Shown: positions 1 through 64,000 of the stretch, in pieces | Layout: each line of letters begins with the position of its first letter | Numbering within the stretch: position 1 is the first letter of the stretch | Program-made: the position numbers and the translations under genes | DNA from: Stenomitos rutilans HA7619-LM2 | Lineage (GTDB): Bacteria; Cyanobacteriota; Cyanobacteriia; Leptolyngbyales; Leptolyngbyaceae | Assembly (NCBI GenBank): GCA_019358945.1 | Contig: JAHHIE010000015.1 | Location: 1 to 64,000, forward strand | DNA length: 64,000 bases | Reading direction: 5' to 3' | Notes under the pieces: model-generated | Seen by the model: only the letters and a program-made list of their open reading frames with translations | Told to the model about the DNA's origin: nothing | Database searches by the model: none

Positions 1-55
1 CGTCCAGTTCACAGAAGATTTGCGCGATGTCGAGGCGCGATACGATGGTGTCCAT
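1..55 (-). CDS. 5' end of an ORF cut by the window edge, possibly a transposase
   Basis: An ATG on the minus strand (complement of 53-55) opens a frame of 18 codons that runs off the left edge without a stop. The visible peptide includes LDIAQIFCELD, which resembles the first residues of IS982-family transposases as I recall them. An inverted repeat sits just upstream of the start. Too little is visible to be sure; it could be any protein start. Confidence 0.3.
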   Translation of the reverse strand, partial: MDTIVSRLDIAQIFCELD

Positions 56-56
56 A

Positions 57-90
57 GCTGAGACCGATACTTCAAAACCAGTCTCAGCTT
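57..90. repeat. 8-bp inverted repeat upstream of the edge ORF
   Basis: GCTGAGAC (57-64) and GTCTCAGC (83-90) form a perfect 8-bp stem around an 18-base loop, followed on the plus strand by TTTTCTTGT. It lies directly 5' of the minus-strand start codon at 53-55. It could be a plus-strand terminator or a hairpin shielding a mobile-element start from read-through; the sequence does not decide. Confidence 0.4.
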
Positions 91-183
91 TTCTTGTATC
101 AATTTCTGTTCGTCGAACTCACGTTAAAGTAGCAGCGATCGTGACCGACCGTCGTGGCGAGTTGGTAAGTAGCAATCCCTGCT

Positions 184-1371
184 CTAGGGCACGAACTCTG
201 TGACTACTCTTCCACCGCTCACAAGGATATTTTTTGTTTGATCGCCGAGGGTTCCCGTTGCTCTGGGCCCTGCCAGATTCATTGGTGGTTGCCCCTGTTG
301 ATATCTGACATTGCCATCTGCATCAAACTTTTGGGTGCCGATATTCCAGTTCAGGCGATCGGCATTGAGTTGAGCCTGGTTCTTTTCGCCAACGCCCCGC
401 ACGTCGCCCTCCAGGTAAAGCATTTTAGACTTAAGATCAACTCGCCCCTGGTTACCGCTAAGCGTCACTTGCTGCTGGCGGTTGCTGATCGTCAAAAGCT
501 GTTCAGAGCCAACCGTTTGCCCCTGCAGATCCCAAACCAGATCGTTGCTGGCAAGCTGAGCAGGTGGATTTGCCAGGGTGAGTTGTGCGTTTTGCTTCAG
601 CGTAATGGTTTTAGCTTTGAGGTTTGCAATGCCTTGATTAGCGGTAGCTCGATCGGTTAGGTCTGTTTTGTTAAAGCGATCGATCTGCAACGGGCGATCG
701 CTGGCTAACGTCTGTTGCTTAATCTGCCAAATCAACCGTTCAGACTGAAAGGCTAGAGTTGGGTTGGCGGCTTGTGCCCTCACCCCCCCCTGTAATTCCA
801 AGCGCTGGTTGCGGGTAAACAAACGGCCTTCTTTGGCAGCTACCTTTAACTGGCGATGAGTCCCAGTGAGATTGTTACGTACAATCACGAGATCGTTGCG
901 GGGCTGCCACTCCAACTCATCACCTTTCATCACCAGTCCATCGCGCGTATCGGTTGCCACAATTTTGCCACGCAAGAAAATTGTCTGACCATTTTGCTGG
1001 ACTTCGCCCTGTTGCCCTTTCACCTGCAACACCGACTGACCATCCTGAAAGAACTCTCCTGTTGGTTGTTGCAGGCGAGCAATCTTTTTATCTTTGCTAT
1101 AGCTAGCTTGCGCGGCTTTCACCTTCCACCACAGCCGCCCTTTGCTATCAAATTCCTCCAGAGTAACCGCATTAAAGGTCAGGCTATTATCAAAATCTTC
1201 AGCTTGCTTGCTATCTTGCGCGATTTTTTCGGCAGTAAGGTTGCGGTTGCCGCAAGCTGTGAGCGTACTGAGCAACCCAAAGACCACGATCGACAGCACT
1301 AAACCAGCTGTAGATAAGCTGCGACGCGTTTTCTGCAAGCGATTGCGCTGTGAGAGAAACAAAATGGACAT
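184..1371 (-). CDS. lptC: LPS export protein LptC, cyanobacterial long form
   Basis: LptC is the periplasmic-side component of the Lpt bridge that moves lipopolysaccharide from the inner-membrane LptBFG exporter toward the outer membrane. The 395-residue protein begins with a basic segment, a hydrophobic stretch (about 23-36) and a lipobox L37-T-A-C40, so it is probably a lipoprotein rather than single-span anchored as in E. coli. The LptC beta-sheet domain follows (about 55-200), then repeated OstA/LptA-like beta strands to the C-terminus, making it about twice the length of the E. coli protein, as is usual in cyanobacteria. It stands alone on the minus strand; no lptA or lptB is adjacent. 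Confidence 0.85.
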   Translation of the reverse strand: MSILFLSQRNRLQKTRRSLSTAGLVLSIVVFGLLSTLTACGNRNLTAEKIAQDSKQAEDFDNSLTFNAVTLEEFDSKGRLWWKVKAAQASYSKDKKIARLQQPTGEFFQDGQSVLQVKGQQGEVQQNGQTIFLRGKIVATDTRDGLVMKGDELEWQPRNDLVIVRNNLTGTHRQLKVAAKEGRLFTRNQRLELQGGVRAQAANPTLAFQSERLIWQIKQQTLASDRPLQIDRFNKTDLTDRATANQGIANLKAKTITLKQNAQLTLANPPAQLASNDLVWDLQGQTVGSEQLLTISNRQQQVTLSGNQGRVDLKSKMLYLEGDVRGVGEKNQAQLNADRLNWNIGTQKFDADGNVRYQQGQPPMNLAGPRATGTLGDQTKNILVSGGRVVTEFVP

Positions 1372-1566
1372 GATGACAGTTACTGACCGCGTAAGGAACA
1401 GAGCAGAAGACTGTCCTTTAGTCTACAGCCCAATGCTTAACGTCTGAAGGTGAAGACGCTAGTCCCACCCGTTGCGTTCCAGGATTGCCACGTTACACCG
1501 AGACCATCTGACGCTTGCAAAGTGCTCTTGCGAACCAAGCATCTGCTCTAGAAGACGTTTGTTCGC

Positions 1567-2172
1567 TTAATCGTCTTCCGGATCGTCCATTAGTCCTACA
1601 GTAGATAAAGGGCGGTAGGTGTAACTACGTGGTGTTTTTTGGATATCTTCTTTAATGTTATCCAGGTCAATGTAGCGATCGGCCACGTTGATCAGACTGT
1701 CGCTAGTCATCGATCGCAGGCTTACCACCTCAACGCGGACGCCGCGATAGCTTACTGCATTGACCGCGTAAGCAAGATCGCCGTCGCCACTGACTAAAAC
1801 AGCCGTATCGTAAGAGCCAACCAGCGACATCATGTCAACGGCGATTTCTACATCTAGATTGGCTTTTTTAGACCCATCAGGAAGCTGCACCAGATCTTTG
1901 GAGATCACCCGATAACCGTTCCGTCGCATCCAGAGCAAAAATCCCTGTTGCTTCTCATTTGTGCGATCAACTCCTGTGTAGAAAAAGGATCGCAGTAGCC
2001 GCGACCCCGCTGTGAGACGACAGAGAAGTTTGGTGTAGTCGATTTCAATGCCTAACTGAAGCGCCGCATAAAACAAATTGGACCCATCAATAAAAATGGC
2101 AACGCGGCCCCGATTTTCAAGAACTTGCTCCTGTGTAAAAACAGATTCATTATCGAAGTTATTACTTAGCAT
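1567..2172 (-). CDS. LabA-like NYN domain protein
   Basis: The 201-residue protein is a single NYN (PIN-like nuclease fold) domain. The N-terminal strand FIDGSNL contains D29 and N32, followed by D107 and D113 (LDVEIAVDMM) and D130/D132 (SGDGD), the acidic cluster that binds metal in this family. LabA of Synechococcus elongatus belongs to this family and acts in negative feedback of the KaiC-based clock. Several LabA/LALA paralogues usually occur per genome, so the clock role is only a possibility. Start is the ATG at 2172. The gene lies between lptC and metG, all on the minus strand and separated by non-coding gaps, so co-transcription is not evident. Confidence 0.85.
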   Translation of the reverse strand: MLSNNFDNESVFTQEQVLENRGRVAIFIDGSNLFYAALQLGIEIDYTKLLCRLTAGSRLLRSFFYTGVDRTNEKQQGFLLWMRRNGYRVISKDLVQLPDGSKKANLDVEIAVDMMSLVGSYDTAVLVSGDGDLAYAVNAVSYRGVRVEVVSLRSMTSDSLINVADRYIDLDNIKEDIQKTPRSYTYRPLSTVGLMDDPEDD

Positions 2173-2246
2173 GAGTGTGTTAAGCCTCGGTTTTAAGAGT
2201 AGGACAGTTTAATTTAACGATCACAGGCTGAACGCCCAAGGTTCGT

Positions 2247-3854
2247 TCAGGATGAAACAGCTTCTAAAAGTTCTAAACGTTGAAAAACAGGTTGAGGATT
2301 CCCCAACGGCTGCATGGGAGGCAGTGTTCCCCAGGCCGCATGGGATGTAAACGGGGCTGTAATATTAATTAAAGCATGTTCATTAAAATCAACGGAGAAG
2401 CCTAACTGCTGATAGACAGTGGTACTGAGCTGGGGGGTGATCGGCGCTAAGAGATAGGCCGCAAGTCTGACAGATTCCAATACAGTGTACAAAATTTGTT
2501 CAACTGCCTGCTCGTGTCCTTGCTTATACAATGACCAAGGGGTTTGGTCATCGATATACTTATTGCCTGCTTTCACAAGGCTCAAAATCTCCTCACAAGC
2601 TTGGTTGAAAGCAAGTGAATTGTAGGCTTGAGCGACTCGATCGCCCAAATCATGCCCGATTATTGACAGCGTACTCTCTGCCTGCATGATATCCCTCAAA
2701 ATGTTAGGGACAGAAGCACCACAGTATTTGTGCGCCATCTTCAGCGTCCGGTTGAGTAAATTCCCTAAGTCGTTTGCCAGATCTGCGTTCAATATGTTGA
2801 CAAATCGCGTTTCGTTAAAATCGCCGTCACGCCCAAACTCAATTTCTTTAAGAAAATAATAGCGAACAGCATCAGAACCGTACCGCTCAACCAACGCAAC
2901 GGGGTCGAGCACATTCCCCAGCGTTTTGCCCATTTTCTGGCCGTCTTTAGTTAAATGCCCATGACCAAAGACCTTTACAGGAAGGGGCAAGCCAGCAGAC
3001 CACAACATTGCAGGCCAATAAACGGCGTGAAAGCGCAAAATGTCTTTGCCAATCAGATGTGTATTGATCGGCCACCAGCGGCTCAACGCGTTTTCTAATG
3101 TTGGCTCACTTTCAGGATCGAGAAGGGCTGTCACGTACCCCAGGAGCGCATCAAACCAAACGTAAATTGTATGCTTGGTGTCAAAAGGAACACGGATGCC
3201 CCAGTCCAGATTAACGCGGGAAATAGAAAAGTCTTGCAACCCCTGAGTCACAAAGCTCAGGACTTCATTGCGACGGGCTTCGGGCTGAATAAAGTTCGGT
3301 TGCTCAGCGTAAAGTGCTTCTAGCTTGCTTTGGTACTTAGACAATCGAAAAAAGTAATTCTCTTCGTTACGCCACTCGGCTTCACGGTTGGTGTGAATCG
3401 AACAGCGGTGATTATCCAGCAAATCACGTTCTTCCTTAAACTCTTCACAGGAGAGGCAATACCATCCTTGCTGTTGTCCAAGATAGATGTCGCCTTGATC
3501 CCAGACGCGCTGAAAAAACTCGTTGACAATCGCTTCGTGGCGAGGATCTGTTGTGCGAATAAAGCGATCGTAGTGAATGTCATACTGATCCCAAAGGGCT
3601 TTGAACTTCGCCGCAATTTGATCACAATGCTCTTGAGGCTTCAGCCCGCGACTCTCAGCCGTGCGCTGAATGTTTTGACCATGCTCATCAGTGCCGGTAA
3701 TCATCAGCACTGCTTTGCCAGCCATCCGCTGAAAACGCGCAATTGCATCTGCTGCGATCGTGGGATACGCGCTACCTACATGGGGTAAACCATTCACATA
3801 GTAAAGCGGTGTGGTGATGGCAAATATATTGCTATTTACAGAGCTAGAATTCAT
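2247..3854 (-). CDS. metG: Methionyl-tRNA synthetase
   Basis: Class I aminoacyl-tRNA synthetase that charges tRNA-Met. The HIGH-box variant H25-V-G-S28 and the KMSKS-box variant KMGKT are present. The connective insertion carries one C-x2-C / C-x2-H zinc knuckle (YCLSC, CSIH). At 535 residues it has the catalytic Rossmann domain and anticodon-binding helical domain but no C-terminal tRNA-binding (EMAP-like) extension, the usual bacterial short form. The start is the ATG at 3854 (MNSSS); an upstream A/T-rich stretch may hold the promoter. The long non-coding region upstream makes it a likely monocistron. Confidence 0.95.
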   Translation of the reverse strand: MNSSSVNSNIFAITTPLYYVNGLPHVGSAYPTIAADAIARFQRMAGKAVLMITGTDEHGQNIQRTAESRGLKPQEHCDQIAAKFKALWDQYDIHYDRFIRTTDPRHEAIVNEFFQRVWDQGDIYLGQQQGWYCLSCEEFKEERDLLDNHRCSIHTNREAEWRNEENYFFRLSKYQSKLEALYAEQPNFIQPEARRNEVLSFVTQGLQDFSISRVNLDWGIRVPFDTKHTIYVWFDALLGYVTALLDPESEPTLENALSRWWPINTHLIGKDILRFHAVYWPAMLWSAGLPLPVKVFGHGHLTKDGQKMGKTLGNVLDPVALVERYGSDAVRYYFLKEIEFGRDGDFNETRFVNILNADLANDLGNLLNRTLKMAHKYCGASVPNILRDIMQAESTLSIIGHDLGDRVAQAYNSLAFNQACEEILSLVKAGNKYIDDQTPWSLYKQGHEQAVEQILYTVLESVRLAAYLLAPITPQLSTTVYQQLGFSVDFNEHALINITAPFTSHAAWGTLPPMQPLGNPQPVFQRLELLEAVSS

Positions 3855-4548
3855 GTATTTTGAACGAAAATGCTATCACAGGGAATAGCGTGGTCTTGCT
3901 ATGGTCTTGACGATGTAAACATTGAATATGAGCGGTAAAGGGCTTCTAGAAAACAATGGCTTTACCAATTAAGAAAAAGATACGGAGGTGAAGAATACTG
4001 AAGTAATTGCCTTTCAACCGCTCTAAAAAAATACACCTTTTGACAATTCTAGCTACAAACGGTCTTTCAACCGCTAAGAAAAGCTTAAGTTAATCATCAG
4101 ATTTACTGACCCTTTTTCTTTACGACACTTTTCTATGAATTCGTCCTTGCTATCACCAATCGTTAATAACAATATCGTTCAAGCGATCGTAGTGACTGTC
4201 TTGGCTGTAGCAACCATCGCTTTTCTAAACAGGTGTGGTATACGACGCGTAAACGCTGAACTAGGGACGCAGAGGGGCATTTCTTCTTGGCGACATCGTT
4301 GGTACATCAGCATGGGTTCACTTTTTGGCAAATCAGCTTCTCAGTGTCAGCTTCAATCTATAAACCTTCAAGCATTCATTGCAAAGCACTCACACTCATG
4401 AAGCAACTACCAACCGCAGTTACAGACAGCGTTTTGCAACTAACAGCAGTTCTTTTAGCTAGGGAGAGTCCCCAGACCCTCGATCAAACCATGTAAAGTA
4501 ATATTAACACTCTGCTCTCAAGATTGCTCTTTGACATTGCCTTGCCTC
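3855..4548. other. Intergenic region between metG and acyltransferase
   Basis: About 690 bases between divergent genes. A 12-bp direct repeat CTTTCAACCGCT occurs at 4011-4022 and 4064-4075 (53 bp apart). An 88-codon frame at 4135-4401 with a hydrophobic N-terminus has no recognisable family and a non-coding-looking second half; I do not call it a gene. The rest is A/T-rich and probably carries both promoters. Confidence 0.5.
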
Positions 4549-5271
4549 ATGCCTTCAGACCAACCACTCCAGCTCTCACGCCTTCTACTAACCGTTTTAG
4601 GGACTCGTCTTTATACCCACTATCAGGACCGCATCCCCCAAACTGGCCCAGTGCTGATCGTTAGCAACCACCGTAGCTTTTTAGATGCACCGCTATTGAT
4701 GACTGCGCTCGATCGCTCGATCCGTTTTGCCTGTCACCACTACATGGGACAAGTGCCCCTCATGCGCGACATCGTAGAGAAAATGGGATGCTTTCCCCTC
4801 TCGTTGCCAGAACAGCGGCAGCAAACCTTTTTTGACCAGGCTGCTCAGCTTTTGCAGGCCCAGCAAGTGGTGGGGCTGTTTCCCGAAGGGGCTGAGCCGA
4901 TGGTTAAGCACACGCTGCCAGCACAGGTTGGAGCGTTTCAACGGGGATTTGCCCATTTGGCGTTGCGTGCGCCAGTCCCAGATTTGGTGGTGCTTCCGGT
5001 GGCGATCGCCTCTCATACAGAGGCTGTAAATGCTGCGTTTCCATTGCGCTTGTTGAGTCTGTTTGACCCTTCAGAGCCGCTGTTCTTACAAGACGGCTGG
5101 CATCCGATGGTGATCTATCAGCGGGTCAATGTCCTAATTGGTCGCCCCTACTGGATTCGTCCGATGCATCGTGAGCACTATCAGGGTAAGCAGGCTAAAG
5201 CTCTGGTGACTGAGCTAACCCAACAATGCCATACCGAAATTTGCACGTTACTAAAGCAGGGAAGCTATTAG
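4549..5271 (+). CDS. Lysophospholipid acyltransferase (PlsC-like)
   Basis: A glycerophospholipid-type acyltransferase that would move an acyl group to a lyso-acceptor at the membrane. The HX4D catalytic motif (NHRSFLD) and the acceptor-binding FPEG motif (LFPEGAE) are both intact about 65 residues apart. An in-frame TTG at 4531 would add six residues; the ATG at 4549 (MPSDQ) is preferred. The stop codon (5269-5271) abuts the next gene, an alpha/beta hydrolase, with no gap, so the two are translationally coupled. In plant phytyl ester synthases these two folds are fused in one chain, which suggests a joint role in phytyl-ester or acyl-plastoquinol type lipid synthesis. That function is inference. 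Confidence 0.8.
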   Translation: MPSDQPLQLSRLLLTVLGTRLYTHYQDRIPQTGPVLIVSNHRSFLDAPLLMTALDRSIRFACHHYMGQVPLMRDIVEKMGCFPLSLPEQRQQTFFDQAAQLLQAQQVVGLFPEGAEPMVKHTLPAQVGAFQRGFAHLALRAPVPDLVVLPVAIASHTEAVNAAFPLRLLSLFDPSEPLFLQDGWHPMVIYQRVNVLIGRPYWIRPMHREHYQGKQAKALVTELTQQCHTEICTLLKQGSY

Positions 5272-6126
5272 GTGCGCTCTATTTCGATGTCCTATCCTTC
5301 ACGCCGTTCTGCCATGACTAACGTTCAAAGCCACCCCTGTTTCCTCACGCCGGAGCGGTTGCAACCAGAATTACCGTTATTTGTGTTTTTGCCAGGAATG
5401 GATGGCACGGGTCGCTTACTCAAAACTCAAACTGTAGGGCTAGAGCCAGCGTTTGATGTGCGCTGTCTGGCAATTCCGCCCGATGATTTGACTAACTGGC
5501 AGATTTTGACTGAAACGGTTTTGTCGTTGATTAATGCAGAGTTGCAGCAAGCGCCCGATCGCCCCGTGTATCTCTGTGGCGAATCGTTTGGAGGCTGTCT
5601 GGCGATGAAGATCGCCCTCGCTGCACCGCAGTTGTTCGATCGCCTGATTCTGGTCAATCCAGCTTCTTCGTTTCGTCGTAAACCGCTAATCGCGTGGGGA
5701 TCACAAACGACGCGCTGGTTGCCAGAAGCTTTATATCGGCTATCGTCGATCGGCCTCATGCCGTTTCTGGCACATCTGGGACGTATGACCGACCACGATC
5801 GACAGGAATTCTATGAGGCTGTTTTGTCAGTGCCGCAAAAAACATCAATCTGGCGGCTGTCCCTGCTTAACGACTTTGATGTGACAGATGAACAACTGGT
5901 GCAACTGCGGCAGCCTGTTTTGTTGCTAGCAAGTGCGGCTGATCGCCTACTGCCTTCGCTAGCAGAAGTACACCATTTAGCGCAGTTCTTTCCTCACGCG
6001 CAAACGGTTGTGCTGCCATCAAGCGGCCATGCATGCCTATTGGAAGCAGACGTAAACCTGTACAAAATTATGCAAGCCCAGAGATTTCTGATGCAACAAA
6101 GCCAGCCCTTATTGCGATCGCGCTGA
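5272..6126 (+). CDS. Alpha/beta hydrolase like the N-terminal half of phytyl ester synthases
   Basis: The fold is clear: oxyanion-loop motif FLPGMDGTG near residue 38, nucleophile elbow G-E-S105-F-G, acid D224 (SAADR) and H253 (SSGHACLLE), numbering from the first codon. FLPGxDGTG and GESFGG are typical of the esterase/lipase domain of plant phytyl ester synthases (PES1/2), which transfer or cleave acyl groups on phytol and glycerolipids. The open frame begins with a GTG at 5272 immediately after the acyltransferase stop; ATG codons at 5287 and 5314 are alternative starts and 5314 is nearest to the conserved core. Together with the upstream LPLAT gene it forms a split version of the PES architecture in reversed order. 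Confidence 0.75.
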   Translation: MRSISMSYPSRRSAMTNVQSHPCFLTPERLQPELPLFVFLPGMDGTGRLLKTQTVGLEPAFDVRCLAIPPDDLTNWQILTETVLSLINAELQQAPDRPVYLCGESFGGCLAMKIALAAPQLFDRLILVNPASSFRRKPLIAWGSQTTRWLPEALYRLSSIGLMPFLAHLGRMTDHDRQEFYEAVLSVPQKTSIWRLSLLNDFDVTDEQLVQLRQPVLLLASAADRLLPSLAEVHHLAQFFPHAQTVVLPSSGHACLLEADVNLYKIMQAQRFLMQQSQPLLRSR

Positions 6127-6195
6127 GGTGAAAGCTATAGGTATGAAAACTCCATCCCCTGGGATTAGCATTCCCCCTTAAGAAACAAGACACAG

Positions 6196-6669
6196 TCATG
6201 CATGAGACTGTAGCGACTGGGTCACAATTTCAAAATAAGGGCGAGTGAGGATTACCTCTTCAGCAGGTAGAGCGACTGCGATCGCGTCTTGTAAGAACCG
6301 ATAAGCGGTCATGCAGTGCGCAGTCTTTTTATGTGCGAGCAAAATCGTGTCTAGCCAGGACATCATTTGTTCTTTAAAGAAGATTTCGTCATCCCGCAAA
6401 ATCGACAAGGCAATATACCGCAGCACCTCAGTCATGTCATACTTGCACCGCTGACCATGTTGTTGAATTAACTCTGGATAGGTTTGTGCTAGCTTGCGAA
6501 GTGCTTGAATGACGAGCGCGTCGCCACCGTCGCGTAATTTCTGATAAGCCTGTAGTCGCACGGCATAGCTGTGTGCGTACTGTTCTAGAGGAGAAAGCTC
6601 CTGAGCGTTGAGGTAGCGTCCATCAGCCTCTAGAAAGCTTTTTTCTAGGGTGTGATTAAGAGTATGCAT
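6196..6669 (-). CDS. Phycobilisome/phycobiliprotein-fold protein
   Basis: The 157-residue sequence aligns by eye with allophycocyanin subunits along its length: ADGRYLNAQEL matches the ADARYLSPGEL helix, and RCKYDMTEVLRY matches the bilin-site helix, with C75 at the position of the chromophore cysteine (Cys-84 of phycobiliproteins) and D78 and R84 conserved; the end YFEIVTQSL matches the last helix. It is not a canonical apc or cpc subunit. It may be a minor core component, a bilin-binding accessory protein or a phycobilisome-fold regulator. The gene is single and divergent from the next gene; no other phycobilisome gene is in the window. Confidence 0.75.
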   Translation of the reverse strand: MHTLNHTLEKSFLEADGRYLNAQELSPLEQYAHSYAVRLQAYQKLRDGGDALVIQALRKLAQTYPELIQQHGQRCKYDMTEVLRYIALSILRDDEIFFKEQMMSWLDTILLAHKKTAHCMTAYRFLQDAIAVALPAEEVILTRPYFEIVTQSLQSHA

Positions 6670-7076
6670 AGTGAGACGTGTTTGGGTATATACCGACGAG
6701 TAGGACGGTCTGGACTGGCTCTAGCAGTGCGATCGTCAGAGTAAGCGCTCCGTCAGTTGGGCAACTCTGATGGAAGCGATCGTCCTTTGGATCATTGCTT
6801 TGCTAACGTGCCCATTGCCAAAGCCAGTCGAGACAGGTCGCAGGGATTTGCAATATACCGAATTATTTCTTTACAAAAGCGCGCTAATTTACCGCAACAG
6901 ACGTGTTAATGCCTGCTGTATACCTCTAGGGAAGCTTACCTGCTTCCTGTGTCAGCTTGAATGTTTCCCTAAGCACGCTCTAGAGCTGAGTGGGGATACC
7001 CACACCTACCACGTTCTGGTATCAGCGCGATAGCTTAGTAAAGAGAGAACGTAGAGTACTATCGCGGGCTAGTGCC
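6670..7076. other. Divergent intergenic region
   Basis: About 400 bases between the phycobiliprotein-like gene and the membrane protein gene, which are transcribed away from each other. An apparent 87-codon frame here shows no protein-like composition. Nothing else recognised. Confidence 0.4.
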
Positions 7077-7559
7077 ATGAGTCAAGTTTGGAGCAAGATT
7101 GGAAAAGTGGTGGGTGCGCTGTTCTTGTACGGGGGCGGTACGGTTTCACTAGCGATCGTGACAGCGATCCTGACTAGCCATGCGACTGGCGTTGCTTTCA
7201 CGTTGTTGGCGACCGCGCTGATTTTGTTTGGCTTAGCGCCTGCGTCTTTAGGTGGCTGGTTTCTGCATGCCAGTGCAAAACTTCACAGGCAGGCTATGAG
7301 AGAACGCTTTTTTCAAGTGCTTCAAGCAAATCAGGGGAGGGTGTCTGTGTTGAATTTTGCTGCGGCTGCCCGCCTGGAACCCGCGATCGCTCGTCAGCAC
7401 TTAGATGCTTGGGCCAAAGAATTTTCTGCCACCTTTGACGTCAGTGAAGAAGGCAACATTTACTACATCTTCACAAAAGAACCATTTGCACTGCCTGATA
7501 CTGGCAACCTGAGTACGTGGAGCCAAATACTCCGCCAATGGCTACAGTCCGCTGTTTGA
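7077..7559 (+). CDS. Small membrane protein with cytoplasmic winged-helix-like tail, unknown function
   Basis: From the ATG at 7077 the protein has 160 residues: two hydrophobic segments (about 8-35 and 38-60) and a soluble C-terminal half with the pattern of a small helix-turn-helix domain (about 75-125). I recognise the general layout from uncharacterised cyanobacterial proteins but cannot assign a function. The open frame extends 29 codons upstream to 6990; that part looks non-coding. No operon partner. Confidence 0.6.
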   Translation: MSQVWSKIGKVVGALFLYGGGTVSLAIVTAILTSHATGVAFTLLATALILFGLAPASLGGWFLHASAKLHRQAMRERFFQVLQANQGRVSVLNFAAAARLEPAIARQHLDAWAKEFSATFDVSEEGNIYYIFTKEPFALPDTGNLSTWSQILRQWLQSAV

Positions 7560-7871
7560 AGCTTCATGGTTGATCGTGGGTGGATTATGACGTATCCCGT
7601 AGTTTTACAGTAGTAACTGGACAACACTCCGAGTAGATTCAAAAGTAATTCGTGTTAGTACTGAGATTGGCTTGGGCATACTTTCATTACTGAAATCGTC
7701 AGGGACTAGACAACTGAGTTATGCCCAACCCCTTAAATGTGGTTAGAGGACTTTAATCGGGTATGTAAGCGGTTACTAGCTCGGTTGAATTAGCACGACT
7801 GAGCCGTTTGGCTACATAAGCCTGAGCATCGCTGGTGTAATACTTTTTACTTAAACTTTTTTGAAATTCCA
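7560..7871. other. Intergenic region upstream of the sensor kinase
   Basis: About 310 bases with no open frame or strong hairpin that I can see. It must contain the promoter of the kinase gene. Confidence 0.4.
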
Positions 7872-10800
7872 GTGCTCACAGTCATCACTCTGCCCCCGGC
7901 CAATGCTATGAAACCTGAACATCTTGAAAGCTTGCGCGAATGCTGCCACAGTGATGTCGCTTTTGAGCAGATGCAGCGAATCTTGCTGGCAGCAGAAGCC
8001 GAGCACCAGCAGATGGAGTTAAAAACGCTCTGCCAATCGCTGCTAAGTCAGCCGGTTCGTAGCGCTGGTGTCCCTGCAAATGTTAATCGCAATCACTATC
8101 TCAAGTCGCTTGAGGAACTCATTCTAGAGCGGACAGCGGATTTGCTCAACACAAATGGTCGGTTGCGGCAAGAAATTGTTGAGCGTAGACGCGCTGAAAA
8201 AGCGCTTCAGGAGAGTGAGCAACGCTTTCGATCGCTCATTGAAAATGCCACTGATATCATTGTGGTGCTCGATCGTAAGGGTATCTTTCGCTATTGCAGT
8301 CCCTCGGCTGCAAAGGTGCTAGGGTACACCATTCAAGATGTTGTGGGGCACAGCACGGCTGAATTTGTACATCCAGACGATATTTCGATCATTGTGGCTG
8401 TGCTGGAAAAAGCGATTGAACACCCTAAAACGAGCCAGCCTGCAATCGAATATCGGGTGCGTAACCGTAACGGTTCCTGGTGCTTTTTTGAAGCGGTTGC
8501 GACGAGCTTGCTAGATGTACCAGCCATTAACGGGGTTGTGATCAACTGTCATGATATTACCGAGCGCAAACGGGCAGAAGAGGCACTACTTATTGCTAAT
8601 CGACAGACAGTCAACATCCTGGAAAGCATTACGGATGCCTTTATGTCGCTGGATCGACAGTGGTGTCTAATCTACGTTAATCAACAGGCCGCGCAGCTAT
8701 GCCAGCGATCGCGCGAGGAACTCCTGGGACAAAGCCTGTGGGAGGTCTTTCCTGATATCGTCGGCTCGGTTTTTGACCAGGAATATCATAGAGCGCTAGA
8801 ACAGCAGGTGCCCGTTACCTTTGAAGAGTTTCACCCCTCTTTGAACGCTTGGTTTGATGTCCGATTGTTTCCCTCTGCGGATGGGATGTCCCTCTTCTTT
8901 TTAGATGTGACGGAGCGCAAGCAGGCACAGGCCGAATTGCTGGAGATGAGTACGGCTCTCGGTAACGCGGTTGAGGGCATTGCTCGCCTGGACATCAACG
9001 GTCATTATATTGCCTTAAATCGAGCTTATGCGGCTTCTCTCGGCTATCAACAAGAAGAAATGATCGGCATGTCTTGGCAGCAGACAGTGCATCCCCATGA
9101 TCTGGATGTTGTCACTGCCGCTTACCAGCAGATGATGGTTGAGGGGAAAGCCGAAGCCGAAGCGATGGGCTTACGTAAGGACGGTTCAACGTTTTACAAA
9201 GAGATGGTCATAGTTGCCGCCTATGATTGGCACGATCGTCTCATTGGTCATCATTGTTTTACGAAGGATATTACAGAGCGTAAGCAAGCAGAAGCCGACC
9301 TTTTAGAGAGTCAGGAGCGGCTTAAACTCACGCTAGAGACCACTCAAATGGGCATCTGGGATTATGAGCCAAACCGGGGAACGGTGAAATGGTCTGATAG
9401 CTGTGAACAGTTGTATGGGTTTGAACCAGGTACCTTTACTGGCACGAAGGAAGCGTTCTTTGATTGCATTCATCCAGACGATCGTGCTGCCGTCGTCCAG
9501 CACACCATTCAGCAGAGCAAGCAAGCAAGTAATTACAGCAAAGAATTTCGGATTATTCGGCGCGATGGCACTGTAGGGTGGATTTCAGAGCGCAGCCATA
9601 CGTTCCACGATGAAGCAGGTAATCCAGTCCGCATGCTTGGCATCTCGATGGATACTACCGATCGCAAACGGTTTGAAGAAGCGTTGAGCCAGCAAGCAGA
9701 ACGAGAACGGTTAATGGGGGCGATCGCCCAACGTATTCGCAACTCGCTCGATCTGGAAGAAACATTAAATACAACTGTTTCAGAAGTGCGGCAGTTTTTA
9801 AAGGCTGATCGAGTGGTTCTGTTTGCCTCGCAGCAAGCAAAGAGTGGGTTCATTACCGCTGAGTCTGTCGACTTGAGTTGGCTATCAATGCTGGGTCTAA
9901 AAATAGAGGGCGACTGGGTTGAGCAGCGCCATACCGAACATCGGCAAAGCAAAAATCTGATTGTTGCCAATATTCAAACCATCGACTCGCACGATGCTTT
10001 TCGGCTGTTTCTGGAGCATTGGCAGGTCAAAGCAGTTTTGGCAGTACCCATCTTTCAAGGCAATGCCATTTGGGGCGTGCTCATTGCCCATCAGTGTTTA
10101 GCGGAACGCCATTGGGAGCCGTTTGAAATTGGGTTGTTGGAGCAATTGGCAACCCAGGTGGCGATCGCAATCCAGCAGTCAGAGTTGTATCGTCAAGTTC
10201 AAAAACTCAATACAGCTTTAGAAGCCCAAGTCCACGATCGCACCGCGCAACTTCAGCAAGCATTGCGGTTTGAAGCCACGCTGAAGCGTATTACTGACTC
10301 TGTACGCGACAGTTTAGATGAAGACCGTATTCTACAAACCGCTGTGCAAGAACTGGCATCAGGGTTGGAAATTATGGGCTGCGATGCTTCCCTCTATGAT
10401 CCTGATCGTCGTACCTCTACTATCTGCTACGAATACATTCTCTCGGACTTGCCCACTGCTAATGGGGTTACTGTAGAGATGGAAGAATTAGCTGAAGTCT
10501 ACGACTGGCTTTTACGGGAACAGTGCTTTCAATTCTGCCGTATTCATAGCAACAATCCGCGCTTATTGAAAAAGCAATACACCATTCTGGCCTGTCCGAT
10601 GGTGGATGATCAGGGCGTAATGGGTGATTTATGGCTCTTCCGTTCTTCGGGCGATGCCTTTACAAGTCAGGAGATTCGCTTAGTGCAACAAGTGGCTAAC
10701 CAGTGCGCGATCGCCATCCGTCAGGCGCGACTCTACCAGGCTGCTCAGGCACAGGTTGCTGCGTTAGAAGAACTCAACCAGCTCAAAGACGACTTCCTCA

Positions 10801-11507
10801 GCACGGTTTCTCATGAATTGCGGACACCGATGTCTAATATGAAGATGGCGATCCACATGCTGAAAACCGTCTCGACACCAGAACGGCAAGCGCGCTACCT
10901 AAATATTTTGCAATCGGAATGTTCGCGTGAGATTGAGCTGATTAATGACTTGCTCGACTTGCAGCGCTTAGAGGCTTCGGCCTACCCCGTCTCGCTGGAG
11001 ACCGTGAATTTGCACACTTGTCTGGCAACTGTTATTGAGCCGTTTTACTCACGGGCAAACGATCGTCAGCAAGCACTGACCATACACTTTCCTGCTCATC
11101 TACCCTCAATGACTACAGATAAAGCAACCTTGCAGCGGGTGGTAGCAGAGTTGCTCAATAATGCCTGCAAATATACATCACCTGGTCATGCCATCACCTT
11201 GACGGTTGACTATAAACAACCTTTAGGAGTCGAGCTAAGTGAGGCAATGGCACAAATTATTATTACTGTTGGCAACCAGGCAGAAATTCCCCTAGCTGAA
11301 TTGCCACACTTGTTTGAAAAGTTCTATCGAGTTCCCAACGCTGACCCCTGGAAGCAGGGTGGAACCGGGTTAGGGTTGGCTTTAGTACAGCGTCTGATCA
11401 GCCAGCTTGAAGGAGCCATTCTCGTCGAGAGTTCCAATGGTTGGACACATTTCTCGATTCAGCTACCCCTGCCAGCGCGATCGCTCATGACAGCACTTTC
11501 TGCTTAA
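7872..11507 (+). CDS. Multi-sensor histidine kinase (4 PAS, 2 GAF, HisKA, HATPase)
   Basis: A soluble sensor kinase of up to 1211 residues. Order: short N-terminal helical region, four PAS/PAC domains (about 120-235, 245-350, 357-470, 484-603), two GAF domains (about 625-775 and 800-960), HisKA with phospho-acceptor H981 (VSHELRTP), and HATPase with N-box ELLNNACKY near 1093 and glycine-rich GGTGLGLALV near 1164. The G1 box reads VGNQAEIP where DxGxG is usual; an NSGxEIP variant followed by KFYRxP and DPWKQGGTG is common in cyanobacterial kinases, so activity is probably kept. There are no membrane segments. A cognate regulator is not adjacent. A GTG at 7872 or an ATG at 7908 may be the start; neither has a clear ribosome site. 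Confidence 0.9.
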   Translation: MLTVITLPPANAMKPEHLESLRECCHSDVAFEQMQRILLAAEAEHQQMELKTLCQSLLSQPVRSAGVPANVNRNHYLKSLEELILERTADLLNTNGRLRQEIVERRRAEKALQESEQRFRSLIENATDIIVVLDRKGIFRYCSPSAAKVLGYTIQDVVGHSTAEFVHPDDISIIVAVLEKAIEHPKTSQPAIEYRVRNRNGSWCFFEAVATSLLDVPAINGVVINCHDITERKRAEEALLIANRQTVNILESITDAFMSLDRQWCLIYVNQQAAQLCQRSREELLGQSLWEVFPDIVGSVFDQEYHRALEQQVPVTFEEFHPSLNAWFDVRLFPSADGMSLFFLDVTERKQAQAELLEMSTALGNAVEGIARLDINGHYIALNRAYAASLGYQQEEMIGMSWQQTVHPHDLDVVTAAYQQMMVEGKAEAEAMGLRKDGSTFYKEMVIVAAYDWHDRLIGHHCFTKDITERKQAEADLLESQERLKLTLETTQMGIWDYEPNRGTVKWSDSCEQLYGFEPGTFTGTKEAFFDCIHPDDRAAVVQHTIQQSKQASNYSKEFRIIRRDGTVGWISERSHTFHDEAGNPVRMLGISMDTTDRKRFEEALSQQAERERLMGAIAQRIRNSLDLEETLNTTVSEVRQFLKADRVVLFASQQAKSGFITAESVDLSWLSMLGLKIEGDWVEQRHTEHRQSKNLIVANIQTIDSHDAFRLFLEHWQVKAVLAVPIFQGNAIWGVLIAHQCLAERHWEPFEIGLLEQLATQVAIAIQQSELYRQVQKLNTALEAQVHDRTAQLQQALRFEATLKRITDSVRDSLDEDRILQTAVQELASGLEIMGCDASLYDPDRRTSTICYEYILSDLPTANGVTVEMEELAEVYDWLLREQCFQFCRIHSNNPRLLKKQYTILACPMVDDQGVMGDLWLFRSSGDAFTSQEIRLVQQVANQCAIAIRQARLYQAAQAQVAALEELNQLKDDFLSTVSHELRTPMSNMKMAIHMLKTVSTPERQARYLNILQSECSREIELINDLLDLQRLEASAYPVSLETVNLHTCLATVIEPFYSRANDRQQALTIHFPAHLPSMTTDKATLQRVVAELLNNACKYTSPGHAITLTVDYKQPLGVELSEAMAQIIITVGNQAEIPLAELPHLFEKFYRVPNADPWKQGGTGLGLALVQRLISQLEGAILVESSNGWTHFSIQLPLPARSLMTALSA

Positions 11508-11655
11508 CTTATAGCTATTTTCATTCACCACACCCGATACCCTAAACTCAACACCCGTCCTCAAAGGACTAGGCCTTAGCCAAGCAATAACCGCCGTAAA
11601 CTCCAATAGCACAGTTTAGGTTGCTGGAGCGAGTATATGTGTATGCGAGCTAGAC

Positions 11656-11874
11656 CTAATCAACTACTTGCAACAGTCCCATTTTCAGACGATCGAAGAC
11701 GTGTCTTACCTGGCTCTGCTCTTCATGACTTAGCGGCGTATCGGCAATCATGGCATGCAGGAAGTAAGCTTCATCGACGCGGGTAATTCTGCCAGAACTA
11801 AAAATCCGCTCAATCACCTGGGCGATCGTTAAGGGGGTTGAGTGATTGGGCAACAGCATTAGGGCACCTCTCAT
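11656..11874 (-). CDS. Small conserved cyanobacterial protein
   Basis: A 72-residue protein with the pattern ITRxDExxFLxAM...PLSHEEQxQVxxVFDRLxxGLLxVVD, which I recall from many short uncharacterised cyanobacterial proteins and tails of larger regulators. It has no membrane segment or catalytic motif. The ATG start may lie at 11874 or a few codons inside (MLLPN). Function unknown. Confidence 0.6.
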   Translation of the reverse strand: MRGALMLLPNHSTPLTIAQVIERIFSSGRITRVDEAYFLHAMIADTPLSHEEQSQVRHVFDRLKMGLLQVVD

Positions 11875-12101
11875 ATTTTATGAAGCATGGGGCAACGAAG
11901 CTGAGGACGAACGCCCCTTACTTCATTTAATCTTCATGAAACTAGTGTCTCTTAATAGCTGCTTGTTTTGCTCCACCCAACGGCGTCATCCAATCAGGTG
12001 AAACACACGCTGATTTAATCCAACTCTGACGTAGGGTGCATGGATAAGGTGATTGGTAAACGCGAAACCAGTGAAACTGGTTGCTCAGTGAACTACACCC
12101 T

Positions 12102-12410
12102 TTAAGCTGTGTGCAGACGGTGAGATTTTTTACTCAGTTTACGGGTCGAGGCTCGATACACTTCTTCTTGGGCAAAACAAATCGACAGACGCGTTGCGCC
12201 TACTACAACCCAGGTATACCAACGCAATTGATCAACTTCACTCAAAAGCTGATCGACAATCCAGGGTTCTGAACAGTGAATCTTCAGTGTGCTATTTTGA
12301 TCAAGGTGCAGAAAGCATTTCGCCAAAGAGTCGGCAAAAAAAGAGCGAAGCCGCTCAAGGCGATGTTTTTCGAGCATGAGCGAGTCTTCAACGGTTAATT
12401 CTAGGGACAT
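12102..12410 (-). CDS. Hypothetical protein, about 102 residues
   Basis: From the ATG at 12410 (MSLELTVED) the protein is soluble and mixed alpha/beta, ending in a basic tail. A TTG five codons upstream could extend it. The coding frame is uninterrupted and its composition is protein-like, but I do not recognise the family. It lies in the same orientation as the 72-residue gene downstream, 230 bases away. Confidence 0.5.
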   Translation of the reverse strand: MSLELTVEDSLMLEKHRLERLRSFFADSLAKCFLHLDQNSTLKIHCSEPWIVDQLLSEVDQLRWYTWVVVGATRLSICFAQEEVYRASTRKLSKKSHRLHTA

Positions 12411-12745
12411 AGCTGTAATCCTCAAGCGAAGATGTCCTGATTTAACTCTATTGATAGAATTCCTTCCTACGGTAGTTCCTGGGATTTTATTGCACTCCTG
12501 CTAATGGCTGTCTACGAGGAATTACGGTTCCTCCTAAGGAGTTAAGCAATCTTTATTCTTGTACAACACGCTTTCTGGTGAAAAAATCATTGTTAAAGAG
12601 CGTCAAGCTGAGGTATGTAAGAGGTGATGGATCGGTTGTACAAATCTTCACGCTCTTACCGCTTGCGCTTCATTGGTCAGTCATGTGATGAGCAGTCGTC
12701 TCAGCGGTCTGATACGCTGCTATTAGTCTGTAAAGGATTGACATT
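12411..12745. other. Divergent intergenic region upstream of fructokinase
   Basis: About 335 bases between divergent genes. It contains a short hairpin-like AGGAA...TTCCT segment near 12518-12536 but no gene. It presumably carries the fructokinase promoter. Confidence 0.4.
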
Positions 12746-13735
12746 GTGAGCCAACCACGCGTTCTTTGTCTCGGTGAAGCGTTATATGACTTCTTGGCAG
12801 ATCAACCAGGAGTACCGCTTAAGCAAGTAAAATCCTGGACACCGTATCCGGGTGGTGCTCCTGCTAATGTTGCCTGCGGGTTGGCAAAGTTAGGCACCCC
12901 CACTGGTTTTGTTGGCTGCGTCGGTCAAGATGACTTGGGTACTGGGTTGGTAGAGTTGATGCAGTCGATCGGCGTCGATGTTAGTGGGATTCAGCGCCAT
13001 CCTACGGCACCCACTCGCGCGGTCTATGTAGTGCGATCGCTGACAGGCGATCGCACCTTTGCAGGCTTTGGCGATCGTGATACGGCTGAGTTTGCAGATA
13101 CCCATCTTCAGGCTGATCAGCTTTCGATCGCTCAGTTTGAAAGCGCTGATTTTCTGGTGTTAGGCACCTTGGAACTGGCCTACCCAGATAGTCGAGCGGC
13201 GATCGGTCGAGCCTTGCAATTAGCAAACCAGCGCTATGTCAAAATTCTGGTCGATGTCAACTGGCGACCCGTTTTTTGGGCTGATGAAGCGTCTGCTTTA
13301 CCGCTCATTCACGCCGTCATTCAGCAGGCTGACTTTCTCAAGCTTTCTGAAGAAGAAGCTGAGTGGCTTTACAATACGACCGATCCTGGGGTGATTGCCC
13401 ATCGTTTGGGCAGTGTTGAAGGTGTTCTGGTAACGGCTGGCGAAAAAGGCTGCGCTTACTACTTGGATGGTAACGAAGGCAGCATTCCAGCATTTAAGAT
13501 TGAGGTAGAAGATACAACCGGGGCTGGTGACAGCTTTGTGGCTGGACTGTTGCATCAACTCTGTCAGCATGGGCTGAAAAGCTTAGCCGATCCTGATGTG
13601 GCTAGAAGCGTTGTTGGCTATGCCAGTGCGATGGGAGCCTTGACGACAACTCGCCGAGGCGCGATCGCCGCCCAACCCACTGCCGCTGAGGTTGAAGCCT
13701 TTCAGTATTTGCATCAGCAACCAGGATCGTTGTAG
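12746..13735 (+). CDS. PfkB-family carbohydrate kinase, probably fructokinase
   Basis: A 329-residue ribokinase-fold sugar kinase. The N-terminal substrate motif GEALYDF, the GGAPANVA signature 1 region, and the C-terminal signature DTTGAGDSF with its catalytic Asp are intact. These features and the length fit bacterial fructokinases that make fructose-6-phosphate. The start is a GTG at 12746, seven bases after an AAAGGA ribosome-site-like stretch. Its neighbours are a CYTH protein and, on the other strand, a gluconokinase, so sugar phosphorylation genes cluster loosely here. Confidence 0.85.
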   Translation: MSQPRVLCLGEALYDFLADQPGVPLKQVKSWTPYPGGAPANVACGLAKLGTPTGFVGCVGQDDLGTGLVELMQSIGVDVSGIQRHPTAPTRAVYVVRSLTGDRTFAGFGDRDTAEFADTHLQADQLSIAQFESADFLVLGTLELAYPDSRAAIGRALQLANQRYVKILVDVNWRPVFWADEASALPLIHAVIQQADFLKLSEEEAEWLYNTTDPGVIAHRLGSVEGVLVTAGEKGCAYYLDGNEGSIPAFKIEVEDTTGAGDSFVAGLLHQLCQHGLKSLADPDVARSVVGYASAMGALTTTRRGAIAAQPTAAEVEAFQYLHQQPGSL

Positions 13736-13882
13736 GAAAGAGAGCTTGGGGGGTTTAGAGTACAGGGTGTAGAGACAGTGAAAGCTGTATACCAAGAAGC
13801 ATAGTCTACTCCATCTGTTTTCCACCTTTTGCCTTCTCCTGTCTGCCAATTCAGAACGTTCTTACTTTTGCCAACGTCTGCC

Positions 13883-14362
13883 ATGCCAACCGAAATTGAG
13901 CGAAAATTTCTTGTTAAGGGCGATGCGTGGCGATCGTTAGCAAGCGGCGTTGCGTACTGTCAGGGATACATCACCTCGACGGTAGAACGAACCGTACGTG
14001 TGCGAGTTGTGGGGCGGCAAGGTTACTTAACCATCAAAGGAGGCACAACAGGCATCTCACGGGCGGAGTTTGAGTATTCCATTCCTGTAGAAGATGCACT
14101 GGAACTGTTAAGTACGTTGTGCGAGCCACCGCTGATTCAAAAAAAGCGATACAAAATTGCGCATGCAGGCTTGATTTGGGAGGTTGACGAGTTTGAAGGC
14201 GAGAATCAAGGCTTGATTGTAGCTGAGGTAGAACTGGGGGATGCTAATCAGGCGATCGTGCTGCCTGACTGGATCGATCGCGAGGTCTCCGACGATCCCC
14301 GCTACTTTAATGCAAATTTAGTCAAGCATCCGTTTAGTCAATGGGAAAAAGATGAGGGATGA
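13883..14362 (+). CDS. CYTH-domain triphosphate tunnel protein
   Basis: The ExExK signature is at the N-terminus (E4-I-E6-R-K8-F), followed by the alternating charged beta strands of the tunnel fold (VRVRVVGRQGYLTIKG, KKRYKI, EVDEFEG, VAEVEL). The family hydrolyses tripolyphosphate, thiamine triphosphate or forms cAMP; bacterial single-domain forms of about 155 residues are often tripolyphosphatases. The ATG at 13883 is chosen because the signature begins there; an open frame from 13829 adds an unlikely leader. It follows fructokinase by about 150 bases in the same orientation. Confidence 0.85.
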   Translation: MPTEIERKFLVKGDAWRSLASGVAYCQGYITSTVERTVRVRVVGRQGYLTIKGGTTGISRAEFEYSIPVEDALELLSTLCEPPLIQKKRYKIAHAGLIWEVDEFEGENQGLIVAEVELGDANQAIVLPDWIDREVSDDPRYFNANLVKHPFSQWEKDEG

Positions 14363-14424
14363 AAGTTTTGAGTTTTAAGAAAGAGAGGTGAAAGGTGAGG
14401 GATGTGAAAAGAGTTTTGAGGTTT

Positions 14425-14475
14425 CTTCCCTTGCTTCCCCGCTTCCCTTGCTTCCCCGCTTCCCTTGCTTCCCCT
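14425..14475. repeat. Three tandem copies of a 17-bp pyrimidine-rich unit
   Basis: The unit CTTCCCTTGCTTCCCCG occurs at 14425-14441 and 14442-14458, and with one change at the last base at 14459-14475. It lies between the convergent CYTH and gluconokinase genes. Such short purine/pyrimidine-asymmetric repeats are typical intergenic expansions; no function is implied. Confidence 0.8.
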
Positions 14476-14497
14476 GCTTCCCACTCCCCTTCTGCCT

Positions 14498-14980
14498 TCA
14501 AACATTCAGCGCCTTTCTAATTTGCATCACGATCGCGCTTGGGGATTGATCGATGTCTACTTGAATGGCATCTTCGGGTTCTTCTAAGGTGTCAAACTGG
14601 CTTTGCAAAAGGTCTGCTTTCATGTAATGCCCCTGACGCTGTTGCAAGCGCTGCTGAATGAGGGCAAACGAGCCTTTAAGATAGACTTGCTTTACCTGTT
14701 GCGATAAGCAAAGCCTTTGACGATATTCAGACTTGAGTGCAGAACAAGCAAGCACTGTATTGGTGTGAGATTGTAGCCAGCCTGCGATCGCCTGCTGTAG
14801 CGCCATTAGCCAGGGCAATCGATCGACATCGCTTAACGGTATGCCATGCCGCATTTTGTCAATATTGATGGGCGGGTGAAAGCTGTCAGCATCATAAAAC
14901 GACCAGTGCAACGCTTCTGCTAACTGGGTGCCGATCGTCGTTTTGCCAGAACCAGAAACACCCATCACTAAAATAATCAT
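14498..14980 (-). CDS. gntK: Gluconokinase
   Basis: A 160-residue P-loop kinase phosphorylating gluconate to 6-phosphogluconate for the pentose phosphate pathway. Walker A GVSGSGKTT is followed by the family-specific YDADSFHPPxNxxKMxxGxPLxDxDRxPWL and ACSALKxxYRxxL, and the C-terminal region contains HYMKADLLQSQFxTLEEP. The ATG at 14980 (MIILV) is preferred; a GTG at 14998 gives a six-residue extension. It is convergent with the CYTH gene and divergent from cysT. Confidence 0.9.
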   Translation of the reverse strand: MIILVMGVSGSGKTTIGTQLAEALHWSFYDADSFHPPINIDKMRHGIPLSDVDRLPWLMALQQAIAGWLQSHTNTVLACSALKSEYRQRLCLSQQVKQVYLKGSFALIQQRLQQRQGHYMKADLLQSQFDTLEEPEDAIQVDIDQSPSAIVMQIRKALNV

Positions 14981-15120
14981 TGCAACCGCTCTATTCACGT
15001 AGACGAATCGTTCATGTATGATAAGTACGGTATTCCTACTTTATTGTCGTAGATTCTGTTGGATGCCCCCTTCAATCTGGCACTGTCTAACGACGATTTA
15101 TTAGTCGCTACTTTTCGCTT

Positions 15121-15969
15121 ATGACTGCAACATCCTCTTCTACTACTCTTTTGCGCCAATGGTTGGGAGTCACCACACGGCTGCCCTGGATCTGGATTCT
15201 GCCGACAGTATACCTTTGCTTGATGCTGTTGCTACCGACGATCGCGCTCTTGCTCAAGGCCAGTACTGAAGGCCCTACCCGCTTTTGGACGATTGCGACT
15301 AGCCCGATCGCGCTCGATGCGTATCGGGTCACTTTTGGCACTGCTGTGGCAACCGCCTTGATCAACGGCATTTTTGGCTTGTTGATTGCCTGGGTGTTAG
15401 TGCGCTATGAATTCCCATTCAAGAAGATCATTGACGCAGCGGTTGATCTACCGTTTGCACTGCCAACCTCTGTGGCAGGCTTAACATTGGCCACAGTCTA
15501 TAGCGAAAATGGTTGGATTGGTTCTCTGTTTGCACCGTTAGGCATCAAGCTAGCGTTTACCCAGTGGGGGGTTGCGATCGCCATGTTGCTCATTTCGCTT
15601 CCCTTTGTTGTCCGCACAGTACAGCCTGTCTTAACCGATTTAGAACGGGAAATTGAAGAAGCGGCTTGGTGTTTAGGCGCTAGCAAATTTCAAACGTTTT
15701 GGCGCGTGTTGCTGCCGCCAATTTTGCCTGCTACCCTGACGGGCATCGCGCTGGGTTTTTCGCGGGCGGTTGGCGAGTATGGCTCGGTTGTTATTGTGTC
15801 ATCCAACACGCCATATAAGGATCTGATCGCACCTGTCTTGATCTTTCAACGGCTGGAGCAATACGACTACGCTGGCGCAACCGTCATTGGGGCTGTGTTG
15901 TTGGGTCTTTCGTTGGCGCTGCTCGTTTTAATCAATTTGCTGCAAGCATGGGGGCGTCGGTATGGCTAA
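15121..15969 (+). CDS. cysT: Sulfate ABC transporter permease CysT
   Basis: One of two inner-membrane subunits of the sulfate/thiosulfate ABC importer. It has about six hydrophobic segments and the ATPase-coupling EAA loop (EEAAWCLGASKFQTFWRV) near residue 180. The motif VGEYGSVVIVS and the length (282) are typical of CysT/CysU. It overlaps cysW by 8 bases (15962-15969), so the subunits are translationally coupled. The usual upstream binding-protein gene (sbpA) is absent; the upstream neighbour is divergent gntK. Confidence 0.92.
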   Translation: MTATSSSTTLLRQWLGVTTRLPWIWILPTVYLCLMLLLPTIALLLKASTEGPTRFWTIATSPIALDAYRVTFGTAVATALINGIFGLLIAWVLVRYEFPFKKIIDAAVDLPFALPTSVAGLTLATVYSENGWIGSLFAPLGIKLAFTQWGVAIAMLLISLPFVVRTVQPVLTDLEREIEEAAWCLGASKFQTFWRVLLPPILPATLTGIALGFSRAVGEYGSVVIVSSNTPYKDLIAPVLIFQRLEQYDYAGATVIGAVLLGLSLALLVLINLLQAWGRRYG

Positions 15970-16855
15970 TCTTGGTCCATCACTCAAAACATCAGCTACC
16001 AGCCTATCTGTGGCTGATCAAGCGATAGAGGTCAAGCCGCGTGAGTGGTCAAAAATTGGGTTGATTACATTAGCGGTGTTGTATCTTACCCTCATTCTAT
16101 TTGTCCCAGCGCTTAATGTCTTTATCCAGGCTTTTAGCAAGGGGATTGGGCCGTTTCTGTCTAACTTGACGGAACCAGCGTTCCAAAATGCGGTGAGGCT
16201 GACGTTTATCATTGCCGCGATCGCAGTGCCCGTGAACACCATCTTTGGGCTATGTGCGGCCTGGGTAATTGCGCGCCATCGCTTTAAGGGACGGGCGTTT
16301 GTCATCAGTATTTTGGACGTGCCATTTTCAGTATCCCCGGTCGTTGCAGGCTTGATGATTGTGTTGCTCTATGGGCGCAACGGTTGGTTTGGCCCCTTTT
16401 TAGATGCTCACAACATCAAGATCATTTTTGCGCTGCCCGGTATGATTCTGGCAACAGCGTTTGTCACCATTCCCTTTGTGGCGCGTGAGGTGATCCCGGT
16501 GCTGGAAGAAGTTGGCACTGACCAAGAAGAAGCGGCTCAGACGTTAGGCGCAAACAACTGGCAAATTTTTTGGCGTGTTACCTTACCCAGCATCCGATGG
16601 GGCTTGCTTTACGGGGTACTGCTGACCAACGCTAGAGCGATGGGTGAGTTTGGTGCAATTTCTGTGGTTTCTGGCAACATTGCAAGCAAAACCCAAACGC
16701 TCCCCCTCTTTGTGGAAGAGGCGTATAAGCAATACCAGACGGAAGCCGCCTACTCTGCGGCAGTACTGTTAGCGCTTCTGGCTGTTGTGACCCTCATCTT
16801 TAAGGAAATTTTGGAGCGTAAAACTCGCATCAAAGAGGTTAGAGAGGAGGCATGA
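15962..16855 (+). CDS. cysW: Sulfate ABC transporter permease CysW
   Basis: Second membrane subunit of the sulfate importer, 297 residues, about six membrane segments after a 30-residue cytoplasmic leader. Its EAA loop is EEAAQTLGANNWQIFWRVTLP, and the conserved MGEFGAISVVSGNI motif of CysW follows. It starts inside the end of cysT and ends directly against the NIL-domain gene. The ATPase gene cysA is not in the window, so the transporter must be completed from elsewhere in the genome. Confidence 0.92.
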   Translation: MANLGPSLKTSATSLSVADQAIEVKPREWSKIGLITLAVLYLTLILFVPALNVFIQAFSKGIGPFLSNLTEPAFQNAVRLTFIIAAIAVPVNTIFGLCAAWVIARHRFKGRAFVISILDVPFSVSPVVAGLMIVLLYGRNGWFGPFLDAHNIKIIFALPGMILATAFVTIPFVAREVIPVLEEVGTDQEEAAQTLGANNWQIFWRVTLPSIRWGLLYGVLLTNARAMGEFGAISVVSGNIASKTQTLPLFVEEAYKQYQTEAAYSAAVLLALLAVVTLIFKEILERKTRIKEVREEA

Positions 16856-17197
16856 ATGGCAACTGGAAGCACCTCTGAAGATTCACTAGCATTGCCGCCG
16901 GATGATATTCGCTCATCTGGCAACCAAGATGACAGCCGCCCTACGCAAAAACGCTTGCGGATTCGGATTCCCAAAAACTATCACGATGAACCCGTTATTT
17001 CTCGGCTCATTTCCCATCACGGCTTGACGGTTAATATTACCGCTGCCTTACTGGGGGCGAATGCTAGAGATGATGGCTGGTTTGATCTGGAGCTTCGCGG
17101 TACTCGTGAGCAAATTCGCAGTGCTCTACTCTATTTCAACGACCTCGATTTAGAAATTTGGCGCGACGGTACGGAGACGTACAGCGATGGTTGGTAG
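16856..17197 (+). CDS. NIL-domain protein linked to sulfate permease
   Basis: The 113-residue protein has a 40-residue polar N-terminus and a C-terminal NIL domain (about 35-105; RLRIRIPKNYHDEPVIS start, then GWFDLELRGT), a small ligand-binding fold also found in methionine-importer ATPases and in cyanobacterial proteins beside sulfate transport genes. The start ATG at 16856 comes directly after the cysW stop and is preceded by the strong ribosome site AGAGAGGAGG. It is therefore a third gene of the cysTW operon, and may sense a sulfur compound or modulate the transporter; that role is inference. Confidence 0.8.
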   Translation: MATGSTSEDSLALPPDDIRSSGNQDDSRPTQKRLRIRIPKNYHDEPVISRLISHHGLTVNITAALLGANARDDGWFDLELRGTREQIRSALLYFNDLDLEIWRDGTETYSDGW

Positions 17198-17442
17198 CAG
17201 AACAGCACGATCGCCCCTTTTCCTCAAGCAGATAAAGTATCGCAGCAATAGTGTTTTTCTAAAACGGCCTCAGTAAGATGAGTGGTAGGACAGTTAAAAA
17301 AATGTCCAGTGCTGAGTGGGTAGAGCTGATTATCCTTGTACCTTGATGCAAGGATGTGAACACAAGCGGTTAACCCGAATCCTATTCCTCTTTAGAGGAG
17401 TCACAGACTAAGCACTTTGGCGATCGAGGAGAAAGCAGAACC

Positions 17443-17841
17443 ATGAAGTGTTCGCTGGACGCAGCCCATTTGACCCCTGACAAACAAAAGCGGCTTAAGA
17501 CCTTGATGGCTCTCTTGGCAAAGGCAAAAGCTTTTCAGAATGCTTCTGTCCGGGTGGTACATCACTACACCCAACAGGAATGGGAACAAGATTTCACGTT
17601 TGCATCACTCGCGTGCGGCAAACGGAGCTATATGCGGGGACGTGGGGGAAGCATTCAGCGAGGCGATCAGATTGTCTTGCAAAATGGCGCTCATACGGTT
17701 CGTTATCACGTGGATGAAATTGACTACGAACCAACGCCAGCTAGATTTTGGATCGCCCTTCTACAGCCATGCTCTGAGTTGGTTGTCGATCGTCGCTTTT
17801 GGATGCAGCCCGTTGACGAAGCGTGTCGCTCATCAATCTGA
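17443..17841 (+). CDS. Hypothetical soluble protein, 132 residues
   Basis: The ATG at 17443 follows GAGGAGAAAG by seven bases, a good ribosome site. The protein starts with an amphipathic helical region rich in Lys and continues as mixed alpha/beta with an RGRGGSIQRGD loop. I do not recognise the family, though codon use and the site upstream support a real gene. It lies alone between the sulfate operon and the convergent rre1-like gene. Confidence 0.6.
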   Translation: MKCSLDAAHLTPDKQKRLKTLMALLAKAKAFQNASVRVVHHYTQQEWEQDFTFASLACGKRSYMRGRGGSIQRGDQIVLQNGAHTVRYHVDEIDYEPTPARFWIALLQPCSELVVDRRFWMQPVDEACRSSI

Positions 17842-18010
17842 GTTTCAATTTATTGCAGGGCGGATTACTGGGAAGATGCAAGATCTGAGTTTCCACCGAA
17901 AAGAGCCTGAAGCCATCTAGATCTGTCTTTAAGCAGGCTTTAGCGTACCCGGTACTTCAGACCCGTGTTCAAGCGCTGCTCTACAACCCATCGACCCTTT
18001 AGCAGGGTGG

Positions 18011-18658
18011 TTACGCCATACTGTTTTCGATCGCCCAACGAGCCAGCTCGGTACGGTTGTGCAAACCCGTTTTGCCGAGCATGTTGCTGACGTGGCTTTC
18101 GATCGTCCGCTGGCTAACGTTTAATTCATCCGCGATCTCACGATTAGCCATCCCACGCGCCACAAACTGCACTACGCGTAGCTCTGTCGGCGTAAGTTCA
18201 ACATCGAAGGGGACTTGAATCTTAGGCCCACTGTCGTTCCCCTTGCCGGGGCGATCGGCAATACGAGCAGCCTGCTTGAGCGACGACTCCACTTGTGCAA
18301 CCAGCTCTTCGGGTTCAAACGGCTTGACCATGTAAACGTCCGCCCCCGTGTTCAGCCCTTTGACCCGATCCTGGCTCTGCCCTTTCGCTGACAAAAACAG
18401 CACAGGTACCCAACTGGTGCGAGGATCTTCTCGAACATGTTTGACTAAGGAGTATCCGTCCATCTCAGGCATCATCACATCGCAAATGATCATGTCTGGA
18501 ATTTCTTGCTCTAACACTTCCAGAGCTTCTCGCCCATTCTCAGCGGTGACTACTTCATAGCCCCGAAACTCCAGGTAGTCCTTAACGAGCAGGATTAGGT
18601 TGGGATCATCGTCAATCAGCAGCAGTCGCTTATGATTGCCCACGCTGGTTTCCTTCAT
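18011..18658 (-). CDS. rre1: NarL/LuxR-type response regulator, Rre1/Ycf29-like
   Basis: The receiver domain (1-125) has the acidic pocket D16-D18, phospho-acceptor D60 (IICDVMMPEMDGY) and K112. The C-terminal LuxR-type helix-turn-helix (about 150-213) contains ELTPTELRVVQFVARG and NVSQRTIESHVSNML. The sequence matches what I know of Synechocystis Slr1783 (Rre1), orthologous to plastid Ycf29 and partnered with the stress kinase Hik34 or Hik2, almost throughout, including RVKGLNTGADVYMVKPFEPE. It would act as a DNA-binding transcription factor for heat, salt and redox stress genes. It is monocistronic, with 660 bases of non-coding sequence upstream. Confidence 0.88.
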   Translation of the reverse strand: MKETSVGNHKRLLLIDDDPNLILLVKDYLEFRGYEVVTAENGREALEVLEQEIPDMIICDVMMPEMDGYSLVKHVREDPRTSWVPVLFLSAKGQSQDRVKGLNTGADVYMVKPFEPEELVAQVESSLKQAARIADRPGKGNDSGPKIQVPFDVELTPTELRVVQFVARGMANREIADELNVSQRTIESHVSNMLGKTGLHNRTELARWAIENSMA

Positions 18659-19319
18659 GCTGTGCTACTCACTATTCCTGGGTCTAGATCGTTCGTGTGG
18701 ATGCTGAACGCTTAAAGCAAGTTCCTGCGCCTGCTACAGCAATGATTAGCCTGCGCAAACCAAACGGCTCTGGCATTTGAAACATTATTGTAAGCAGCAT
18801 CAGGAGAATCGCTGAAATCTAAATAAATCTAAATACTGATTGAATCCTACTTGAATACCCATGTGAAACCACCACCTTAGCGTCAGATTTCACTGTGTCA
18901 TTATATAGCTTCCTTGAAAATATAGCCTTATTAAGAGCACGTCTCTGGCATAAATGCAGCAGCTGATTGCAGGGTAGGAGAAGTCTGGACGCATTGATGG
19001 AAACAGTTGTCTGCAGTTAGTTTATTCTATGACTAAATTTTGGTAGCAGCAAATTTAACCGATGGGTGAAGCTGATTTGCTTAAGTGTCAGTTCATTCAA
19101 TTAGTTACGCAAAGCCCATTAATGTAACGGCTGCTCATTTGTAGGGATGCTTTGCATAGGTGGTACAAGCGCGATCGTTTTTGTGATAGACGACTGATGC
19201 CACATGGCCCAACGGCTGTTGCTGTAGTAAGGAAAGCCGTCTCTCAGACTACGTTTTAGGTCTCAACTAATAGGTGCATGCTGCTGACAAAACCAAGTCG
19301 ATCGCTATGAAAAGTTGAG
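18659..19319. other. Long intergenic region upstream of the Rre1-like gene
   Basis: 661 bases without any open frame of 60 codons. The sequence is A/T-rich at 18780-18930 and 19010-19100 and has no tRNA or clear terminator. It separates two minus-strand genes; an unannotated small RNA or a long leader for rre1 is possible but not visible. Confidence 0.4.
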
Positions 19320-19805
19320 CTACTCAGTGGTCACCTCATTGGTCGTTTCTGTGGAAAGCGGCTGTGAGGGGTCTGGTGACTGGTTAGGTGGTAGGGGATG
19401 CACTAGAAAGGCATGGCTCTGTACGACCTGGTTGGCAAGCAGATGCTCTTGAATGATCCGTTCAATCACGTCTGGTGTAACGCTGTGGTACCAAATGCCA
19501 TCTGGATAGACGACCAGAATTGGCCCCTTTATACAAACGCGCAGACAGTTTGCTTTGGTGCGGAAAAGACAATGGGGGGTTTTGTCAGTGGGCCGATCGA
19601 GCTCCAGTTCTTTCAAGCGGCGCTTGAGATAGTCCCACGCTTCTAAGCCAACTTCTTTGGGGCAGCATTTGGGGTTGGTCTGGTCAGCACACAGAAAAAG
19701 GTGGCGTTGGATCTGGGGTAGCCCAAGTGCCTGTACACAGACAGAGAACGCATTGGCAGTAGACTCTGAGAGAGAAGCTTGGGTATCTTGGGCCGTCATA
19801 GACAT
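19320..19805 (-). CDS. Thioredoxin-like 2Fe-2S ferredoxin domain protein
   Basis: A 161-residue protein of the (2Fe-2S) ferredoxin group with thioredoxin fold. The cluster ligands are likely C39, C47 or C48, C87 and C91 ([14 protein letters not shown] and NCLRVC). The pattern [29 protein letters not shown] is characteristic and shared with NuoE-like and cyanobacterial stand-alone forms. It would carry electrons in the cytoplasm; the partner is unknown. It is divergent from the O-antigen-ligase-like gene. Confidence 0.8.
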
Positions 19806-19966
19806 TACTTAAGAGACAATTCGTGTGGAAACGGTAACGCTCAGTAGACAAGGGGCAATATGGTGATAGCACGCTGCCATTTGACGTTGCTAAGACGCGT
19901 TAGGTATGCATGCCGTTCTCTTTGCCTTCTCACCCGACCAGCGACCCATTCTAATCTAAAGCTTAG

Positions 19967-22591
19967 ATGACCCATCCTGAATTTTCAGTGCATCGTTCCG
20001 ACTCCAGGTCTAACAGGGCGACTCAAGGCAATCTGCTTGGCGTGCTGACAGCGGCTTTCTACGGCCTGTTTACTCTGCTGCCGAACAGCAATAGCTTGAT
20101 GGTGGCGTGGCCCTGGGTGTTTATTTGGCAGATCGGCTTAGTTTGTCCTGTGCTATGGCTGCTGGGATTGCTGTGGCAGAGACGCTTACACTGGCTGGGG
20201 CATCGGCTTGATTGGCTGGTAGGGCTGTTGGTGGTGGGGGTGATCCTTTCAGCCGGGCTGGCGGCGTTTCCGATGCAAGCCCACTGGTATAGTTGGGCAA
20301 CGTTTTGCTGTCTGGCAGCGCTGTATGCCTTGAGCACATGGCTGGCTGTCCCAGAGCGTCGATCGCGCCTTCTGGTTGCCCAGGGCTATTTGAGTCTCGC
20401 GTTTATTCTGGTTAGCCTTACACTGTGGAGCTATACAACACTTTTGCCTGAGCTTGCTCGCTTGCGGTCATGGCAGCAGTATGGGGTGTCGTTACCCTTC
20501 GATTTTGCGATCGTGGAGCTGCGCAATTGGGCACCGATCGGGCACCAAAATTATGTGGCGGGTTATTTAGTCCTGACACTGCCGCTTCTGCTGGGGTTGG
20601 GGCTGAGCCAAACTGGATGGCGGCGATCGCTCTGGTTTTTAGGCGTTGGTCTGGGGCTACTGGATCTGTATACCACCAGTTCGCGCGGTGGCTGGCTAGG
20701 TGTGCTGACGATGGCGATCGTCTCGTTTGGGGTGTTGCTGTGGCGAGGGCGGCTGTCCCGCCGTTGGCTGGGCGCGATCGGAGCGATCGGGCTGGTATCG
20801 CTAGTTTTGCTGGCATTGGCAAACAATCGCCTCCGGTCTTTAGCGGCAGGGCTTTTGAGTGGTCAGGCGGGAGGGGAGGTGGCGTATCGCTTAGTGACGA
20901 CGACGATCGGCTGGCTTATGGGCTGGGTGCATCCATTCACAGGGATTGGCCCTGGCGGGGTGCCGCTACTATTTCAGCAGTATCGCCCGGAGTGGGCTGG
21001 GCATCAGGCCGAGTGGGCCTACCAGTTACACAGCACTCCAGCCCATCTGTGGGCAGAGTTGGGTCTCTGGTCAGTTCTGGTCAGTGTTGGGACGATCGTG
21101 TTGCTGGGCTGGTTGGCGATCGCCTGGTTACGAGACGGTGCAACCTCCAGTCACCTATCACCCATCTTTGTCGGTTGCCTGTTTAGTAGCCTGTTGGGCT
21201 ACGGTGTTGTGAGTTTGACGGATTACCAGCTTGATAATGTGTGCATTAGCGGGACGCTGATTGTCCTTCTGGCTCTACTCACTGCCGAATTCCGCGATCG
21301 TCAAAGCCTCAAAGATCAGCGAACGCGCGATCGTCCGCTCGTGGAGCCAACGACCGCTGTGCCCCACCCTTTTACGCCTTTACTGCTGTACCCGCTGCCT
21401 TTTCTGCCTCTCATGGGGCTTGGTATTCTCATTGCTGCCCTGATCTGGTTGATGCCCGTTCACCGTGCCTGGCTGCTCTCCAGTCAGGGGTTTGCGGCTC
21501 TCAGTCGAGAGGACGTGCCCACCTTTGTGCAGCACCTGAAGCAGTCGCATCAACTGGCTCTCTGGGAACCGTACTATGCTTACGAATTGGGGTGGAATTT
21601 AGGAAACCTGGGCTTAAAAACCAGCGACCCAAAACAGCGGGAGCAGTTCATGGAAGAGGGTCGCTTCTGGTTGCAGCAAGGGATTCAGAGTTCGCCCAGT
21701 CAAGAATTTGGCTATACCAGTCTGGGATGGCTTTTGCTCGATCGCCAGCCGAAAGCTGCTAGCCGCGCGTTTGCTCAGTCTGCCAGATTGGTGTCGGCTA
21801 AGCGAGGTCTTTTTTATGGGTTGGGCTTAAGCCTTTTGGCACAGAGAAAACTGGATCTGGCAATAGCCGCGATGACGCTAGAGGCTCTTCGTGATCCCCT
21901 CTTGATCACCAGCCCAATCTGGCAGGTGGCAGCCCTGAAACCACTTTACAAACCAGTCACTCAACGGCTCGAAACCGAATTAACATCCTTACTCACAACG
22001 GCTACGGCGAACCCCTTAGCAGCGCAGTTGCATCAAATTCGGGGTGGGTTGCGCTGGTGGCAGGGCGACGTCACAGGCGCACGGCTTGATCTCGCAACGG
22101 CTGGTACTGCGTTCAGTCAACGGGTGCTTGATTTAGCGGAGGGCAAATCCGTACCATCGCCCCTGATGACTGATTGGGGGCTAAAAGGGGCAACTACCAG
22201 CCGCAGTGGGGCGCGGGCGATCGCGGCCTGGCTTGATCCAGCCAATCGTGAGGTGTTGCTCCAGCAAGCATGGATTTTTGCCACGCACACCGATCCTCCT
22301 ACAAATCTGATGCCTCAGCTTGTGGCTACGATGGCAAGCTCAGCTACGTTTGACCAATGGCTTAAACAAAATGCCCCCAACCAAACGTATCGGCGTGAAC
22401 GAGCAGGCTTTGGCGTACTCAGTCGCCATATCGACGGGTCGATTCCCGTGGATTTTATGACAGTGGTGGATAACCTTCCCATCGCTCAATTTTGTCAAGA
22501 TCTGATAGTGTCGTTTGACTATGCTCCAGAGCTAGATAGGGCGCTACAAGCCAAGCGAGATGCGCTGCTGCAAGAGGTCTTGAAGTCGTAA
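19967..22591 (+). CDS. O-antigen ligase-like membrane protein with C-terminal TPR region
   Basis: The 874-residue protein has a large membrane domain (about 10-430) with ten or more hydrophobic segments and the Wzy_C/O-antigen ligase signature region (GHQNYVAGYL, TSSRGGWLG, GIGPGG), then another hydrophobic segment near 480-500 and a soluble helical C-terminus (about 510-860) with TPR-like repeats. Such enzymes polymerise or ligate polysaccharide or glycan on lipid carriers at the inner membrane. The substrate is unknown. It resembles cyanobacterial proteins of the IctB/WaaL superfamily. No other polysaccharide gene is near. Confidence 0.8.
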   Translation: MTHPEFSVHRSDSRSNRATQGNLLGVLTAAFYGLFTLLPNSNSLMVAWPWVFIWQIGLVCPVLWLLGLLWQRRLHWLGHRLDWLVGLLVVGVILSAGLAAFPMQAHWYSWATFCCLAALYALSTWLAVPERRSRLLVAQGYLSLAFILVSLTLWSYTTLLPELARLRSWQQYGVSLPFDFAIVELRNWAPIGHQNYVAGYLVLTLPLLLGLGLSQTGWRRSLWFLGVGLGLLDLYTTSSRGGWLGVLTMAIVSFGVLLWRGRLSRRWLGAIGAIGLVSLVLLALANNRLRSLAAGLLSGQAGGEVAYRLVTTTIGWLMGWVHPFTGIGPGGVPLLFQQYRPEWAGHQAEWAYQLHSTPAHLWAELGLWSVLVSVGTIVLLGWLAIAWLRDGATSSHLSPIFVGCLFSSLLGYGVVSLTDYQLDNVCISGTLIVLLALLTAEFRDRQSLKDQRTRDRPLVEPTTAVPHPFTPLLLYPLPFLPLMGLGILIAALIWLMPVHRAWLLSSQGFAALSREDVPTFVQHLKQSHQLALWEPYYAYELGWNLGNLGLKTSDPKQREQFMEEGRFWLQQGIQSSPSQEFGYTSLGWLLLDRQPKAASRAFAQSARLVSAKRGLFYGLGLSLLAQRKLDLAIAAMTLEALRDPLLITSPIWQVAALKPLYKPVTQRLETELTSLLTTATANPLAAQLHQIRGGLRWWQGDVTGARLDLATAGTAFSQRVLDLAEGKSVPSPLMTDWGLKGATTSRSGARAIAAWLDPANREVLLQQAWIFATHTDPPTNLMPQLVATMASSATFDQWLKQNAPNQTYRRERAGFGVLSRHIDGSIPVDFMTVVDNLPIAQFCQDLIVSFDYAPELDRALQAKRDALLQEVLKS

Positions 22592-23174
22592 GTTTAGGGG
22601 CCGATCACTGAAGCAGTTGTTGGTTGTGGTTGTTAGTTTTTAGCAGAAAACTGACCGCTGACCGCTAATCACTTATCTTCACATAATGATGTAAGCTGCT
22701 ACAACTCGAAGTCTATTTCATGGTGGATGCGGCTTCTCTTTGTATGCGCTGGAACTATTCCTGGCGCTATTGGGTCAGTGGGAGGAGATTGGGAGACCGC
22801 GCTCGCATGCTTTTGTACTGGTTGAAGCGAGACCCGATCGCGCGGGTGCACGCCTGTCATTACCACCTCGATCGGGCTGTTGTCTTGATATGATTGCCTC
22901 AACCCTTGAAGCGCTACAATCACCGTTTTGAAGGCCGATCGTAACTGTACTAAAGGTGCGATTCATCAACGCAGAAGAGGCATTTTGCACAGCCGTTCTC
23001 GATCAAAAGCGCCATGATTGCTACTATTGTGCTGATTTTACAAATCGCACTAGATGCATCAGAATGGGTAGGCAATTAAGCGCTGTAGAGTGTAGTCGTC
23101 TCGCTGTTCACCTGGATAAAGATCTGAATCCATTTATCCTTAACTTTTTTGCCGTTTTAGTGCCAGGAGCAGTC
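22592..23174. other. Intergenic region upstream of the Tic22-like gene
   Basis: About 580 bases. The frame of the downstream gene stays open back to 22956, but residues coded there are unlike a protein N-terminus, while a signal sequence begins at 23175 behind AGGAGC. No RNA gene recognised. Confidence 0.45.
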
Positions 23175-23972
23175 ATGAAATCATTGGTTCGCTGGAGTGC
23201 AACCGCTGGGTTAGTTGGAAGCGCTCTGATAGGGTCGTTTCTAGCAGGCACCCTGCAAGTCCTTGCTATTCCTCAAGAGCAAATTATCCAAAAGCTTCGC
23301 CCCGTGCCTGTTTTTACAATCGCCAACGCGCAGGGTGCTCCACTGGTGGCGTCTCCTCCGACTGGACAGAAAGGGCGAGCAGTGGCGGGTGTCTTCATCA
23401 GCCAGAAAGATGCTCAAGATTTTCTTAACAACCTCAAAACCAAAAACCCCGACCTTGCTAAAAATGTGAAGGTTGTGCCCGTTTCACTGGCAGAGGTGTA
23501 TCAGCTCAATCAAACCAACAAAGGGAAGCCAGAACAGCTTGATTTTGCCTACGTTCCTTCCAAGCAGCAGGTTGATACGGCTGTGGCGCTGTTGAAGCAG
23601 CAGGGTGGACAGCAACCTCAGCAATTCAACGGTACGCCGCTCTTTGTGGCTCGTGGTGGTAAAGAGAAAGGCTACCTGACGATTCAGCAGGATGGCAAGT
23701 CGATCATTCCAATGTTCTTCAACAAGGAAGAATTGCAGGGGTTGCTCGATCGCTTTAAGCAGCAACAGCCTGACATGTCCAGTAGTGTCGAAATCCAGGT
23801 GCTTAATCTAGAAGGGCTGATGGAGATCTTACGCACCAAGAATGATCCTCAATTGGATCAGATTGTGCTGGTGCCCCCGCAACAGTCGATCGAGTTTGTG
23901 AAGTCCATCTCGCCTCAGCAAGGTGCGCCTGCTACGAACAAGCCTGCTGCCGCTCCTGCGCCTAAGAAGTAA
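23175..23972 (+). CDS. Tic22-like periplasmic protein
   Basis: Cyanobacterial Tic22 proteins are periplasmic chaperone-like proteins needed for outer-membrane biogenesis and are related to the chloroplast import component Tic22. The 265-residue product has a signal peptide (about 1-30, ending near VLAIP), the paired Tic22 repeats VPVFTIANAQGAPLV...GVFISQKDAQDFL and TPLFVARG...IIPMFFNKEELQGLL, and a Pro/Ala-rich tail. Start at the ATG at 23175, nine bases after an AGGAGC site. prmC follows 16 bases downstream and is probably co-transcribed. Confidence 0.85.
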   Translation: MKSLVRWSATAGLVGSALIGSFLAGTLQVLAIPQEQIIQKLRPVPVFTIANAQGAPLVASPPTGQKGRAVAGVFISQKDAQDFLNNLKTKNPDLAKNVKVVPVSLAEVYQLNQTNKGKPEQLDFAYVPSKQQVDTAVALLKQQGGQQPQQFNGTPLFVARGGKEKGYLTIQQDGKSIIPMFFNKEELQGLLDRFKQQQPDMSSSVEIQVLNLEGLMEILRTKNDPQLDQIVLVPPQQSIEFVKSISPQQGAPATNKPAAAPAPKK

Positions 23973-23988
23973 GCCTGCGGAGTGATGG

Positions 23989-24948
23989 GTGAACTCTAAA
24001 GACGATTTAGACAGCCTCTCGTCTCCATTAAGGGGGCGAGAGGTTTGTGTCTCTGGGCAAGCACTCTGGCAATGGCGAACGGCAGCGTGTCAACAGGCGA
24101 TCGCCGCTCAGGTTCCGGTAGAGGAAGTGGATTGGCTGCTGCAAGATCTGGCTGGGCTTGATCGCCTGTCGCTGCGATTAGAAACCTTTAAAGATAGAGA
24201 CGTGATCTGGCTGGCGCGATCGCTGTCAGACTTAACGCTCCTTTGGCAGCGGCGGCTTCAAGAGCGAGTACCTGTGCAGTATTTGACTGGAGTGGCTCCC
24301 TGGCGTCATTTTGCGCTAAACGTTTCGCCAGCCGTCCTGATTCCGCGCCCGGAGACAGAATCCCTCATTGATCTTGCGATCGCGGCGGCATGTCCGACAC
24401 CCGATCCCCCTTACCCAGCACCCCTTACCTACAGCCAATGGGCCGATTTAGGTACGGGCAGCGGAGCGATCGCCATTGGTCTGGCAATGGCTTTTCCGGC
24501 AGCGACGGTGCATGCAGTGGATCGAAGTGCTGCCGCGTTGGCGATTGCTCGCGCTAATGCTCAGCAACTCAAGCTGACCGATCGCATTCAGTTTTATGAA
24601 GGCTCCTGGCTGCAACCGCTGGCAACTCTCAAAGGTCAGCTCAGCGGCGTAGTTTCCAATCCGCCCTATATTCCCACCGCGATGATACCCACCTTACAGC
24701 CAGAGGTGGCCCAGCACGAACCTCACTTAGCGCTGGATGGTGGTGCCGATGGGTTGAATTGCATCAGACATCTGGTAGCAACCGCTCCTGATTACTTGCA
24801 ACCCGGAGGAGTTTGGCTCATAGAAATGATGGCAGGGCAAGCAAGTACCGTAGCGGCCTTACTTCAAGAGCAGGGAAGCTACTGCCAGATTCAGATTTAT
24901 CCCGATTTGGCAGGCATTGATCGCTTTGCCCTAGCCTACCGTCGCTAA
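23989..24948 (+). CDS. prmC: Release factor glutamine methyltransferase
   Basis: PrmC (HemK) methylates the glutamine of the GGQ motif of peptide chain release factors RF1 and RF2. The 319-residue protein has the N-terminal helical substrate domain, then the SAM domain with DLGTGSGAIAIGLA and the catalytic NPPYIP loop (VVSNPPYIPTAMIP). The proline-rich insert before the SAM motif (PTPDPPYPAPL) is slightly unusual. Start is a GTG at 23989 behind TGCGGAG. It follows the Tic22-like gene by 16 bases and converges on the caspase-like gene. Confidence 0.92.
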   Translation: MNSKDDLDSLSSPLRGREVCVSGQALWQWRTAACQQAIAAQVPVEEVDWLLQDLAGLDRLSLRLETFKDRDVIWLARSLSDLTLLWQRRLQERVPVQYLTGVAPWRHFALNVSPAVLIPRPETESLIDLAIAAACPTPDPPYPAPLTYSQWADLGTGSGAIAIGLAMAFPAATVHAVDRSAAALAIARANAQQLKLTDRIQFYEGSWLQPLATLKGQLSGVVSNPPYIPTAMIPTLQPEVAQHEPHLALDGGADGLNCIRHLVATAPDYLQPGGVWLIEMMAGQASTVAALLQEQGSYCQIQIYPDLAGIDRFALAYRR

Positions 24949-24981
24949 GCGATCGATCACACGCAGATTTAACAGACTTCA

Positions 24982-27441
24982 TCAATTACTCTGCTGCAAC
25001 GCATTAGCGCGATCGATCGCCTCTTTTTGCTGCGCCTCTTTACCCTGCGTTTGGTAATACCTTGCGGCAGTCTGAAAACTGTTGATTGCCGCAGTCCGAT
25101 TGTTGAGTGCTTGCTGCGCTAGCCCAAGATTGTAATGAGCATCCGCATACTCTGGCTGTAACCGAATTGCCCGGTTGTAGTCGCTAATGGCGTCTCTGGT
25201 TCGGGTCTGGGTAAACTGTGCATTGCCTCGATTGTTATAAGCTCCAGCTTGAACGGAGCGGGGGGGGTTAAGCGAAAGCGCCTGTTTGTAATCCTGCATT
25301 GCACCGTCATAGTCTCCTTTTTTAGACCGCGCATTGGCAAGGTTAATGTGTGCTTGGGCGAGATTTCCGTTCAGCGCCACGGCTTGGTTCCCTTCTTCCA
25401 ACGCTTTATCGTAATTCTGGCGATCGTAGTAGGCGTAGCTAAGGTTACTGTGTAGCATGGCCGTCTGGGCAGCAGACTGGGGGGTAAGCTTCAGCGCTTG
25501 TTCGTAGTCTCGAATGGCAGCGCTCGTATCGCCTAATCGATGGTAGGCAACCCCGCGATTGGTGTAGGCTGATACGTCATTCGGGTTTTTCTCGATCGCA
25601 TGAGTGTAGTCGGCGATAGCCGCTTTGTTGTCACCACTCTGCGCTTTTTTAAGCCCTTGAGCATTAAGCTGTTGGGCTGCGGTTGCATCAACAGGCGTTT
25701 GTTGCCCAAACTTAAACCAGTTGGAGCGATTGGAGAACGGCATAATGGCTGCTAGAATGCCCAGAATCGCTGCAAGCAAGATGGCTGGAACAATCAGCGC
25801 TTGATAATTAGACGTAGAGCGTCGAATTCTATCCATAAAATTTGGGTTAGCGTTCGGCAAGGTCGGCGATGGAGCTTCTTGTACAGTGACTGGGCTGGGT
25901 GGAGACACTGGGGGCGGCAAAGGCTCTGGCGGGATAGGATTTGGCTCGTTTAGATTGAACAACCGTTGCATGACGGCTTCTTTGGCACGCGAGTCATCTG
26001 GCGGAAGTGAAGCAGCGGTCTCTGCTGAAGGTATCTCGGATGGGGGTAAGGTCGGTTGGGGGCTGAATCGGTTTCCTTCTGGCGCTTGCACAGGGTTGGG
26101 TTGACTGTCAGGCTCAGCGCTGGAGGGTGCGACTGCTTCTACCTCTGGCTCTGAGTTGTTGCCATCACCGTCCGTTACAAATTGCTGTGCCCGAGTCATC
26201 AATTGGGCTTCAAGCGCCTGCACGTCCTCATCTTCTAAGTGTAGTGTCTGTTGCAAGCGGTGGAGCATCGCACGATCGCGCTCATGGAGTGGAAGCTGGC
26301 GCTGCATGGCTCTCAGCAAAACCTGTTGATAGTGTGCCAGATGCCCCTGATATTGGGTTTGCTGGTGCTGCTGAAGGGCAAGTGAGGGAGCGATCGTAAT
26401 CATCGCGACATCCTGATCTCTTAGATAAAGAGCTTGCTGTAGCTGCTTCCATATCTGGCGGCACTGATCAAGCGGGACATCGGACGATCGAGCGCTTTCT
26501 GCCACAGTTTCCCGATAAATCGCCATGCGCTGCTGATACTCCTGCTGCGGGCGCAACACCTGCGCTTCTAACTCAGCCGCCTCTCGTGGTGAAAGCCCCA
26601 AACTGTGCCGCATATCGTTTAGTAGCGATCGCCCCTCCAGCATCGGCGTTCCTACTGCATCGGTGTCGATTGTTGCAGTCTCAAGCACTTTACGGTAGTG
26701 CAGCCGTGGGTGCCCCTGAGACACTTCTAGTAATGGCATGTTAGCCATTTCGTCGCTGCCAGCCAGGTGGGTTTCCAGTGCTGGTGCTGCAACATGCAGC
26801 TTCTGCGATGCATAGTTGTGCAGAGCCGCCGCCGTAAGTGACCCCGTATCCTCCCTATCTGCCGCACCGCTCTCAATCCCTTCTGCGAAATAGCGGATGT
26901 ACGTCCACGCATCAAGCGCGGCTGTTAAGGCTGTTTGGGTTCTATTCGCTGCCGCTAAAACCACCCGTCCTGTACCCTCCAGGGATGCAGCTAACGTGTT
27001 GGCAGAGGCAGCCACAATGGGTTGATCCAGTGCTTGCTGACAGTAGCTGTTTACAATTACAACTTGCTGTTTAGCGGGGCTACTATCCATCGCTTCCTGG
27101 ATGGCGATCGCGGGGATGAGTTGTGCTTTGACCAGCGTACCTTGCGCTGGCAGCGTTGTACTGGGAGTGGCAAAATACAGCCTGCCATCGGTGTCTTGCA
27201 AGGTATAACCGCAAAAGAGAAACACAAGTTGGTCATCGCTGATTCGCTGCTTAAAGAACAGCTCAAGGGTTTCCTGCATCTCTTGCAGAGGGCGATCGCA
27301 CAGGCTCATCACTGACTCAAACTGAAATTGCGGCTGTTTTAGCACGCGCCTCATTACTTCCACATCTTTTTGAGCACTCGGTAGTGGGGCTAACCCCATT
27401 GGATACCGACTCACCCCCATCAGTAGCGCTACCCTGGACAT
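24982..27441 (-). CDS. Pseudo-caspase (metacaspase-like p20 fold) with TM segment and TPR repeats
   Basis: The N-terminal 200 residues have the caspase p20 layout: start VALLMGVSRY, strand QLVFLFCGYT and strand QQVVIVNSYC. The usual GHG catalytic His is replaced (C77-G78-Y79-T80) and the DxCxSG block reads N131-S-Y133-C-Q-Q, placing Tyr at the catalytic Cys position. This is a Tyr/Tyr active-site variant, expected to be non-proteolytic. A helical middle (about 280-425), a Pro-rich linker (430-535), one membrane segment (548-568) and five to six TPR units (590-800) follow. It resembles cyanobacterial orthocaspase relatives with scaffold or signalling roles. The gene is monocistronic and convergent with prmC. 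Confidence 0.75.
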   Translation of the reverse strand: MSRVALLMGVSRYPMGLAPLPSAQKDVEVMRRVLKQPQFQFESVMSLCDRPLQEMQETLELFFKQRISDDQLVFLFCGYTLQDTDGRLYFATPSTTLPAQGTLVKAQLIPAIAIQEAMDSSPAKQQVVIVNSYCQQALDQPIVAASANTLAASLEGTGRVVLAAANRTQTALTAALDAWTYIRYFAEGIESGAADREDTGSLTAAALHNYASQKLHVAAPALETHLAGSDEMANMPLLEVSQGHPRLHYRKVLETATIDTDAVGTPMLEGRSLLNDMRHSLGLSPREAAELEAQVLRPQQEYQQRMAIYRETVAESARSSDVPLDQCRQIWKQLQQALYLRDQDVAMITIAPSLALQQHQQTQYQGHLAHYQQVLLRAMQRQLPLHERDRAMLHRLQQTLHLEDEDVQALEAQLMTRAQQFVTDGDGNNSEPEVEAVAPSSAEPDSQPNPVQAPEGNRFSPQPTLPPSEIPSAETAASLPPDDSRAKEAVMQRLFNLNEPNPIPPEPLPPPVSPPSPVTVQEAPSPTLPNANPNFMDRIRRSTSNYQALIVPAILLAAILGILAAIMPFSNRSNWFKFGQQTPVDATAAQQLNAQGLKKAQSGDNKAAIADYTHAIEKNPNDVSAYTNRGVAYHRLGDTSAAIRDYEQALKLTPQSAAQTAMLHSNLSYAYYDRQNYDKALEEGNQAVALNGNLAQAHINLANARSKKGDYDGAMQDYKQALSLNPPRSVQAGAYNNRGNAQFTQTRTRDAISDYNRAIRLQPEYADAHYNLGLAQQALNNRTAAINSFQTAARYYQTQGKEAQQKEAIDRANALQQSN

Positions 27442-27981
27442 CTAATCGCTTCTAAGACTCCCTCTGCACCAGTGAATTGTTGAGTGGATAAGTTTTGGCT
27501 CATGACTTACCCTAAATTGCCTGCAAAATACGCGGTTTTATCCGCCTGATATGCTGTTCAGAGCACACCAACAGAATCTATGTAAGGATACTGAATCCTT
27601 TGCCAAATGAAACATTAATTACAAGCTGTCGCGATGCCATAGCCCTTATCGGGCGGCGATCGACGTGTTTCGGTGATGTGACGGATCGAGATGCCCAATC
27701 CTAACCGTTAAACTCAAGAGCGTTGGACGCTTGGGACTTTATCTGCCTGGCATGGCAGAGTGCTACGGCAAGACGAGCATAAGCGGCTGGTACAACGCTG
27801 GCCTCTGCGCCATGCGTGTTTTTTGTGCTGGTGCACCTCCGTAAGCTGCCTTTCAGCACGCAGGACAAGGAATCCCGCCAAAAGCTAGATTAAACATTAG
27901 CGGCCTTTGTTGAAGTCATTTTGCTGTTCTAATGCTCGATTTTGCATTCATGTTCATTCCAAGCTCGATGCGATCGCACCC
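27442..27981. other. Divergent intergenic region
   Basis: About 540 bases between the divergent caspase-like and C39-like genes. There is a short hairpin AGCGTTGGACGCT near 27719-27731. The frame upstream of 27982 stays open to 27907 but lacks a plausible protein start. No other feature seen. Confidence 0.4.
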
Positions 27982-29028
27982 ATGCTGCTAGAAATTGCCG
28001 CTACATTGCTGCTAGGTGGCCTGTGCTTTCGATGGGGTATGCGCTTTGGTACACTGCTGCTGCGCAAAGGGTCAACTGCTAATGATTTATTCAAAGGTAA
28101 AACCTCCCTTTCGCTGTTGTTTCTGGGGCTTTATATTGGGCTGATTCTCTTGGCGCTCAATGTCCCTCAAATGCAGTTTTTGCCTTTAGAGTGGCGTGTA
28201 TCTGGCATGCGCATCACCTGGACTATTATGCGTGCTGTACTACTGGGGTTTTGCGGACTGGCATACGTCATCAGTTGGCAGACGGCACGGCTACAAGTAT
28301 TTGCGGTGGTATTGATTGGCGTACTGGGCGTTACTGGGTTCAGTGCTGCCGAAGCCTATTTCCTCTCGCCGATTTATACCTGGCTGCACAACAATCTACA
28401 GCCAAACGGGGTGTATAAGCAGACATCAATGAGTAGTTGCGCCCCTTCAGCGCTGGCGACCGTTTTACGGCGCTGGCAGATCGATGCCACAGAGTCGGGC
28501 GTTGCACGGTTGGCAGGCACCAGTCGCTTGGGCACATCGATGCCACAACTCATTATGGCTGCTCACGAACTGGGAATGGATGGGACTGAACTCTCGCCAA
28601 CCTGGGAGCAAATGCAACGCATTAACCGTCCTGGTGTGTTGGGTGTTTGGCTTATTGATGGTGAACGCAAACTGCCTCATGCGGTTGCCCTGTTAGCCAT
28701 GAATAGTGAACAGGTGGCGATCGGTGATCCTGCACGAGGCAAAATTTATGCCCTAGATCAAGCCCAGTTTGCAACGATTTGGCGACAGCAGTATGTACCG
28801 ATTTTTCGAGCCAGCGATCGCGCGTTGCCTCCAGCCCAAGCCGCTGATTATCTACAGCGTTTGGGTTATCTCAGCCAGCCCTCTCAAGATCTCAGTCAAG
28901 CAATCCGCCGCTTTCAGGCAGCAGTTGGTATTCCAACTACAGGCGAGCTGGATGTACAAACCGTGCTGCTCTTAACGGGGCCGTTTCTAGAGAAGGTGCC
29001 GACGCTAACGCCGCAACGGTCTCCTTGA
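27982..29028 (+). CDS. Membrane protein with C39-peptidase-like domain and peptidoglycan-binding tail
   Basis: From the ATG at 27982 the product has 348 residues: four hydrophobic segments (about 3-20, 45-65, 75-95, 100-125), then a papain-like C39 domain with C153 (SSCAPSALATVLR), H233 (PHAVALL) and D249 (IGDPARG) in the order and spacing of a functional catalytic triad, and a C-terminal PG_binding_1-like helical repeat (about 290-335, AIRRFQAAVGIPTTGELD). It could process or cleave a secreted peptide or act at the cell wall. No substrate peptide or ABC exporter gene is adjacent. An upstream frame to 27907 is open but unlikely coding. Confidence 0.75.
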   Translation: MLLEIAATLLLGGLCFRWGMRFGTLLLRKGSTANDLFKGKTSLSLLFLGLYIGLILLALNVPQMQFLPLEWRVSGMRITWTIMRAVLLGFCGLAYVISWQTARLQVFAVVLIGVLGVTGFSAAEAYFLSPIYTWLHNNLQPNGVYKQTSMSSCAPSALATVLRRWQIDATESGVARLAGTSRLGTSMPQLIMAAHELGMDGTELSPTWEQMQRINRPGVLGVWLIDGERKLPHAVALLAMNSEQVAIGDPARGKIYALDQAQFATIWRQQYVPIFRASDRALPPAQAADYLQRLGYLSQPSQDLSQAIRRFQAAVGIPTTGELDVQTVLLLTGPFLEKVPTLTPQRSP

Positions 29029-29323
29029 GTGTGTGAAAAATTAAAAAATATGAGCCTATATCAGCTTTGAGCTTTGAATGTGAGCGTTTGTAGCGATCGT
29101 CACTTTAAGTAGAGCAAGGGACTTAAGCTCTCTGATGATCTCACTCCCTCAACTTTGTCCTGTCAATTGCCGTGCCTGTCAGGAACTCGGCAAGAATGTC
29201 ATACAAGGCTCCAATGCATCAATCTCTCTTAAGCGTGAGTCTAAGCTTAACAATTGAAGTTATACATAAGTCTTATACAAACAACTTCTTAAATACTGCA
29301 ATTTACGCAATCATTTTTCAGCC

Positions 29324-29731
29324 ATGAATTTAATGACTAAGACACCATCTCAAGGACAATCAGAGACCTGCTCTGAGTACATTCTTGTTGTTGACGATAT
29401 GGCAGATAACTGCTTCTTGCTGAAGGCGATTTTAGAAGCAGAAGGGTACACTGTTGACGTCGCTAATAACGGCAAAGCGGCGTTAGCTAAAGCAGAAGCA
29501 CTGCCCCCAGCGTTGATGTTGCTTGATGTGATGATGCCCGATATGAGTGGTTATGAGGTAACCCAGCACATTCGACAGAGTATCAAGCTTGCCGATTTGC
29601 CGATCGTACTAATCACAGCTCACGATCAGGAGATTGCCATGATGGGTCAGGCGGCTGGAGCAACGAGCTTTATCCGTAAGCCCTTCGATTTTGATGAATT
29701 GATTCGGCAAGTACGGACGCATGCAACTTAG
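29324..29731 (+). CDS. Single-domain response regulator
   Basis: A 135-residue stand-alone receiver. Acidic pocket D24-D25, phospho-acceptor D68 (MLLDVMMPDMSGYE), T98 and K119 (SFIRKPF) are all present, so it should be phosphorylatable. No output domain, so it probably relays phosphate or binds a target such as a kinase complex or motility apparatus. The upstream 295 bases and the MITE directly downstream leave it monocistronic. Confidence 0.9.
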   Translation: MNLMTKTPSQGQSETCSEYILVVDDMADNCFLLKAILEAEGYTVDVANNGKAALAKAEALPPALMLLDVMMPDMSGYEVTQHIRQSIKLADLPIVLITAHDQEIAMMGQAAGATSFIRKPFDFDELIRQVRTHAT

Positions 29732-29749
29732 GAACGAAAATTAATTAAA

Positions 29750-29861
29750 TAGGACTTACGCAAAAGCGGTCATCTTTCGCCCCCTATCCCCCAATTTTGG
29801 GGGAACAGAGCCAACTAAAGCCCCCAGCATTGGGGGTTTGGGGGCAAGTGCGTAAGTCCTA
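29750..29861. mobile_element. 112-bp MITE-like element, family A, copy 1
   Basis: The ends TAGGACTTACGCA and TGCGTAAGTCCTA are perfect 13-bp terminal inverted repeats. The element is flanked by a 5-bp direct repeat TTAAA (29745-29749 and 29862-29866), the target duplication. The interior is rich in CCCCC/GGGGG runs that fold into further hairpins. A second copy of identical length is at 46648-46759. It carries no open frame and must be moved by a transposase coded elsewhere. Confidence 0.85.
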
Positions 29862-29883
29862 TTAAAGTGTGATCTTGAGGTAC

Positions 29884-29903
29884 GGGCGCACGGCCGTGCG
29901 CCC
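29884..29903. repeat. Perfect 20-bp palindrome
   Basis: GGGCGCACGGCCGTGCGCCC reads the same on both strands. It lies 20 bases after the MITE in the 3' region of the receiver gene. Such G/C palindromes are often dispersed repeats in cyanobacterial genomes; it has no T-run and is not a typical terminator. Confidence 0.75.
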
Positions 29904-30011
29904 CCTACAGAACATCTCACTTGTCGAAGTTATTTAATCCGCAATCCTTAGGTAATTGCTTAGCGCTGCTGATTCTAGAAAAAGCAGTTACAAGAGGCGT
30001 GAAACCGAATT

Positions 30012-31472
30012 TTATGCCTCTTTATTTTCAGTTACGCCAATTTTTTCAGTACGCTGTTTTCTAAACAAATAGACATCATTGCGTTGATAAGTAAGCTGAA
30101 AGCTCGGTCCTTTCTGAAGTTGGCTGAGCAGACGATCGACGCAACTTTGAGAGCAACTGCTTCCTGGGTGGAGAGTATCTACCAAGATCGCGCCAAACTC
30201 TTCTAAGGTAGTTGGATCAAGCTGATCTGAAAGCAAACGAATGCTTGAACGATGGGTTAAATGGGGGGCTATCTGATGATTTGTCAGTACACTATCTGTT
30301 GGTTGAATTTGCGCGATCGCCTCTCGCGTTGCTTGCCAGGTATCAAGTTTGGTTAAATAGAAACCACCAAAAAAACTAAACTTAGCCAAAGCAAAAAAGC
30401 CAATTATTGACCATAAAACGATGCCTCGCTGGCTCCGAATCCAGGTTTTATTCGCTGCTAAAGAAGCAATTACTGTTAGCAGAATAAAAGGCAAGATCGG
30501 TACAGAATACTGATGAACGAGATCTTTTTGTGGCTGATTTGGGGTAAGTAAGTTCATCGCCAGTTGGGGAGCTGTTGCCAACAAGGGCGCAAGCTGTTGT
30601 GGTGAAAGTCCCCAAAAGACGGGAAGAAAAAGTAGGCAAAGATATTCCAAATTTGGTAGCGTAAAGAGATATTTAAGCACTAAGCTGGGTTGAAAAATGA
30701 GGTTTTTGACAATGTTTAAAACAGAACTCCCCAAGCCTGCGTAGCGAGTAACGGCCTCAACTCCAAGTGGCCTGAAGTGCGGAATAACGATCTGAATGGC
30801 AACGAAAAACCACACGCTTCCTAATACCAGCGCGATCGCTCCACACAGCCGTTTCTTCTCCACCAGCAACAGCCATAGCCCCATTGCTGCGACTGTCAGT
30901 GAGAGTGCATCCCGACAGCCCAAGATAAAAATAATGCCTAATGTAAACCACAGAGGGCGATTTTGGCGGGCCGCTAAAACGACGGCTAAAAAGACAGGCA
31001 GCGCCATCACTTCAGGGTGAAAATCAAACAGGTTGATGTTGAACACTAAGGGATAGAGAAGATAAGCCACTGTGGTCGCTACCGCTTGACCTGCTTTTAC
31101 TCCGGCTTCTTGGGCAAGCTGCCATGCAGGGACTACTCCGATCGCTAGTGCGATCGCCTGAAGCGCAAAGAGCCAAAAAACGCTGGGGTAAAGCTTATAT
31201 AACGGGGCTAAAAAATAGAGAATCCAGTCTGCATGTCCACCTAGAAAATGAAAGCCCCAAAAGGACACGATCGGCGGCTGTCCCTGGCTAATTAAGTACA
31301 GTGCTTGGTCAAAATAGCCTAAGTCAAATGCGGCCGATTGAAACAGCAGGTGACGGGCACTGCTCGCCAGAAAGAGAATTGTAGCGCTAACAATGACGAG
31401 CCAAGCGATCGTCTTGGCATGCAGAGTTGCGCGATCGTGGGTCGATCCTGGCGGGCTAAACGGCTGCTCCAT
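30012..31472 (-). CDS. DUF2079 multi-spanning membrane protein
   Basis: The 486-residue protein has an N-terminal cytoplasmic tail, about ten hydrophobic segments and a soluble C-terminal region (about 385-470). The signature FDLGYFDQALYLISQGQPP...GFHFLGGHADWILYFLAPLY matches DUF2079 proteins, which look like membrane glycosyltransferases (GT-C layout with an Asp-rich first loop). Function is not established. The start ATG at 31472 (MEQPF) is clear. It lies 150 bases downstream of the nucleoside transporter gene on the same strand. Confidence 0.8.
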   Translation of the reverse strand: MEQPFSPPGSTHDRATLHAKTIAWLVIVSATILFLASSARHLLFQSAAFDLGYFDQALYLISQGQPPIVSFWGFHFLGGHADWILYFLAPLYKLYPSVFWLFALQAIALAIGVVPAWQLAQEAGVKAGQAVATTVAYLLYPLVFNINLFDFHPEVMALPVFLAVVLAARQNRPLWFTLGIIFILGCRDALSLTVAAMGLWLLLVEKKRLCGAIALVLGSVWFFVAIQIVIPHFRPLGVEAVTRYAGLGSSVLNIVKNLIFQPSLVLKYLFTLPNLEYLCLLFLPVFWGLSPQQLAPLLATAPQLAMNLLTPNQPQKDLVHQYSVPILPFILLTVIASLAANKTWIRSQRGIVLWSIIGFFALAKFSFFGGFYLTKLDTWQATREAIAQIQPTDSVLTNHQIAPHLTHRSSIRLLSDQLDPTTLEEFGAILVDTLHPGSSCSQSCVDRLLSQLQKGPSFQLTYQRNDVYLFRKQRTEKIGVTENKEA

Positions 31473-31620
31473 AGAATTTCAGGTTCGGTCACGAACGAAA
31501 GCAATCTAGCAATCTTAAAGCATGCATGGGCAGACTCAAACGGCTGACGATCGCTAGCACCTAACCGCTTATGGCCTTTACCCAAAACTGATTGAGAGTC
31601 AGGAACTTGCTTCAGCTTGG

Positions 31621-33345
31621 CTAGCCAGCTGGTTTAGCGGTTGGTTTGGGGTTAACAACTGGCTGTGCTGGCGTGGTTTTTGCCTGTGGTGTCGTGCGAA
31701 CGGTTGGTTTGCTCGGTAAGGGCTGTGGCACTGACTGAGAAGCCCGTGGAGAAGGCTTTGCAGGTGCAGCAAGGGGCGTTGATGATGGAGTTACTGTTGG
31801 TGAAGCGGTGGGGGCAGTGGGTGAGGTTGTCGGAGTAGCTACAGGGCTAGCCACTGGCGGCTGTCGTTCGCCCAAAATGCTGGCATTGCCTGTATCAAAA
31901 ACGCCCGCAACGCAAGCAATCATCAGCGTTGCGAGAGTGCCTATAAACAAAGCTTTCCAGCCGAGTTCCGAAATATCTTTGCGACGAGAGGGAATGAGGG
32001 CGATCGTGCCGCCTACAAAAATGCCAACCGACGCTAAGTGGGCAAAGCCTGACAGTGCGTAACTAACGATCAGGACGGCACGATCGCTGATGACTCGCTC
32101 AGCCGCAGGTAAGGCTGCTGCGGCTGCTAGTGCCTGGTAGGGCGGAATCGCAGTTTCAAACAGCCTGCGTCCAATAATGACGGATGACTCCCACAATTCT
32201 TGCCACCCCAGAGAAACGCCTGTGAGCGCTGTCAACGGCAAGAATAATGCGCCCAAAATGTTGGCTAACGTCACGACTTTAAAGACATCACCAACGGGAC
32301 TGGGCAACCCTGCTAACCAGCCGAAAAATTGGTTGATTAGGGAAACAAGTCCGAGGATTAGAATCAGCACGGCGGCGATCGCGACAGCCATTTTGACTCC
32401 ATCCAGCGCGCCGACGATTGCGGCATCTAAAGGACTGACGCGCTCGATCGGTTCGCCGCCAACGGTTTCTTGAGGCACTGTTTCCTGGGATAAGGCTGGC
32501 AACTCATTATCCTCGTCATCCGTTTGAATGCGAGTGCGAGGAAAATTACCCGCATCAGCAGCAACGTCGGTAGATTCTGTCACCGTATCGCGCACCTTCG
32601 TCTGCTTCTCCTCTATTGGAATGCCGCCTGCGGTTAAAGGAACTTCCGTTTCTGGCACCAAAATTTTTGACAGCACAAAGCAGGCAGGGATCGCAATAAT
32701 CGATGCTGACACTAAATGCCCCAGAATGTTAGGAAAGACAGGCTTTAAGAAGCTGACGTAGATCGCTAACGTAGAGGATGCTGCGGTACCAAAGCAGCAG
32801 GCAAGAATGGCACACAGTTCGCTGCGGGTCATTCTTGCCAGAAACGGCTTCACCACGATCGCCGCCTCAATCCCGACAAAAATGTTGGCAGCCCCACTCA
32901 GTGCTTCTGCACCGCTCAGCCGCATCGTGGCATAAAAAACTTTGGCAAAGACATTGGTGATCACTTGGATCACACCAATGTTGTAGAGCAACGCCATCAG
33001 ACCAGAAAAGAAAATGACGGTTGGCAGCGCTCGAAAGGCAAAAATATAGCCTAAATTTACATCAGGCGGCGTTCCTGGTACGGGCACAATGTTTCTGCCA
33101 AACACAAACCGCGCTCCGGTATCAGCCGCATCAAACACGCTGTTCAGCAAATTACTGAAGACTTGGAGCGCATCACGCGTTCCTGGCAGGATAAACACGC
33201 ATGCCCCCAACACAAGCTGAAGCAGAATGCCTGCAATTACTACACGCCAGGGAAAGACCTTTAAGCTGCGATTCTCTGAAAAGAGCCACGCAATAAAGCA
33301 CAAGCCAAAGATGCCGAGAAACGAAATGATGTTGAGAAGCGGCAT
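31621..33345 (-). CDS. Concentrative nucleoside transporter (CNT family) with Pro/Thr-rich tail
   Basis: A CNT-type cation-coupled nucleoside importer. Recognisable regions are the N-terminal membrane segments, VFPWRVVIAGILLQ, the gate motif region (SGAEALSGAANIFVGIEAA) and the C-terminal Asn/Ser helix SYALSGFAHLASVGIFVGG. Two additions are unusual: an acidic loop of about 80 residues between about 235 and 315, and a low-complexity tail of Pro, Thr, Ser and Ala after about residue 500 (574 total versus about 400 for bacterial CNTs). The tail could be periplasmic or simply disordered. Confidence 0.85.
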   Translation of the reverse strand: MPLLNIISFLGIFGLCFIAWLFSENRSLKVFPWRVVIAGILLQLVLGACVFILPGTRDALQVFSNLLNSVFDAADTGARFVFGRNIVPVPGTPPDVNLGYIFAFRALPTVIFFSGLMALLYNIGVIQVITNVFAKVFYATMRLSGAEALSGAANIFVGIEAAIVVKPFLARMTRSELCAILACCFGTAASSTLAIYVSFLKPVFPNILGHLVSASIIAIPACFVLSKILVPETEVPLTAGGIPIEEKQTKVRDTVTESTDVAADAGNFPRTRIQTDDEDNELPALSQETVPQETVGGEPIERVSPLDAAIVGALDGVKMAVAIAAVLILILGLVSLINQFFGWLAGLPSPVGDVFKVVTLANILGALFLPLTALTGVSLGWQELWESSVIIGRRLFETAIPPYQALAAAAALPAAERVISDRAVLIVSYALSGFAHLASVGIFVGGTIALIPSRRKDISELGWKALFIGTLATLMIACVAGVFDTGNASILGERQPPVASPVATPTTSPTAPTASPTVTPSSTPLAAPAKPSPRASQSVPQPLPSKPTVRTTPQAKTTPAQPVVNPKPTAKPAG

Positions 33346-33722
33346 GGGTTAAATGTTCCTTCTGAACGCAGTGTCAGCAATCTCGCTCGTGTCAGGTCGT
33401 GTCGTGAGGTGCAGTGTCTTAATCACGCCCTCTAGCAGTTGAAGACTACGATCGCCCAAACTATTACACCTTGAAAAGTTACGAACGAAACTGTGACTTC
33501 AGTGAAACCATACCCAAAGTAGACGACTTCGGCGCATTTTTTGCTGTGACACTGTAGTTATTTCTCAAAACTTATCGGAGTGGCACTGAGCGGCTGAGAA
33601 TGAAGATTCAAATACTCGATCGCCCTTTGTCTCTTGAGGCACGGATTCTACCCATTAGTCACTGGGCAGGTTGGGGGTTAAAAGGTTGATAATAGAGGCA
33701 ATAGTCCTCCTTATGTGTTTGC
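33346..33722. other. Divergent intergenic region
   Basis: About 375 bases between the divergent transporter gene and the 96-residue gene. No open frame or strong hairpin seen. It likely carries two promoters. Confidence 0.4.
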
Positions 33723-34013
33723 ATGGAAGCGTTTGAGCTAACTCCTCCCGATTGGACTAAACCTGCCGTTCACGCCGCAGAGTTCTGCTGTCCTGCTTGT
33801 CGATCGTCTAACAAAGACGCGAAACGAGCTTGGGTTAACCGTCGATCTCCCGTTTACACCGAAGATCACCGCCGCAAATGGCAAGAGTTTTATGAATGCC
33901 AATGCGCTAAGGTCTGGTGGGCCTGGAGCAGCGATCGTCCTCCCTCCGACCTTGCCGATAAAGAACGGGAAATTCCCCCACCCCGGTTTTTCAATCCGTT
34001 TGATGATTTGTAG
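33723..34013 (+). CDS. Small Cys-rich protein, possible zinc ribbon
   Basis: A 96-residue protein with CPAC near residue 24 and CQC near residue 60, spacing that fits a zinc-ribbon pair, followed by an aromatic stretch (KVWWAWSSD) and a Pro-rich end. I recognise it as a type of conserved cyanobacterial hypothetical protein but know no function. Its last 23 bases overlap the end of the convergent methyltransferase gene. Confidence 0.65.
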   Translation: MEAFELTPPDWTKPAVHAAEFCCPACRSSNKDAKRAWVNRRSPVYTEDHRRKWQEFYECQCAKVWWAWSSDRPPSDLADKEREIPPPRFFNPFDDL

Positions 34014-35004
34014 CGATCGTAGTGCTACTTGCGCTGTGAGCAGACCATTGCTTTTGGGCAGAGCGTACTTGTACGTGCAGGCTGTTTCGCTCCCAAAACA
34101 CGCCATCTGTGTATCCCTGAATGCTTGAATCAGCGTCTGCTAAGGCAAGGCGTTTTTCAGCCAAACAGCAGTACAATTCATCCACTTCGACGCCGATGTA
34201 GTGCCTACCGAGCTTTTTGGCAACGACAGAGGTAGTGCCTGACCCCAAGAAGGGATCAAACACAACATCGCCAGCGTTAGAACTGGCGAGTATGATTTTT
34301 GCCACCAGTTTTTCTGGCTTTTGAGTGGGATGATCTGTGTTTTCTGGCATTGACCAGAAGGGAATTGTTACATCTGTCCACAGGTTAGAGGGATGGGTCA
34401 AACGCACGTTGCCTGCTTCTGTAAAGTTCCAATCTTTAGGATTACCGTTAACCGTATAGGGAGCCATCACCTTACGCCTGAGTTTAACGGCATCGACATT
34501 GAAGGTATAAGCATCAGAAACGGTGCAAAACCAGATATCCTCAGAGGCATTTTTCCAGTTTTTAGCGGCTCCACGACCTTTTTCGCGTTCCCAGGTGATG
34601 CGATTACGTACCTGAAAGCGATGCTTGATGACATCAAAAACGGCTGGCGACGATTGCCAATCGGAGCAAAGGTAGATAGAAGCTGTTGCTTTCAGGATCG
34701 GTTGTAACGTCGTTAAATATGTATCAAGCCATTCTGCATACACATCCAAAGCCTGTCGTTTAAAGGTGCGATCGTTAAACGTTTTGGTTAAGTTATACGG
34801 TGGATCAATAAACAATAAATCAACGGATTGCTTCGGTGACCACTGTAAAAGGGTGAGTACGTCTTGATGAATTGTTTGATTAAGAATGTCTGCCAGTTCA
34901 ACGGGCTGCTGCACTTGCAAAAGCTTTTGTTTATAGAACGATCGCTCTTCTTCGCTCAAGGTAATCGTTCGATTGCGGGGGGCACGCGCTTTGTCTGGCA
35001 ACAT
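33991..35004 (-). CDS. Solitary DNA methyltransferase (beta-class, N6-adenine or N4-cytosine)
   Basis: A 337-residue amino-methyltransferase. Motif IV D67-P-P-Y70 (LFIDPPYNLTKTF) precedes the target-recognition region and the SAM motif F249-DPFLGSGTTS, the beta-class order. DPPY suggests adenine-N6 as the more likely target, but N4-cytosine enzymes cannot be excluded. HPTQKPEKLV, typical of the family, is present. No restriction endonuclease is adjacent, so it acts alone or with a distant partner; the recognition site cannot be read from sequence. Downstream of its start lie remnants of two toxin-antitoxin loci. Confidence 0.85.
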   Translation of the reverse strand: MLPDKARAPRNRTITLSEEERSFYKQKLLQVQQPVELADILNQTIHQDVLTLLQWSPKQSVDLLFIDPPYNLTKTFNDRTFKRQALDVYAEWLDTYLTTLQPILKATASIYLCSDWQSSPAVFDVIKHRFQVRNRITWEREKGRGAAKNWKNASEDIWFCTVSDAYTFNVDAVKLRRKVMAPYTVNGNPKDWNFTEAGNVRLTHPSNLWTDVTIPFWSMPENTDHPTQKPEKLVAKIILASSNAGDVVFDPFLGSGTTSVVAKKLGRHYIGVEVDELYCCLAEKRLALADADSSIQGYTDGVFWERNSLHVQVRSAQKQWSAHSASSTTIATNHQTD

Positions 35005-35324
35005 GGTTATACCAGTTCTCAGTTTTGAGTGTTGAGTGTTGAGTTACAGAAGCTCTGTGCCATCACTCTTTGAGGTTCTTGATCTGTAGCCCAATTAAGT
35101 GTAGATGGTATTACAGGTGAGACTGACTATGCCATGAGTGGATGAGTGACCCCTTTAGTTCGCCTAAGTCTTACTGCCACAGCATCTCAGCTACGTTAAC
35201 TCAGCCTTACGTCTTTGACTGACAAACTTTGCGCGATCGACCTTGCGCGATCGGAATCGTTGTAGATAGTCTAGCCGCTGAAAGCTTGACGACTAAACTG
35301 GTAGGGCAATGAAGGGTAAGGAAA
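35005..35324. other. Intergenic region upstream of the hicA remnant
   Basis: About 320 bases between divergent units. Just upstream of the methyltransferase start there is a low-complexity stretch with GTGTTGAGTGTTGAGT (35026-35041). No complete gene. Confidence 0.4.
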
Positions 35325-35483
35325 ATGCCCAAGAAGATTCGGGAGTTGAAAGGTCTGTTGCTAAAAACTGGCTTTCTTTGTGAACCGGGCAAAGGCAGCC
35401 ATACAAAATGGTTCCACCCTCTACTAACCGGGAAGGTTGTACTATCGGGTAAGGACGGAGCAGATGCAAAGCTTTATCAATGA
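35325..35483 (+). pseudogene. hicA: C-terminally truncated HicA/YcfA-like toxin
   Basis: The ATG at 35325 (after GGTAAGGA) opens a 52-residue frame: MPKKIREL at the start, GKGSH26TKWFHPL around the HicA catalytic His, and LSGKDGADAKLYQ. Intact relatives continue for about 12-18 more residues after this point. Here the frame ends at a TGA created where the sequence joins a piece of hicB. HicA toxins are small mRNA interferases of the double-stranded RNA-binding fold; the missing last helix makes activity doubtful. It is too short to appear among longer open frames. Confidence 0.75.
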
Positions 35484-35625
35484 GACGTTCGCAGCTCAAG
35501 AAGTCCTGGAACGTCTCATTGAATCAGCCTTGAAAAATGGTGAGTCCCTACCAATGAGACGTTCGCAGCTCAAGAAGTCCTGGAACGTCTCATTGAATCA
35601 GCCTTGAAAAATGGTGAGTCCCTAC
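35478..35625. repeat. 74-bp perfect tandem duplication
   Basis: The block starting CAATGAGACGTTCGCAGC occurs at 35478-35551 and again at 35552-35625. The two copies appear identical. It covers the hicA end and part of the hicB remnant and shifts the reading frame between copies, since 74 is not a multiple of three. A replication-slippage or recombination event after the hicAB deletion explains it. Confidence 0.9.
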
Positions 35626-35666
35626 CAGAGCCTCGACTCTTTGATAAGACACTACAGGTTGCCTAA
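35556..35666 (+). pseudogene. hicB: HicB antitoxin remnant (C-terminal 36 residues)
   Basis: The frame 35556-35666 encodes ETFAAQEVLERLIESAL, then NGESLPEPRLFDKTLQVA and a TAA. This matches the C-terminus of HicB-type antitoxins, where EEAxxNAQEVLExLIExA and PLPxPxxxDKxLQVA are typical. The start codon and about the first half of the antitoxin are gone. A partial second copy of the same coding segment lies in the upstream unit of the 74-bp duplication. With the truncated hicA, it indicates one deletion that fused the two genes out of frame. Confidence 0.75.
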
Positions 35667-35682
35667 ATGGGGAGTCGTTACG

Positions 35683-35972
35683 ATGGGTATTGACGAATTA
35701 CTCAAAGAAAAGCGCGGGGAAATTATTGCCATTGCCGCTAAGCACGGTGCATTCAATGTGCGTGTATTTGGCTCTGTGGCACGCGGAGAGGCGATCCCTG
35801 GGAGCGATGTTTTCTCATTGACTACTCCAGCGAACATCGCAGTCCCTGGTTTCCCGTGGGTCTCACTCGTGATTTGGAAGACTTGCTGGGACGCAAAGTG
35901 GATATTGCAACCGTAGAAGGCTTGAAAGACCGCATTCGGGCGCGAGTGCTGAGTGAAGCTGTTCCCCTATGA
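35683..35972 (+). pseudogene. mntA: Frameshifted MntA-type nucleotidyltransferase antitoxin
   Basis: MntA-like minimal nucleotidyltransferases AMPylate their HepT toxin partner. From the ATG at 35683 the frame reads MGIDELLKEKRGEII then NVRVFGSVARGEAIPGSDV to about 35811; the expected continuation is in another frame (FLIDYSSEHRSPWFP, then DLEDLLGRKVDIATVEGLKD, ending EAVPL and TGA at 35970-35972). The break falls exactly in the GSx(n)DxD catalytic motif and appears to be a small deletion that also removes the second Asp. The gene is dead or at least catalytically inactive. Confidence 0.8.
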
Positions 35973-36055
35973 GAAGCGATACGGAACGTTTACACGATAT
36001 TGTAGAAGCGATCGTAGGGATCGATCGCTTTGCTAGGGTTACTGCCCTGGACTAA
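35969..36055 (+). pseudogene. hepT: HepT toxin remnant (N-terminal 28 residues)
   Basis: An ATG overlapping the mntA stop by four bases, the usual arrangement in MntA-HepT operons, opens a frame that begins MRSDTERLHDIVEAI, as HepT proteins do (MRSDxERLxDIxEAI), and ends at a TAA after 28 codons (36053-36055). The RNase active-site region of HepT lies beyond this and is absent. So both members of the pair are broken. Confidence 0.7.
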
Positions 36056-36185
36056 TACCGTCTTTGGCTTGATGCCTATTTCGCTAATTCTGAGCATTGA
36101 GTTCAAAGTATGGCAACTCAATGCTCAGGGAATTTTTTCCAAAAACATTCTTAAGGATTTCTGCTTTTGGCATAGGGCGATCGCT

Positions 36186-37271
36186 CTACGTTGAAGTATG
36201 AGACGTTTTCTGAGCCGTACTTAAGCTGCTAATGCCGCCATACTGCATCCGTTGATAAACCCCCTGCGTAGGAGCCAACCAGACCTTCCCTGTTCCCCGG
36301 AACGTCTGAAGCAAAGCCTCACCACTGGTCAATGTTCCAAACAGACTCTTCGTCGATTTCTCCACCGTAAACTCAATATTGCCTGTTCGCATCAGCGCAA
36401 AATTACCGTCCACCTTCAATGTTTCATTATTGAGCTGAATACAACGCACTTCGCTAGTAGGTACGGGCAACTCGAACACACAGATTCCACTGCCCTTGAT
36501 CTTAGTTTGGAAAAAGCCTTCACCGCCCAGAAATGCTGATGATAAGTTCTTTTGCATTGCGACCCCAACTTCCAGTGACGCTTCAGAGCAGTAGAACAAT
36601 CCTTTGTCAGCAATAATTTCCTCATGATTGAGGTGATAAATCAGAAAGTGCCCTAGAGAAGGTTCTAGATAAATCTCACCCGTCCCTCGGTAGCGCGGTT
36701 TGAACGCCGATTCCTGGGTCAGCATCTTATTCAGTACAGCTTTACCTAGTCCACCCATGCCTCCCGCTTTATTTTCAATCTCAATTCGACCATGCATAAA
36801 ATGAAGCGCACCTGCTTCCACTTGTGCCTCTCCATTCTGAAGCGTAATCCTAACTTGCTTCAATTTGAGTCCAGCCTGGTTGGCAAAGAAAACAGTTTGG
36901 GCAGTAAACGGATCGCGGGAACCAGCTAGAGTCCTGTATGCCAAAACTTCTACCTTGAACGCACCATGAGATGCAGAATCGAGTACTTGCAATCCATCAT
37001 CAGTTTCCTGAGATGAACCATTCTCCCCTTGCGCTTGATGATCCCCAGGCTTATGCACAGGAGGGAGCGGCGGAGACGTAGAAGTAGGGTTCGCTTTTGT
37101 AGCTCGCTCAAATAGACCAGTGACTTTTGCTGCTGGCATCCAGCTTCCAGAATCTTGTCGAACGGTTGTCTCTGGCAAAATCAGCCCTTGTGTTACCGCT
37201 TGCACCAGTTCTGCTGGCGACAATGGACCGACCTCGTCATCCATAAACCTGTAATACCATACAACTGCCAT
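36186..37271 (-). CDS. GYF_2 plus AIM24-family protein
   Basis: The N-terminal 50 residues form a GYF_2 domain (WYYRFMDDEVGPLSPAELVQAV), a small adaptor fold. A Pro/Ser-rich linker (about 58-100) precedes an AIM24/TIGR00266 domain (about 105-345) with glycine-rich beta-strand repeats (RGTGEIYLEPS, FRGTGKVWLAPT). AIM24 in mitochondria stabilises inner-membrane complexes; the bacterial role is unknown. The start ATG at 37271 follows CTTAAGGAGAGC on the minus strand, a good ribosome site. It is monocistronic. Confidence 0.82.
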   Translation of the reverse strand: MAVVWYYRFMDDEVGPLSPAELVQAVTQGLILPETTVRQDSGSWMPAAKVTGLFERATKANPTSTSPPLPPVHKPGDHQAQGENGSSQETDDGLQVLDSASHGAFKVEVLAYRTLAGSRDPFTAQTVFFANQAGLKLKQVRITLQNGEAQVEAGALHFMHGRIEIENKAGGMGGLGKAVLNKMLTQESAFKPRYRGTGEIYLEPSLGHFLIYHLNHEEIIADKGLFYCSEASLEVGVAMQKNLSSAFLGGEGFFQTKIKGSGICVFELPVPTSEVRCIQLNNETLKVDGNFALMRTGNIEFTVEKSTKSLFGTLTSGEALLQTFRGTGKVWLAPTQGVYQRMQYGGISSLSTAQKTSHTST

Positions 37272-37538
37272 TCTTGCTCTCCTTAAGTGCTATATACGGT
37301 TGATCAGGCAAAAGGAGTGGAGGAAGAATCAACATCTTCTACAAAGACTCTCCTTGATGTCCGGATTTAAAGTTCCCCGTTTGAATGGGAGATTGCTCCG
37401 CTGATTGTGCCTAATTAAGCCTTGCACTTACAGAAACTCCTCCATGAGTATTTCAGAGTTAGACTGAGCATTGTCTGGGATATCATCCAAAACGATTTGC
37501 CTGAGTTGAAAGCGCAGATTGAAGCGATACTTCGGCAG

Positions 37539-39875
37539 CTAGAAGGTTAGGGTACGATCGCTCCCATCATCCTCAAACTGCTGTTCGCCCACGCCAACGA
37601 GTTCCACAATGACAGTGCGAGCAGGTGGAGTCCAGTTGCCGTGTCGCGGTTGGACGCTGACGGTGGTACGCTCACCTTCTTGCCAAACGCGATACTCCGT
37701 AGTGGCCCAGGCACCATCCCGATAGTCAAAACTACTCCCGTCATCCTCATAGAGCGTGTATCGTCCTTCTCCTGACCAGATGCGGAGGCGAATTTCGTCC
37801 ACAGGGCGTTCATCCACATACTGCATCACGGGCTGCATGGGAATAATGGCTCCCGCTTTCACGTAGAGGGGCATCCGCTCCAAGGGGGCATAGGCGAGGA
37901 TGTGAGTGTTGCCGTCATAGCGATCGCCTGTCCACCAGTCGTACCACACACCTTCGGGTAGATAGACAGCACGATGGGTGACACCGGGACGATAGACGGG
38001 AGCCGCCATGAGAGACTCACCCAGAAAGACCTGATCGTGCAGGGCGTAGGTTTGGCGATCGTTTGGGTAATGGTAGAGCAGGGGACGGAGAATCGGTGCG
38101 CCTGTGGTTGCAGCTTCCCAAAAGGCGGTGTAGAGGTAAGGCAGCAGTCGGTAGCGCAGTTCAATGTATTCGCGGCAAATGCGTTCGGTTTGTTCGCCAA
38201 AGACCCAGGGTTCGTGCTGTTCAGTTTTCATAGACGAGTGGGCACGCATCAGAGGATAGAGCAAACCGACCTGCATCCAGCGGGCAAAGAGTTCTGCGGT
38301 TGCATTGCCAGCAAAGCCGCCAATGTCGCACCCAACGAAGGCGACACCGGAGAGACCCATATTGCAGAGCATGGGAATGGAAAGCTCCAGGTGTTCCCAC
38401 CAGGACTGGTTATCACCCATCCACACCGACGACCAGCGCTGAATGCCCGCAAAGCCCGATCGCGTCAGTACGAACGATCGCTCGTTAGGACGGAGCCGCT
38501 CTAACCCTTCGGCACAGGCTTGCGACATCCCAGACCCGTACAGATTATGCGCTTCGGCGTGAGTTGTTTGTTCCTCAGTATTACCCTGTGGCGAATCGAG
38601 GGGAAACCAGATGTGAACGCCGTCATCGCCAAAGGGGCGATCGACAATGGCAGGCTCATTCATATCGTTCCAGATGCCTGCCACGCCCACATCGGTCAGC
38701 GCTTTCTGAGCCTTGCCCCACCACTGGCGGACTTCGGGCTTGAGAAAGTCGGGAAACACGGCTTTATCGGGCCACACGTAGCCGTGAAAGATCTCACCAT
38801 TTGCCTGACGCACAAAGTAATCTTGCTCTAGCCCCTCCTCAAAGATGGTGTAATCGGCTTCCGGTTCATACTTCACGCCCGGATCGACGATCGTCACCAC
38901 GTTAAAGCCCGTTTCCTTGAGATCGCCAATGAGCTTAGCGGGGTCAGCAAAGCGTTTGGGAGTCCAGGTGAAGACGCGGTAGCCGTTCATGTAATCGATG
39001 TCTAAATGAATGACATCACAGGGAATATGACGATCGCGAAACTCTTGCGCCAGCTTTCGCACAATGCTGTCCGACTCGTAGCTCCAGCGGCACTGATGGT
39101 AGCCGATCGACCATTTCGGCGGTAGTGGCATCCGTCCTGTAAGCTGCGTATAGGTTTCCAAGATTTTGGCAGGGGTAGGGCCGTAGATGATGTAGTAGTC
39201 CAGTTCGCCGCTGTGGGTTTCCATCTGCCAGATGCCGGACTTGGTAGCTCCCAGGTCAAACTGACTCCAAAACGTGGTGTTGAAGAAGATGCCATAGCCC
39301 ACGTTGGGACGCAGCGCCATGAAGAACGGGATCGCCTGATACATCTCATCCGTCAACGTGGTGTAGTCGAGGGCGTCATTTGTCCAGTTGGTTTTACGCT
39401 CCGATCGCTTATCTAACAACCCAGTACGCTCACCAAACCCGTAGAAATGCTCGTCTGTCTCGATCGTCTTCCAACCCGCCACCGTATTTTCTGACCAGCC
39501 AATGCCCGTTTCGGCATCCTCTGCGAAGTGTCTGCCTGCCTGATCCATACACACGATGCGGCACGGATTGCGCTCAATGCGGAGCAGCACCTTATCAGTG
39601 TTGATCTCGATCGCCTCTTCCGTTTCCTGCACACCCATCAGCACAGGCAAGTAGTCTGAGTCATCCTTTGCCACAGCCCACGATCGGCGGGGTAGGAGTT
39701 TTCCAGTCGGTGCCAGTCGTACCCGAATCAACGATTGGGTTAGCACCGTGACGGACAGGAGCGCGTCACCACACTGGCAGTAAACGCCGCGATCGTCCTG
39801 CTCAACGGCTGTCACTGCGCCCAGGGTCGTCCAGGAGCGGGCATGAATAGGAAGTTTGCCAAAGACTTGGGGCAT
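37539..39875 (-). CDS. Glycoside hydrolase family 31 alpha-glucosidase
   Basis: A 778-residue GH31 enzyme releasing glucose from alpha-glucosides. The nucleophile is D404 (GIWNDMNEPA) and the acid/base D488 (WMGDNQSWW). Other GH31 marks are HLDIDYMNGYRVFTW and a C-terminal beta domain ending in the YTLYEDDG calcium or sugar-binding-like strand. There is no signal peptide, so it is cytoplasmic, acting perhaps in glycogen or maltodextrin turnover. The N-terminal galactose-mutarotase-like domain is present. No sugar transporter is adjacent. Confidence 0.93.
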   Translation of the reverse strand: MPQVFGKLPIHARSWTTLGAVTAVEQDDRGVYCQCGDALLSVTVLTQSLIRVRLAPTGKLLPRRSWAVAKDDSDYLPVLMGVQETEEAIEINTDKVLLRIERNPCRIVCMDQAGRHFAEDAETGIGWSENTVAGWKTIETDEHFYGFGERTGLLDKRSERKTNWTNDALDYTTLTDEMYQAIPFFMALRPNVGYGIFFNTTFWSQFDLGATKSGIWQMETHSGELDYYIIYGPTPAKILETYTQLTGRMPLPPKWSIGYHQCRWSYESDSIVRKLAQEFRDRHIPCDVIHLDIDYMNGYRVFTWTPKRFADPAKLIGDLKETGFNVVTIVDPGVKYEPEADYTIFEEGLEQDYFVRQANGEIFHGYVWPDKAVFPDFLKPEVRQWWGKAQKALTDVGVAGIWNDMNEPAIVDRPFGDDGVHIWFPLDSPQGNTEEQTTHAEAHNLYGSGMSQACAEGLERLRPNERSFVLTRSGFAGIQRWSSVWMGDNQSWWEHLELSIPMLCNMGLSGVAFVGCDIGGFAGNATAELFARWMQVGLLYPLMRAHSSMKTEQHEPWVFGEQTERICREYIELRYRLLPYLYTAFWEAATTGAPILRPLLYHYPNDRQTYALHDQVFLGESLMAAPVYRPGVTHRAVYLPEGVWYDWWTGDRYDGNTHILAYAPLERMPLYVKAGAIIPMQPVMQYVDERPVDEIRLRIWSGEGRYTLYEDDGSSFDYRDGAWATTEYRVWQEGERTTVSVQPRHGNWTPPARTVIVELVGVGEQQFEDDGSDRTLTF

Positions 39876-40019
39876 AGGAAAAAGGATAAAGGCTGAAGAA
39901 TAAGAGGTTTGTCCTGCAAGCTTGAATGGCTGTAAATAGTTAGCTCATTGGTATCTCTGGGTACACTGCGCTGCAAGGCAACGCTGATTTTACACTAACT
40001 AGAACGCTTGGAGATTGCT

Positions 40020-40187
40020 ATGGGAAGTCTTGTAACCCTCGCTGTGTGGGCTTTATGCGCTTATGCTTGCTACAACATCGCCAAGTCCAAAAATAGAAAC
40101 AAGGAGCTATGGACAATCCTGGGGATAGTATTCGGTTTGTTTGCCGTAGTTGCGATTTCTTTCATGTCAAATCTGCCGCCTGCATAA
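40020..40187 (+). CDS. Small two-span membrane protein, 55 residues
   Basis: An ATG at 40020 behind TTGGAGATTGCT opens a 55-residue frame with two hydrophobic stretches (about 3-18 and 31-50) separated by the polar loop KSKNRNKEL and ending SNLPPA. The motif YNIAKSKxRNxxLWxxLGxxFGLFA recurs in small bacterial membrane proteins of unknown role. The good ribosome site and pattern support a real gene though it is short. Confidence 0.65.
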   Translation: MGSLVTLAVWALCAYACYNIAKSKNRNKELWTILGIVFGLFAVVAISFMSNLPPA

Positions 40188-40252
40188 ATTGGGCGTTGCA
40201 CACAGAACACCCGCCTTTTAACCTACTGCTACGCAGAAGCAAACTATAGCCT

Positions 40253-41044
40253 TCAGCCTTTCAACAGCGACTCTGTACCATCGATCCAGACTTCGGTGCC
40301 GCTAATGTGGCTGGAAGCATTGGAGACGAGGAACAGTACCAGTTGTGCGACTTGCTCAGAGGTGCCTGGTTTGCCATCGGTGAGCGGAATCTTGCCTTTG
40401 GGGAACTCCACAGGTGTTTGAATGTCTTCCAGGTCGCGTTTCTTTGTACTTTCGTTGATTTCGGTTTCGATCGCCCCTGGACAGATGACATTCACCCGCA
40501 CACGATGCGGTGCCAACTCTAGCGCCACCATTTTGGTAAACGCCACCTGCGCAGCTTTAGACGTAGCGTAAGCTGTTGCGCCTGTGTTGCTAAAAATCCG
40601 AGTGCCGTTGACCGATGCTGTGATGACGACTGCTCCACCCTGACGCTTGAGATGAGGCGTGGCGTATTTAACGGTCAAAAACGTGCCTTTGAGGTTGGTA
40701 TCGAGTGTTTTGTCCCACTCTTCAGGCGCGAGTTCCTCCAAAGGTGCCCATACGCCATTAATACCCGCGTTCGCAAACACAATATCGATGCGCCCAAAGG
40801 TCTCACTAATCTGCTGAAAGGATTTTTGCACCTGGTCGGGCTGCGCAATATCGGCAATTGTCACCAGTCCCTTGCCACCGTTTTGCTGCACCTTATCGAT
40901 CGTCTCCTGACTGTCTTCCGGCGTGTGATCGATGGTGGCGATGATTGCCCCTTCCTGAGCCAACAGCAGCGCTGCCGCTCGACCAAGCCCAGAGCCTGCC
41001 CCAGTAATTACAGCAACCTTGCCCTCAAGCATCTGTCCTGTCAT
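40253..41044 (-). CDS. Short-chain dehydrogenase/reductase
   Basis: A 263-residue classical SDR. The cofactor motif T14-GAGSGLG-21, NAG at 92-94, N117, S144, and Y159-x3-K163 are all present, so it should be active; D39 after the second strand suggests NAD(H). The C-terminus ISGTEVWIDGTESLLKG is typical. The substrate cannot be told. The start may be at 41044 or the ATG a few codons inside (MLEGK). Confidence 0.88.
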   Translation of the reverse strand: MTGQMLEGKVAVITGAGSGLGRAAALLLAQEGAIIATIDHTPEDSQETIDKVQQNGGKGLVTIADIAQPDQVQKSFQQISETFGRIDIVFANAGINGVWAPLEELAPEEWDKTLDTNLKGTFLTVKYATPHLKRQGGAVVITASVNGTRIFSNTGATAYATSKAAQVAFTKMVALELAPHRVRVNVICPGAIETEINESTKKRDLEDIQTPVEFPKGKIPLTDGKPGTSEQVAQLVLFLVSNASSHISGTEVWIDGTESLLKG

Positions 41045-41200
41045 GGTTGATTCCTACGGTTAGTGCTTCCATCCGTAAGGGTCATCCACGCACTGCCGCT
41101 TTTCCTCTGTCTGTGGGAGAGAGTTGGGCTTCTGTCTGTAGTGGGTTTAATCACGTTCGTGGCATCGCTAAATTACGTGAGACGATAGGACGAGGTTTTT

Positions 41201-41701
41201 ATGACGTACACCACATCAGATCTCAACAGTGAGAAGATTAAAGCATTCCAAAACTTAGATGTTGATCAGCAGTTGGCCTTGTTCTGGTTCATCTACACCG
41301 AAATGGGCGAATCCATCACTCCTGCGGCACCCGGTGCAAGTACGGCTTCACCCGCGATCGCCGAAGGGCTGTTTAGTCAGGTCGAGAAGCTGTCGCATGA
41401 GGAGCAGTTGCAGCTACAGCGCGATTTGATCACCCACAAGAATACCCAGTTAGCCCGTGAGTATAGTGCGCTTGGTGACACCACAAAACTACTATTCTGG
41501 TACCTGTTGGCTCAAGGGATGGACAAAGGCACAGTCGTTCCCGTGCCTGCTGATTACAAACTGCCAGGCGCAGCTGAATCTCTGTTTACCCAGATCAAAG
41601 GATTGGAGTTTAACGAGCAAATTACGCTCTTCCGCGACATTGTTTCACCGATGGGTGTCGACCCCAACGCGGTTGAACACGACAGCGAAACAGGTCTGTA
41701 A
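41201..41701 (+). CDS. Helical carotenoid protein (stand-alone OCP N-terminal domain)
   Basis: The 166-residue protein aligns with the N-terminal domain of orange carotenoid protein: LALFWFIYTEMG...PAAPGA corresponds to the first carotenoid-binding helices (W29, Y32), KLLFWYLLAQGM holds W100 (OCP Trp-110), and LEFNEQITLFRDIV holds R145 (OCP Arg-155). It lacks the C-terminal NTF2-like domain. Helical carotenoid proteins bind keto-carotenoids and quench singlet oxygen or, in some clades, phycobilisome excitation. No CTD homologue, ketolase or FRP gene is in the window. The ATG follows CGAGG; two hairpins lie directly downstream of the stop. Confidence 0.9.
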   Translation: MTYTTSDLNSEKIKAFQNLDVDQQLALFWFIYTEMGESITPAAPGASTASPAIAEGLFSQVEKLSHEEQLQLQRDLITHKNTQLAREYSALGDTTKLLFWYLLAQGMDKGTVVPVPADYKLPGAAESLFTQIKGLEFNEQITLFRDIVSPMGVDPNAVEHDSETGL

Positions 41702-41723
41702 GCCCATCGGCGATCGATGGGCT
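41701..41723 (+). repeat. Hairpin at the stop codon of the carotenoid protein gene
   Basis: AGCCCATCG (41701-41709) and CGATGGGCT (41715-41723) form a perfect 9-bp stem beginning at the last base of the stop codon. It is followed by a real terminator 17 bases later, so it may stabilise the 3' end of the mRNA. Confidence 0.7.
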
Positions 41724-41739
41724 TACAGTTAGGTCAGTA

Positions 41740-41774
41740 GGGCAAAGCAGCGCCAGTCATGCTTTGCCCCTTTT
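41740..41774 (+). terminator. Rho-independent terminator after the carotenoid protein gene
   Basis: GGGCAAAGCA (41740-41749) pairs perfectly over 10 bp with TGCTTTGCCC (41760-41769), followed by CTTTT. The arrangement is a classical intrinsic terminator for the plus-strand gene ending at 41701. Confidence 0.8.
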
Positions 41775-41861
41775 GATGCAATGTCCTCTGTGCCACCCCA
41801 TCCTGCAAGTGAATCGCTTACTTACCCCAAATACTCCTATTCGGGGCGCGTGGGGGAGTTA

Positions 41862-41899
41862 GGGCCCCACATAGCGGGGGCCGGGGGGAAGTCCCCCGG
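41862..41899. repeat. G/C-rich double hairpin
   Basis: GGCCCC pairs with GGGGCC (41863-41868 and 41877-41882), and CCGGGGG (41881-41887) pairs with CCCCCGG (41893-41899). It lies 45 bases upstream of miaB in a G-rich stretch that looks like a dispersed intergenic repeat. Confidence 0.5.
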
Positions 41900-41943
41900 T
41901 CAAATGGTATAAGATCTAAGACCGACCCCTTCAACGATCTTCC

Positions 41944-43281
41944 ATGACCGCCGCTCGCCGCTATCACATCACAACCTTCGGCTGCCAGATGAACAAAGCC
42001 GACTCCGAGCGTATGGCTGGCATTCTGGAAACAATGGGCTTTGAGTGGGCAGAGCAGCCTGATGATGCAGACCTCATTCTCTACAACACCTGCACCATCC
42101 GCGACAACGCCGAACAAAAGGTGTACTCCTACCTGGGTAGGCAGGCCATTCGCAAGCAAACTCAGCCAGATTTGACGTTAATTGTTGCCGGGTGCGTTGC
42201 GCAGCAAGAAGGGGAACAGCTCTTGCGCCGCGTACCCGAACTGGATCTGGTGATGGGGCCACAACACGCTAACCGCTTACAGGATTTGCTGGAAGACGTG
42301 TTTAGTGGCAATCAGGTCGTCGCCACCGAGCCGCTCCACATCATGGAGGATATCACCAAGCCGCGCCGCGATAGCACCGTGACGGCCTGGGTCAACGTCA
42401 TCTATGGCTGCAACGAACGCTGCACCTACTGCGTAGTGCCCAATGTGCGCGGTGTGGAGCAATCCCGCACGCCCGAAGCCATTCGTGCAGAAATTGAGGC
42501 ACTGGCAGAGCAGGGCTTTAAAGAAATCACGCTCCTGGGACAAAACATTGATGCCTACGGACGCGACCTCCCCGGTTCTACGCCTGAAGGTCGCCACCAG
42601 CATACGCTGACTGATTTGCTTTACTACATCCATGATGTCCCAGGGATCGATCGCATCCGGTTTGCCACCAGCCATCCCCGCTACTTTACCGATCGCCTGA
42701 TTCGTGCCTGCGCGGAGTTACCCAAAGTTTGCGAACACTTCCACATCCCCTTTCAGTCGGGTGACAACGATATCCTCAAAGCAATGGCGCGAGGCTACAC
42801 CCACGAGAAGTACCGCCGCATTATCGACACCATTCGCCACACCATGCCCGATGCGGCCATCAGTGCGGATGCGATCGTCGGCTTTCCTGGCGAAACCGAA
42901 GCGCAGTTTGAACGCACGCTGCAACTGGTCGATGACATTGGCTTTGATCTAGTAAATACGGCAGCCTATTCGCCCCGACCCAACACGCCTGCCGCGCTCT
43001 GGCAAAACCAACTCAGCGACGACGTGAAGCGCGATCGCCTCCAGCGTCTTAACCATCTCGTTGCCATTAAAGCGATGGAGCGATCGGAACGATACCGCGA
43101 TCGGGTCGAAGAAATTCTGGTGGAAGCGCAGAATACGAAAGACCTGACTCAAGTAATGGGACGCACCCGCAGTAATCGCCTCACCTTCTTCCCCGGCGAT
43201 ATTGCCACGATGAAGGGCAAACTCGTTCCCGTCAAAATCACCGCAGCGCGAGCGTTTAGCCTGACGGGTTTAAAGGCCTAA
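41944..43281 (+). CDS. miaB: tRNA-2-methylthio-N6-isopentenyladenosine synthase
   Basis: Radical-SAM methylthiotransferase modifying A37 of tRNAs that read UNN codons. The N-terminal domain binds an auxiliary cluster through C14, C50 and C84; the radical SAM cluster ligands are C156-x3-C160-x2-C163 (GCNERCTYC). A C-terminal TRAM domain (about 375-440) completes the usual 445-residue architecture. Start at the ATG at 41944. No modification partner (miaA) is adjacent. Confidence 0.95.
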
Positions 43282-43348
43282 CTGCGGCAGTGTGATACGT
43301 TATGCCACGGCAACCCAATTTTGTTCCCCTTGCTTCATTCTCGAAGTC

Positions 43349-43723
43349 TCAGTGATTTCGGCTTTCCCACCGCATCCAGGGAGGCGAACTCTCCAGATTG
43401 CTATCGTATGCTGGCGTTACCTCTTCTGGGTGATCTAACGTTGCTAGCGTGATGTCAATAATCTCACTGCCATCGTCCACAACCAAGAGCGAGCTACCAC
43501 ATTTGGGACAAAAGCCCCTCTGGGTGCTTTCTGACGATCGATAGAGGGCTGGCTCTGCCCCTTCATACGTCAGTGAAGCAATGGGAACGTTTGCCCAGGC
43601 TACAACGGGTGCTCCTGCTGAACGCTGACACATGCGACAGTGACAAAAATGGGGCGAGCTAGGCTCTTCGCTCAAATGATAACGGATGTACCCACATTGA
43701 CACCCACCCGTATAGTTGCTCAT
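43349..43723 (-). CDS. GFA-family (CENP-V-like) zinc protein
   Basis: A 124-residue GFA fold protein with zinc ligands C8, C10, C27, C29, C32, C72 and C75 (GGCQCG, FCHCRMC, CPKCG). The family includes glutathione-dependent formaldehyde-activating enzymes, but most members have unknown substrates. The ATG at 43723 (MSNYTGG) is the start; the longer open frame upstream runs into a 100-bp mobile element at 43785-43884 and is not part of the gene. The insertion may alter its promoter. Confidence 0.82.
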   Translation of the reverse strand: MSNYTGGCQCGYIRYHLSEEPSSPHFCHCRMCQRSAGAPVVAWANVPIASLTYEGAEPALYRSSESTQRGFCPKCGSSLLVVDDGSEIIDITLATLDHPEEVTPAYDSNLESSPPWMRWESRNH

Positions 43724-43784
43724 CTCGCAGACCTCCGCGCAACTTAGAGAAAAGACAGTAGTGTATGCGTACCACAAAAAATGA

Positions 43785-43884
43785 TACCAATTTGAATTGA
43801 AAATGCGACACATCCTGTAGGGGAAAGGCATTGCCTTGCCCCTACCCACCGATTGATCTATAGCCGTCATTCTTTAAATCGGTA
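43785..43884. mobile_element. 100-bp MITE-like element, family B, copy 1
   Basis: Ends TACCAATTTGAA and TTTAAATCGGTA are imperfect terminal inverted repeats (TACCRATTTRAA). The element is flanked by TGA on both sides (43782-43784 and 43885-43887). The centre GGCATTGCC/TTGCCCC forms a further inverted repeat. A near-identical copy lies at 51148-51247 with a different flank (TCA), which shows that TGA and TCA are true 3-bp target duplications of type TNA. Confidence 0.88.
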
Positions 43885-43936
43885 TGAGATGTGCCAAGCC
43901 TACACGAGTCGGCACGCAATGAATATGCCTTGCTAG

Positions 43937-44059
43937 GGGCTATCATCAATTACCAAGACACATGACTTGCAGCAAGGGTTCCAGACCCTAGCCTGGTTTG
44001 TGAGGACGGGCGCGGTAAGGCTAATACTCAAGGTTTCTGAGCTTCATTGCTGACACGCC
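43937..44059. mobile_element. ~120-bp MITE-like element, family C, copy 1
   Basis: Starts GGGCTATCATCAATTACC and ends ATTGCTGACACGCC, imperfect inverted termini; flanks are CTAG (43933-43936) and CTAA (44060-44063). The interior (ACATGACTTGCAGCAAGGGT, TGAGGACGGGCGCGGTA) is shared with the copy at 56441-56559. The termini match the outer end of the broken IS5-like element at 56436, so this family is probably mobilised by that kind of transposase. Confidence 0.75.
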
Positions 44060-44069
44060 CTAAAGTAGC

Positions 44070-44618
44070 TTAGTTGGTGGGATTGCTCTGCGACTTATGC
44101 TGCGGAGAGTGTGCGTCCGTCGCCTTTTTTTCGCGCTTGAGCTTTTCTTCCATTTCTTGAATCTGTTCTTTGCGGGCTTCTAGATCTGATGAGTGGACAT
44201 CCATGATCCGTTTCTCACGCTTGAGCTTTTCTTCCATTTCCTGGATTTGCTCTTTGCGGGCTTCCAGCTCCAACGCACGACGATCGAGTTCCTGACTTTG
44301 CAGCGTGAGCGACTGTCGCCATTGTTCGGCGCGTTCCGTTTCTTGCTGCAAAAAGGCTGGTGTGATGCCGTTAACCAAAAACTTCTGCACAATGTCTAAC
44401 AGCCATTCCTTAGCATCTTCAGCAGATAAGACCTGGCGACTAGGGCCTAGCTCAACCAACACAAACATGCCTTCGCTGAAGTTACTGGCTTCTGTGGCAA
44501 GAATGGTTTCCTCTTCTAAAAGAAGCGCCCACGCGTTTTCAGACTTCTGCCGCGCTAAGAGCTGTAGCCCTGACTTACCTAAAAGCCCCTTTTTTTGCAC
44601 TTGCGCCAGATACAGCAT
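44070..44618 (-). CDS. Coiled-coil protein of unknown function
   Basis: The 182-residue protein has an N-terminal globular beta-rich part (about 1-75, GLQLLARQKSENAWALL), a helical middle and a coiled-coil C-terminus (about 95-165). The coiled coil contains a perfect-looking 28-residue tandem repeat (residues 118-145 and 146-173; LEARKEQIQEMEEKLKREK in both). I do not recognise the family beyond similar uncharacterised cyanobacterial proteins. It lies on the same strand as, and 227 bases downstream of, the Ycf46 gene. Confidence 0.65.
   Translation of the reverse strand: MLYLAQVQKKGLLGKSGLQLLARQKSENAWALLLEEETILATEASNFSEGMFVLVELGPSRQVLSAEDAKEWLLDIVQKFLVNGITPAFLQQETERAEQWRQSLTLQSQELDRRALELEARKEQIQEMEEKLKREKRIMDVHSSDLEARKEQIQEMEEKLKREKKATDAHSPQHKSQSNPTN
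44100..44267 (-). repeat. Intragenic 84-bp tandem repeat
   Basis: Two 84-bp units, each coding LEARKEQIQEMEEKLKREK plus nine more variable residues. The DNA differs at several silent sites, so the duplication is not very recent. It lengthens the coiled coil by exactly eight helical heptad-like turns without changing the frame. Confidence 0.85.
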
Positions 44619-44845
44619 TCCCTATCTCTGCCTTCGTGGGTTTAAGAACAACCGTATATCGTCTCGCCTAGACCTTCAAGAGTGGGGCAAACATCCTGGT
44701 GATAGGTTCCAAACTATACGGTTTAAACGGTTCTGTTTAAATTGTAAGCTGCACCAGTAGCCTATGGAGATGAGTATAACCTTGACTTGAGCGGTTTCCA
44801 AAGTGAACCACAATGACTTCACCTGCAAGCCGCTGCGATCGTCCA

Positions 44846-46417
44846 TTAGCGCACATTGACAAAGCGTTCCTGGGCGATCGCGCGTAGCTGCTGCAAAGCT
44901 TCACGACGCGAAACAGACAACGGAATAGTGGCCTTAATGGTGTCAACTAGAATCGCTGTGTCTAAAGGCTTTTGCACGTAAAGGGCACGATAGAGCGCTG
45001 CAATAACGGCTTGCTCGATTTCGGCACCGCTAAACCCATCGATCGCCTGCACGAGTGCGAGCAAGTCGAACTGCTGAGGCGATTGCTTGTGCCGTGCCAA
45101 GTGAATTTGCAGGATCGTCGCGCGTTCCTGATCATTGGGCAAATCGACAAAGAATAGTTCATCGAACCGTCCCTTCCGCAACAGTTCCGGCGGCAGTTGA
45201 GAGAGGTCATTCGCCGTTGCCACCACAAAAATTTCCTGCGATTTTTCTTGCATCCACGTGAGGAAGGAGCCGAACAAGCGCCGACTCAGCCCGCCGTCGG
45301 CATCGCTTGTACTGCCACCCAATGCCTTCTCGATTTCGTCAATCCACAAGACGGTGGGTGCCATTGACTCTGCCAGCGCGATCGCCTGCCGAAAGTTTTT
45401 CTCCGATTCGCCGACATATTTGTCATACAGACGGCTGGTGTCAAGCTTGAGCAAGGGCATTTTCCACGCGCGGGCGATCGCCTTTGCCGCTAGCGATTTG
45501 CCGCATCCCTGAATACCCATAATGAGAATGCCTTTGGGTGGTTTTAGATTCAACGCTTTTGCCTGGGGGCTGAAGCCTACCCGCGCCTCTGCCAGCCATT
45601 GCTTGAGTCCGTTAAATCCACCTAGATCCACAGGGGCATCGCTGGTGGGAAAATATTCCAGTACGCCGCCTTCTCGAATGACCTGAGCTTTCCGCTGGAG
45701 AATGCGTCCCACATCTTGCAGCGTCAGCTTGCCATCCTCCAAAGCAGCATAGGCAATGACCTGTCGTGCCTGCTTTAACGTCATGCCGCTCAATGCCTGC
45801 ACCAGCGCTGGCACATCCGCATCCTGTAGCTCGATCGCCACACGATTTTTCACACGCAAAGATCGGATGGCATCAGCAACGACCTGCTGTAGCTCATCGC
45901 GTCCGGGTAACTTCAGGTCAAAGTAAACGACATCGTGAGCAATCTCAGCAGGTAGTTTGATCGCATTGCCTGTGAGAACGATCGCCGATCGGCTCTGAGC
46001 AAACAGCTGCACGACTTCTCGAAACTGACGCGCCACTTCCGCATCTTCTAAATGCCGAGCAAAGTCCTTGAGCAAGAACACCGCTTTAAAGCTGATGTCC
46101 TGCATGTACTTCAGTGCTTTCAGTGGTTCTGTTGTGTTTTCAAAGGCAGCAGGTTTGTGTGCTGCGGGTGGGGCACATTCATCTACCCAACGATTTTCGG
46201 ATGGACTGCCGAAGTTGCCAGCACCGTGCGATCGCGCCAAGCCCTGTGTGATGCTCCACTCCAGCAACTGCATCTTCATGTCCTGCGTGGCTTCTTGCAG
46301 CAAGGACTGCACCCGCTCTTCCTCCACCGTCTCAATCACGATCGCGGGGTGGAACGACATGATCAGCGTTTGCAGTTCGTGAATGCTGGCAGCAAGGGAA
46401 CTGGGCGACGAGTGCAT
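44846..46417 (-). CDS. ycf46: Ycf46-type AAA ATPase
   Basis: The 523-residue protein has an N-terminal alpha/beta region (about 1-200) with a degenerate P-loop-like fold, a linker, and one AAA domain: Walker A GIQGCGKS (301-308), Walker B VLWIDEIE with D360-E361, and the arginine finger region RKGRFDELF. It matches plastid-encoded Ycf46 and cyanobacterial Slr0374-type proteins, which are linked to inorganic-carbon and stress responses. It probably remodels a protein complex in the cytoplasm. The neighbouring coiled-coil gene may be a partner, which is inference. Confidence 0.88.
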   Translation of the reverse strand: MHSSPSSLAASIHELQTLIMSFHPAIVIETVEEERVQSLLQEATQDMKMQLLEWSITQGLARSHGAGNFGSPSENRWVDECAPPAAHKPAAFENTTEPLKALKYMQDISFKAVFLLKDFARHLEDAEVARQFREVVQLFAQSRSAIVLTGNAIKLPAEIAHDVVYFDLKLPGRDELQQVVADAIRSLRVKNRVAIELQDADVPALVQALSGMTLKQARQVIAYAALEDGKLTLQDVGRILQRKAQVIREGGVLEYFPTSDAPVDLGGFNGLKQWLAEARVGFSPQAKALNLKPPKGILIMGIQGCGKSLAAKAIARAWKMPLLKLDTSRLYDKYVGESEKNFRQAIALAESMAPTVLWIDEIEKALGGSTSDADGGLSRRLFGSFLTWMQEKSQEIFVVATANDLSQLPPELLRKGRFDELFFVDLPNDQERATILQIHLARHKQSPQQFDLLALVQAIDGFSGAEIEQAVIAALYRALYVQKPLDTAILVDTIKATIPLSVSRREALQQLRAIAQERFVNVR

Positions 46418-46647
46418 AGGCGTTACGTAGAGCAGATACCGCTAACTACGCTAGAGTGCCCGTTTATTCCTCAAAGGCAGCATGGACGAAAGGGATCGAT
46501 CATCTATGTTAAAAGTCTCTATTTTTTACAAAATGCAAACATTTTAGCCAAACACCCATCAGAAGTGGCTTTGGTCTGGACTGCTTTCTGAGTGGCAGGC
46601 AAATGGGATCGGCAATTATACATTACCGTTCGAGTTAAAGTGAAAGA

Positions 46648-46759
46648 TAGAACTTACGCAACTGCCCCCTTAAATCCTCCAATTCTGGGGGACTTTGAGT
46701 ACTTGCTCCCCAAACTTGGGGGCCGGGGGCCAGTTCTGCGAGAATTTGCGTAAGTCCTA
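46648..46759. mobile_element. 112-bp MITE-like element, family A, copy 2
   Basis: Ends TAGAACTTACGCA and TGCGTAAGTCCTA differ from a perfect 13-bp inverted repeat by one base. The flanks are AAAGA on both sides (46643-46647 and 46760-46764), a 5-bp target duplication. The length equals that of the copy at 29750-29861. The interior diverges but keeps the paired C-run/G-run organisation. Confidence 0.85.
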
Positions 46760-46789
46760 AAAGAAACAGATTGCAGCAAGGGCAAACCA

Positions 46790-47170
46790 ATGACAGTTCG
46801 CCAAAGACGCGACAGCAAAGAAGAGTTGGCTCAACGAGGGTAAGCACTCTACGAGTCTGGCATCCGGCAGCAAGTTGAGGCAGGCAACGAGGGTACGGAG
46901 TCTGAAGCAGGGTCAATGATTTACGGAGTGGTGAATTTACGCCGTGAAGCAATGCTTCCATTGGTGGTCGGTAACTCGAATGAACAGCGGCAAGTAATCG
47001 ATACGGTGATTGATACAGGATTCAGTGGATTCCTGTCTTAACCCTCTGCGCTCATTGCTACCCTGAATCTACCTTGGAGTGCTTCTGCTATCGTGACTCT
47101 GGGCGATGGCAGTGAAACTCTCTTTGATTTGTATGCTGCGATTGTGATTTGGGATGGGCAGTACCGCTGA
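46790..47170 (+). pseudogene. Broken retropepsin-like protein gene fused to its upstream partner
   Basis: One reading frame contains MTVRQRRDSKEELAQRG, a TAA stop (46841-46843), ALYESGIRQQVEAGNEG, a deletion-like junction, then MIYGVVNLRREAMLPLVVGN (ATG at 46916) and IDTGFSGFLS, a second TAA (47039-47041), PSALIATLNLPW, LGDGSETLFDLYAA and a TGA at 47168. DTGFSGFL is the Asp-Thr-Gly motif of clan AA aspartic proteases that occur with a small upstream partner in cyanobacteria. Both stops look like single-base nonsense changes, the partner's C-terminal half is deleted, and the protease end is missing. Confidence 0.7.
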
Positions 47171-47542
47171 CACAGTAGAGCGCGATGGTGAGGGAGGCTG
47201 CTGCTCTGCTGAGTGCGTTTGCTTGAATGCGATCGTCGACCCATGCTTCACAATGCTTCTGGGAGCACTCACGACCAGCCGCATACAAATCGCTGAACCC
47301 GCCCGGGTAAAAGCTACTTGCTGAGAACCATCGGTTATTTGCAATCGTCAACTCAATCGTTAGTGAACTTGTTCCATTTCGCAACTCTGGTTTGTTGCGG
47401 GTCTTTGTCAGCGATCGCACCCATTGCTCAAACTAATTTTTCGGTTCTGTCGAAATGCCAGTCTCTCGTTCGTCATTAGAGTAGGAAGCAGAGAAGCCAA
47501 AACCTCCTGTGCTTGAATCAAACCCAAAACGGACAAGAGCTG
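47171..47542. other. Intergenic region, no gene recognised
   Basis: About 370 bases between the protease remnant and the DGPF gene. Long apparent frames on the minus strand overlap one another and have no recognisable protein content. It may include more decayed sequence. Confidence 0.4.
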
Positions 47543-47881
47543 ATGAAATACGCCATTCTGGTTTACGAGACTGAGCAAGACTTTGCAAACCGTGAACTGC
47601 ACATGCCCGCCTACAATGCCTACTCACAAGCCCTGGCTGAAGCGGGCGTAGCAGCAGGAGGAGCGGCACTGCACCCCAGCCACACAGGCACAACCATTCG
47701 GCTGCACAACGGACAGCGAAACGTGCAAGATGGCCCCTATGCCGATACGAAAGAACAACTGGGCGGCTTTTTTATCATTGATGTTCCCGATCTCGATGTG
47801 GCTTTAGATTGGGCTTCCCGTTGCCCTGCCGCCAGCAATTGCGCGGTTGAAGTGCGTCCCTTGCTACCCATGCAGGCATAG
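47543..47881 (+). CDS. DGPF/YCII-related protein
   Basis: A 112-residue dimeric alpha/beta-barrel protein of the YCII family. The DGPF-type motif is DGPYADTKEQLGGFFIID, and ALDWASRCPAAS follows. The ATG at 47543 (MKYAILVY) is preferred to a TTG ten codons upstream. Proteins of this family are the hallmark neighbours of ECF42 sigma factors, and here the sigma gene lies 630 bases downstream with a glutathione transferase between, all close together (10 and 6 bp gaps). Function unknown; a catalytic or ligand-binding stress role is assumed. Confidence 0.88.
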   Translation: MKYAILVYETEQDFANRELHMPAYNAYSQALAEAGVAAGGAALHPSHTGTTIRLHNGQRNVQDGPYADTKEQLGGFFIIDVPDLDVALDWASRCPAASNCAVEVRPLLPMQA

Positions 47882-47891
47882 GAGATCCGTC

Positions 47892-48509
47892 ATGAAACTT
47901 TATTACTTTCCACCTTCGCCCAACACCCGCAAAGCTCATGCTGTTGCAATTCATCTGGGACTGTCGATCGACCTGCGTTTAGTGGATTTGCAGCAAGGCG
48001 AACAGCGCACGCCAGAGTTCATGCGGTTAAATCCCACAGGTCGCACGCCAGTCTTACAGGATGGCGAGTTCATTTTGTGGGAATCGACGGCTATTATGCA
48101 ATATCTGGCTAGCCAGATGCCCAACGCGCTTTGGCCCGATGTACCACAAATTCGGGCAGATATTATGCGCTGGCAAAGCTGGCAACTTGCCCATTGGCAT
48201 CAGGCTTGTCAGCCCTTGCAGTATGAGAATTTTGTCAAGCCACTCTTACAGCTAGGCGAACCTGATGCGCAAGTGGTGCAACAGGCGACGGAGCGCTTTC
48301 ATACAGAGGCGATCGTGCTCGATCAGCATCTGGCAGAGCGTGCATTTTTAGTCAACAACACCTTGACGTTGGCTGACTTTTCGGTAGCCAGTGACTTAAC
48401 GTATGCCGTGCCTGGGCGCTTTCCTTTAGATAACTATCCGCACATTCGGCGGTGGTACGGGCAGCTTGAGCAGTTACCCGCATGGCAAGAAACCGCACCG
48501 AGGAGCTAA
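47892..48509 (+). CDS. Glutathione S-transferase
   Basis: A 205-residue cytosolic GST. The thioredoxin-fold domain contains YYFPPSPNTRKAHAVAIHLG and the glutathione-binding motif around NPTGRTPVLQDGEFILWES (Pro before beta 3, Ser in WESTAI). The alpha-helical domain carries LTLADFSVASDLTYA with the N-capping box. Start ATG at 47892 follows AGGAG by eight bases. It is the middle gene of the DGPF-GST-sigma operon and may detoxify an electrophile as part of that response. Confidence 0.88.
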   Translation: MKLYYFPPSPNTRKAHAVAIHLGLSIDLRLVDLQQGEQRTPEFMRLNPTGRTPVLQDGEFILWESTAIMQYLASQMPNALWPDVPQIRADIMRWQSWQLAHWHQACQPLQYENFVKPLLQLGEPDAQVVQQATERFHTEAIVLDQHLAERAFLVNNTLTLADFSVASDLTYAVPGRFPLDNYPHIRRWYGQLEQLPAWQETAPRS

Positions 48510-48515
48510 ACGCGG

Positions 48516-49742
48516 ATGGATGCACGCCGAGCGGCAGAATTGGCAGCACGCAACTCCTACGGTCGGTTGGTGGCTTATCTAGCTGCACAAACGCGGGATG
48601 TGGCAGCGGCTGAAGATGCCCTCGGTGAAGCATTCCTTGCGGCCCTCAATACCTGGGCAGACAGTGGAATACCCCAAAACCCTGAAGCCTGGTTGTTGAC
48701 AATAGCACGCCATCGACTGATTGACGTTGCGCGGCGCACGCAGGTTCAGACCAAGGTTCTCAATAAGTTGAAGCTTGATGGATTGGAATGGCAAGCTGAA
48801 CCATCGTTAGATGCAGTGATCTTTCAAGACGATCGCCTGAAATTACTGTTCCTTTGCGCTCATCCCGCCATTGATGCAGCCATTCACACCCCATTGATGC
48901 TGCAAACCGTGCTTGGTTTGAATGCAGTACAGATTGCTTCTGCCTTTTTGGTTGCACCTGCCACCATGAGCCAGCGACTTGTACGAGCAAAGGCGAAGAT
49001 TCGGGATGCGGGCATTGCGCTTGAGTTACCTGACGCACGAGATTTGCCGACTCGACTGATAGCTGTGCTAGAAGCCATTTATGCCGCGTTTACTCATGCG
49101 TGGGAAACCGTAGATGGGGGCGATCCTCGGCATCAAGGACTGGCAGAAGAAGCGGTTTGGCTGGCACGGTTATGCGTTCAGCTCATGCCCCAGGAGCCAG
49201 AAGTGCGAGGGTTACTGGCGTTGATGCTTTACTGCGAAGCTCGACGTGAAACGCGTCGCACCACAAATGGTCGCTATGTCCCATTATCGCAGCAAGATAC
49301 CCAGCTTTGGGCACAGCCCATGATCGATGAAGCTGAGCGTGAATTAGCAAAAGCCGCGACCTATAAGCAATTGGGACGCTTTCAACTGGAAGCAGCCATT
49401 CAATCGATCCACGCTCAACGTGCGACAACGCAGCAGGTTAACTGGGAAGCACTGGCCTTGCTTTATGAAGGGTTAGTGCAGCTTTCACCAACGCTGGGTG
49501 CGTATGTGAGTCAAGCGGCTGCGATCGCCGAAGCCAAGGGCTCAGACCAGGGCTTACAACAACTTGCGGCACTCCCAACTGAGGCGGTGAAGCATTACCA
49601 ACCCTATTGGGCTTTGAAGGCTCATCTATTCAAGCAGTTGGGGCGTGAGCCTGAAGCGCAACAGGCTTATACACAGGCGATCGGTTTAACCGAAGATGCC
49701 GCTATTCGGGAGTTTCTGCTCCATCAATCGCGCTCTAATTAG
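48516..49742 (+). CDS. ECF42-type RNA polymerase sigma factor with C-terminal TPR-like extension
   Basis: Sigma region 2 (about 10-75; VAAAEDALGEAFLAALNTW, AWLLTIARHRLID) and region 4 (about 105-170; LGLNAVQIASAFLVAPATMSQRLVRAK) are followed by a roughly 230-residue extension (DUF6596/SigJ-like with helical repeats). This layout, the 408-residue length and the DGPF gene upstream define group ECF42. These sigma factors lack a classical anti-sigma factor; the extension itself is thought to regulate activity. Start ATG at 48516, six bases after the GST stop. The end overlaps the convergent DUF1772 gene by four bases. Confidence 0.88.
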   Translation: MDARRAAELAARNSYGRLVAYLAAQTRDVAAAEDALGEAFLAALNTWADSGIPQNPEAWLLTIARHRLIDVARRTQVQTKVLNKLKLDGLEWQAEPSLDAVIFQDDRLKLLFLCAHPAIDAAIHTPLMLQTVLGLNAVQIASAFLVAPATMSQRLVRAKAKIRDAGIALELPDARDLPTRLIAVLEAIYAAFTHAWETVDGGDPRHQGLAEEAVWLARLCVQLMPQEPEVRGLLALMLYCEARRETRRTTNGRYVPLSQQDTQLWAQPMIDEAERELAKAATYKQLGRFQLEAAIQSIHAQRATTQQVNWEALALLYEGLVQLSPTLGAYVSQAAAIAEAKGSDQGLQQLAALPTEAVKHYQPYWALKAHLFKQLGREPEAQQAYTQAIGLTEDAAIREFLLHQSRSN

Positions 49743-50221
49743 AGGGCAAGCGTAAATGCTGCCGCTGCTGCTAGGGCTGCTACCGTCCGTACATGGTTCC
49801 AGGCTGTCCAGTTGGTGAGATAGCGAGTCCATAGCGCGGCACCGTCACTGCTGGTTGGTTCGACGGCTGCAAGGGCATCGTTGAGCGGTACGTTAAAAGC
49901 GATCGTGACCAGAAACGTGCCGATAAGATACAGCAGACTACCAATGAGTAAGAAAGCTGCACCGGGTTGTTGCCACTTGAGCAGCGACACGATCGCCCAA
50001 AAGAAGCAAACGGCGGCTGTGCCAAGAAATGCAGCCATAAACAGAGGATTAATCACGGTAATGTTGATGGCCTGCATAGCCGCAATCCCTTGTGATGGCT
50101 GAAGGCGGGCAAGAGCGCTCATGACGAAGGTTGAAAACGCGAAGAAAACGCCTGCGACCAAGCCACAGCCTAAAACCGTGAAAAGCTTCAACACAAAAAG
50201 TGCATCATTTGTGATCGCCAT
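49739..50221 (-). CDS. DUF1772 membrane protein
   Basis: A 160-residue protein with four hydrophobic segments (about 5-30, 47-68, 78-98, 135-158). GLVAGVFFAFSTFVMSAL, QAINITVINPLFM and a late WNHVRTxAALAAAA mark DUF1772 (anthrone oxygenase-like). Members sit near sigma, AHSA1 and ArsR genes in many bacteria. The ATG at 50221 follows GGAGGG directly and is preferred over the GTG at 50236. It overlaps the sigma gene end to end by four bases. Confidence 0.82.
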   Translation of the reverse strand: MAITNDALFVLKLFTVLGCGLVAGVFFAFSTFVMSALARLQPSQGIAAMQAINITVINPLFMAAFLGTAAVCFFWAIVSLLKWQQPGAAFLLIGSLLYLIGTFLVTIAFNVPLNDALAAVEPTSSDGAALWTRYLTNWTAWNHVRTVAALAAAAAFTLAL

Positions 50222-50412
50222 AAACCCTCCTGTCACTTACGCCATTGCCTTGTTAGCACCTTCTTTCATGAGTATTACTCTTATTGGATGCCGTCTAGTG
50301 CGTGCAGATCATGTTCCAAGACGACCTACCGCTTGGAAACCGTGAGAGTACACCAAGCTGTGGTTTTGCGGTACATTTCTGTGCAACATGTGTTGACTTC
50401 ATGATGGATAAC

Positions 50413-50922
50413 TCACAGCGTTGCTAAATACTCATCCATGCAGTCAAAGGTGGAGTTCCAACCTGCAACAACGCCCATTTCTTCGTGCTTACGGCGATCG
50501 TCTGCTGTAGCGTGCAGGATCAGGAGGGTTAGCTTGGTTTGGTTGCCCAACGCCTCGAAGGTTGCAGTCACGACAATTCCTTGTGGCAAATCAGCATTGA
50601 TCACCGCTTCAAAGCCTTCATCAAACTCATCGCTCGTAACAATCCGCTCAGGAGCCACGATTTCACGAAACACCCCTTTGACTGGGTATTCCGTGCCATC
50701 TGGGCCAAGCATGACATAACGCCATTGCCCACCTGAACGGAAATCTAGCTCAGTAACACGGGTGGTAAAGCCTTTGGGTCCCCACCATTGGGTGATGTGC
50801 TGCGGCTCTGTCCAGACCTTGAAGACCAACTCGCGTGGTGCATTGAAGGTGCGGGTGATGACGATCGCACGATCGGACTGAGACTCGGACTGAGCCATTG
50901 TGGAATCATGATTGTTGCCCAT
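50413..50922 (-). CDS. AHSA1-family SRPBCC domain protein
   Basis: A hydrophobic-ligand-binding helix-grip protein. The start of the domain (AIVITRTFNAPRELVFKVWTEP) and WWGPKGF, then GRW-like GGQWRYVM and the long C-terminal helix GWNSTFDCMDEYLATL, are typical AHSA1/YndB members. The family is normally the second gene of an ArsR-AHSA1 operon. Here the first gene is the disrupted ArsR at 50906-51366, and the AHSA1 start at 50922 (after CAGGAG) overlaps its end, as in intact operons. An internal ATG at 50898 is an alternative start. The ligand is unknown. Confidence 0.85.
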   Translation of the reverse strand: MGNNHDSTMAQSESQSDRAIVITRTFNAPRELVFKVWTEPQHITQWWGPKGFTTRVTELDFRSGGQWRYVMLGPDGTEYPVKGVFREIVAPERIVTSDEFDEGFEAVINADLPQGIVVTATFEALGNQTKLTLLILHATADDRRKHEEMGVVAGWNSTFDCMDEYLATL

Positions 50923-51366
50923 TGGGATTCTCCTGGGTTTGCGATGCTGTTTGTGAAACTTGCAGGTAATCATCTAGCTATCGAGGCGATCTTCCCAGTA
51001 TTAGCGATGTTGCTGGAGCCAATCTGCCACTTTCTTGAATGTTCTGCATTGATTTGACAGGGTCGCCATCGAGCCTCTCGCTCGCGTGTGATGAATGAGG
51101 ATGCTCTACCCCCTAAGTTGTTAGAAATGGCTGAAAGGCTCATCTCATACCAATTTGAATTGAAAATGCGACACATCCTGTAGGGGCAAGGCATTGCCTT
51201 GCCCCTACCCACCGATTGATCTGTAGCCGTCATTCTTTAAATCGGTATCAAAGGGCTTTGCCAACTCCAGCGACGAAAGCCTCGTCCTGTATGACTGGGC
51301 CAGAAACGCACGTCGAGTGAGATCGGCAAGCGCCGCAAGGGTGGCACTCAGGTGATCAAGAGACAT
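50906..51366 (-). pseudogene. ArsR-family repressor gene interrupted by a MITE
   Basis: The frame beginning at 51366 reads MSLDHLSATLAALADLTRRA, the exact N-terminus of ArsR/HTH_20 repressors, and continues to ELAKPF at the 100-bp element (51148-51247). After the element it resumes as MSLSAISN...ITREREARWRPCQIN, the recognition helix and wing, then in another frame KVADWLQQHR, YWEDRLDS and DDYLQ with stops, ending at a TGA at 50906-50908. The element inserted between KPF and MSL, i.e. within the helix-turn-helix. Extra frameshifts show the gene has decayed since. It would have controlled the AHSA1 gene. Confidence 0.85.
51148..51247. mobile_element. 100-bp MITE-like element, family B, copy 2
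   Basis: Nearly identical to the copy at 43785-43884 and in the same orientation. It is flanked by TCA on both sides (51145-51147 and 51248-51250), a TNA-type 3-bp target duplication. It splits the ArsR reading frame at 50906-51366. Ends are TACCAATTTGAA and TTTAAATCGGTA. Confidence 0.9.
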
Positions 51367-51605
51367 CTGATCGGCAGACCATCCTTTACTTAACCGTGCG
51401 GTTAATTACCTAATAGGTTAAGTGTACTAGTCCAGAATGTCAAGGGCTATCTGGTTACTGGCTCACAAAAGGCGCGATCGCAGTTCAATCACAGCGTGCA
51501 AGCGTGATCCTAACAAACTGAATCCGTTGAGCGTTGGTTTGGGTAAGGCAGTCTTGAACCGATGCTTAGCAGCAAACAATTTATCACGCAGAATGGTCTC
51601 ACCTG

Positions 51606-52010
51606 TTAGAAGATTGCTAGAGCCGTCAAAGCGACTAAACAGGCAAGCTGAATCACTAAGCTCAAGAGCCGAAACAGTGGATTTAGGCCAGCGATGTGAA
51701 TCAGTGAATGGAGTAGCCGAAAGGCTATGTACACAACAACAATTGAGTCGATGACAGTTCCAGAGACACCGCGAATGGTCAGAAGAAAGACAACCCCCAA
51801 ATACAGAGGAAGGTTTTCTACTAAGTTGGACTGCACTCGGAATAATCGCCAAAGCAAGCTTTCGTCGTTTTGCATGCCGAAATCTTTGGGAGAACCGCCA
51901 GCCGATAGGTGTCGAATTCTAACGGCTAGCAGAAGGACAACGACGGCGATCGTCCATACAATAAAAACGGCTAGGCCCCAAAGTGGTATGGTCATCTCGA
52001 TCGTAGGCAT
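51606..52010 (-). CDS. MAPEG-family membrane protein
   Basis: A 134-residue protein with four hydrophobic segments, the layout of membrane-associated eicosanoid and glutathione metabolism enzymes. The loop FRVQSNLVENLPLYLGVVFLL contains the conserved R, N and E of the MAPEG glutathione-site region, and FRLLHSLIHIAGLNPLFR the second conserved block. It would be a membrane-bound glutathione transferase or peroxidase-like protein. It starts at 52010; a region with multiple hairpins separates it from azoR on the same strand. Confidence 0.85.
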   Translation of the reverse strand: MPTIEMTIPLWGLAVFIVWTIAVVVLLLAVRIRHLSAGGSPKDFGMQNDESLLWRLFRVQSNLVENLPLYLGVVFLLTIRGVSGTVIDSIVVVYIAFRLLHSLIHIAGLNPLFRLLSLVIQLACLVALTALAIF

Positions 52011-52451
52011 GATTAAGTTCCTCGACTTCAGTAACGGTTAAAGAATCAACGATGAGCTACTGCTAGAAGCGTCAACCACTTCCACAATTTGTCATAAGGT
52101 ACCTCAAACAAATAAAATCCCACGTTGAAGGGATAGGTGGCTGGATGGACTCGCCGTAAGATGTTATTTCCCGGCGAGTATCCTGAATAAGCTATTCATG
52201 TAGCTAGATAAGCCGATCTTCATTGACTGAGGGTAGTTCGTTGATTGACAGACAAAAGTCTTGAAAGGCTGCTGGCTTTGTTGCTCGTCCGCCCGTGTTT
52301 AAAAGCCGGACTAACGGTGCGAAACCCGTTAAAACGAGTTGCAAGGCGCTTGCAGTCCTCTATCCTTCGGGAAGGCAACGCCTACAAATGACTTCCTGTT
52401 ATTAGTCCGCACTTTGAGTGCAGGGTAGAGCCGAAATCATGGAAAGATTTG
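52011..52451. other. Hairpin-rich intergenic region
   Basis: 440 bases between azoR and the MAPEG gene, both on the minus strand. Besides the multi-hairpin element at 52305-52421, ACTCGCCG (52149-52156) and CGGCGAGT (52172-52179) form an 8-bp perfect stem. The pattern could be the remains of a mobile element whose ends fold, or a structured RNA leader. Confidence 0.55.
52305..52421. ncRNA. Candidate multi-hairpin element
   Basis: CGGACTAA (52307-52314) pairs with TTAGTCCG (52402-52409), enclosing about 87 bases that contain at least three further hairpins: AACGG/CCGTT (52313-52330), TGCAAG-GCG-CTTGCA (52340-52354) and CCTTC/GAAGG (52364-52375). GCACT-TTG-AGTGC (52409-52421) abuts the outer stem. 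The overall shape is a closed multibranch fold. It matches no riboswitch consensus that I can recall; a folded mobile-element end is the main alternative. Confidence 0.4.
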
Positions 52452-53093
52452 TCAGCCAATCAGGGGTAGCTCGATCAATTGAGTCATTTTAGTCCGAGCT
52501 GATGCGATCGAGTCTGCCAAACTAGCACCTCCAAACTCGTCACTTTCAACTGCGATAAAGGTAATGTCGGTAATGCCAACAAATCCAAAAATAGTGCTTA
52601 GATACGGGTCTTGATGATTCATCTTCTCGTTACGTCCTCCTGGCCCAAAGCCAGAATCCCCTCGCGCTGTCATGATTACCATTTTCTTACCAAGTACGAG
52701 CGGCTGATAGCGGTTCTCAACCTGCTCTGGCACAAACCCAAACGTTCTCCCAGGCCGCACAATCTGGTCAATATACGCCTTGAGCGTACTGGGTATGCTG
52801 AAGTTATACATCGGCACTCCAAGCACATAAACATCTGCCGCCAGAAACTCGTCTATGAGTCGATCGCTAATGCGAATAGCCTCAAGCTGGGTTGCCTCTG
52901 GATGAGAAGTTGCATAGGCCGCTGCAATCCAGGCTTCATCGACATGGGGTACGGGATGGCGACCAATATCTCGATACGTAATCGTGTTTGTAGGATGTGC
53001 CTGTGTCCATCGGTCAGCAAATTCTCTAGTCATGCGGCGAGAATGGGAGCGTTCACCACGCGGACTCGCATCGATTTGTAGTAGGTGTGCCAT
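52452..53093 (-). CDS. azoR: FMN-dependent NADH-azoreductase
   Basis: A 213-residue flavodoxin-like quinone/azo reductase. LLQIDASPRGERSHSR at the N-terminus binds the FMN phosphate, PMYNFSIPSTLKAYID is the isoalloxazine-binding motif and MTARGDSGFGPGG the second FMN loop. AzoR enzymes carry two-electron reduction of quinones and azo compounds for thiol or quinone stress protection. It is divergent from the AraC gene with 168 bases between, so the AraC protein is its likely regulator. Confidence 0.92.
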   Translation of the reverse strand: MAHLLQIDASPRGERSHSRRMTREFADRWTQAHPTNTITYRDIGRHPVPHVDEAWIAAAYATSHPEATQLEAIRISDRLIDEFLAADVYVLGVPMYNFSIPSTLKAYIDQIVRPGRTFGFVPEQVENRYQPLVLGKKMVIMTARGDSGFGPGGRNEKMNHQDPYLSTIFGFVGITDITFIAVESDEFGGASLADSIASARTKMTQLIELPLIG

Positions 53094-53261
53094 AGCTTCT
53101 CCTGATTCACTTACCTGTTCAGCTTAGGCAAACGGTTTCAGCTCAGCTATCTCATTCTTGTGGGGCTATCACAATCTTGCGATCGATTCAGCGCTTGCTG
53201 GCAAACTCTCAATGAGAAGCCAAAGGCATACAATCAGAATAAAATTCCTTGGACTGATCTC

Positions 53262-54134
53262 ATGAAGTCGATCGCTCCTCCTGCGCTTGAATGTCCCTGT
53301 CTACCTGTGCTGTCTAGCCGAAACAAGGGGTGGGAAAACATTTTGGTGGAACAATTTCAGCACTCATCGGGGGAGGGAAAAACTCGTTTCAAAGAGGAAC
53401 ACACGATTTGTCTGTCGCTGGCATCGCGCCCGGTGCGCTTTCTCTTCATTCAAGGTGGCAAGACGCACACAAGCCTGTATAGCAAGGGCGACATTTCCGT
53501 AACGCCTGCTGAAACACCGTTTTTTGCCCGCTGGGACGGCGATGATCACTACTTGCAGATCCGCCTTGCATCCAAGTTTATGCAAACGATCGCCCGCGAA
53601 ACGCTGGACAAGCAGCCCGATCAGCTAGAGCTATTGCCCACGTTTCGGACGCGTGATCCTCAAATTGAGGCGATCGGGCTGCTGCTGTTGTCCGAACTTC
53701 AGCAAAAAAATGTCGGCAGTAGGCTCTACGTCGAGTCGTTAACGAATGTGCTGGCAGTGCATTTACTCAGGCAATATGCTGTGGCGAAACCACACCTATC
53801 TGTTTATGAGGGTGGCTTACCTGAGCGTCAACTGCTGTACGTCCTGGAATATCTGCATGAGCATCTGGATCAGGACATTAAGCTCGCGGATTTAGCGGCG
53901 TTAGTGGGGATGAGCCAGTTCCATTTCAGCCATTTATTCAAGCAATCGATCGGTCTACCTCCCTATCAATACCTGCTACAACAGCGGGTAGAACGAGCCA
54001 AGCAACTATTGAAGCAAACCGATCGCACCATTGTAGAGATTGCTTTTTTATGTGGATTCAATAGCCATAGCCATTTGAGCAAACAGTTTCGGCAATTGAC
54101 TGGCATTACGCCAACAGCTTACAGAGCTAACTAA
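53262..54134 (+). CDS. AraC-family transcriptional regulator
   Basis: A 290-residue regulator from the ATG at 53262, the choice nearest to the conserved part; a longer frame opens at 53160. The N-terminal half is a cupin-like sensor region (about 15-150); the C-terminal AraC domain (about 190-290) has both helix-turn-helix motifs, LADLAALVGMSQFHFSHLFK and EIAFLCGFNSHSHLSKQFR, ending LTGITPTAYR. It is transcribed away from azoR and probably controls azoR and itself from the 168-base gap. The inducer is unknown. Confidence 0.88.
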   Translation: MKSIAPPALECPCLPVLSSRNKGWENILVEQFQHSSGEGKTRFKEEHTICLSLASRPVRFLFIQGGKTHTSLYSKGDISVTPAETPFFARWDGDDHYLQIRLASKFMQTIARETLDKQPDQLELLPTFRTRDPQIEAIGLLLLSELQQKNVGSRLYVESLTNVLAVHLLRQYAVAKPHLSVYEGGLPERQLLYVLEYLHEHLDQDIKLADLAALVGMSQFHFSHLFKQSIGLPPYQYLLQQRVERAKQLLKQTDRTIVEIAFLCGFNSHSHLSKQFRQLTGITPTAYRAN

Positions 54135-54312
54135 CGATTATGGATCGTTAAAGCTTAGGAACATGCGATCGATGCTGCTCTCTAAAGATCACAATTTCTA
54201 GTGAGCAACAGTCTAGACATCATCTACAAACACTATGCAAGCCGCACTGCGTAGTATCTAACTTTTAAGGTCAACTTTATCTCTTTCTAGGAAGTAACTC
54301 GTCTGAAAGCGA

Positions 54313-54385
<73 letters not shown>

Positions 54386-54561
54386 GGGGTGTAGCGCTTT
54401 AACAACTTAGCAAACCCATGTAACCAATTGCAAGCTAATTTTGAGAAAGAGTTGATCGCGCAGCGAGATAGGCTTTGGATTCAGAGCAGGAAGCCAGTTT
54501 CGTGCGGCAAAATGAAGCTAGGTAGTCTCATTCGACTGCGATTCTCTCATCTTCATAACGC

Positions 54562-55329
54562 ATGGATTGGCAGGAAATTTCTGGTAATTGGGTTTTGGTA
54601 CCGCCACGCCCCACTGCGATCGTCCACTTTTTGGGTGGTGCCTTTGTGGCAACCGCACCTCACGTCACCTACCGCAGGTTTTTAGAGCAATTAGCTACGC
54701 AAGGGTATGTAATTGTTGCCACCCCCTTTGTCAATACGTTTGACCACACCGCGATCGCCAAAAGCGTCCTCAAAGAGTTTGAGCAGGCTTTAGAGACGCT
54801 CTACGCCAGGGTGTTGCATAAACGCTATTTGCCAATTTATGGCGTAGGTCACAGTATGGGCTGCAAGCTGCATTTGCTCATTGGCAGCTTATTTTCTGTG
54901 GAGCGATCGGGCAATATTTTGATTGCCTTCAACAATTTTTCGGCTCGGAACGCCGTGCCTCTGGTCGAACAATTTTCGCCTATCTTTGCAGTCGAGTTCA
55001 CACCATCACCACTGGAGACGAATCAACTGGTTGCTCAGCGCTACCAGGTACGCCGAAATTTGCTGGTGAACTTTACGAACGACACGATCGACCAGTCTGC
55101 TAAGTTAGCTAATGTGTTGCAAACCCGTTTTCCAGGCATGATTGCGACTCAAACCCTGTCTGGCAACCATTTGACCCCACTTGGCCCGGACGTTAGCTGG
55201 CAAATGGGCGACGTTTTCACACCTTTTGACGCGATCGGGCAATGGGTTCGTCAAGGTGTTTATCGAGAACTCCATCAGCTAGAACGTACTGTCTTGCGGT
55301 GGCTCGATCCATTAGCGTCTTTCAGCTAG
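54562..55329 (+). CDS. DUF1350 alpha/beta-hydrolase-like protein
   Basis: A 255-residue protein typical of cyanobacteria and plastids. HFLGGAFVATAPHVTYRRFLE, the nucleophile-like elbow GVGHSMGCKLHLL and LSGNHLTPLGPD near the C-terminus match DUF1350. The Ser in GHSMG and the His in GNHLTP could be a catalytic pair, so a lipase-like role in membranes is possible but unproven. It lies 176 bases right of the divergent tRNA gene. Start at the ATG at 54562 (MDWQE); an upstream frame is not coding. Confidence 0.85.
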   Translation: MDWQEISGNWVLVPPRPTAIVHFLGGAFVATAPHVTYRRFLEQLATQGYVIVATPFVNTFDHTAIAKSVLKEFEQALETLYARVLHKRYLPIYGVGHSMGCKLHLLIGSLFSVERSGNILIAFNNFSARNAVPLVEQFSPIFAVEFTPSPLETNQLVAQRYQVRRNLLVNFTNDTIDQSAKLANVLQTRFPGMIATQTLSGNHLTPLGPDVSWQMGDVFTPFDAIGQWVRQGVYRELHQLERTVLRWLDPLASFS

Positions 55330-55450
55330 CGTCTGTACCACCACCCAGTTTTTGACGACGCTTGCCGCTCCAGCAGAAGAAGTACCTTAGATACAGTTCT
55401 GCAAAGATGTAGCATAGTCTGACTGCGACGTAGCTCATTGGGTCTTCGGG

Positions 55451-55612
55451 ATGGCATTTTTCAAGCCTTTGGTTCAACTAGGGGTCGTATGTTTACTCAC
55501 CGCACTCATGTGTTTAGTAATGGTCGAGTTTTTACAGACCAGCCCCCTGTGTAGCATTGGTTTTTTGTGTCTGGCGACGCTAGGGGCACTTTTAACGGCT
55601 AATGCTCTGTGA
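55451..55612 (+). CDS. Possible small membrane protein, 53 residues
   Basis: An ATG at 55451 opens a 53-residue frame with two hydrophobic stretches (about 7-25 and 32-52), beginning MAFFKPLVQLGVV and ending LLTANAL. The hydrophobic pattern is convincing, but GGTCTTCGGG upstream is only a weak ribosome site and no family is known to me. Confidence 0.4.
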   Translation: MAFFKPLVQLGVVCLLTALMCLVMVEFLQTSPLCSIGFLCLATLGALLTANAL

Positions 55613-55824
55613 GGTCGGTGGATCTTCAGTCTCATCAGGACGGGGATCGGTTTTAGAGTACAGGGTATAGGGTTTGGGGAATGCAAACGAAGCAGCTATT
55701 ACTGTAAGCAACCATTAGTCGTTGGCAATAGAGTGTGATGCAGGAATCGCCATCAATCTTGAATCTCAAGACTTGAATCTCATGATAAGATTCACTGGGT
55801 TTAGAGCGATCGCTGTGGCTACCT

Positions 55825-56172
55825 ATGGAGACTGAATCTGACGTTGAGTGGAATGGGTTAATGGACATTGAAGCGGTACAAAAAACGCTCAATCGTTCTA
55901 GAGCTTCCATCTATCGCTATGCCAATACGGATGCAAATGCGTTGAATCCGCCCTACGATCCAGCCCTTTTAAACCCTGAATTACGCCTACACAAGGATGA
56001 TATCTTGCGGTTTCATCCCAACGAAGTGGCTCGCTTTGCCAGAGACGTGCTGAAGATCAAGCATGTCACAGTTGAAGTGCGTGAAGCTCCCCCCACACCT
56101 ACACAGGAGCTTCTACAGGAGATCCTAGCCGAACTGCAGCGCATTTATGCACTACTGAAGGAGCGATCGTAG
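55825..56172 (+). CDS. Conserved cyanobacterial protein with helix-turn-helix-like start
   Basis: A 115-residue protein. The N-terminal part MDIEAVQKTLNRSRASIYRYANTD looks like a MerR/excisionase-type helix-turn-helix used to recognise DNA; the C-terminal helix LLQEILAELQRIYALL may mediate dimerisation. I recall similar short proteins in many cyanobacteria, none characterised. The gene is followed closely by a degraded transposase. Confidence 0.65.
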   Translation: METESDVEWNGLMDIEAVQKTLNRSRASIYRYANTDANALNPPYDPALLNPELRLHKDDILRFHPNEVARFARDVLKIKHVTVEVREAPPTPTQELLQEILAELQRIYALLKERS

Positions 56173-56263
56173 AAAAGTAGTCCAGGTAGGCTACAGCATG
56201 TGCCTGGAAGTGCAATTTCTCCTGTTGAGGCTCCTCCCTCCTGCTTGACTGACAAATCTCTTT

Positions 56264-56436
56264 TGTAAGCGATTGTCTTGGGCCGTGACACCCACATAGC
56301 CCTCTTGTCCCGGTAGGCGGTCTTGAATGCGTGCCCATTGATCATCGCTCAAAGCGTCACGTCGAGTCGTCATGGTGGTGCTAGTCAGGTGCGTTAATGG
56401 TGTTTTCCCTCTAGCTCAACTAATTAATGACACGCT
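56264..56436 (-). pseudogene. 5' fragment of an IS5-family insertion sequence
   Basis: On the minus strand an ATG at 56373 begins MTTRRDALSDDQWARIQDRL and continues PGQEGYVGVTAQDNRL, the N-terminus of IS5-family transposases (LSDxQWxRIxxxLPG). After about 36 codons the homology stops near 56264 and unrelated sequence follows. Upstream, AGCGTGTCATTAATTAG (56436 downward) is the outer inverted-repeat end, bordered by CTAG (56437-56440). The catalytic DDE domain is entirely lost. Confidence 0.8.
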
Positions 56437-56440
56437 CTAG

Positions 56441-56559
56441 GGGCTGTCATCAATTACGCATACACATGACTTGCAGTAAGGGTTCCAGCCCCTAGCCTTG
56501 TGAGGACGGGCGCGGTAGGGCTGATACTCAAGGTGTCTAAGCTTGATTGATGACGCGCT
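56441..56559. mobile_element. ~120-bp MITE-like element, family C, copy 2
   Basis: GGGCTGTCATCAATTACG at the left and ATTGATGACGCGCT at the right are imperfect terminal inverted repeats. CTAG is present on both sides (56437-56440 and 56560-56563), a 4-bp target duplication of the kind made by IS5. The left CTAG is shared with the adjoining IS5 fragment, whose end has the same consensus (AGCGTGTCATTAAT). Copy 1 is at 43937-44059. Confidence 0.8.
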
Positions 56560-56572
56560 CTAGGGAAAGTTG

Positions 56573-56873
56573 ACCTTAAGGATGCATTTTGGGCGGCACT
56601 TTGGTACTATGTATATAGTTAGGATTCATCCGATTGGGGGATTCCGCACTAAGTTCTCAGCTTTGTTAAAACTTTTTGTTTTTGCTGATTTTAATTTAAG
56701 AGCAACCCGAGAAACGTTTCTAAAGCTTTATTAGGATTACTGGTCGCATTTAGTACGCTTACTAGGCACTCCTATAGGGGTTGATACAAGCGCTTACAAT
56801 GCTTGATGGTACTTTGCCATTATCTCCATCCATAGGTTGCATTCATCCATCTGGAAGCTATGGGGTTTTCTGA
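56573..56873. other. Intergenic region upstream of the RsbW-like gene
   Basis: About 300 A/T-rich bases. A perfect 12-bp palindrome AGAAACGTTTCT lies at 56710-56721 and could be a regulator-binding site; nothing ties it to a particular protein. Confidence 0.4.
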
Positions 56874-57302
56874 GTGATTGCTGTTTCATCTCGTCCTGTC
56901 AAGCGCCACTGGAATACGGTTAGCTTTGCCTCTACGCTGTACCTCATTCCAGTTTTGGATTTGTTGTTGGCGGAAATCCCAAATCGTTGGAAGGCAGAGA
57001 TCCGGCTAGGGTTGCAAGAAGCGTTAGTGAATGCTGCTAAGCACGGCAACGCCTTGGATCCCAGCAAGACGGTTCTTGTGCGGTTTTCGGTTGTTGCCAA
57101 TCAGCATTGGTGGGTTATCTCAGACCAGGGTGCTGGTTTCAACACACCTGAAGAGGCGCTGCCTTGTGACGAGCAGGAGTGCGGGCGCGGTATGTATATC
57201 CTTCACCAAATTTTCGATCAGGTTCAGTGGAATCATCAAGGAACTGAACTGCGCCTCTGTAAGTGCGTCAGAAGTCCTTATCGGTTGCCTTTATTGACTT
57301 AG
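56874..57302 (+). CDS. RsbW-like serine-kinase/anti-sigma ATPase domain protein
   Basis: A 142-residue single HATPase_c domain. The N-box EALVNAAKHGN, the G1 box SDQGAGFN and the lid/G2 region ECGRGMYILHQIFDQ are those of RsbW/SpoIIAB-type ATP-binding proteins, which bind sigma or anti-sigma-antagonist proteins. Cyanobacteria have several such stand-alone domains acting with PP2C phosphatases. A GTG at 56874 is the start. No sigma factor or antagonist is adjacent. It converges on the GvpF/L-like gene. Confidence 0.85.
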   Translation: MIAVSSRPVKRHWNTVSFASTLYLIPVLDLLLAEIPNRWKAEIRLGLQEALVNAAKHGNALDPSKTVLVRFSVVANQHWWVISDQGAGFNTPEEALPCDEQECGRGMYILHQIFDQVQWNHQGTELRLCKCVRSPYRLPLLT

Positions 57303-57367
57303 GTCGGTTAAGCAATCTTATCGGCCGCTTGACTTTATTCCATGCGAGATGCGTCTGCGTTTAGCCT

Positions 57368-58069
57368 TTACTGGTTTGAGTCGCTCTCACTGGTGTTGTC
57401 AACAAAGTGGTAGGGCGGTAACGCGCCTCCTAAAGCAATTTGCCATTCGGGGTGCTGCGCCTGCAAGGTTTGGATTGTTTGGCGAAGTTGCTGCTCTCGA
57501 TCGTATGCGAGTAGCAGGTGAAGGGTCTTGTTTCCTGTTTGGTCTTCGCTCAAGCGACAGTGGCGATATGTTTGAGTGATGGTCTGCTCAATTTGCTTGA
57601 ACGCTGCTTGCTGCTGTTGTTGGTGCAAGAGCTGGGCTTGAAACTGTTGCTTCTTGGCAAGGAAATAATCTTTACCCTTGATTGCTGAGCCAATGGCTAG
57701 CTCTGGTAACGTTTGAGGTATGAGTTTGAGCGTGTATTCGGCCTTTCCTTCTAATTGGGCCAGCTTGTTGAGATAGGTCTGCTGCTGGGTGTACAAATGT
57801 GCTTTTAAGCCTTCCAGCGAGTTAAAGCTTGTACCAAAGCGCAAGGGTAGGATGGTTGTTTGCACAAACAAGTCACGAATGACGCGATCGTGCCCAAGGA
57901 CAGCTTGCATGAGAAGAGTGTCGTCCTGTTTGAGGGCGTCTAAGGAGATGGCTGGCTCAACCAACGCAGAGAGCTGCCCAGTCTCGATCGATTGCACCAA
58001 AGCAACAATGCCGTGTGGCAAGTTTAAAGGTGCAGGGGGTGTTTTACAAAAAGCGTAGGTATACATCAA
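57368..58069 (-). CDS. GvpF/GvpL-family protein
   Basis: A 233-residue protein with the GvpL/GvpF layout: N-terminal MYTYAFCKTP, HDRVIRDLFVQTTILPLRFGTSF (the best conserved block), then a Gln-rich coiled region and a ferredoxin-like C-terminal half. GvpF binds GvpA and helps nucleate gas vesicles. No gvpA, gvpC, gvpN or gvpJ gene is in the window. It begins inside the end of the upstream 586-residue gene (overlap 58066-58069), so the two are translationally coupled. It may be a remnant of a vesicle cluster or have another role with its partner. Confidence 0.82.
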   Translation of the reverse strand: MMYTYAFCKTPPAPLNLPHGIVALVQSIETGQLSALVEPAISLDALKQDDTLLMQAVLGHDRVIRDLFVQTTILPLRFGTSFNSLEGLKAHLYTQQQTYLNKLAQLEGKAEYTLKLIPQTLPELAIGSAIKGKDYFLAKKQQFQAQLLHQQQQQAAFKQIEQTITQTYRHCRLSEDQTGNKTLHLLLAYDREQQLRQTIQTLQAQHPEWQIALGGALPPYHFVDNTSESDSNQ

Positions 58070-59826
58070 AGGGCGTCCGCAACAAACGCAAGGCTTATAC
58101 TTAGCTTCATGGTGCCAGTTTGCCAGTCTTGCTCAATGTCTTCAAGCCACGTAATCGAAACACCGTCTTTTAGCAGCCGATAGGCAAACATGGTTTCATC
58201 AAGTTGCTGCTGTAGATGATCGATGACTGCTGTGATTGGTGTTGGCTGTGAGCCGACTGCCGTGTTAATTTGAACAACTGTGCTGCTGCTTAGCGAAACT
58301 ACGTCTGACTCAATCGATCGCCCAGTTGATAAGTCGAGCTGATAGTCTACATCGGTTGCCTTTAAGTGCAATGCTGCAAGCAATCGGAGCGTACCCCGTT
58401 GCCAGTGTGCATGGGGTTGTAATACTTGGGCAGATATACCTCCTACGAGTCGCATTATATCGTGTGTGCTGCTGGTGATTGACCACAGCAGGTTTGGGAC
58501 GAGCTCATCCATTAGCAGCATGGGGTGCAGCAGCTCAAGACCAGACGTGTTGAGCTGCTGCTCACAACTGTCAATTGCGGCTTGGACAATGAGCGCCAGG
58601 TGCGCTTCCTTTTCGCCGCACGTTATCTGCTGATGGCGCAGTTGAGCCAGGGTCTGTTCACACTGCTGCTGAGCGGTTTCTTGGGCATAACGCTCTAGAG
58701 CCTCGGTTTCGGTCAGCCGCACCAAGGTGGTAGGGCTGAGCAGGCGATCAACTGGATTAACGACGGATACATGGGTTTTGGACAGTAAGCCCGCGATCGC
58801 AGGCTTTGCCGCTGTGGGCCATTGGGAGGCGCTATTTTGAGCCAGCCCAACTGTTTCTTCCATGAGCTCTGCTTCAATCAATTCAGGTTCAATCAATTCA
58901 GGATGTCTGGCGCTCTCTTCGCTGCCATCAGTTTGAGCGATCTGTGTGCTAAAGGCAAAACCCAAGCGAAGTCGGAGGTCGCCCGCTTGCCAGTCTATTC
59001 CAGGCTGTAGTAGCTCGATCGCGACTCCTTGAAGAAATGTATCGAGCCCAGACACACTGGTTTGCAGTTGGCGCAAAACAGCTTGCAGTTGATGCTTTAC
59101 CTGACAAGGGGAAGCGTCACTGGCTTCGATCGTTGTGCAGCGGATGGGTAATGCCGACTCATCTGATTGAACGATCGCGGTTGGTTCTAACATCAACTCA
59201 GGCGGGTAGCCAGTGGCTAAATCAAAACACCAGCGGATGGTGGGCGCTTCTACTTCTAGCATGACCACTAATCGCAGCATGCCACACACCCAGCCTTGCT
59301 CCGGTAGCCAGCGCTTTGCGCGAATGCCTTCAATGAGGTGCATGGCGCTGTAAGAACTGCGAGCAAGACGCCAAAGTAAAGAGGGAATCAGGCTCTCGAT
59401 TGTGGTGAAAGGGCTAGGCAGCGGGGAAATGAGGTCAAACGGACTGACTTGAGGTGAATGGCTAATGGCTGGCTGCGGGCTGTTGACTACCGCCTGACGC
59501 TCTGCATGCAAGGCATCCAGCACGTCGTAGGCTTCTTCGCTTACGTAGGGAAGTAAAGTTTCAAGCTTGTGGGCTTCGCTAAGTGAACCTTCTGGAGCGG
59601 CCAACGGGGACAATCGCGCCAGGTTGATGATCGCTATCAGCCGCTGCATAGCTGCCAGTAGAGTCTCGGAATTTACTGCTGCCGCGATCGGTTGCCCACA
59701 CGACAGCGGATTCACAAACTTAAGCACGGTCTGATGCACCGTAGTCCAATCAAATAGTGGAGGTTCTGCTTGCGTTGGACTGGCAGAAGACTTGTCAGAT
59801 GTGATGAGGAGAGACGGGTTGGGCAT
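58066..59826 (-). CDS. 586-residue protein with two related halves, coupled to GvpF/L, unknown function
   Basis: I do not recognise this family. The halves resemble each other: LIPSLLWRLARSSYSAMHLIEGIRAK (start near 145) and LVPNLLWSITSSTHDIMRLVGGISAQ (near 440), each followed by a WLPEQGW or WQRGTLRLL-type beta strand, DLATG or DLSTG, a loop, and a helix ending in a strand with WQAGDLRLRLGFAF or WQTGTMKLSISLAF. A helical N-terminal region (SEEAYDVLDALHAE) weakly resembles MazG-like helices; this may be chance. No membrane segment or catalytic motif. Its last four bases overlap the GvpF/L gene, so the two are made together. Confidence 0.75.
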   Translation of the reverse strand: MPNPSLLITSDKSSASPTQAEPPLFDWTTVHQTVLKFVNPLSCGQPIAAAVNSETLLAAMQRLIAIINLARLSPLAAPEGSLSEAHKLETLLPYVSEEAYDVLDALHAERQAVVNSPQPAISHSPQVSPFDLISPLPSPFTTIESLIPSLLWRLARSSYSAMHLIEGIRAKRWLPEQGWVCGMLRLVVMLEVEAPTIRWCFDLATGYPPELMLEPTAIVQSDESALPIRCTTIEASDASPCQVKHQLQAVLRQLQTSVSGLDTFLQGVAIELLQPGIDWQAGDLRLRLGFAFSTQIAQTDGSEESARHPELIEPELIEAELMEETVGLAQNSASQWPTAAKPAIAGLLSKTHVSVVNPVDRLLSPTTLVRLTETEALERYAQETAQQQCEQTLAQLRHQQITCGEKEAHLALIVQAAIDSCEQQLNTSGLELLHPMLLMDELVPNLLWSITSSTHDIMRLVGGISAQVLQPHAHWQRGTLRLLAALHLKATDVDYQLDLSTGRSIESDVVSLSSSTVVQINTAVGSQPTPITAVIDHLQQQLDETMFAYRLLKDGVSITWLEDIEQDWQTGTMKLSISLAFVADAL

Positions 59827-60144
59827 AAGTGACCATCATGGGCTGTTCAAAGGCGATTATGGTAAGAATGCCCATTCCGGAGCCTATCTGCAAGAACAGC
59901 AGCCTATTCTTAGTGGAGATTTGTAAATCTGAGCAAGTTTGAAGGTGAACGCGTAGCGCTAGTCCCTTCATTCTTAGCTGTAGCCACGTTTAGCAGTCGA
60001 TATTTCATGCGGTTGCTGGTCAAGTCTCGGTCAGAACGCTCTGCGCAACTTACAATTTTGAGTGTATGGTCATGCCTCGCCATGAACGCTAACGCGCTTA
60101 ACGACCAGCCCGAATCGCACGTACCGTTTCTCCCCTTTTGTGTC

Positions 60145-61032
60145 ATGTCTCTCGTTGCTTTACCGATCGCCGTCTTTACGTCTCCAGGCCCAATGCTGTT
60201 GGAATGGGGGCCGTTCTCCATCCGTTGGTATGGGTTTTTAATCGCATCGGCTGTGCTGATTGGCGTGACGCTTGCCCAATGGTTAGCTAGTCGCCGTGAC
60301 GTCAACCCAGATCTGCTTAGCGATTTGGCACTTTGGCTCGTCATTGCGGCCATTCCGAGCGCGCGGCTTTATTATGTTGCGTTTCAGTGGCAAGAGTATG
60401 CCCAGCATCCCGATCAGATTATTGCCATTTGGAAAGGTGGGATCGCGATTCACGGTGCCATCTTGGGTGGGTTAGTCGCCAGCTTGCTGTTTGCCCGTCT
60501 GCGCCATATTTCCTTCTGGCAATTAGCAGATTTAGTAGCACCATCGCTGATTTTGGGGCAGGCGATCGGGCGCTGGGGCAATTTCTTTAATTCGGAAGCG
60601 TTTGGTCGTCCGACTGATTTGCCCTGGAAGCTCTACATTCCTTTGGAGCGCCGTCCGGCTGGCTATGAGGGGTTTGAATACTTTCATCCCACGTTTCTGT
60701 ACGAGTCGGTCTGGAATCTTACGGTGTTCAGTCTTTTGATTGCGCTCTTTTTTTGGGGCTTGAAAGCACCCTCTCGACTGAAGGTTGGTACTCTCTTTTT
60801 GGTCTATCTCGTCGCCTATAGCTGTGGCCGCGTTTGGATTGAGGGGCTGCGTACCGATAGCTTGATGCTAGGCCCATTACGCATTGCCCAGGTCGTTAGC
60901 TTGACCCAGATTGCGATCGGGCTGTTTGGTTTGGCTTGGCTGTATGGTCTCGATCGCGCTCTACCAGACGTAGCCTCACCTCAGAAGCAAACTGCCGCCA
61001 AAGCATCGCATCAGCCAAATCGAATGCCCTAA
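60145..61032 (+). CDS. lgt: Prolipoprotein diacylglyceryl transferase
   Basis: Inner-membrane enzyme that adds diacylglycerol to the lipobox Cys of lipoproteins. The signature [12 protein letters not shown] and [17 protein letters not shown], with R and N of the active site, and [12 protein letters not shown] are intact. The start at 60145 (MSLVALPI) gives a normal-length protein of 295 residues; upstream codons back to 60007 with an ATG at 60082 are an alternative. It lies upstream of cobM with about 150 bases between, containing a terminator-like hairpin on the opposite strand. Confidence 0.93.
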
Positions 61033-61056
61033 ACACGTTTTGCACCAGATTTTGCC

Positions 61057-61089
61057 AAAAAAAACACCCCAGAACCAAAGGCTCCAGGG
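61057..61089 (-). terminator. Minus-strand intrinsic terminator between lgt and cobM
   Basis: On the minus strand CCCTGGAGCC and GGTTCTGGGG pair over ten positions with wobbles, around the loop TTT, then GTG and eight T (61064 to 61057). On the plus strand no T-run follows the stem. There is no minus-strand gene just upstream, so it would stop antisense transcription entering lgt. Confidence 0.5.
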
Positions 61090-61181
61090 CGAAATCAGGG
61101 TGCATCTACCACTCTATTCTTCTGCGCTACGGCGACCCGTCCGGAGAAAATGAAATACACGCCATCTAATGCTTCCCTTTT

Positions 61182-62027
61182 GTGACTAACCAACTGCCTC
61201 AGCCGCCTGCTGTCCCTTTACTCCCTGCGGTCTACATTGTGGGTGCTGGCCCTGGTGCCCCCGATTTGCTGACTGTCAAAGCTCAGCACCTCCTCGCACA
61301 GGCAGATGTTGTCTTATTTGCCGATTCTCTCGTGCCTGAGGCGCTTTTGTACGGTGTACGCTCTGCTGCAGAACTGATACCAACGGCTGCAAAAACCTTG
61401 GAAGAAATTGTGCAGCTCATGGTGGCACGCGTGCAGGCAGGATGTAGTGTCGTTCGGTTACATTCAGGTGATCCCAGTCTTTACAGTGCTGCGCAAGAGC
61501 AAATGCAGGCACTATTGGAGGCTGGCATTCCCTTTGAAGTTGTGCCTGGTATTAGTGCTTTTCAAGCGGCAGCGGCAAAACTTCGTGTTGAGTTAACGCT
61601 ACCAGGGGTTGTGCAAACTATTATCCTGACTCGCATAAGTGGGCGTACAGAGGTGCCCTCAACCGAGGAACTCACTACGCTAGCAGTTCATCAAGCGAGC
61701 TTGTGTCTTTACCTGAGTGCAAAGCATGTTGAGACGGCACAGGCAAAGCTAATGCAGCACTATCCAGCCGACACGCCAGTCGCCATCTGCTTTCGCTTGA
61801 GCTGGCAGGATGAAAAAATCTGGTTAGTGCCGTTGTCCGACATGGCTAAGACGACTCAGCAAGAAAAGCTGACGCGGACAACACTTTATATCGTTAGCCC
61901 AGCATTGGCTACTGCAACGGTACCAGAGACCGGCATTCATTTAGAAGTCTCTAGCCGTCGATCGCCCTCACGATCGCGTCTTTACAACCCCAGTCATCCG
62001 CATCTTTTTCGCCCGTCAAGCTCATAA
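61182..62027 (+). CDS. cobM: Precorrin-4 C11-methyltransferase
   Basis: SAM-dependent uroporphyrinogen-type methyltransferase in cobalamin synthesis (CobM, or CbiF in the cobalt-early path). VYIVGAGPGAPDLLTVKA, ADSLVP, RLHSGDPSLYSAAQEQ, VPGISAFQAAAAKL and LTRISGRT are all canonical. A C-terminal 40-residue Ser/Arg-rich tail is extra. The start is a GTG at 61182. No other cob gene is in the window. A terminator lies 110 bases after the stop. Confidence 0.92.
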   Translation: MTNQLPQPPAVPLLPAVYIVGAGPGAPDLLTVKAQHLLAQADVVLFADSLVPEALLYGVRSAAELIPTAAKTLEEIVQLMVARVQAGCSVVRLHSGDPSLYSAAQEQMQALLEAGIPFEVVPGISAFQAAAAKLRVELTLPGVVQTIILTRISGRTEVPSTEELTTLAVHQASLCLYLSAKHVETAQAKLMQHYPADTPVAICFRLSWQDEKIWLVPLSDMAKTTQQEKLTRTTLYIVSPALATATVPETGIHLEVSSRRSPSRSRLYNPSHPHLFRPSSS

Positions 62028-62137
62028 GTACTGAACGAGCTGATGGGGTAAACACGATCGAGACGATCGTGGTGTGCGTTTCCGGATTGGTGGCGATTCG
62101 CTGTGTTGTCATCCTTATGAAGCACTCATAGGTATAA

Positions 62138-62165
62138 ACCCGCCGGATTATCTGGCGGGTTTTTT
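62138..62165 (+). terminator. Rho-independent terminator after cobM
   Basis: ACCCGCC (62138-62144) pairs with GGCGGGT (62154-62160), followed by TTTTTT (through 62165). A strong intrinsic terminator for the cobM transcript. Confidence 0.85.
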
Positions 62166-62263
62166 GTCTACATCGGCAGGGCGCAGTTTGCGCTGAGTAA
62201 AGCTGTAAGAATAGAGAAACCACCGCGATACAGATTTTGTTGCGATACCTGTAACTTCTGCCT

Positions 62264-62500
62264 ATGAAAGCGCTTGCGATCCTATTGACCTCTCTTCTTC
62301 TGGCTGGCTGGATTAGCGCGATTGCGATTCTGGCGATCCAAAACTTTAGCCCTGTTTCGCTACGCTTTTTGGGCTTTCAGTCAATTAACATTCCTGTTGG
62401 CTTAGTGCTGGCCTTTAGCGTTGGCATCGGCGTTTTGGGCACCGCGGTCGTTCAACCGTTGCTTGGGCTTTCCAGCTTCCAGCGAGACGACGATGATTAA
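62264..62500 (+). CDS. LapA-domain (DUF1049) membrane protein
   Basis: A 78-residue protein with two membrane segments (about 5-27 and 42-65) and the FSPVSLRFLGFQSINIPVGL pattern between them that marks the LapA/DUF1049 family. In E. coli LapA takes part in regulating lipopolysaccharide assembly. The acidic tail DDDD is unusual but short. It starts at the ATG at 62264. Confidence 0.8.
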   Translation: MKALAILLTSLLLAGWISAIAILAIQNFSPVSLRFLGFQSINIPVGLVLAFSVGIGVLGTAVVQPLLGLSSFQRDDDD

Positions 62501-62596
62501 GAAAAATTTCGAGTTTTAGGTGATGAGTTTTAAGTTGAAGCCAGCCGTCTGAAAAACAAAGCTGAGAATTAGCAGCCCTGCCGCTTACCGAACCCT

Positions 62597-63769
62597 TTAA
62601 AGTGCGTAGACTTGCCCATCAATCAGCAAGCGGGTGATACCCTTTGCTTGCAGATGCGAAGAGGTTTTTTGTAGCACTTGCGCATCAGGCAGCTTAATCA
62701 CCCGCTGCGTGCGAGGATTTGAGTAGCGTTTAGCGACTCGATGATTGTCAAAAATGGGCAGCGTTTTTTCTAAAATTTCGGCTTCGGGAATTTGACCCAA
62801 ATCGCCAAATTCCTTTAACGGTCTGGCAATCAGCTCCGCTGAGCGATCGACAACCAGATAGCAGGTTCGTGGTAGGGCGGCTTCTGCTAAGGGCAATACC
62901 TGTACCAGGGCTTTCCCGGCAATGCGGCTTCCTACTAACAGTGCCTCGTCTTCCAGATCATCGTCCAGGTCATCCTCATCTAAATCATCATCATCAAGCC
63001 CGTCGTCATCTAGATCATCTTCTTCATCGTTCTCTAGATCGCTAGCCAACTCTGCTTCTGGCAGCAAGTCTTCTCCAGTAATGGCTTCAGCGGTTTTGGA
63101 CGGGGTAGCAAACACTGCATCCCGATCGTCATAGGTTGGATCAAGGTAGGCTTCACCTGCCGCATCAGAAGGTGAGGCCTCATCCCCAAGCGGCTCTATC
63201 GGTAATTGTTCTACTGAGTCGAGCGACTTTGACTTAACGATCGGCGGCGCAATAAATGTGGTTGACGGAGACGCTTCAGGGGGAGCAGAAGAGCGCTTTC
63301 GTAGTCGTCGTCCATTGGCTGTAACAGACAATGGCTCACTTGAAGTTTCCACTTGCGGTTGATGGGGCAGCGGTTCGGTAGGCGCTTCGACGACAACCGT
63401 CTTAGCATCAAAGGGTTCTTTCAGATTGACCGGACTAGGAGCAACTTCCATTACTTCCGGCCCCAGAGCTTCATGCAGTGTCGATATAGTCTGAGGTGCT
63501 GGTTCGTTCAGCGTCTTTGAAGTCTCAGGAGCAAATGCTTCAGAGTCTGAAGTCAGAGATGAGGTGGCCTCGGTTGAGGTGCGGTTTCCCCGCTTCTGCT
63601 GAATCAGAATGTCGTATTCTGCTTCAGAGAAACTCTGTTTGAGAATACGGCTGATTGTACTATTGCTCACACCATAGCGGCTTGCCAGCGTAGAGGTTGT
63701 CTCACCTGGTTGCCGATAGAGTTGTAAAATTTCCTGCTTGTCAGACTCGGACAGTTTTCGAGAGGTCAT
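62597..63769 (-). CDS. Helix-turn-helix protein with a long acidic linker
   Basis: Residues 5-50 form a homeodomain-like helix-turn-helix (SESDKQEILQLYRQ, then TSTLASRYGVSNSTISRIL), as in the transposase HTH_38/InsE type. The middle (about 60-265) is low-complexity and contains an Asp/Glu/Leu run near 235-265. The C-terminus (about 270-390) has the conserved segment VVDRSAELIARPLKEFGDLG and IPEAEILEKTLPIF. No DDE catalytic core follows the HTH, so it is not a transposase. I know similar cyanobacterial proteins without function; it is probably a DNA-binding factor. Confidence 0.75.
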   Translation of the reverse strand: MTSRKLSESDKQEILQLYRQPGETTSTLASRYGVSNSTISRILKQSFSEAEYDILIQQKRGNRTSTEATSSLTSDSEAFAPETSKTLNEPAPQTISTLHEALGPEVMEVAPSPVNLKEPFDAKTVVVEAPTEPLPHQPQVETSSEPLSVTANGRRLRKRSSAPPEASPSTTFIAPPIVKSKSLDSVEQLPIEPLGDEASPSDAAGEAYLDPTYDDRDAVFATPSKTAEAITGEDLLPEAELASDLENDEEDDLDDDGLDDDDLDEDDLDDDLEDEALLVGSRIAGKALVQVLPLAEAALPRTCYLVVDRSAELIARPLKEFGDLGQIPEAEILEKTLPIFDNHRVAKRYSNPRTQRVIKLPDAQVLQKTSSHLQAKGITRLLIDGQVYAL

Positions 63770-63807
63770 GCTTTAGGCTGCAAAGAGAACAGGCCGTTTG
63801 CTTCATT

Positions 63808-63990
63808 CTATGCTGAAGTGTTGGCATCTGGAGGCGATCGCCCAATCAGGCCGAGAACCAGGTAGCCTACTTCAACGGCGAAATTCACAGTAAAACCGCT
63901 GCTTAAGATGTCTTGCACGCTGCGTGTCGAATCAAGACGAGGCCCGTCTACGCCCACCTGTACGGCTGCGTGTGCGACTGGATAAATCAT
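63808..63990 (-). CDS. Possible small membrane protein, 60 residues
   Basis: An ATG at 63990 begins MIYPVAHAAVQVGVDG and the frame ends at a stop at 63808. A central hydrophobic stretch (FAVEVGYLVLGLIG) could be a membrane span or buried helix. Its start lies only ten bases from the window edge, so the ribosome site is only partly visible, and I know no family. Confidence 0.35.
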   Translation of the reverse strand: MIYPVAHAAVQVGVDGPRLDSTRSVQDILSSGFTVNFAVEVGYLVLGLIGRSPPDANTSA

Positions 63991-64000
63991 GCTCTAGCGC

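Follow-up and report, generated by a model that had tools for sequence, protein, structure and literature searches.

A cyanobacterial pseudo-orthocaspase with tyrosine in both catalytic columns, joined to a membrane helix and TPRs: a candidate non-proteolytic docking scaffold

Cyanobacteria commonly carry pseudo-orthocaspases, whose function is a matter of dispute. One gene in the window (the whole stretch of 64,000 nucleotides that was analysed, C5:1-64000 in the 7.28-Mb genome of a filamentous cyanobacterium, where C14 has 12 matches) raises this question sharply: what might a caspase fold be doing when tyrosine stands in both of its catalytic columns, and when helical repeats, a transmembrane (TM) helix and TPRs follow it in the same chain (Table 1)? 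A reading made from the sequence alone had reported the motifs CGYT and NSYC in a caspase fold joined to a membrane segment and C-terminal TPRs. Both motifs were found as described, and the architecture was confirmed by Pfam and by the hydrophobic segment at residues 549-567. The only Pfam matches above cut-off in the 819-aa protein were Peptidase_C14 on residues 3-218 (E=2.9e-9, 37.4 bits vs. a cut-off of 21.4) and TPR_1 over residues ~594-800, in six stretches (E=1.9e-34, 116.5 bits).

Table 1. Positions in the window of the caspase-fold gene, its parts and two conserved neighbors
Feature	Position	Strand	Description or basis
Whole gene	24982..27441	(-)	819-aa caspase-fold/helical-repeat/TM/TPR protein; ATG start, ORF intact
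Predicted p20 caspase-fold domain, residues 1-240	26722..27441	(-)	PF00656 on residues 3-218, alignments, fold searches
Codon TAT, Tyr79, catalytic His column	27205..27207	(-)	Alignments and MALT1 profile
Codon TAC, Tyr133, catalytic Cys column	27043..27045	(-)	Alignments and MALT1 profile
All-helical segment, residues 243-430, ~60-aa hairpins	26152..26715	(-)	AlphaFold and internal repeat score
Variable proline-rich linker, residues 431-545	25807..26151	(-)	Sequence; dN highest in most pairs compared
Single transmembrane helix, residues 549-567	25741..25797	(-)	Hydrophobic segment
TPR array, residues ~590-802	25036..25674	(-)	Pfam
PrmC/HemK-like methyltransferase, convergent, conserved neighbor	23989..24948	(+)	
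Tic22-like protein, conserved neighbor	22956..23972	(+)	

Structure models were informative to different degrees. AlphaFold gave a pLDDT of 82 over the helical residues, and the internal ~60-aa repeat of this segment scored 46 against a shuffle maximum of 29 (81 against 24 in the relative L031); the repeat is also present in a relative that retains the catalytic His and Cys (H/C). Foldseek returned no match for the helical segment (best E 0.27), and a TerB-like Nostoc protein (2ou3) was rejected as a match, its Z of 6.6 over 72 residues lying within chance. The p20 model was poor (pLDDT 54), as just five sequences entered its alignment; its fold matches in Foldseek and VIA were caspases, MALT1, metacaspases and Raptor, and its best VIA Z of 8.6 was near the range of chance arrangements. 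A PDB search with the window protein alone as query found nothing but ubiquilins (E>=0.28). The predicted caspase fold is an assignment that rests on profiles.

Alignment with H/C relatives placed Y79 in the GHG column and Y133 at the second C of DCC (DCCFSG). A profile of 34 relatives (E=2e-5) matched the same two columns to YAGHG and LDMC of human MALT1, motifs that we take to carry MALT1 H415 and C464. Together these alignments bear out the catalytic placement of the two tyrosines, which the sequence-only reading had offered as its own point to check. The neighboring C134, whose placement in the Cys column that reading had given as an outcome that would refute it, was ruled out as the catalytic Cys, its column being the F/H residue next after the catalytic Cys in H/C relatives. 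As judged from its sequence, the protein is a real p20 pseudo-orthocaspase, with a p20 fold and with both catalytic residues replaced.

We then asked how far this state extends among related genomes, using 388 cyanobacterial genomes and a second sample of 386, with up to five candidates per genome fully scored. With a profile of 18 orthologs (A1), members of one clade scored 424-517 bits in the 388 genomes, vs. 330 bits or less for all else, and all 18 members fell within the window's family, in eight genera; the second sample, at a strict cut-off, yielded no clade member outside that family. In a tree built without the two catalytic columns, and whose root was not inferred, a 100/100 branch split the 18 members from 22 other relatives, 21 of which are H/C. 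An ortholog was present in six of the seven genomes of the genus, including the window's (the copies in G036 and G039 reach a contig end), and G037 had no clade member at all. The nearest named orthologs, from a profile scan with A2, were in Tildeniella nuda, Stenomitos frigidus, Lyngbya sp. HA4199-MV5 and Leptolyngbya sp. ES-bin-22. A scan of genome contigs with the single protein as query gave no match, and a scan of viral contigs for further caspases found none.

Within the clade, the His column holds 16 Y and 2 H, and the Cys column Y (7), C (6), I (2), S, H and Q, giving the dyads Y/Y, H/Y, Y/S, Y/H, Y/Q, Y/I and Y/C. Even the nearest sister (L014) and another close relative (L016) are H/Y, with His again at 79 and Tyr kept at 133. 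The sequence-only reading of a distinct, conserved Tyr/Tyr type is not supported, Y/Y being one state among several. Parsimony over the whole tree assigns three changes to the His column, namely a single H->Y and a reversion to His in each of L014 and L016, and seven to the Cys column. Provided that H/C is ancestral, this suggests that the loss of His came first and was followed by repeated loss of Cys. It appears that H->Y is one old change common to the clade and that the Cys column has simply drifted, so that a function of Tyr133 in its own right is unlikely. The related statement, that Tyr at both sites is known mainly from cyanobacteria, stands in part: cyanobacterial pseudo-orthocaspases often have Tyr at the His site, but at the Cys site it is reported only as rare (YY dyads in PMC6426788, listed also in PMC7475262).

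Several other C14 proteins also depart from the canonical motifs. Two paralogues in the window's genome (L005, G000:C39:161855-162661; L006, G000:C14:6260-6949) have a His block that reads FSGYG, with Tyr, and look like independent cases. L067 (G158:C212:15603-17621) is a single ORF with a tandem pair of p20 domains, each of which shows Cys->Trp (ILDCWF), and similar ORFs of ~1050 aa with a p20 match occur in G211, G217, G241 and G247, of the same family.

Besides positions 79 and 133, six others (D26, S77, G80, S135, G136 and S165) show little or no variation among the 22 non-clade relatives but vary within the clade; position 79 is only Y or H there, and 133 and 136 belong to the more variable quarter of columns. 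Columns of the fold are kept in the clade (A5, L6, G9, L20, D70, G78, R159, L162, Y181, G188, D195, G200 and H208). By our reading of the motifs, positions 26 and 131 would correspond to the pocket residues Asp95 and Asp211 of the TbMC2 metacaspase; D26 is kept in 9 of 18 members, being absent from all members with a split gene (see below) and from both Y/I members, and 15 of 18 retain D131. For the p20, dN/dS was ~0.12-0.23 within the genus and ~0.03-0.07 among members of the split sub-clade (NG86, with some dS near saturation), and the ratio was well below 1 in the p20, helical and TPR parts. This shows that the gene is maintained by purifying selection, and a pseudogene was rejected on this ground; selection on the p20, together with the ortholog in six of seven genus genomes, places the 819-aa gene beyond a chance ORF.

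In seven genomes from four genera (L087, L088, L089, L090, L091, L093 and L094), the coding sequence consists of two overlapping ORFs. The overlaps measure 4, 11 or 14 bases in two frame relations, and the junction lies at query residue ~320-326, inside the helical repeats; in L094, for example, the ORFs span 8359-9339 and 9336-11012. ORF1 comprises the p20 and the first hairpin, lacks a TM helix and is soluble, and ORF2 comprises the rest (helical-TM-TPR). A GGGG- or GGG-containing stretch, e.g. CAGGGGACGGC, precedes the ORF2 ATG and is a plausible ribosome site. One change on the tree suffices for the two-gene form, and the split is likelier to be the derived state, since H/C relatives run through the junction point in a single frame. 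Sequencing error was rejected as its source given the differing overlaps, the two frame relations, the similar place of the ATG, the G-rich stretch upstream and the recurrence in seven genomes. A further two-gene copy (L096, G011:C108:1-1384) has a frame-broken p20 ORF and a second ORF truncated where the contig ends. All fused members and each of the seven ORF2s have the hydrophobic TM segment, and in most members K/R is in excess on its N-terminal side (a small difference, 3 vs. 2, in the window), a bias that by the charge rule would fit an N-inside topology.

In four genera (g1, g10, g13 and g15), one of them with the split form, the caspase-fold gene has the PrmC-like and Tic22-like genes as convergent neighbors; in the remaining genera, where the contig sufficed, it is placed elsewhere. 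This association is synteny, not evidence of a common pathway. On the 5' side, a divergent gene at 27907-29028 encodes a C39-peptidase and peptidoglycan-binding protein, which adjoins the caspase-fold gene in four other genus genomes as well (83-92% identity), and an 874-aa O-antigen-ligase-like (Wzy_C) protein is encoded at 19967-22591, next to the Tic22-like gene.

Known cyanobacterial pseudo-orthocaspases (Klemencic 2019, PMC6426788; Bhattacharjee 2021, PMC8283722; review, PMC7475262) share with the window protein a p20 without the His-Cys dyad, H->Y as the commonest change, and frequent TM helices. YC, YQ and YH dyads have been described, in a study that also counts a few (one or two) pseudo forms with TPRs and 37 with TM helices (PMC8283722). 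The main YS and YN groups keep both S1-pocket Asp and have no other domains, with a TAT-like N-terminus in YS (PMC6426788); unlike these, the window protein has an eroded pocket (D26 kept, D131->N, Cys at 77), starts directly at MSRVALLMG without an N-terminal extension, carries helical repeats, TM and TPRs, and has relatives in two-gene form. SyOC of Synechocystis PCC 6803 is a different pseudo-orthocaspase, which has a Tyr-Gly dyad and whose gene is the sole p20 gene of its genome; its knock-out tolerates oxidative stress better, and the in vivo study suggests a pro-death role under such stress (PMC7889975). Alphaproteobacterial FS forms likewise place TPRs after a dead p20 (PMC6426788), but have a Phe-Ser dyad and belong to another phylum. 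EACC1-associated caspases (NF047832; eLife 2020, PMC7159879), which have been linked to conflict systems, are similar in having the caspase at the N-terminus, with C-terminal domains that vary and often with TM helices; the window protein scored 78.5 bits against that family's cut-off of 140 (182.3 for the H/C relative L032) and has no same-strand 5' partner gene, its 5' neighbor being divergent. Since both YY dyads and pseudo-orthocaspases with TPRs or TM helices have been published before, the protein is a lineage-specific variant.

At a probability of roughly 0.6, we favor a pseudo-orthocaspase that has turned into a non-proteolytic, membrane-anchored docking scaffold, with the p20 in the cytosol and the TPRs outside. 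The N-terminal caspase fold would no longer cut or hold peptides and, together with the helical hairpins, would form a binding surface, and the TM helix would bring the TPR array into the periplasm or thylakoid lumen to bind a partner there. In the split sub-lineage, the caspase part is a separate protein, encoded by a gene that immediately precedes and overlaps that of the membrane part, and the two halves would therefore presumably meet via the hairpins. The N-terminal caspase-like domain of Raptor offers a precedent of a caspase fold that serves as a scaffold and is followed by helical repeats; Raptor is among the p20 fold matches but is eukaryotic, and we claim no common descent. Of the earlier suggestion of a scaffold or sensor rather than a protease, the scaffold is favored over the protease, as dyad and pocket are lost while purifying selection is kept; TPRs, moreover, are known protein-binding repeats (PMC6426788). 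Somewhat tentatively, one may also picture a two-subunit transmembrane signaling pair, in which the caspase fold without catalysis or pocket would be the soluble cytosolic subunit and TM-TPR the receptor facing the lumen or periplasm; the two would be fused in the lineage of the window and split with translational coupling elsewhere.

Other explanations appear less compelling. It is unlikely that the dead p20 acts, by analogy with cFLIP and caspase-8, as a dominant-negative or decoy of the cell's active orthocaspases, by pairing with an H/C paralogue or shielding substrates: the same genome does have C14 proteins with GHG and the Cys motif intact (e.g. L001, L002, L004, L007, L008 and L009), and inactive caspases have been reported at the effector position in bacterial conflict systems, as possible dominant-negative regulators (PMC7159879), but the conserved neighborhood contains no active caspase gene that we could see, and shielding is improbable because the substrate-holding residues are eroded. 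That same erosion (N131 and C77 in the window, D26 missing from all split-gene and both Y/I members) makes it quite doubtful that the acidic pocket would still bind basic-residue peptides, as proposed for YS/YN pseudo-orthocaspases that retain it (PMC6426788), despite the frequency of D131 and D26 in the clade. An enzyme of changed chemistry, with Tyr or a remaining Cys as nucleophile, might be read from the retention of Y79 in 16 of 18 members and of Cys in six Y/C members, and these six may have residual or altered chemistry; for the clade it is very improbable, given six different residues in the nucleophile column, the chemically inert I and Q among them, and two His79 members that both lack Cys. 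A decaying gene without function, to which the eroded active site, the frame-broken p20 ORF on G011:C108 and the absence from G037 might point, is largely refuted by the dN/dS values, the intact ORF in most relatives and the orderly two-gene form.

For the pseudo-orthocaspases, this clade suggests an order of loss, with the His column going first and the Cys column and pocket later, and it shows that a caspase fold can persist after catalysis and pocket have both been relaxed. Its split relatives are a natural two-protein version, in which binding is directly testable.

Follow-up and report, generated by a model that had tools for sequence, protein, structure and literature searches.

Does a small mobile element inside a broken gene mark the event that broke it, and what controls the intact partner gene that is left behind? 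Both questions are raised by an arsR-AHSA1 locus of the cyanobacterium Stenomitos rutilans HA7619-LM2, located within the 64,000-nucleotide stretch of DNA analysed here (referred to as the window), in which an ArsR-type repressor gene is split by a 100-bp MITE ahead of a gene for an AHSA1-domain protein (see Table 1). An earlier note on this DNA, in which the split gene and its partner were first described, took the element to be the cause of repressor loss in a detoxification operon and expected AHSA1 to be constitutively expressed or newly controlled as a consequence.

Table 1. Features of the arsR-AHSA1 locus and its neighbourhood (coordinates refer to the window).
Feature	Position	Strand	Remarks
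Anthrone_oxy (DUF1772-type) membrane protein gene	49739..50236	-	adjoins the same operon in several relatives
AHSA1-domain (SRPBCC superfamily) gene, intact	50413..50922	-	Pfam PF08327, E 4e-30; ATG 50922
arsR pseudogene	51366..50906	-	ATG 51366 to old stop TGA 50908-50906; agrees exactly with the coordinates of the earlier note
arsR pseudogene, 3' part	50906..51147	-	frameshifting deletions near 51115, 51097, 51042 and 50978; nonsense TAA 51003-51001
Target-site duplication TCA, left copy	51145..51147	+	
MITE, 100 bp	51148..51247	+	imperfect terminal inverted repeats, near-perfect internal hairpin, no transposase
Target-site duplication TCA, right copy	51248..51250	+	
arsR pseudogene, 5' part	51251..51366	-	ATG 51366; DPTRR changed to DLTRR; frameshift pair (about 51268-51295) scrambles the protein ahead of the insertion point
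Operator O2	51390..51405	-	perfect inverted repeat TTAACCGCACGGTTAA, 7-bp arms
Operator O1	51406..51421	-	TTAACCTATTAGGTAA, one half-site altered
Probable promoter	51415..51443	-	-35 TTGACA 51443-51438; -10 TAACCT 51420-51415; overlaps O1
MAPEG-family gene, upstream	51606..52010	-	upstream also in the same-genus locus L010 (G039)

The AHSA1 gene proved to be intact and to overlap the old arsR end as had been described: its ATG at 50922 lies inside the former repressor gene, it has an upstream AGGAG ribosome site like its counterparts in intact operons, its product matches PF08327, and 3 of its 152 invariant first and second codon positions are altered. The gene is under purifying selection. 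The designation as a detoxification operon found no such backing: nothing was detected that would show detoxification, and the intact ArsR relatives inspected possess at most one conserved cysteine (WRPC) in the region and lack a paired-cysteine metal site. The ArsR domain itself was recognised in the intact relatives and in a paralogue of the window gene (PF01022, E 1e-13; HTH_metalloreg above the cut-off), the comparison of the intact relatives with SdpR remained below the cut-off, and neither half of the window arsR gave a Pfam match.

The inserted sequence (51148-51247) is a MITE, as is evident from its short size, the absence of any gene within its 100 bp, its inverted repeats, the flanking duplications and its dispersed copies. 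It is bounded by imperfect terminal inverted repeats (TACCAATTTGAATT... / ...TTAAATCGGTA; read inward, TACCAATTT... versus the reverse complement TACCGATTT...), contains the near-perfect internal hairpin GTAGGGGCAAGGCATTGCCTTGCCCCTAC, and folds with -44.5 kcal/mol (z -6.25). A search of the whole 7.28-Mb genome with each of its two ends in turn gave 98 (left) and 94 (right) places, which combine to 90 paired copies (87 of exactly 100 bp); among 40 copies read with their flanks, 36 showed an identical 3-bp duplication that was always TNA (TCA 23, TGA 7, TTA 4, TAA 2). Because of these 90 paired copies and the identical TNA duplications at 36 of 40, a chance repeat is excluded. The family deviates by approximately 1% from its consensus in this genome: 38 of the 40 sampled copies have no more than two differences, and the window copy has none (0/100). 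MITE relatives were present in all six other same-genus genomes examined, with a high copy number only in G036; dozens of family copies, roughly 87-94% identical to the window copy, were observed in that genome, and this second burst suggests a separate amplification in two species.

With regard to mobilisation, IS1031-type elements duplicate TNA, and the 3-bp TNA duplication of the MITE is that expected of an IS5/IS1031-type mobiliser. The element was nevertheless not filed under IS1031, as no transposase could be linked to its ends: the unpaired MITE ends revealed no transposase that would indicate an autonomous parent, and the ends were absent from PF13359 and PF13340 transposase loci, save for one MITE copy near L178. 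An IS630-like TA duplication was discarded, since it is TNA that is repeated outside the TACC ends. A second copy of the MITE is located in the window (43785-43884, plus strand) between two TGA duplicates. It lies upstream of a gene with a GFA-like translation (glutathione-dependent formaldehyde-activating family), whose reading frame could be extended (43870 to 43349) from an ATG within this copy. A further MITE-like unit, approximately 113 bp long and with TACCAATTT ends that are related, exists in the same genome (L137, 132-245; L138, 2063-2176).

Removal of the element and of one duplicated TCA rejoins the flanks to read ...AKPFEMSLSAIS..., and this junction agrees with AKPFEMSLPAISKH, the consensus of the intact relatives at this site; both halves therefore belong to one ArsR. 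AHSA1 searches yielded 29 cyanobacterial loci with an intact arsR ahead of AHSA1 (27 after removal of duplicates), and the insertion site is uninterrupted in all 27 distinct operons. Copies, duplications and the rejoined reading thus agree with the earlier description of an arsR split by a 100-bp MITE with TCA at both edges, and two of the checks that the earlier note had named, the search for uninterrupted loci in relatives and the alignment of the halves without the element, came out in its favour.

The MITE is, however, one lesion among several in the arsR remnant: besides it, a nonsense codon and frameshifting indels were identified, the latter to either side of the element (their exact count is alignment-dependent, but no fewer than four are required), and a proline of the invariant DPTRR motif is replaced by leucine. 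The frameshifts that had been placed after the insertion are thus real, but they are situated on both sides of the MITE and not only behind it. In consequence of the indels, the nonsense codon and the element, the window contains no functional open arsR frame. At first and second codon positions that are invariant in intact genes, the remnant carries 17 changes in 130, or 5 in 74 if the in-frame stretches alone are considered, whereas intact arsR genes scored likewise have a median of 1 change and a maximum of 8. A MAFFT-based count of 28 in 128 was inflated by frameshifted stretches and was replaced by these two values.

If an equal decay time is assumed for the MITE and the remnant, the probability of observing 0 changes in the 100 bp of the MITE is 8e-7 (based on 17/130) or 9e-4 (based on 5/74), and the corresponding Fisher comparisons gave p values of 5e-5 and 0.013. 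Because the element, unlike the remnant, is unchanged, and because lesions lie on both sides of it, decay first and insertion later is on statistical grounds the most likely order of events, with the MITE entering a gene already in decay. The main caveat on this order is gene conversion between copies of the MITE, which could preserve an old copy unchanged; moreover, the changes at invariant positions are a rough clock only, as some of them could predate the loss of function. The reverse order, with the MITE as the first, inactivating hit, the remaining lesions accumulating later and AHSA1 left constitutive, might appear attractive, since the element splits arsR just ahead of the recognition helix and brings in stops, and since MITE-caused pseudogenes have been documented in Anabaena sp. 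90, where 15 of 147 MITEs reside in disrupted genes (PMC3542288). It is considered improbable in view of the unequal numbers of changes, the several indels on both sides and three other loci that lost arsR while having no such element in the gap; its constitutive part is in addition opposed by the retained operator and the intact paralogue described below. The proposal that the element inactivated the repressor accordingly conflicts with older-looking lesions on either side of an element that still equals its family consensus.

A probable late arrival of the MITE leaves the control of AHSA1 to be explained. The 27 intact operons share a common layout of TTGAC(A/T), approximately 16-17 bases, two abutting 16-bp inverted repeats and the arsR start; the repeats, situated just upstream of this start, are of the TTAACC-N4-GGTTAA type with some variation. 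The window keeps this promoter-operator layout at 51390-51443, and TTAACC-N4-GGTTAA occurs at one site in the window (O2) versus none in 100 shuffles. The promoter is conserved in the 27 intact operons. TAACCT is its putative -10; a consensus promoter scan of the window left this -10 at 51420-51415 uncalled. At intact loci (e.g. L017, L024, L036), the double operator is specific enough to find regulon members genome-wide.

An intact ArsR gene of the same subfamily is encoded on another contig of the genome (C48:9810-10142; free of stop codons and 77% identical to the relative that served as query). Its recognition helix corresponds to that of the window subfamily, its upstream promoter and O2 are also the same, and it precedes a glyoxalase-like and a PhnB-like gene (named by resemblance of their translations). 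The tandem operator was detected in the own genome at the window locus, at C48 and at a decayed locus on C118 only (backward-pattern control: 0 matches). The last (C118, about 3000-6300; G000, L146) is a decayed arsR-glyoxalase-PhnB-like operon with the tandem ArsR operator kept at C118:4918-4949; broken flavodoxin-like and anthrone-oxygenase-like genes are also present there. Because the C48 ArsR has the same recognition helix and operator, AHSA1 is probably still repressed in trans by this paralogue; the expectation of constitutive or newly controlled expression fits poorly with the survival of promoter and operator at 51390-51443 and with the intact ArsR on C48, which has this operator as well.

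Decay first and a late MITE would also be compatible with an AHSA1 gene that is now constitutive, the operator persisting only through its overlap with the core promoter. Indeed, O1, partly mutated in the window, shares bases with the -10 region, and at this locus taken alone the promoter is not significantly better conserved than the remnant (3 changes in 40 versus 17 in 130, p 0.41); pooling of the four loci with arsR loss gave 9 in 160 and p 0.04, a significance that is nominal and reached only when pooled. O2, on the other hand, is placed downstream of the -10, where it has remained a perfect inverted repeat in this DNA, and the genome keeps the intact ArsR with the same operator, so that this possibility is rated as rather unlikely, though less so than the MITE-first order. 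With repression in trans as the preferred reading, any transcript of AHSA1 would start from the retained promoter and carry a non-coding leader with the MITE hairpin. A recruitment of the MITE as a regulatory leader, in which the hairpin in the untranslated RNA or a small fusion frame tunes AHSA1, could be suspected from the very stable hairpin and from an 87-aa fusion ORF (51233 to 50970) that starts in the MITE and reads into the recognition-helix region; as hairpin and sequence are those of the whole MITE family, as neither terminator nor promoter nor Rfam match was found in the MITE, and as the fusion ORF is without the N-terminal helices and itself frameshifted, such a role is very improbable. 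A terminator or riboswitch reading of the MITE was dismissed on the same observations, i.e. no terminator in the hairpin and no Rfam match.

According to the preferred scenario, which as a whole is regarded as fairly probable, the ancestral arsR-AHSA1 operon would have controlled its own transcription through two adjoining 16-bp operators in its promoter. The local arsR would have become redundant because the genome also possessed the ArsR paralogue that is now on C48 and shares its subfamily and operator, and would then have decayed through point mutations and small indels; late in this decay, the recently amplified 100-bp MITE would have inserted with its 3-bp TNA duplication. AHSA1 has kept promoter, operator and ribosome site, and the C48 ArsR most likely still represses it in trans.

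The window locus is not the only one of its kind. In three other cyanobacterial loci, L010 (= L019; G039, same genus), L041 (Phormidium tenue FACHB-886) and L039 (a groundwater MAG), arsR is wrecked or mostly deleted beside an intact AHSA1 gene with the promoter-operator conserved, and no MITE is present in the promoter-AHSA1 gap of any of them. On the AHSA1 tree the four arsR losses need four changes (3-4 in the bootstrap), of which the well-supported branches force only two. Each of the four genomes encodes a further, intact arsR of the subfamily at another locus, again with this operator; such a second copy occurs in 3 of the 25 genomes whose local arsR is intact versus 4 of 4 with arsR loss (Fisher p 0.0015), an association that comprises 2-4 tree-aware pairs, too few to be significant. 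In place of a CAA codon of intact genes, CGCTAA is found in the window and in L010 alike; this was rejected as a shared lesion dating the loss, as the advanced decay of L010 precludes a firm alignment and the two loci do not group on the AHSA1 tree. That the arsR beside AHSA1 has been lost repeatedly and preferentially where a second ArsR of the same operator is kept, control passing to the distant paralogue with promoter and operator staying in place, is given an even chance.

MITEs in cyanobacterial pseudogenes (PMC3542288) and the inactivation of regulators by MITEs elsewhere (PMC10969869) are already established. The MITEs of Anabaena sp. 90 (77-541 bp, inverted repeats, predicted hairpin; type II, no matching insertion sequence in the genome; PMC3542288) resemble the present case as small inverted-repeat hairpin elements inside disrupted genes; they are from another genus and likened by description, and here the host-gene lesions suggest that the MITE came late. 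Nezha, a cyanobacterial MITE described as active according to the citing paper (Zhou et al. 2008, cited in PMC10969869), is likewise comparable by description. MITEAba12 in hns of Acinetobacter baumannii also interrupts a regulator gene; its insertion is reported to inactivate the regulator (PMC10969869, PMC6382973), whereas the order appears reversed in the window arsR. ArsR/SmtB and AHSA1/SRPBCC pairs of cyanobacteria and other phyla have the gene order of the window, with stop/start overlap in several relatives, and the cyanobacterial pairs share its tandem TTAACC-N4-GGTTAA operators; they differ from the window, in which the local repressor has become a pseudogene. A literature search of incomplete coverage returned no paper on the arsR-AHSA1 operon or its operator layout.

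The comparative pattern around arsR loss is of modest interest. A mobile element within a broken gene need not have caused the break, and it is the element's own mutations, set against those of the host gene, that separate a cause from a late arrival. If control in trans holds true, the four loci would constitute a small natural experiment on a regulator that becomes dispensable once a paralogue shares its operator.
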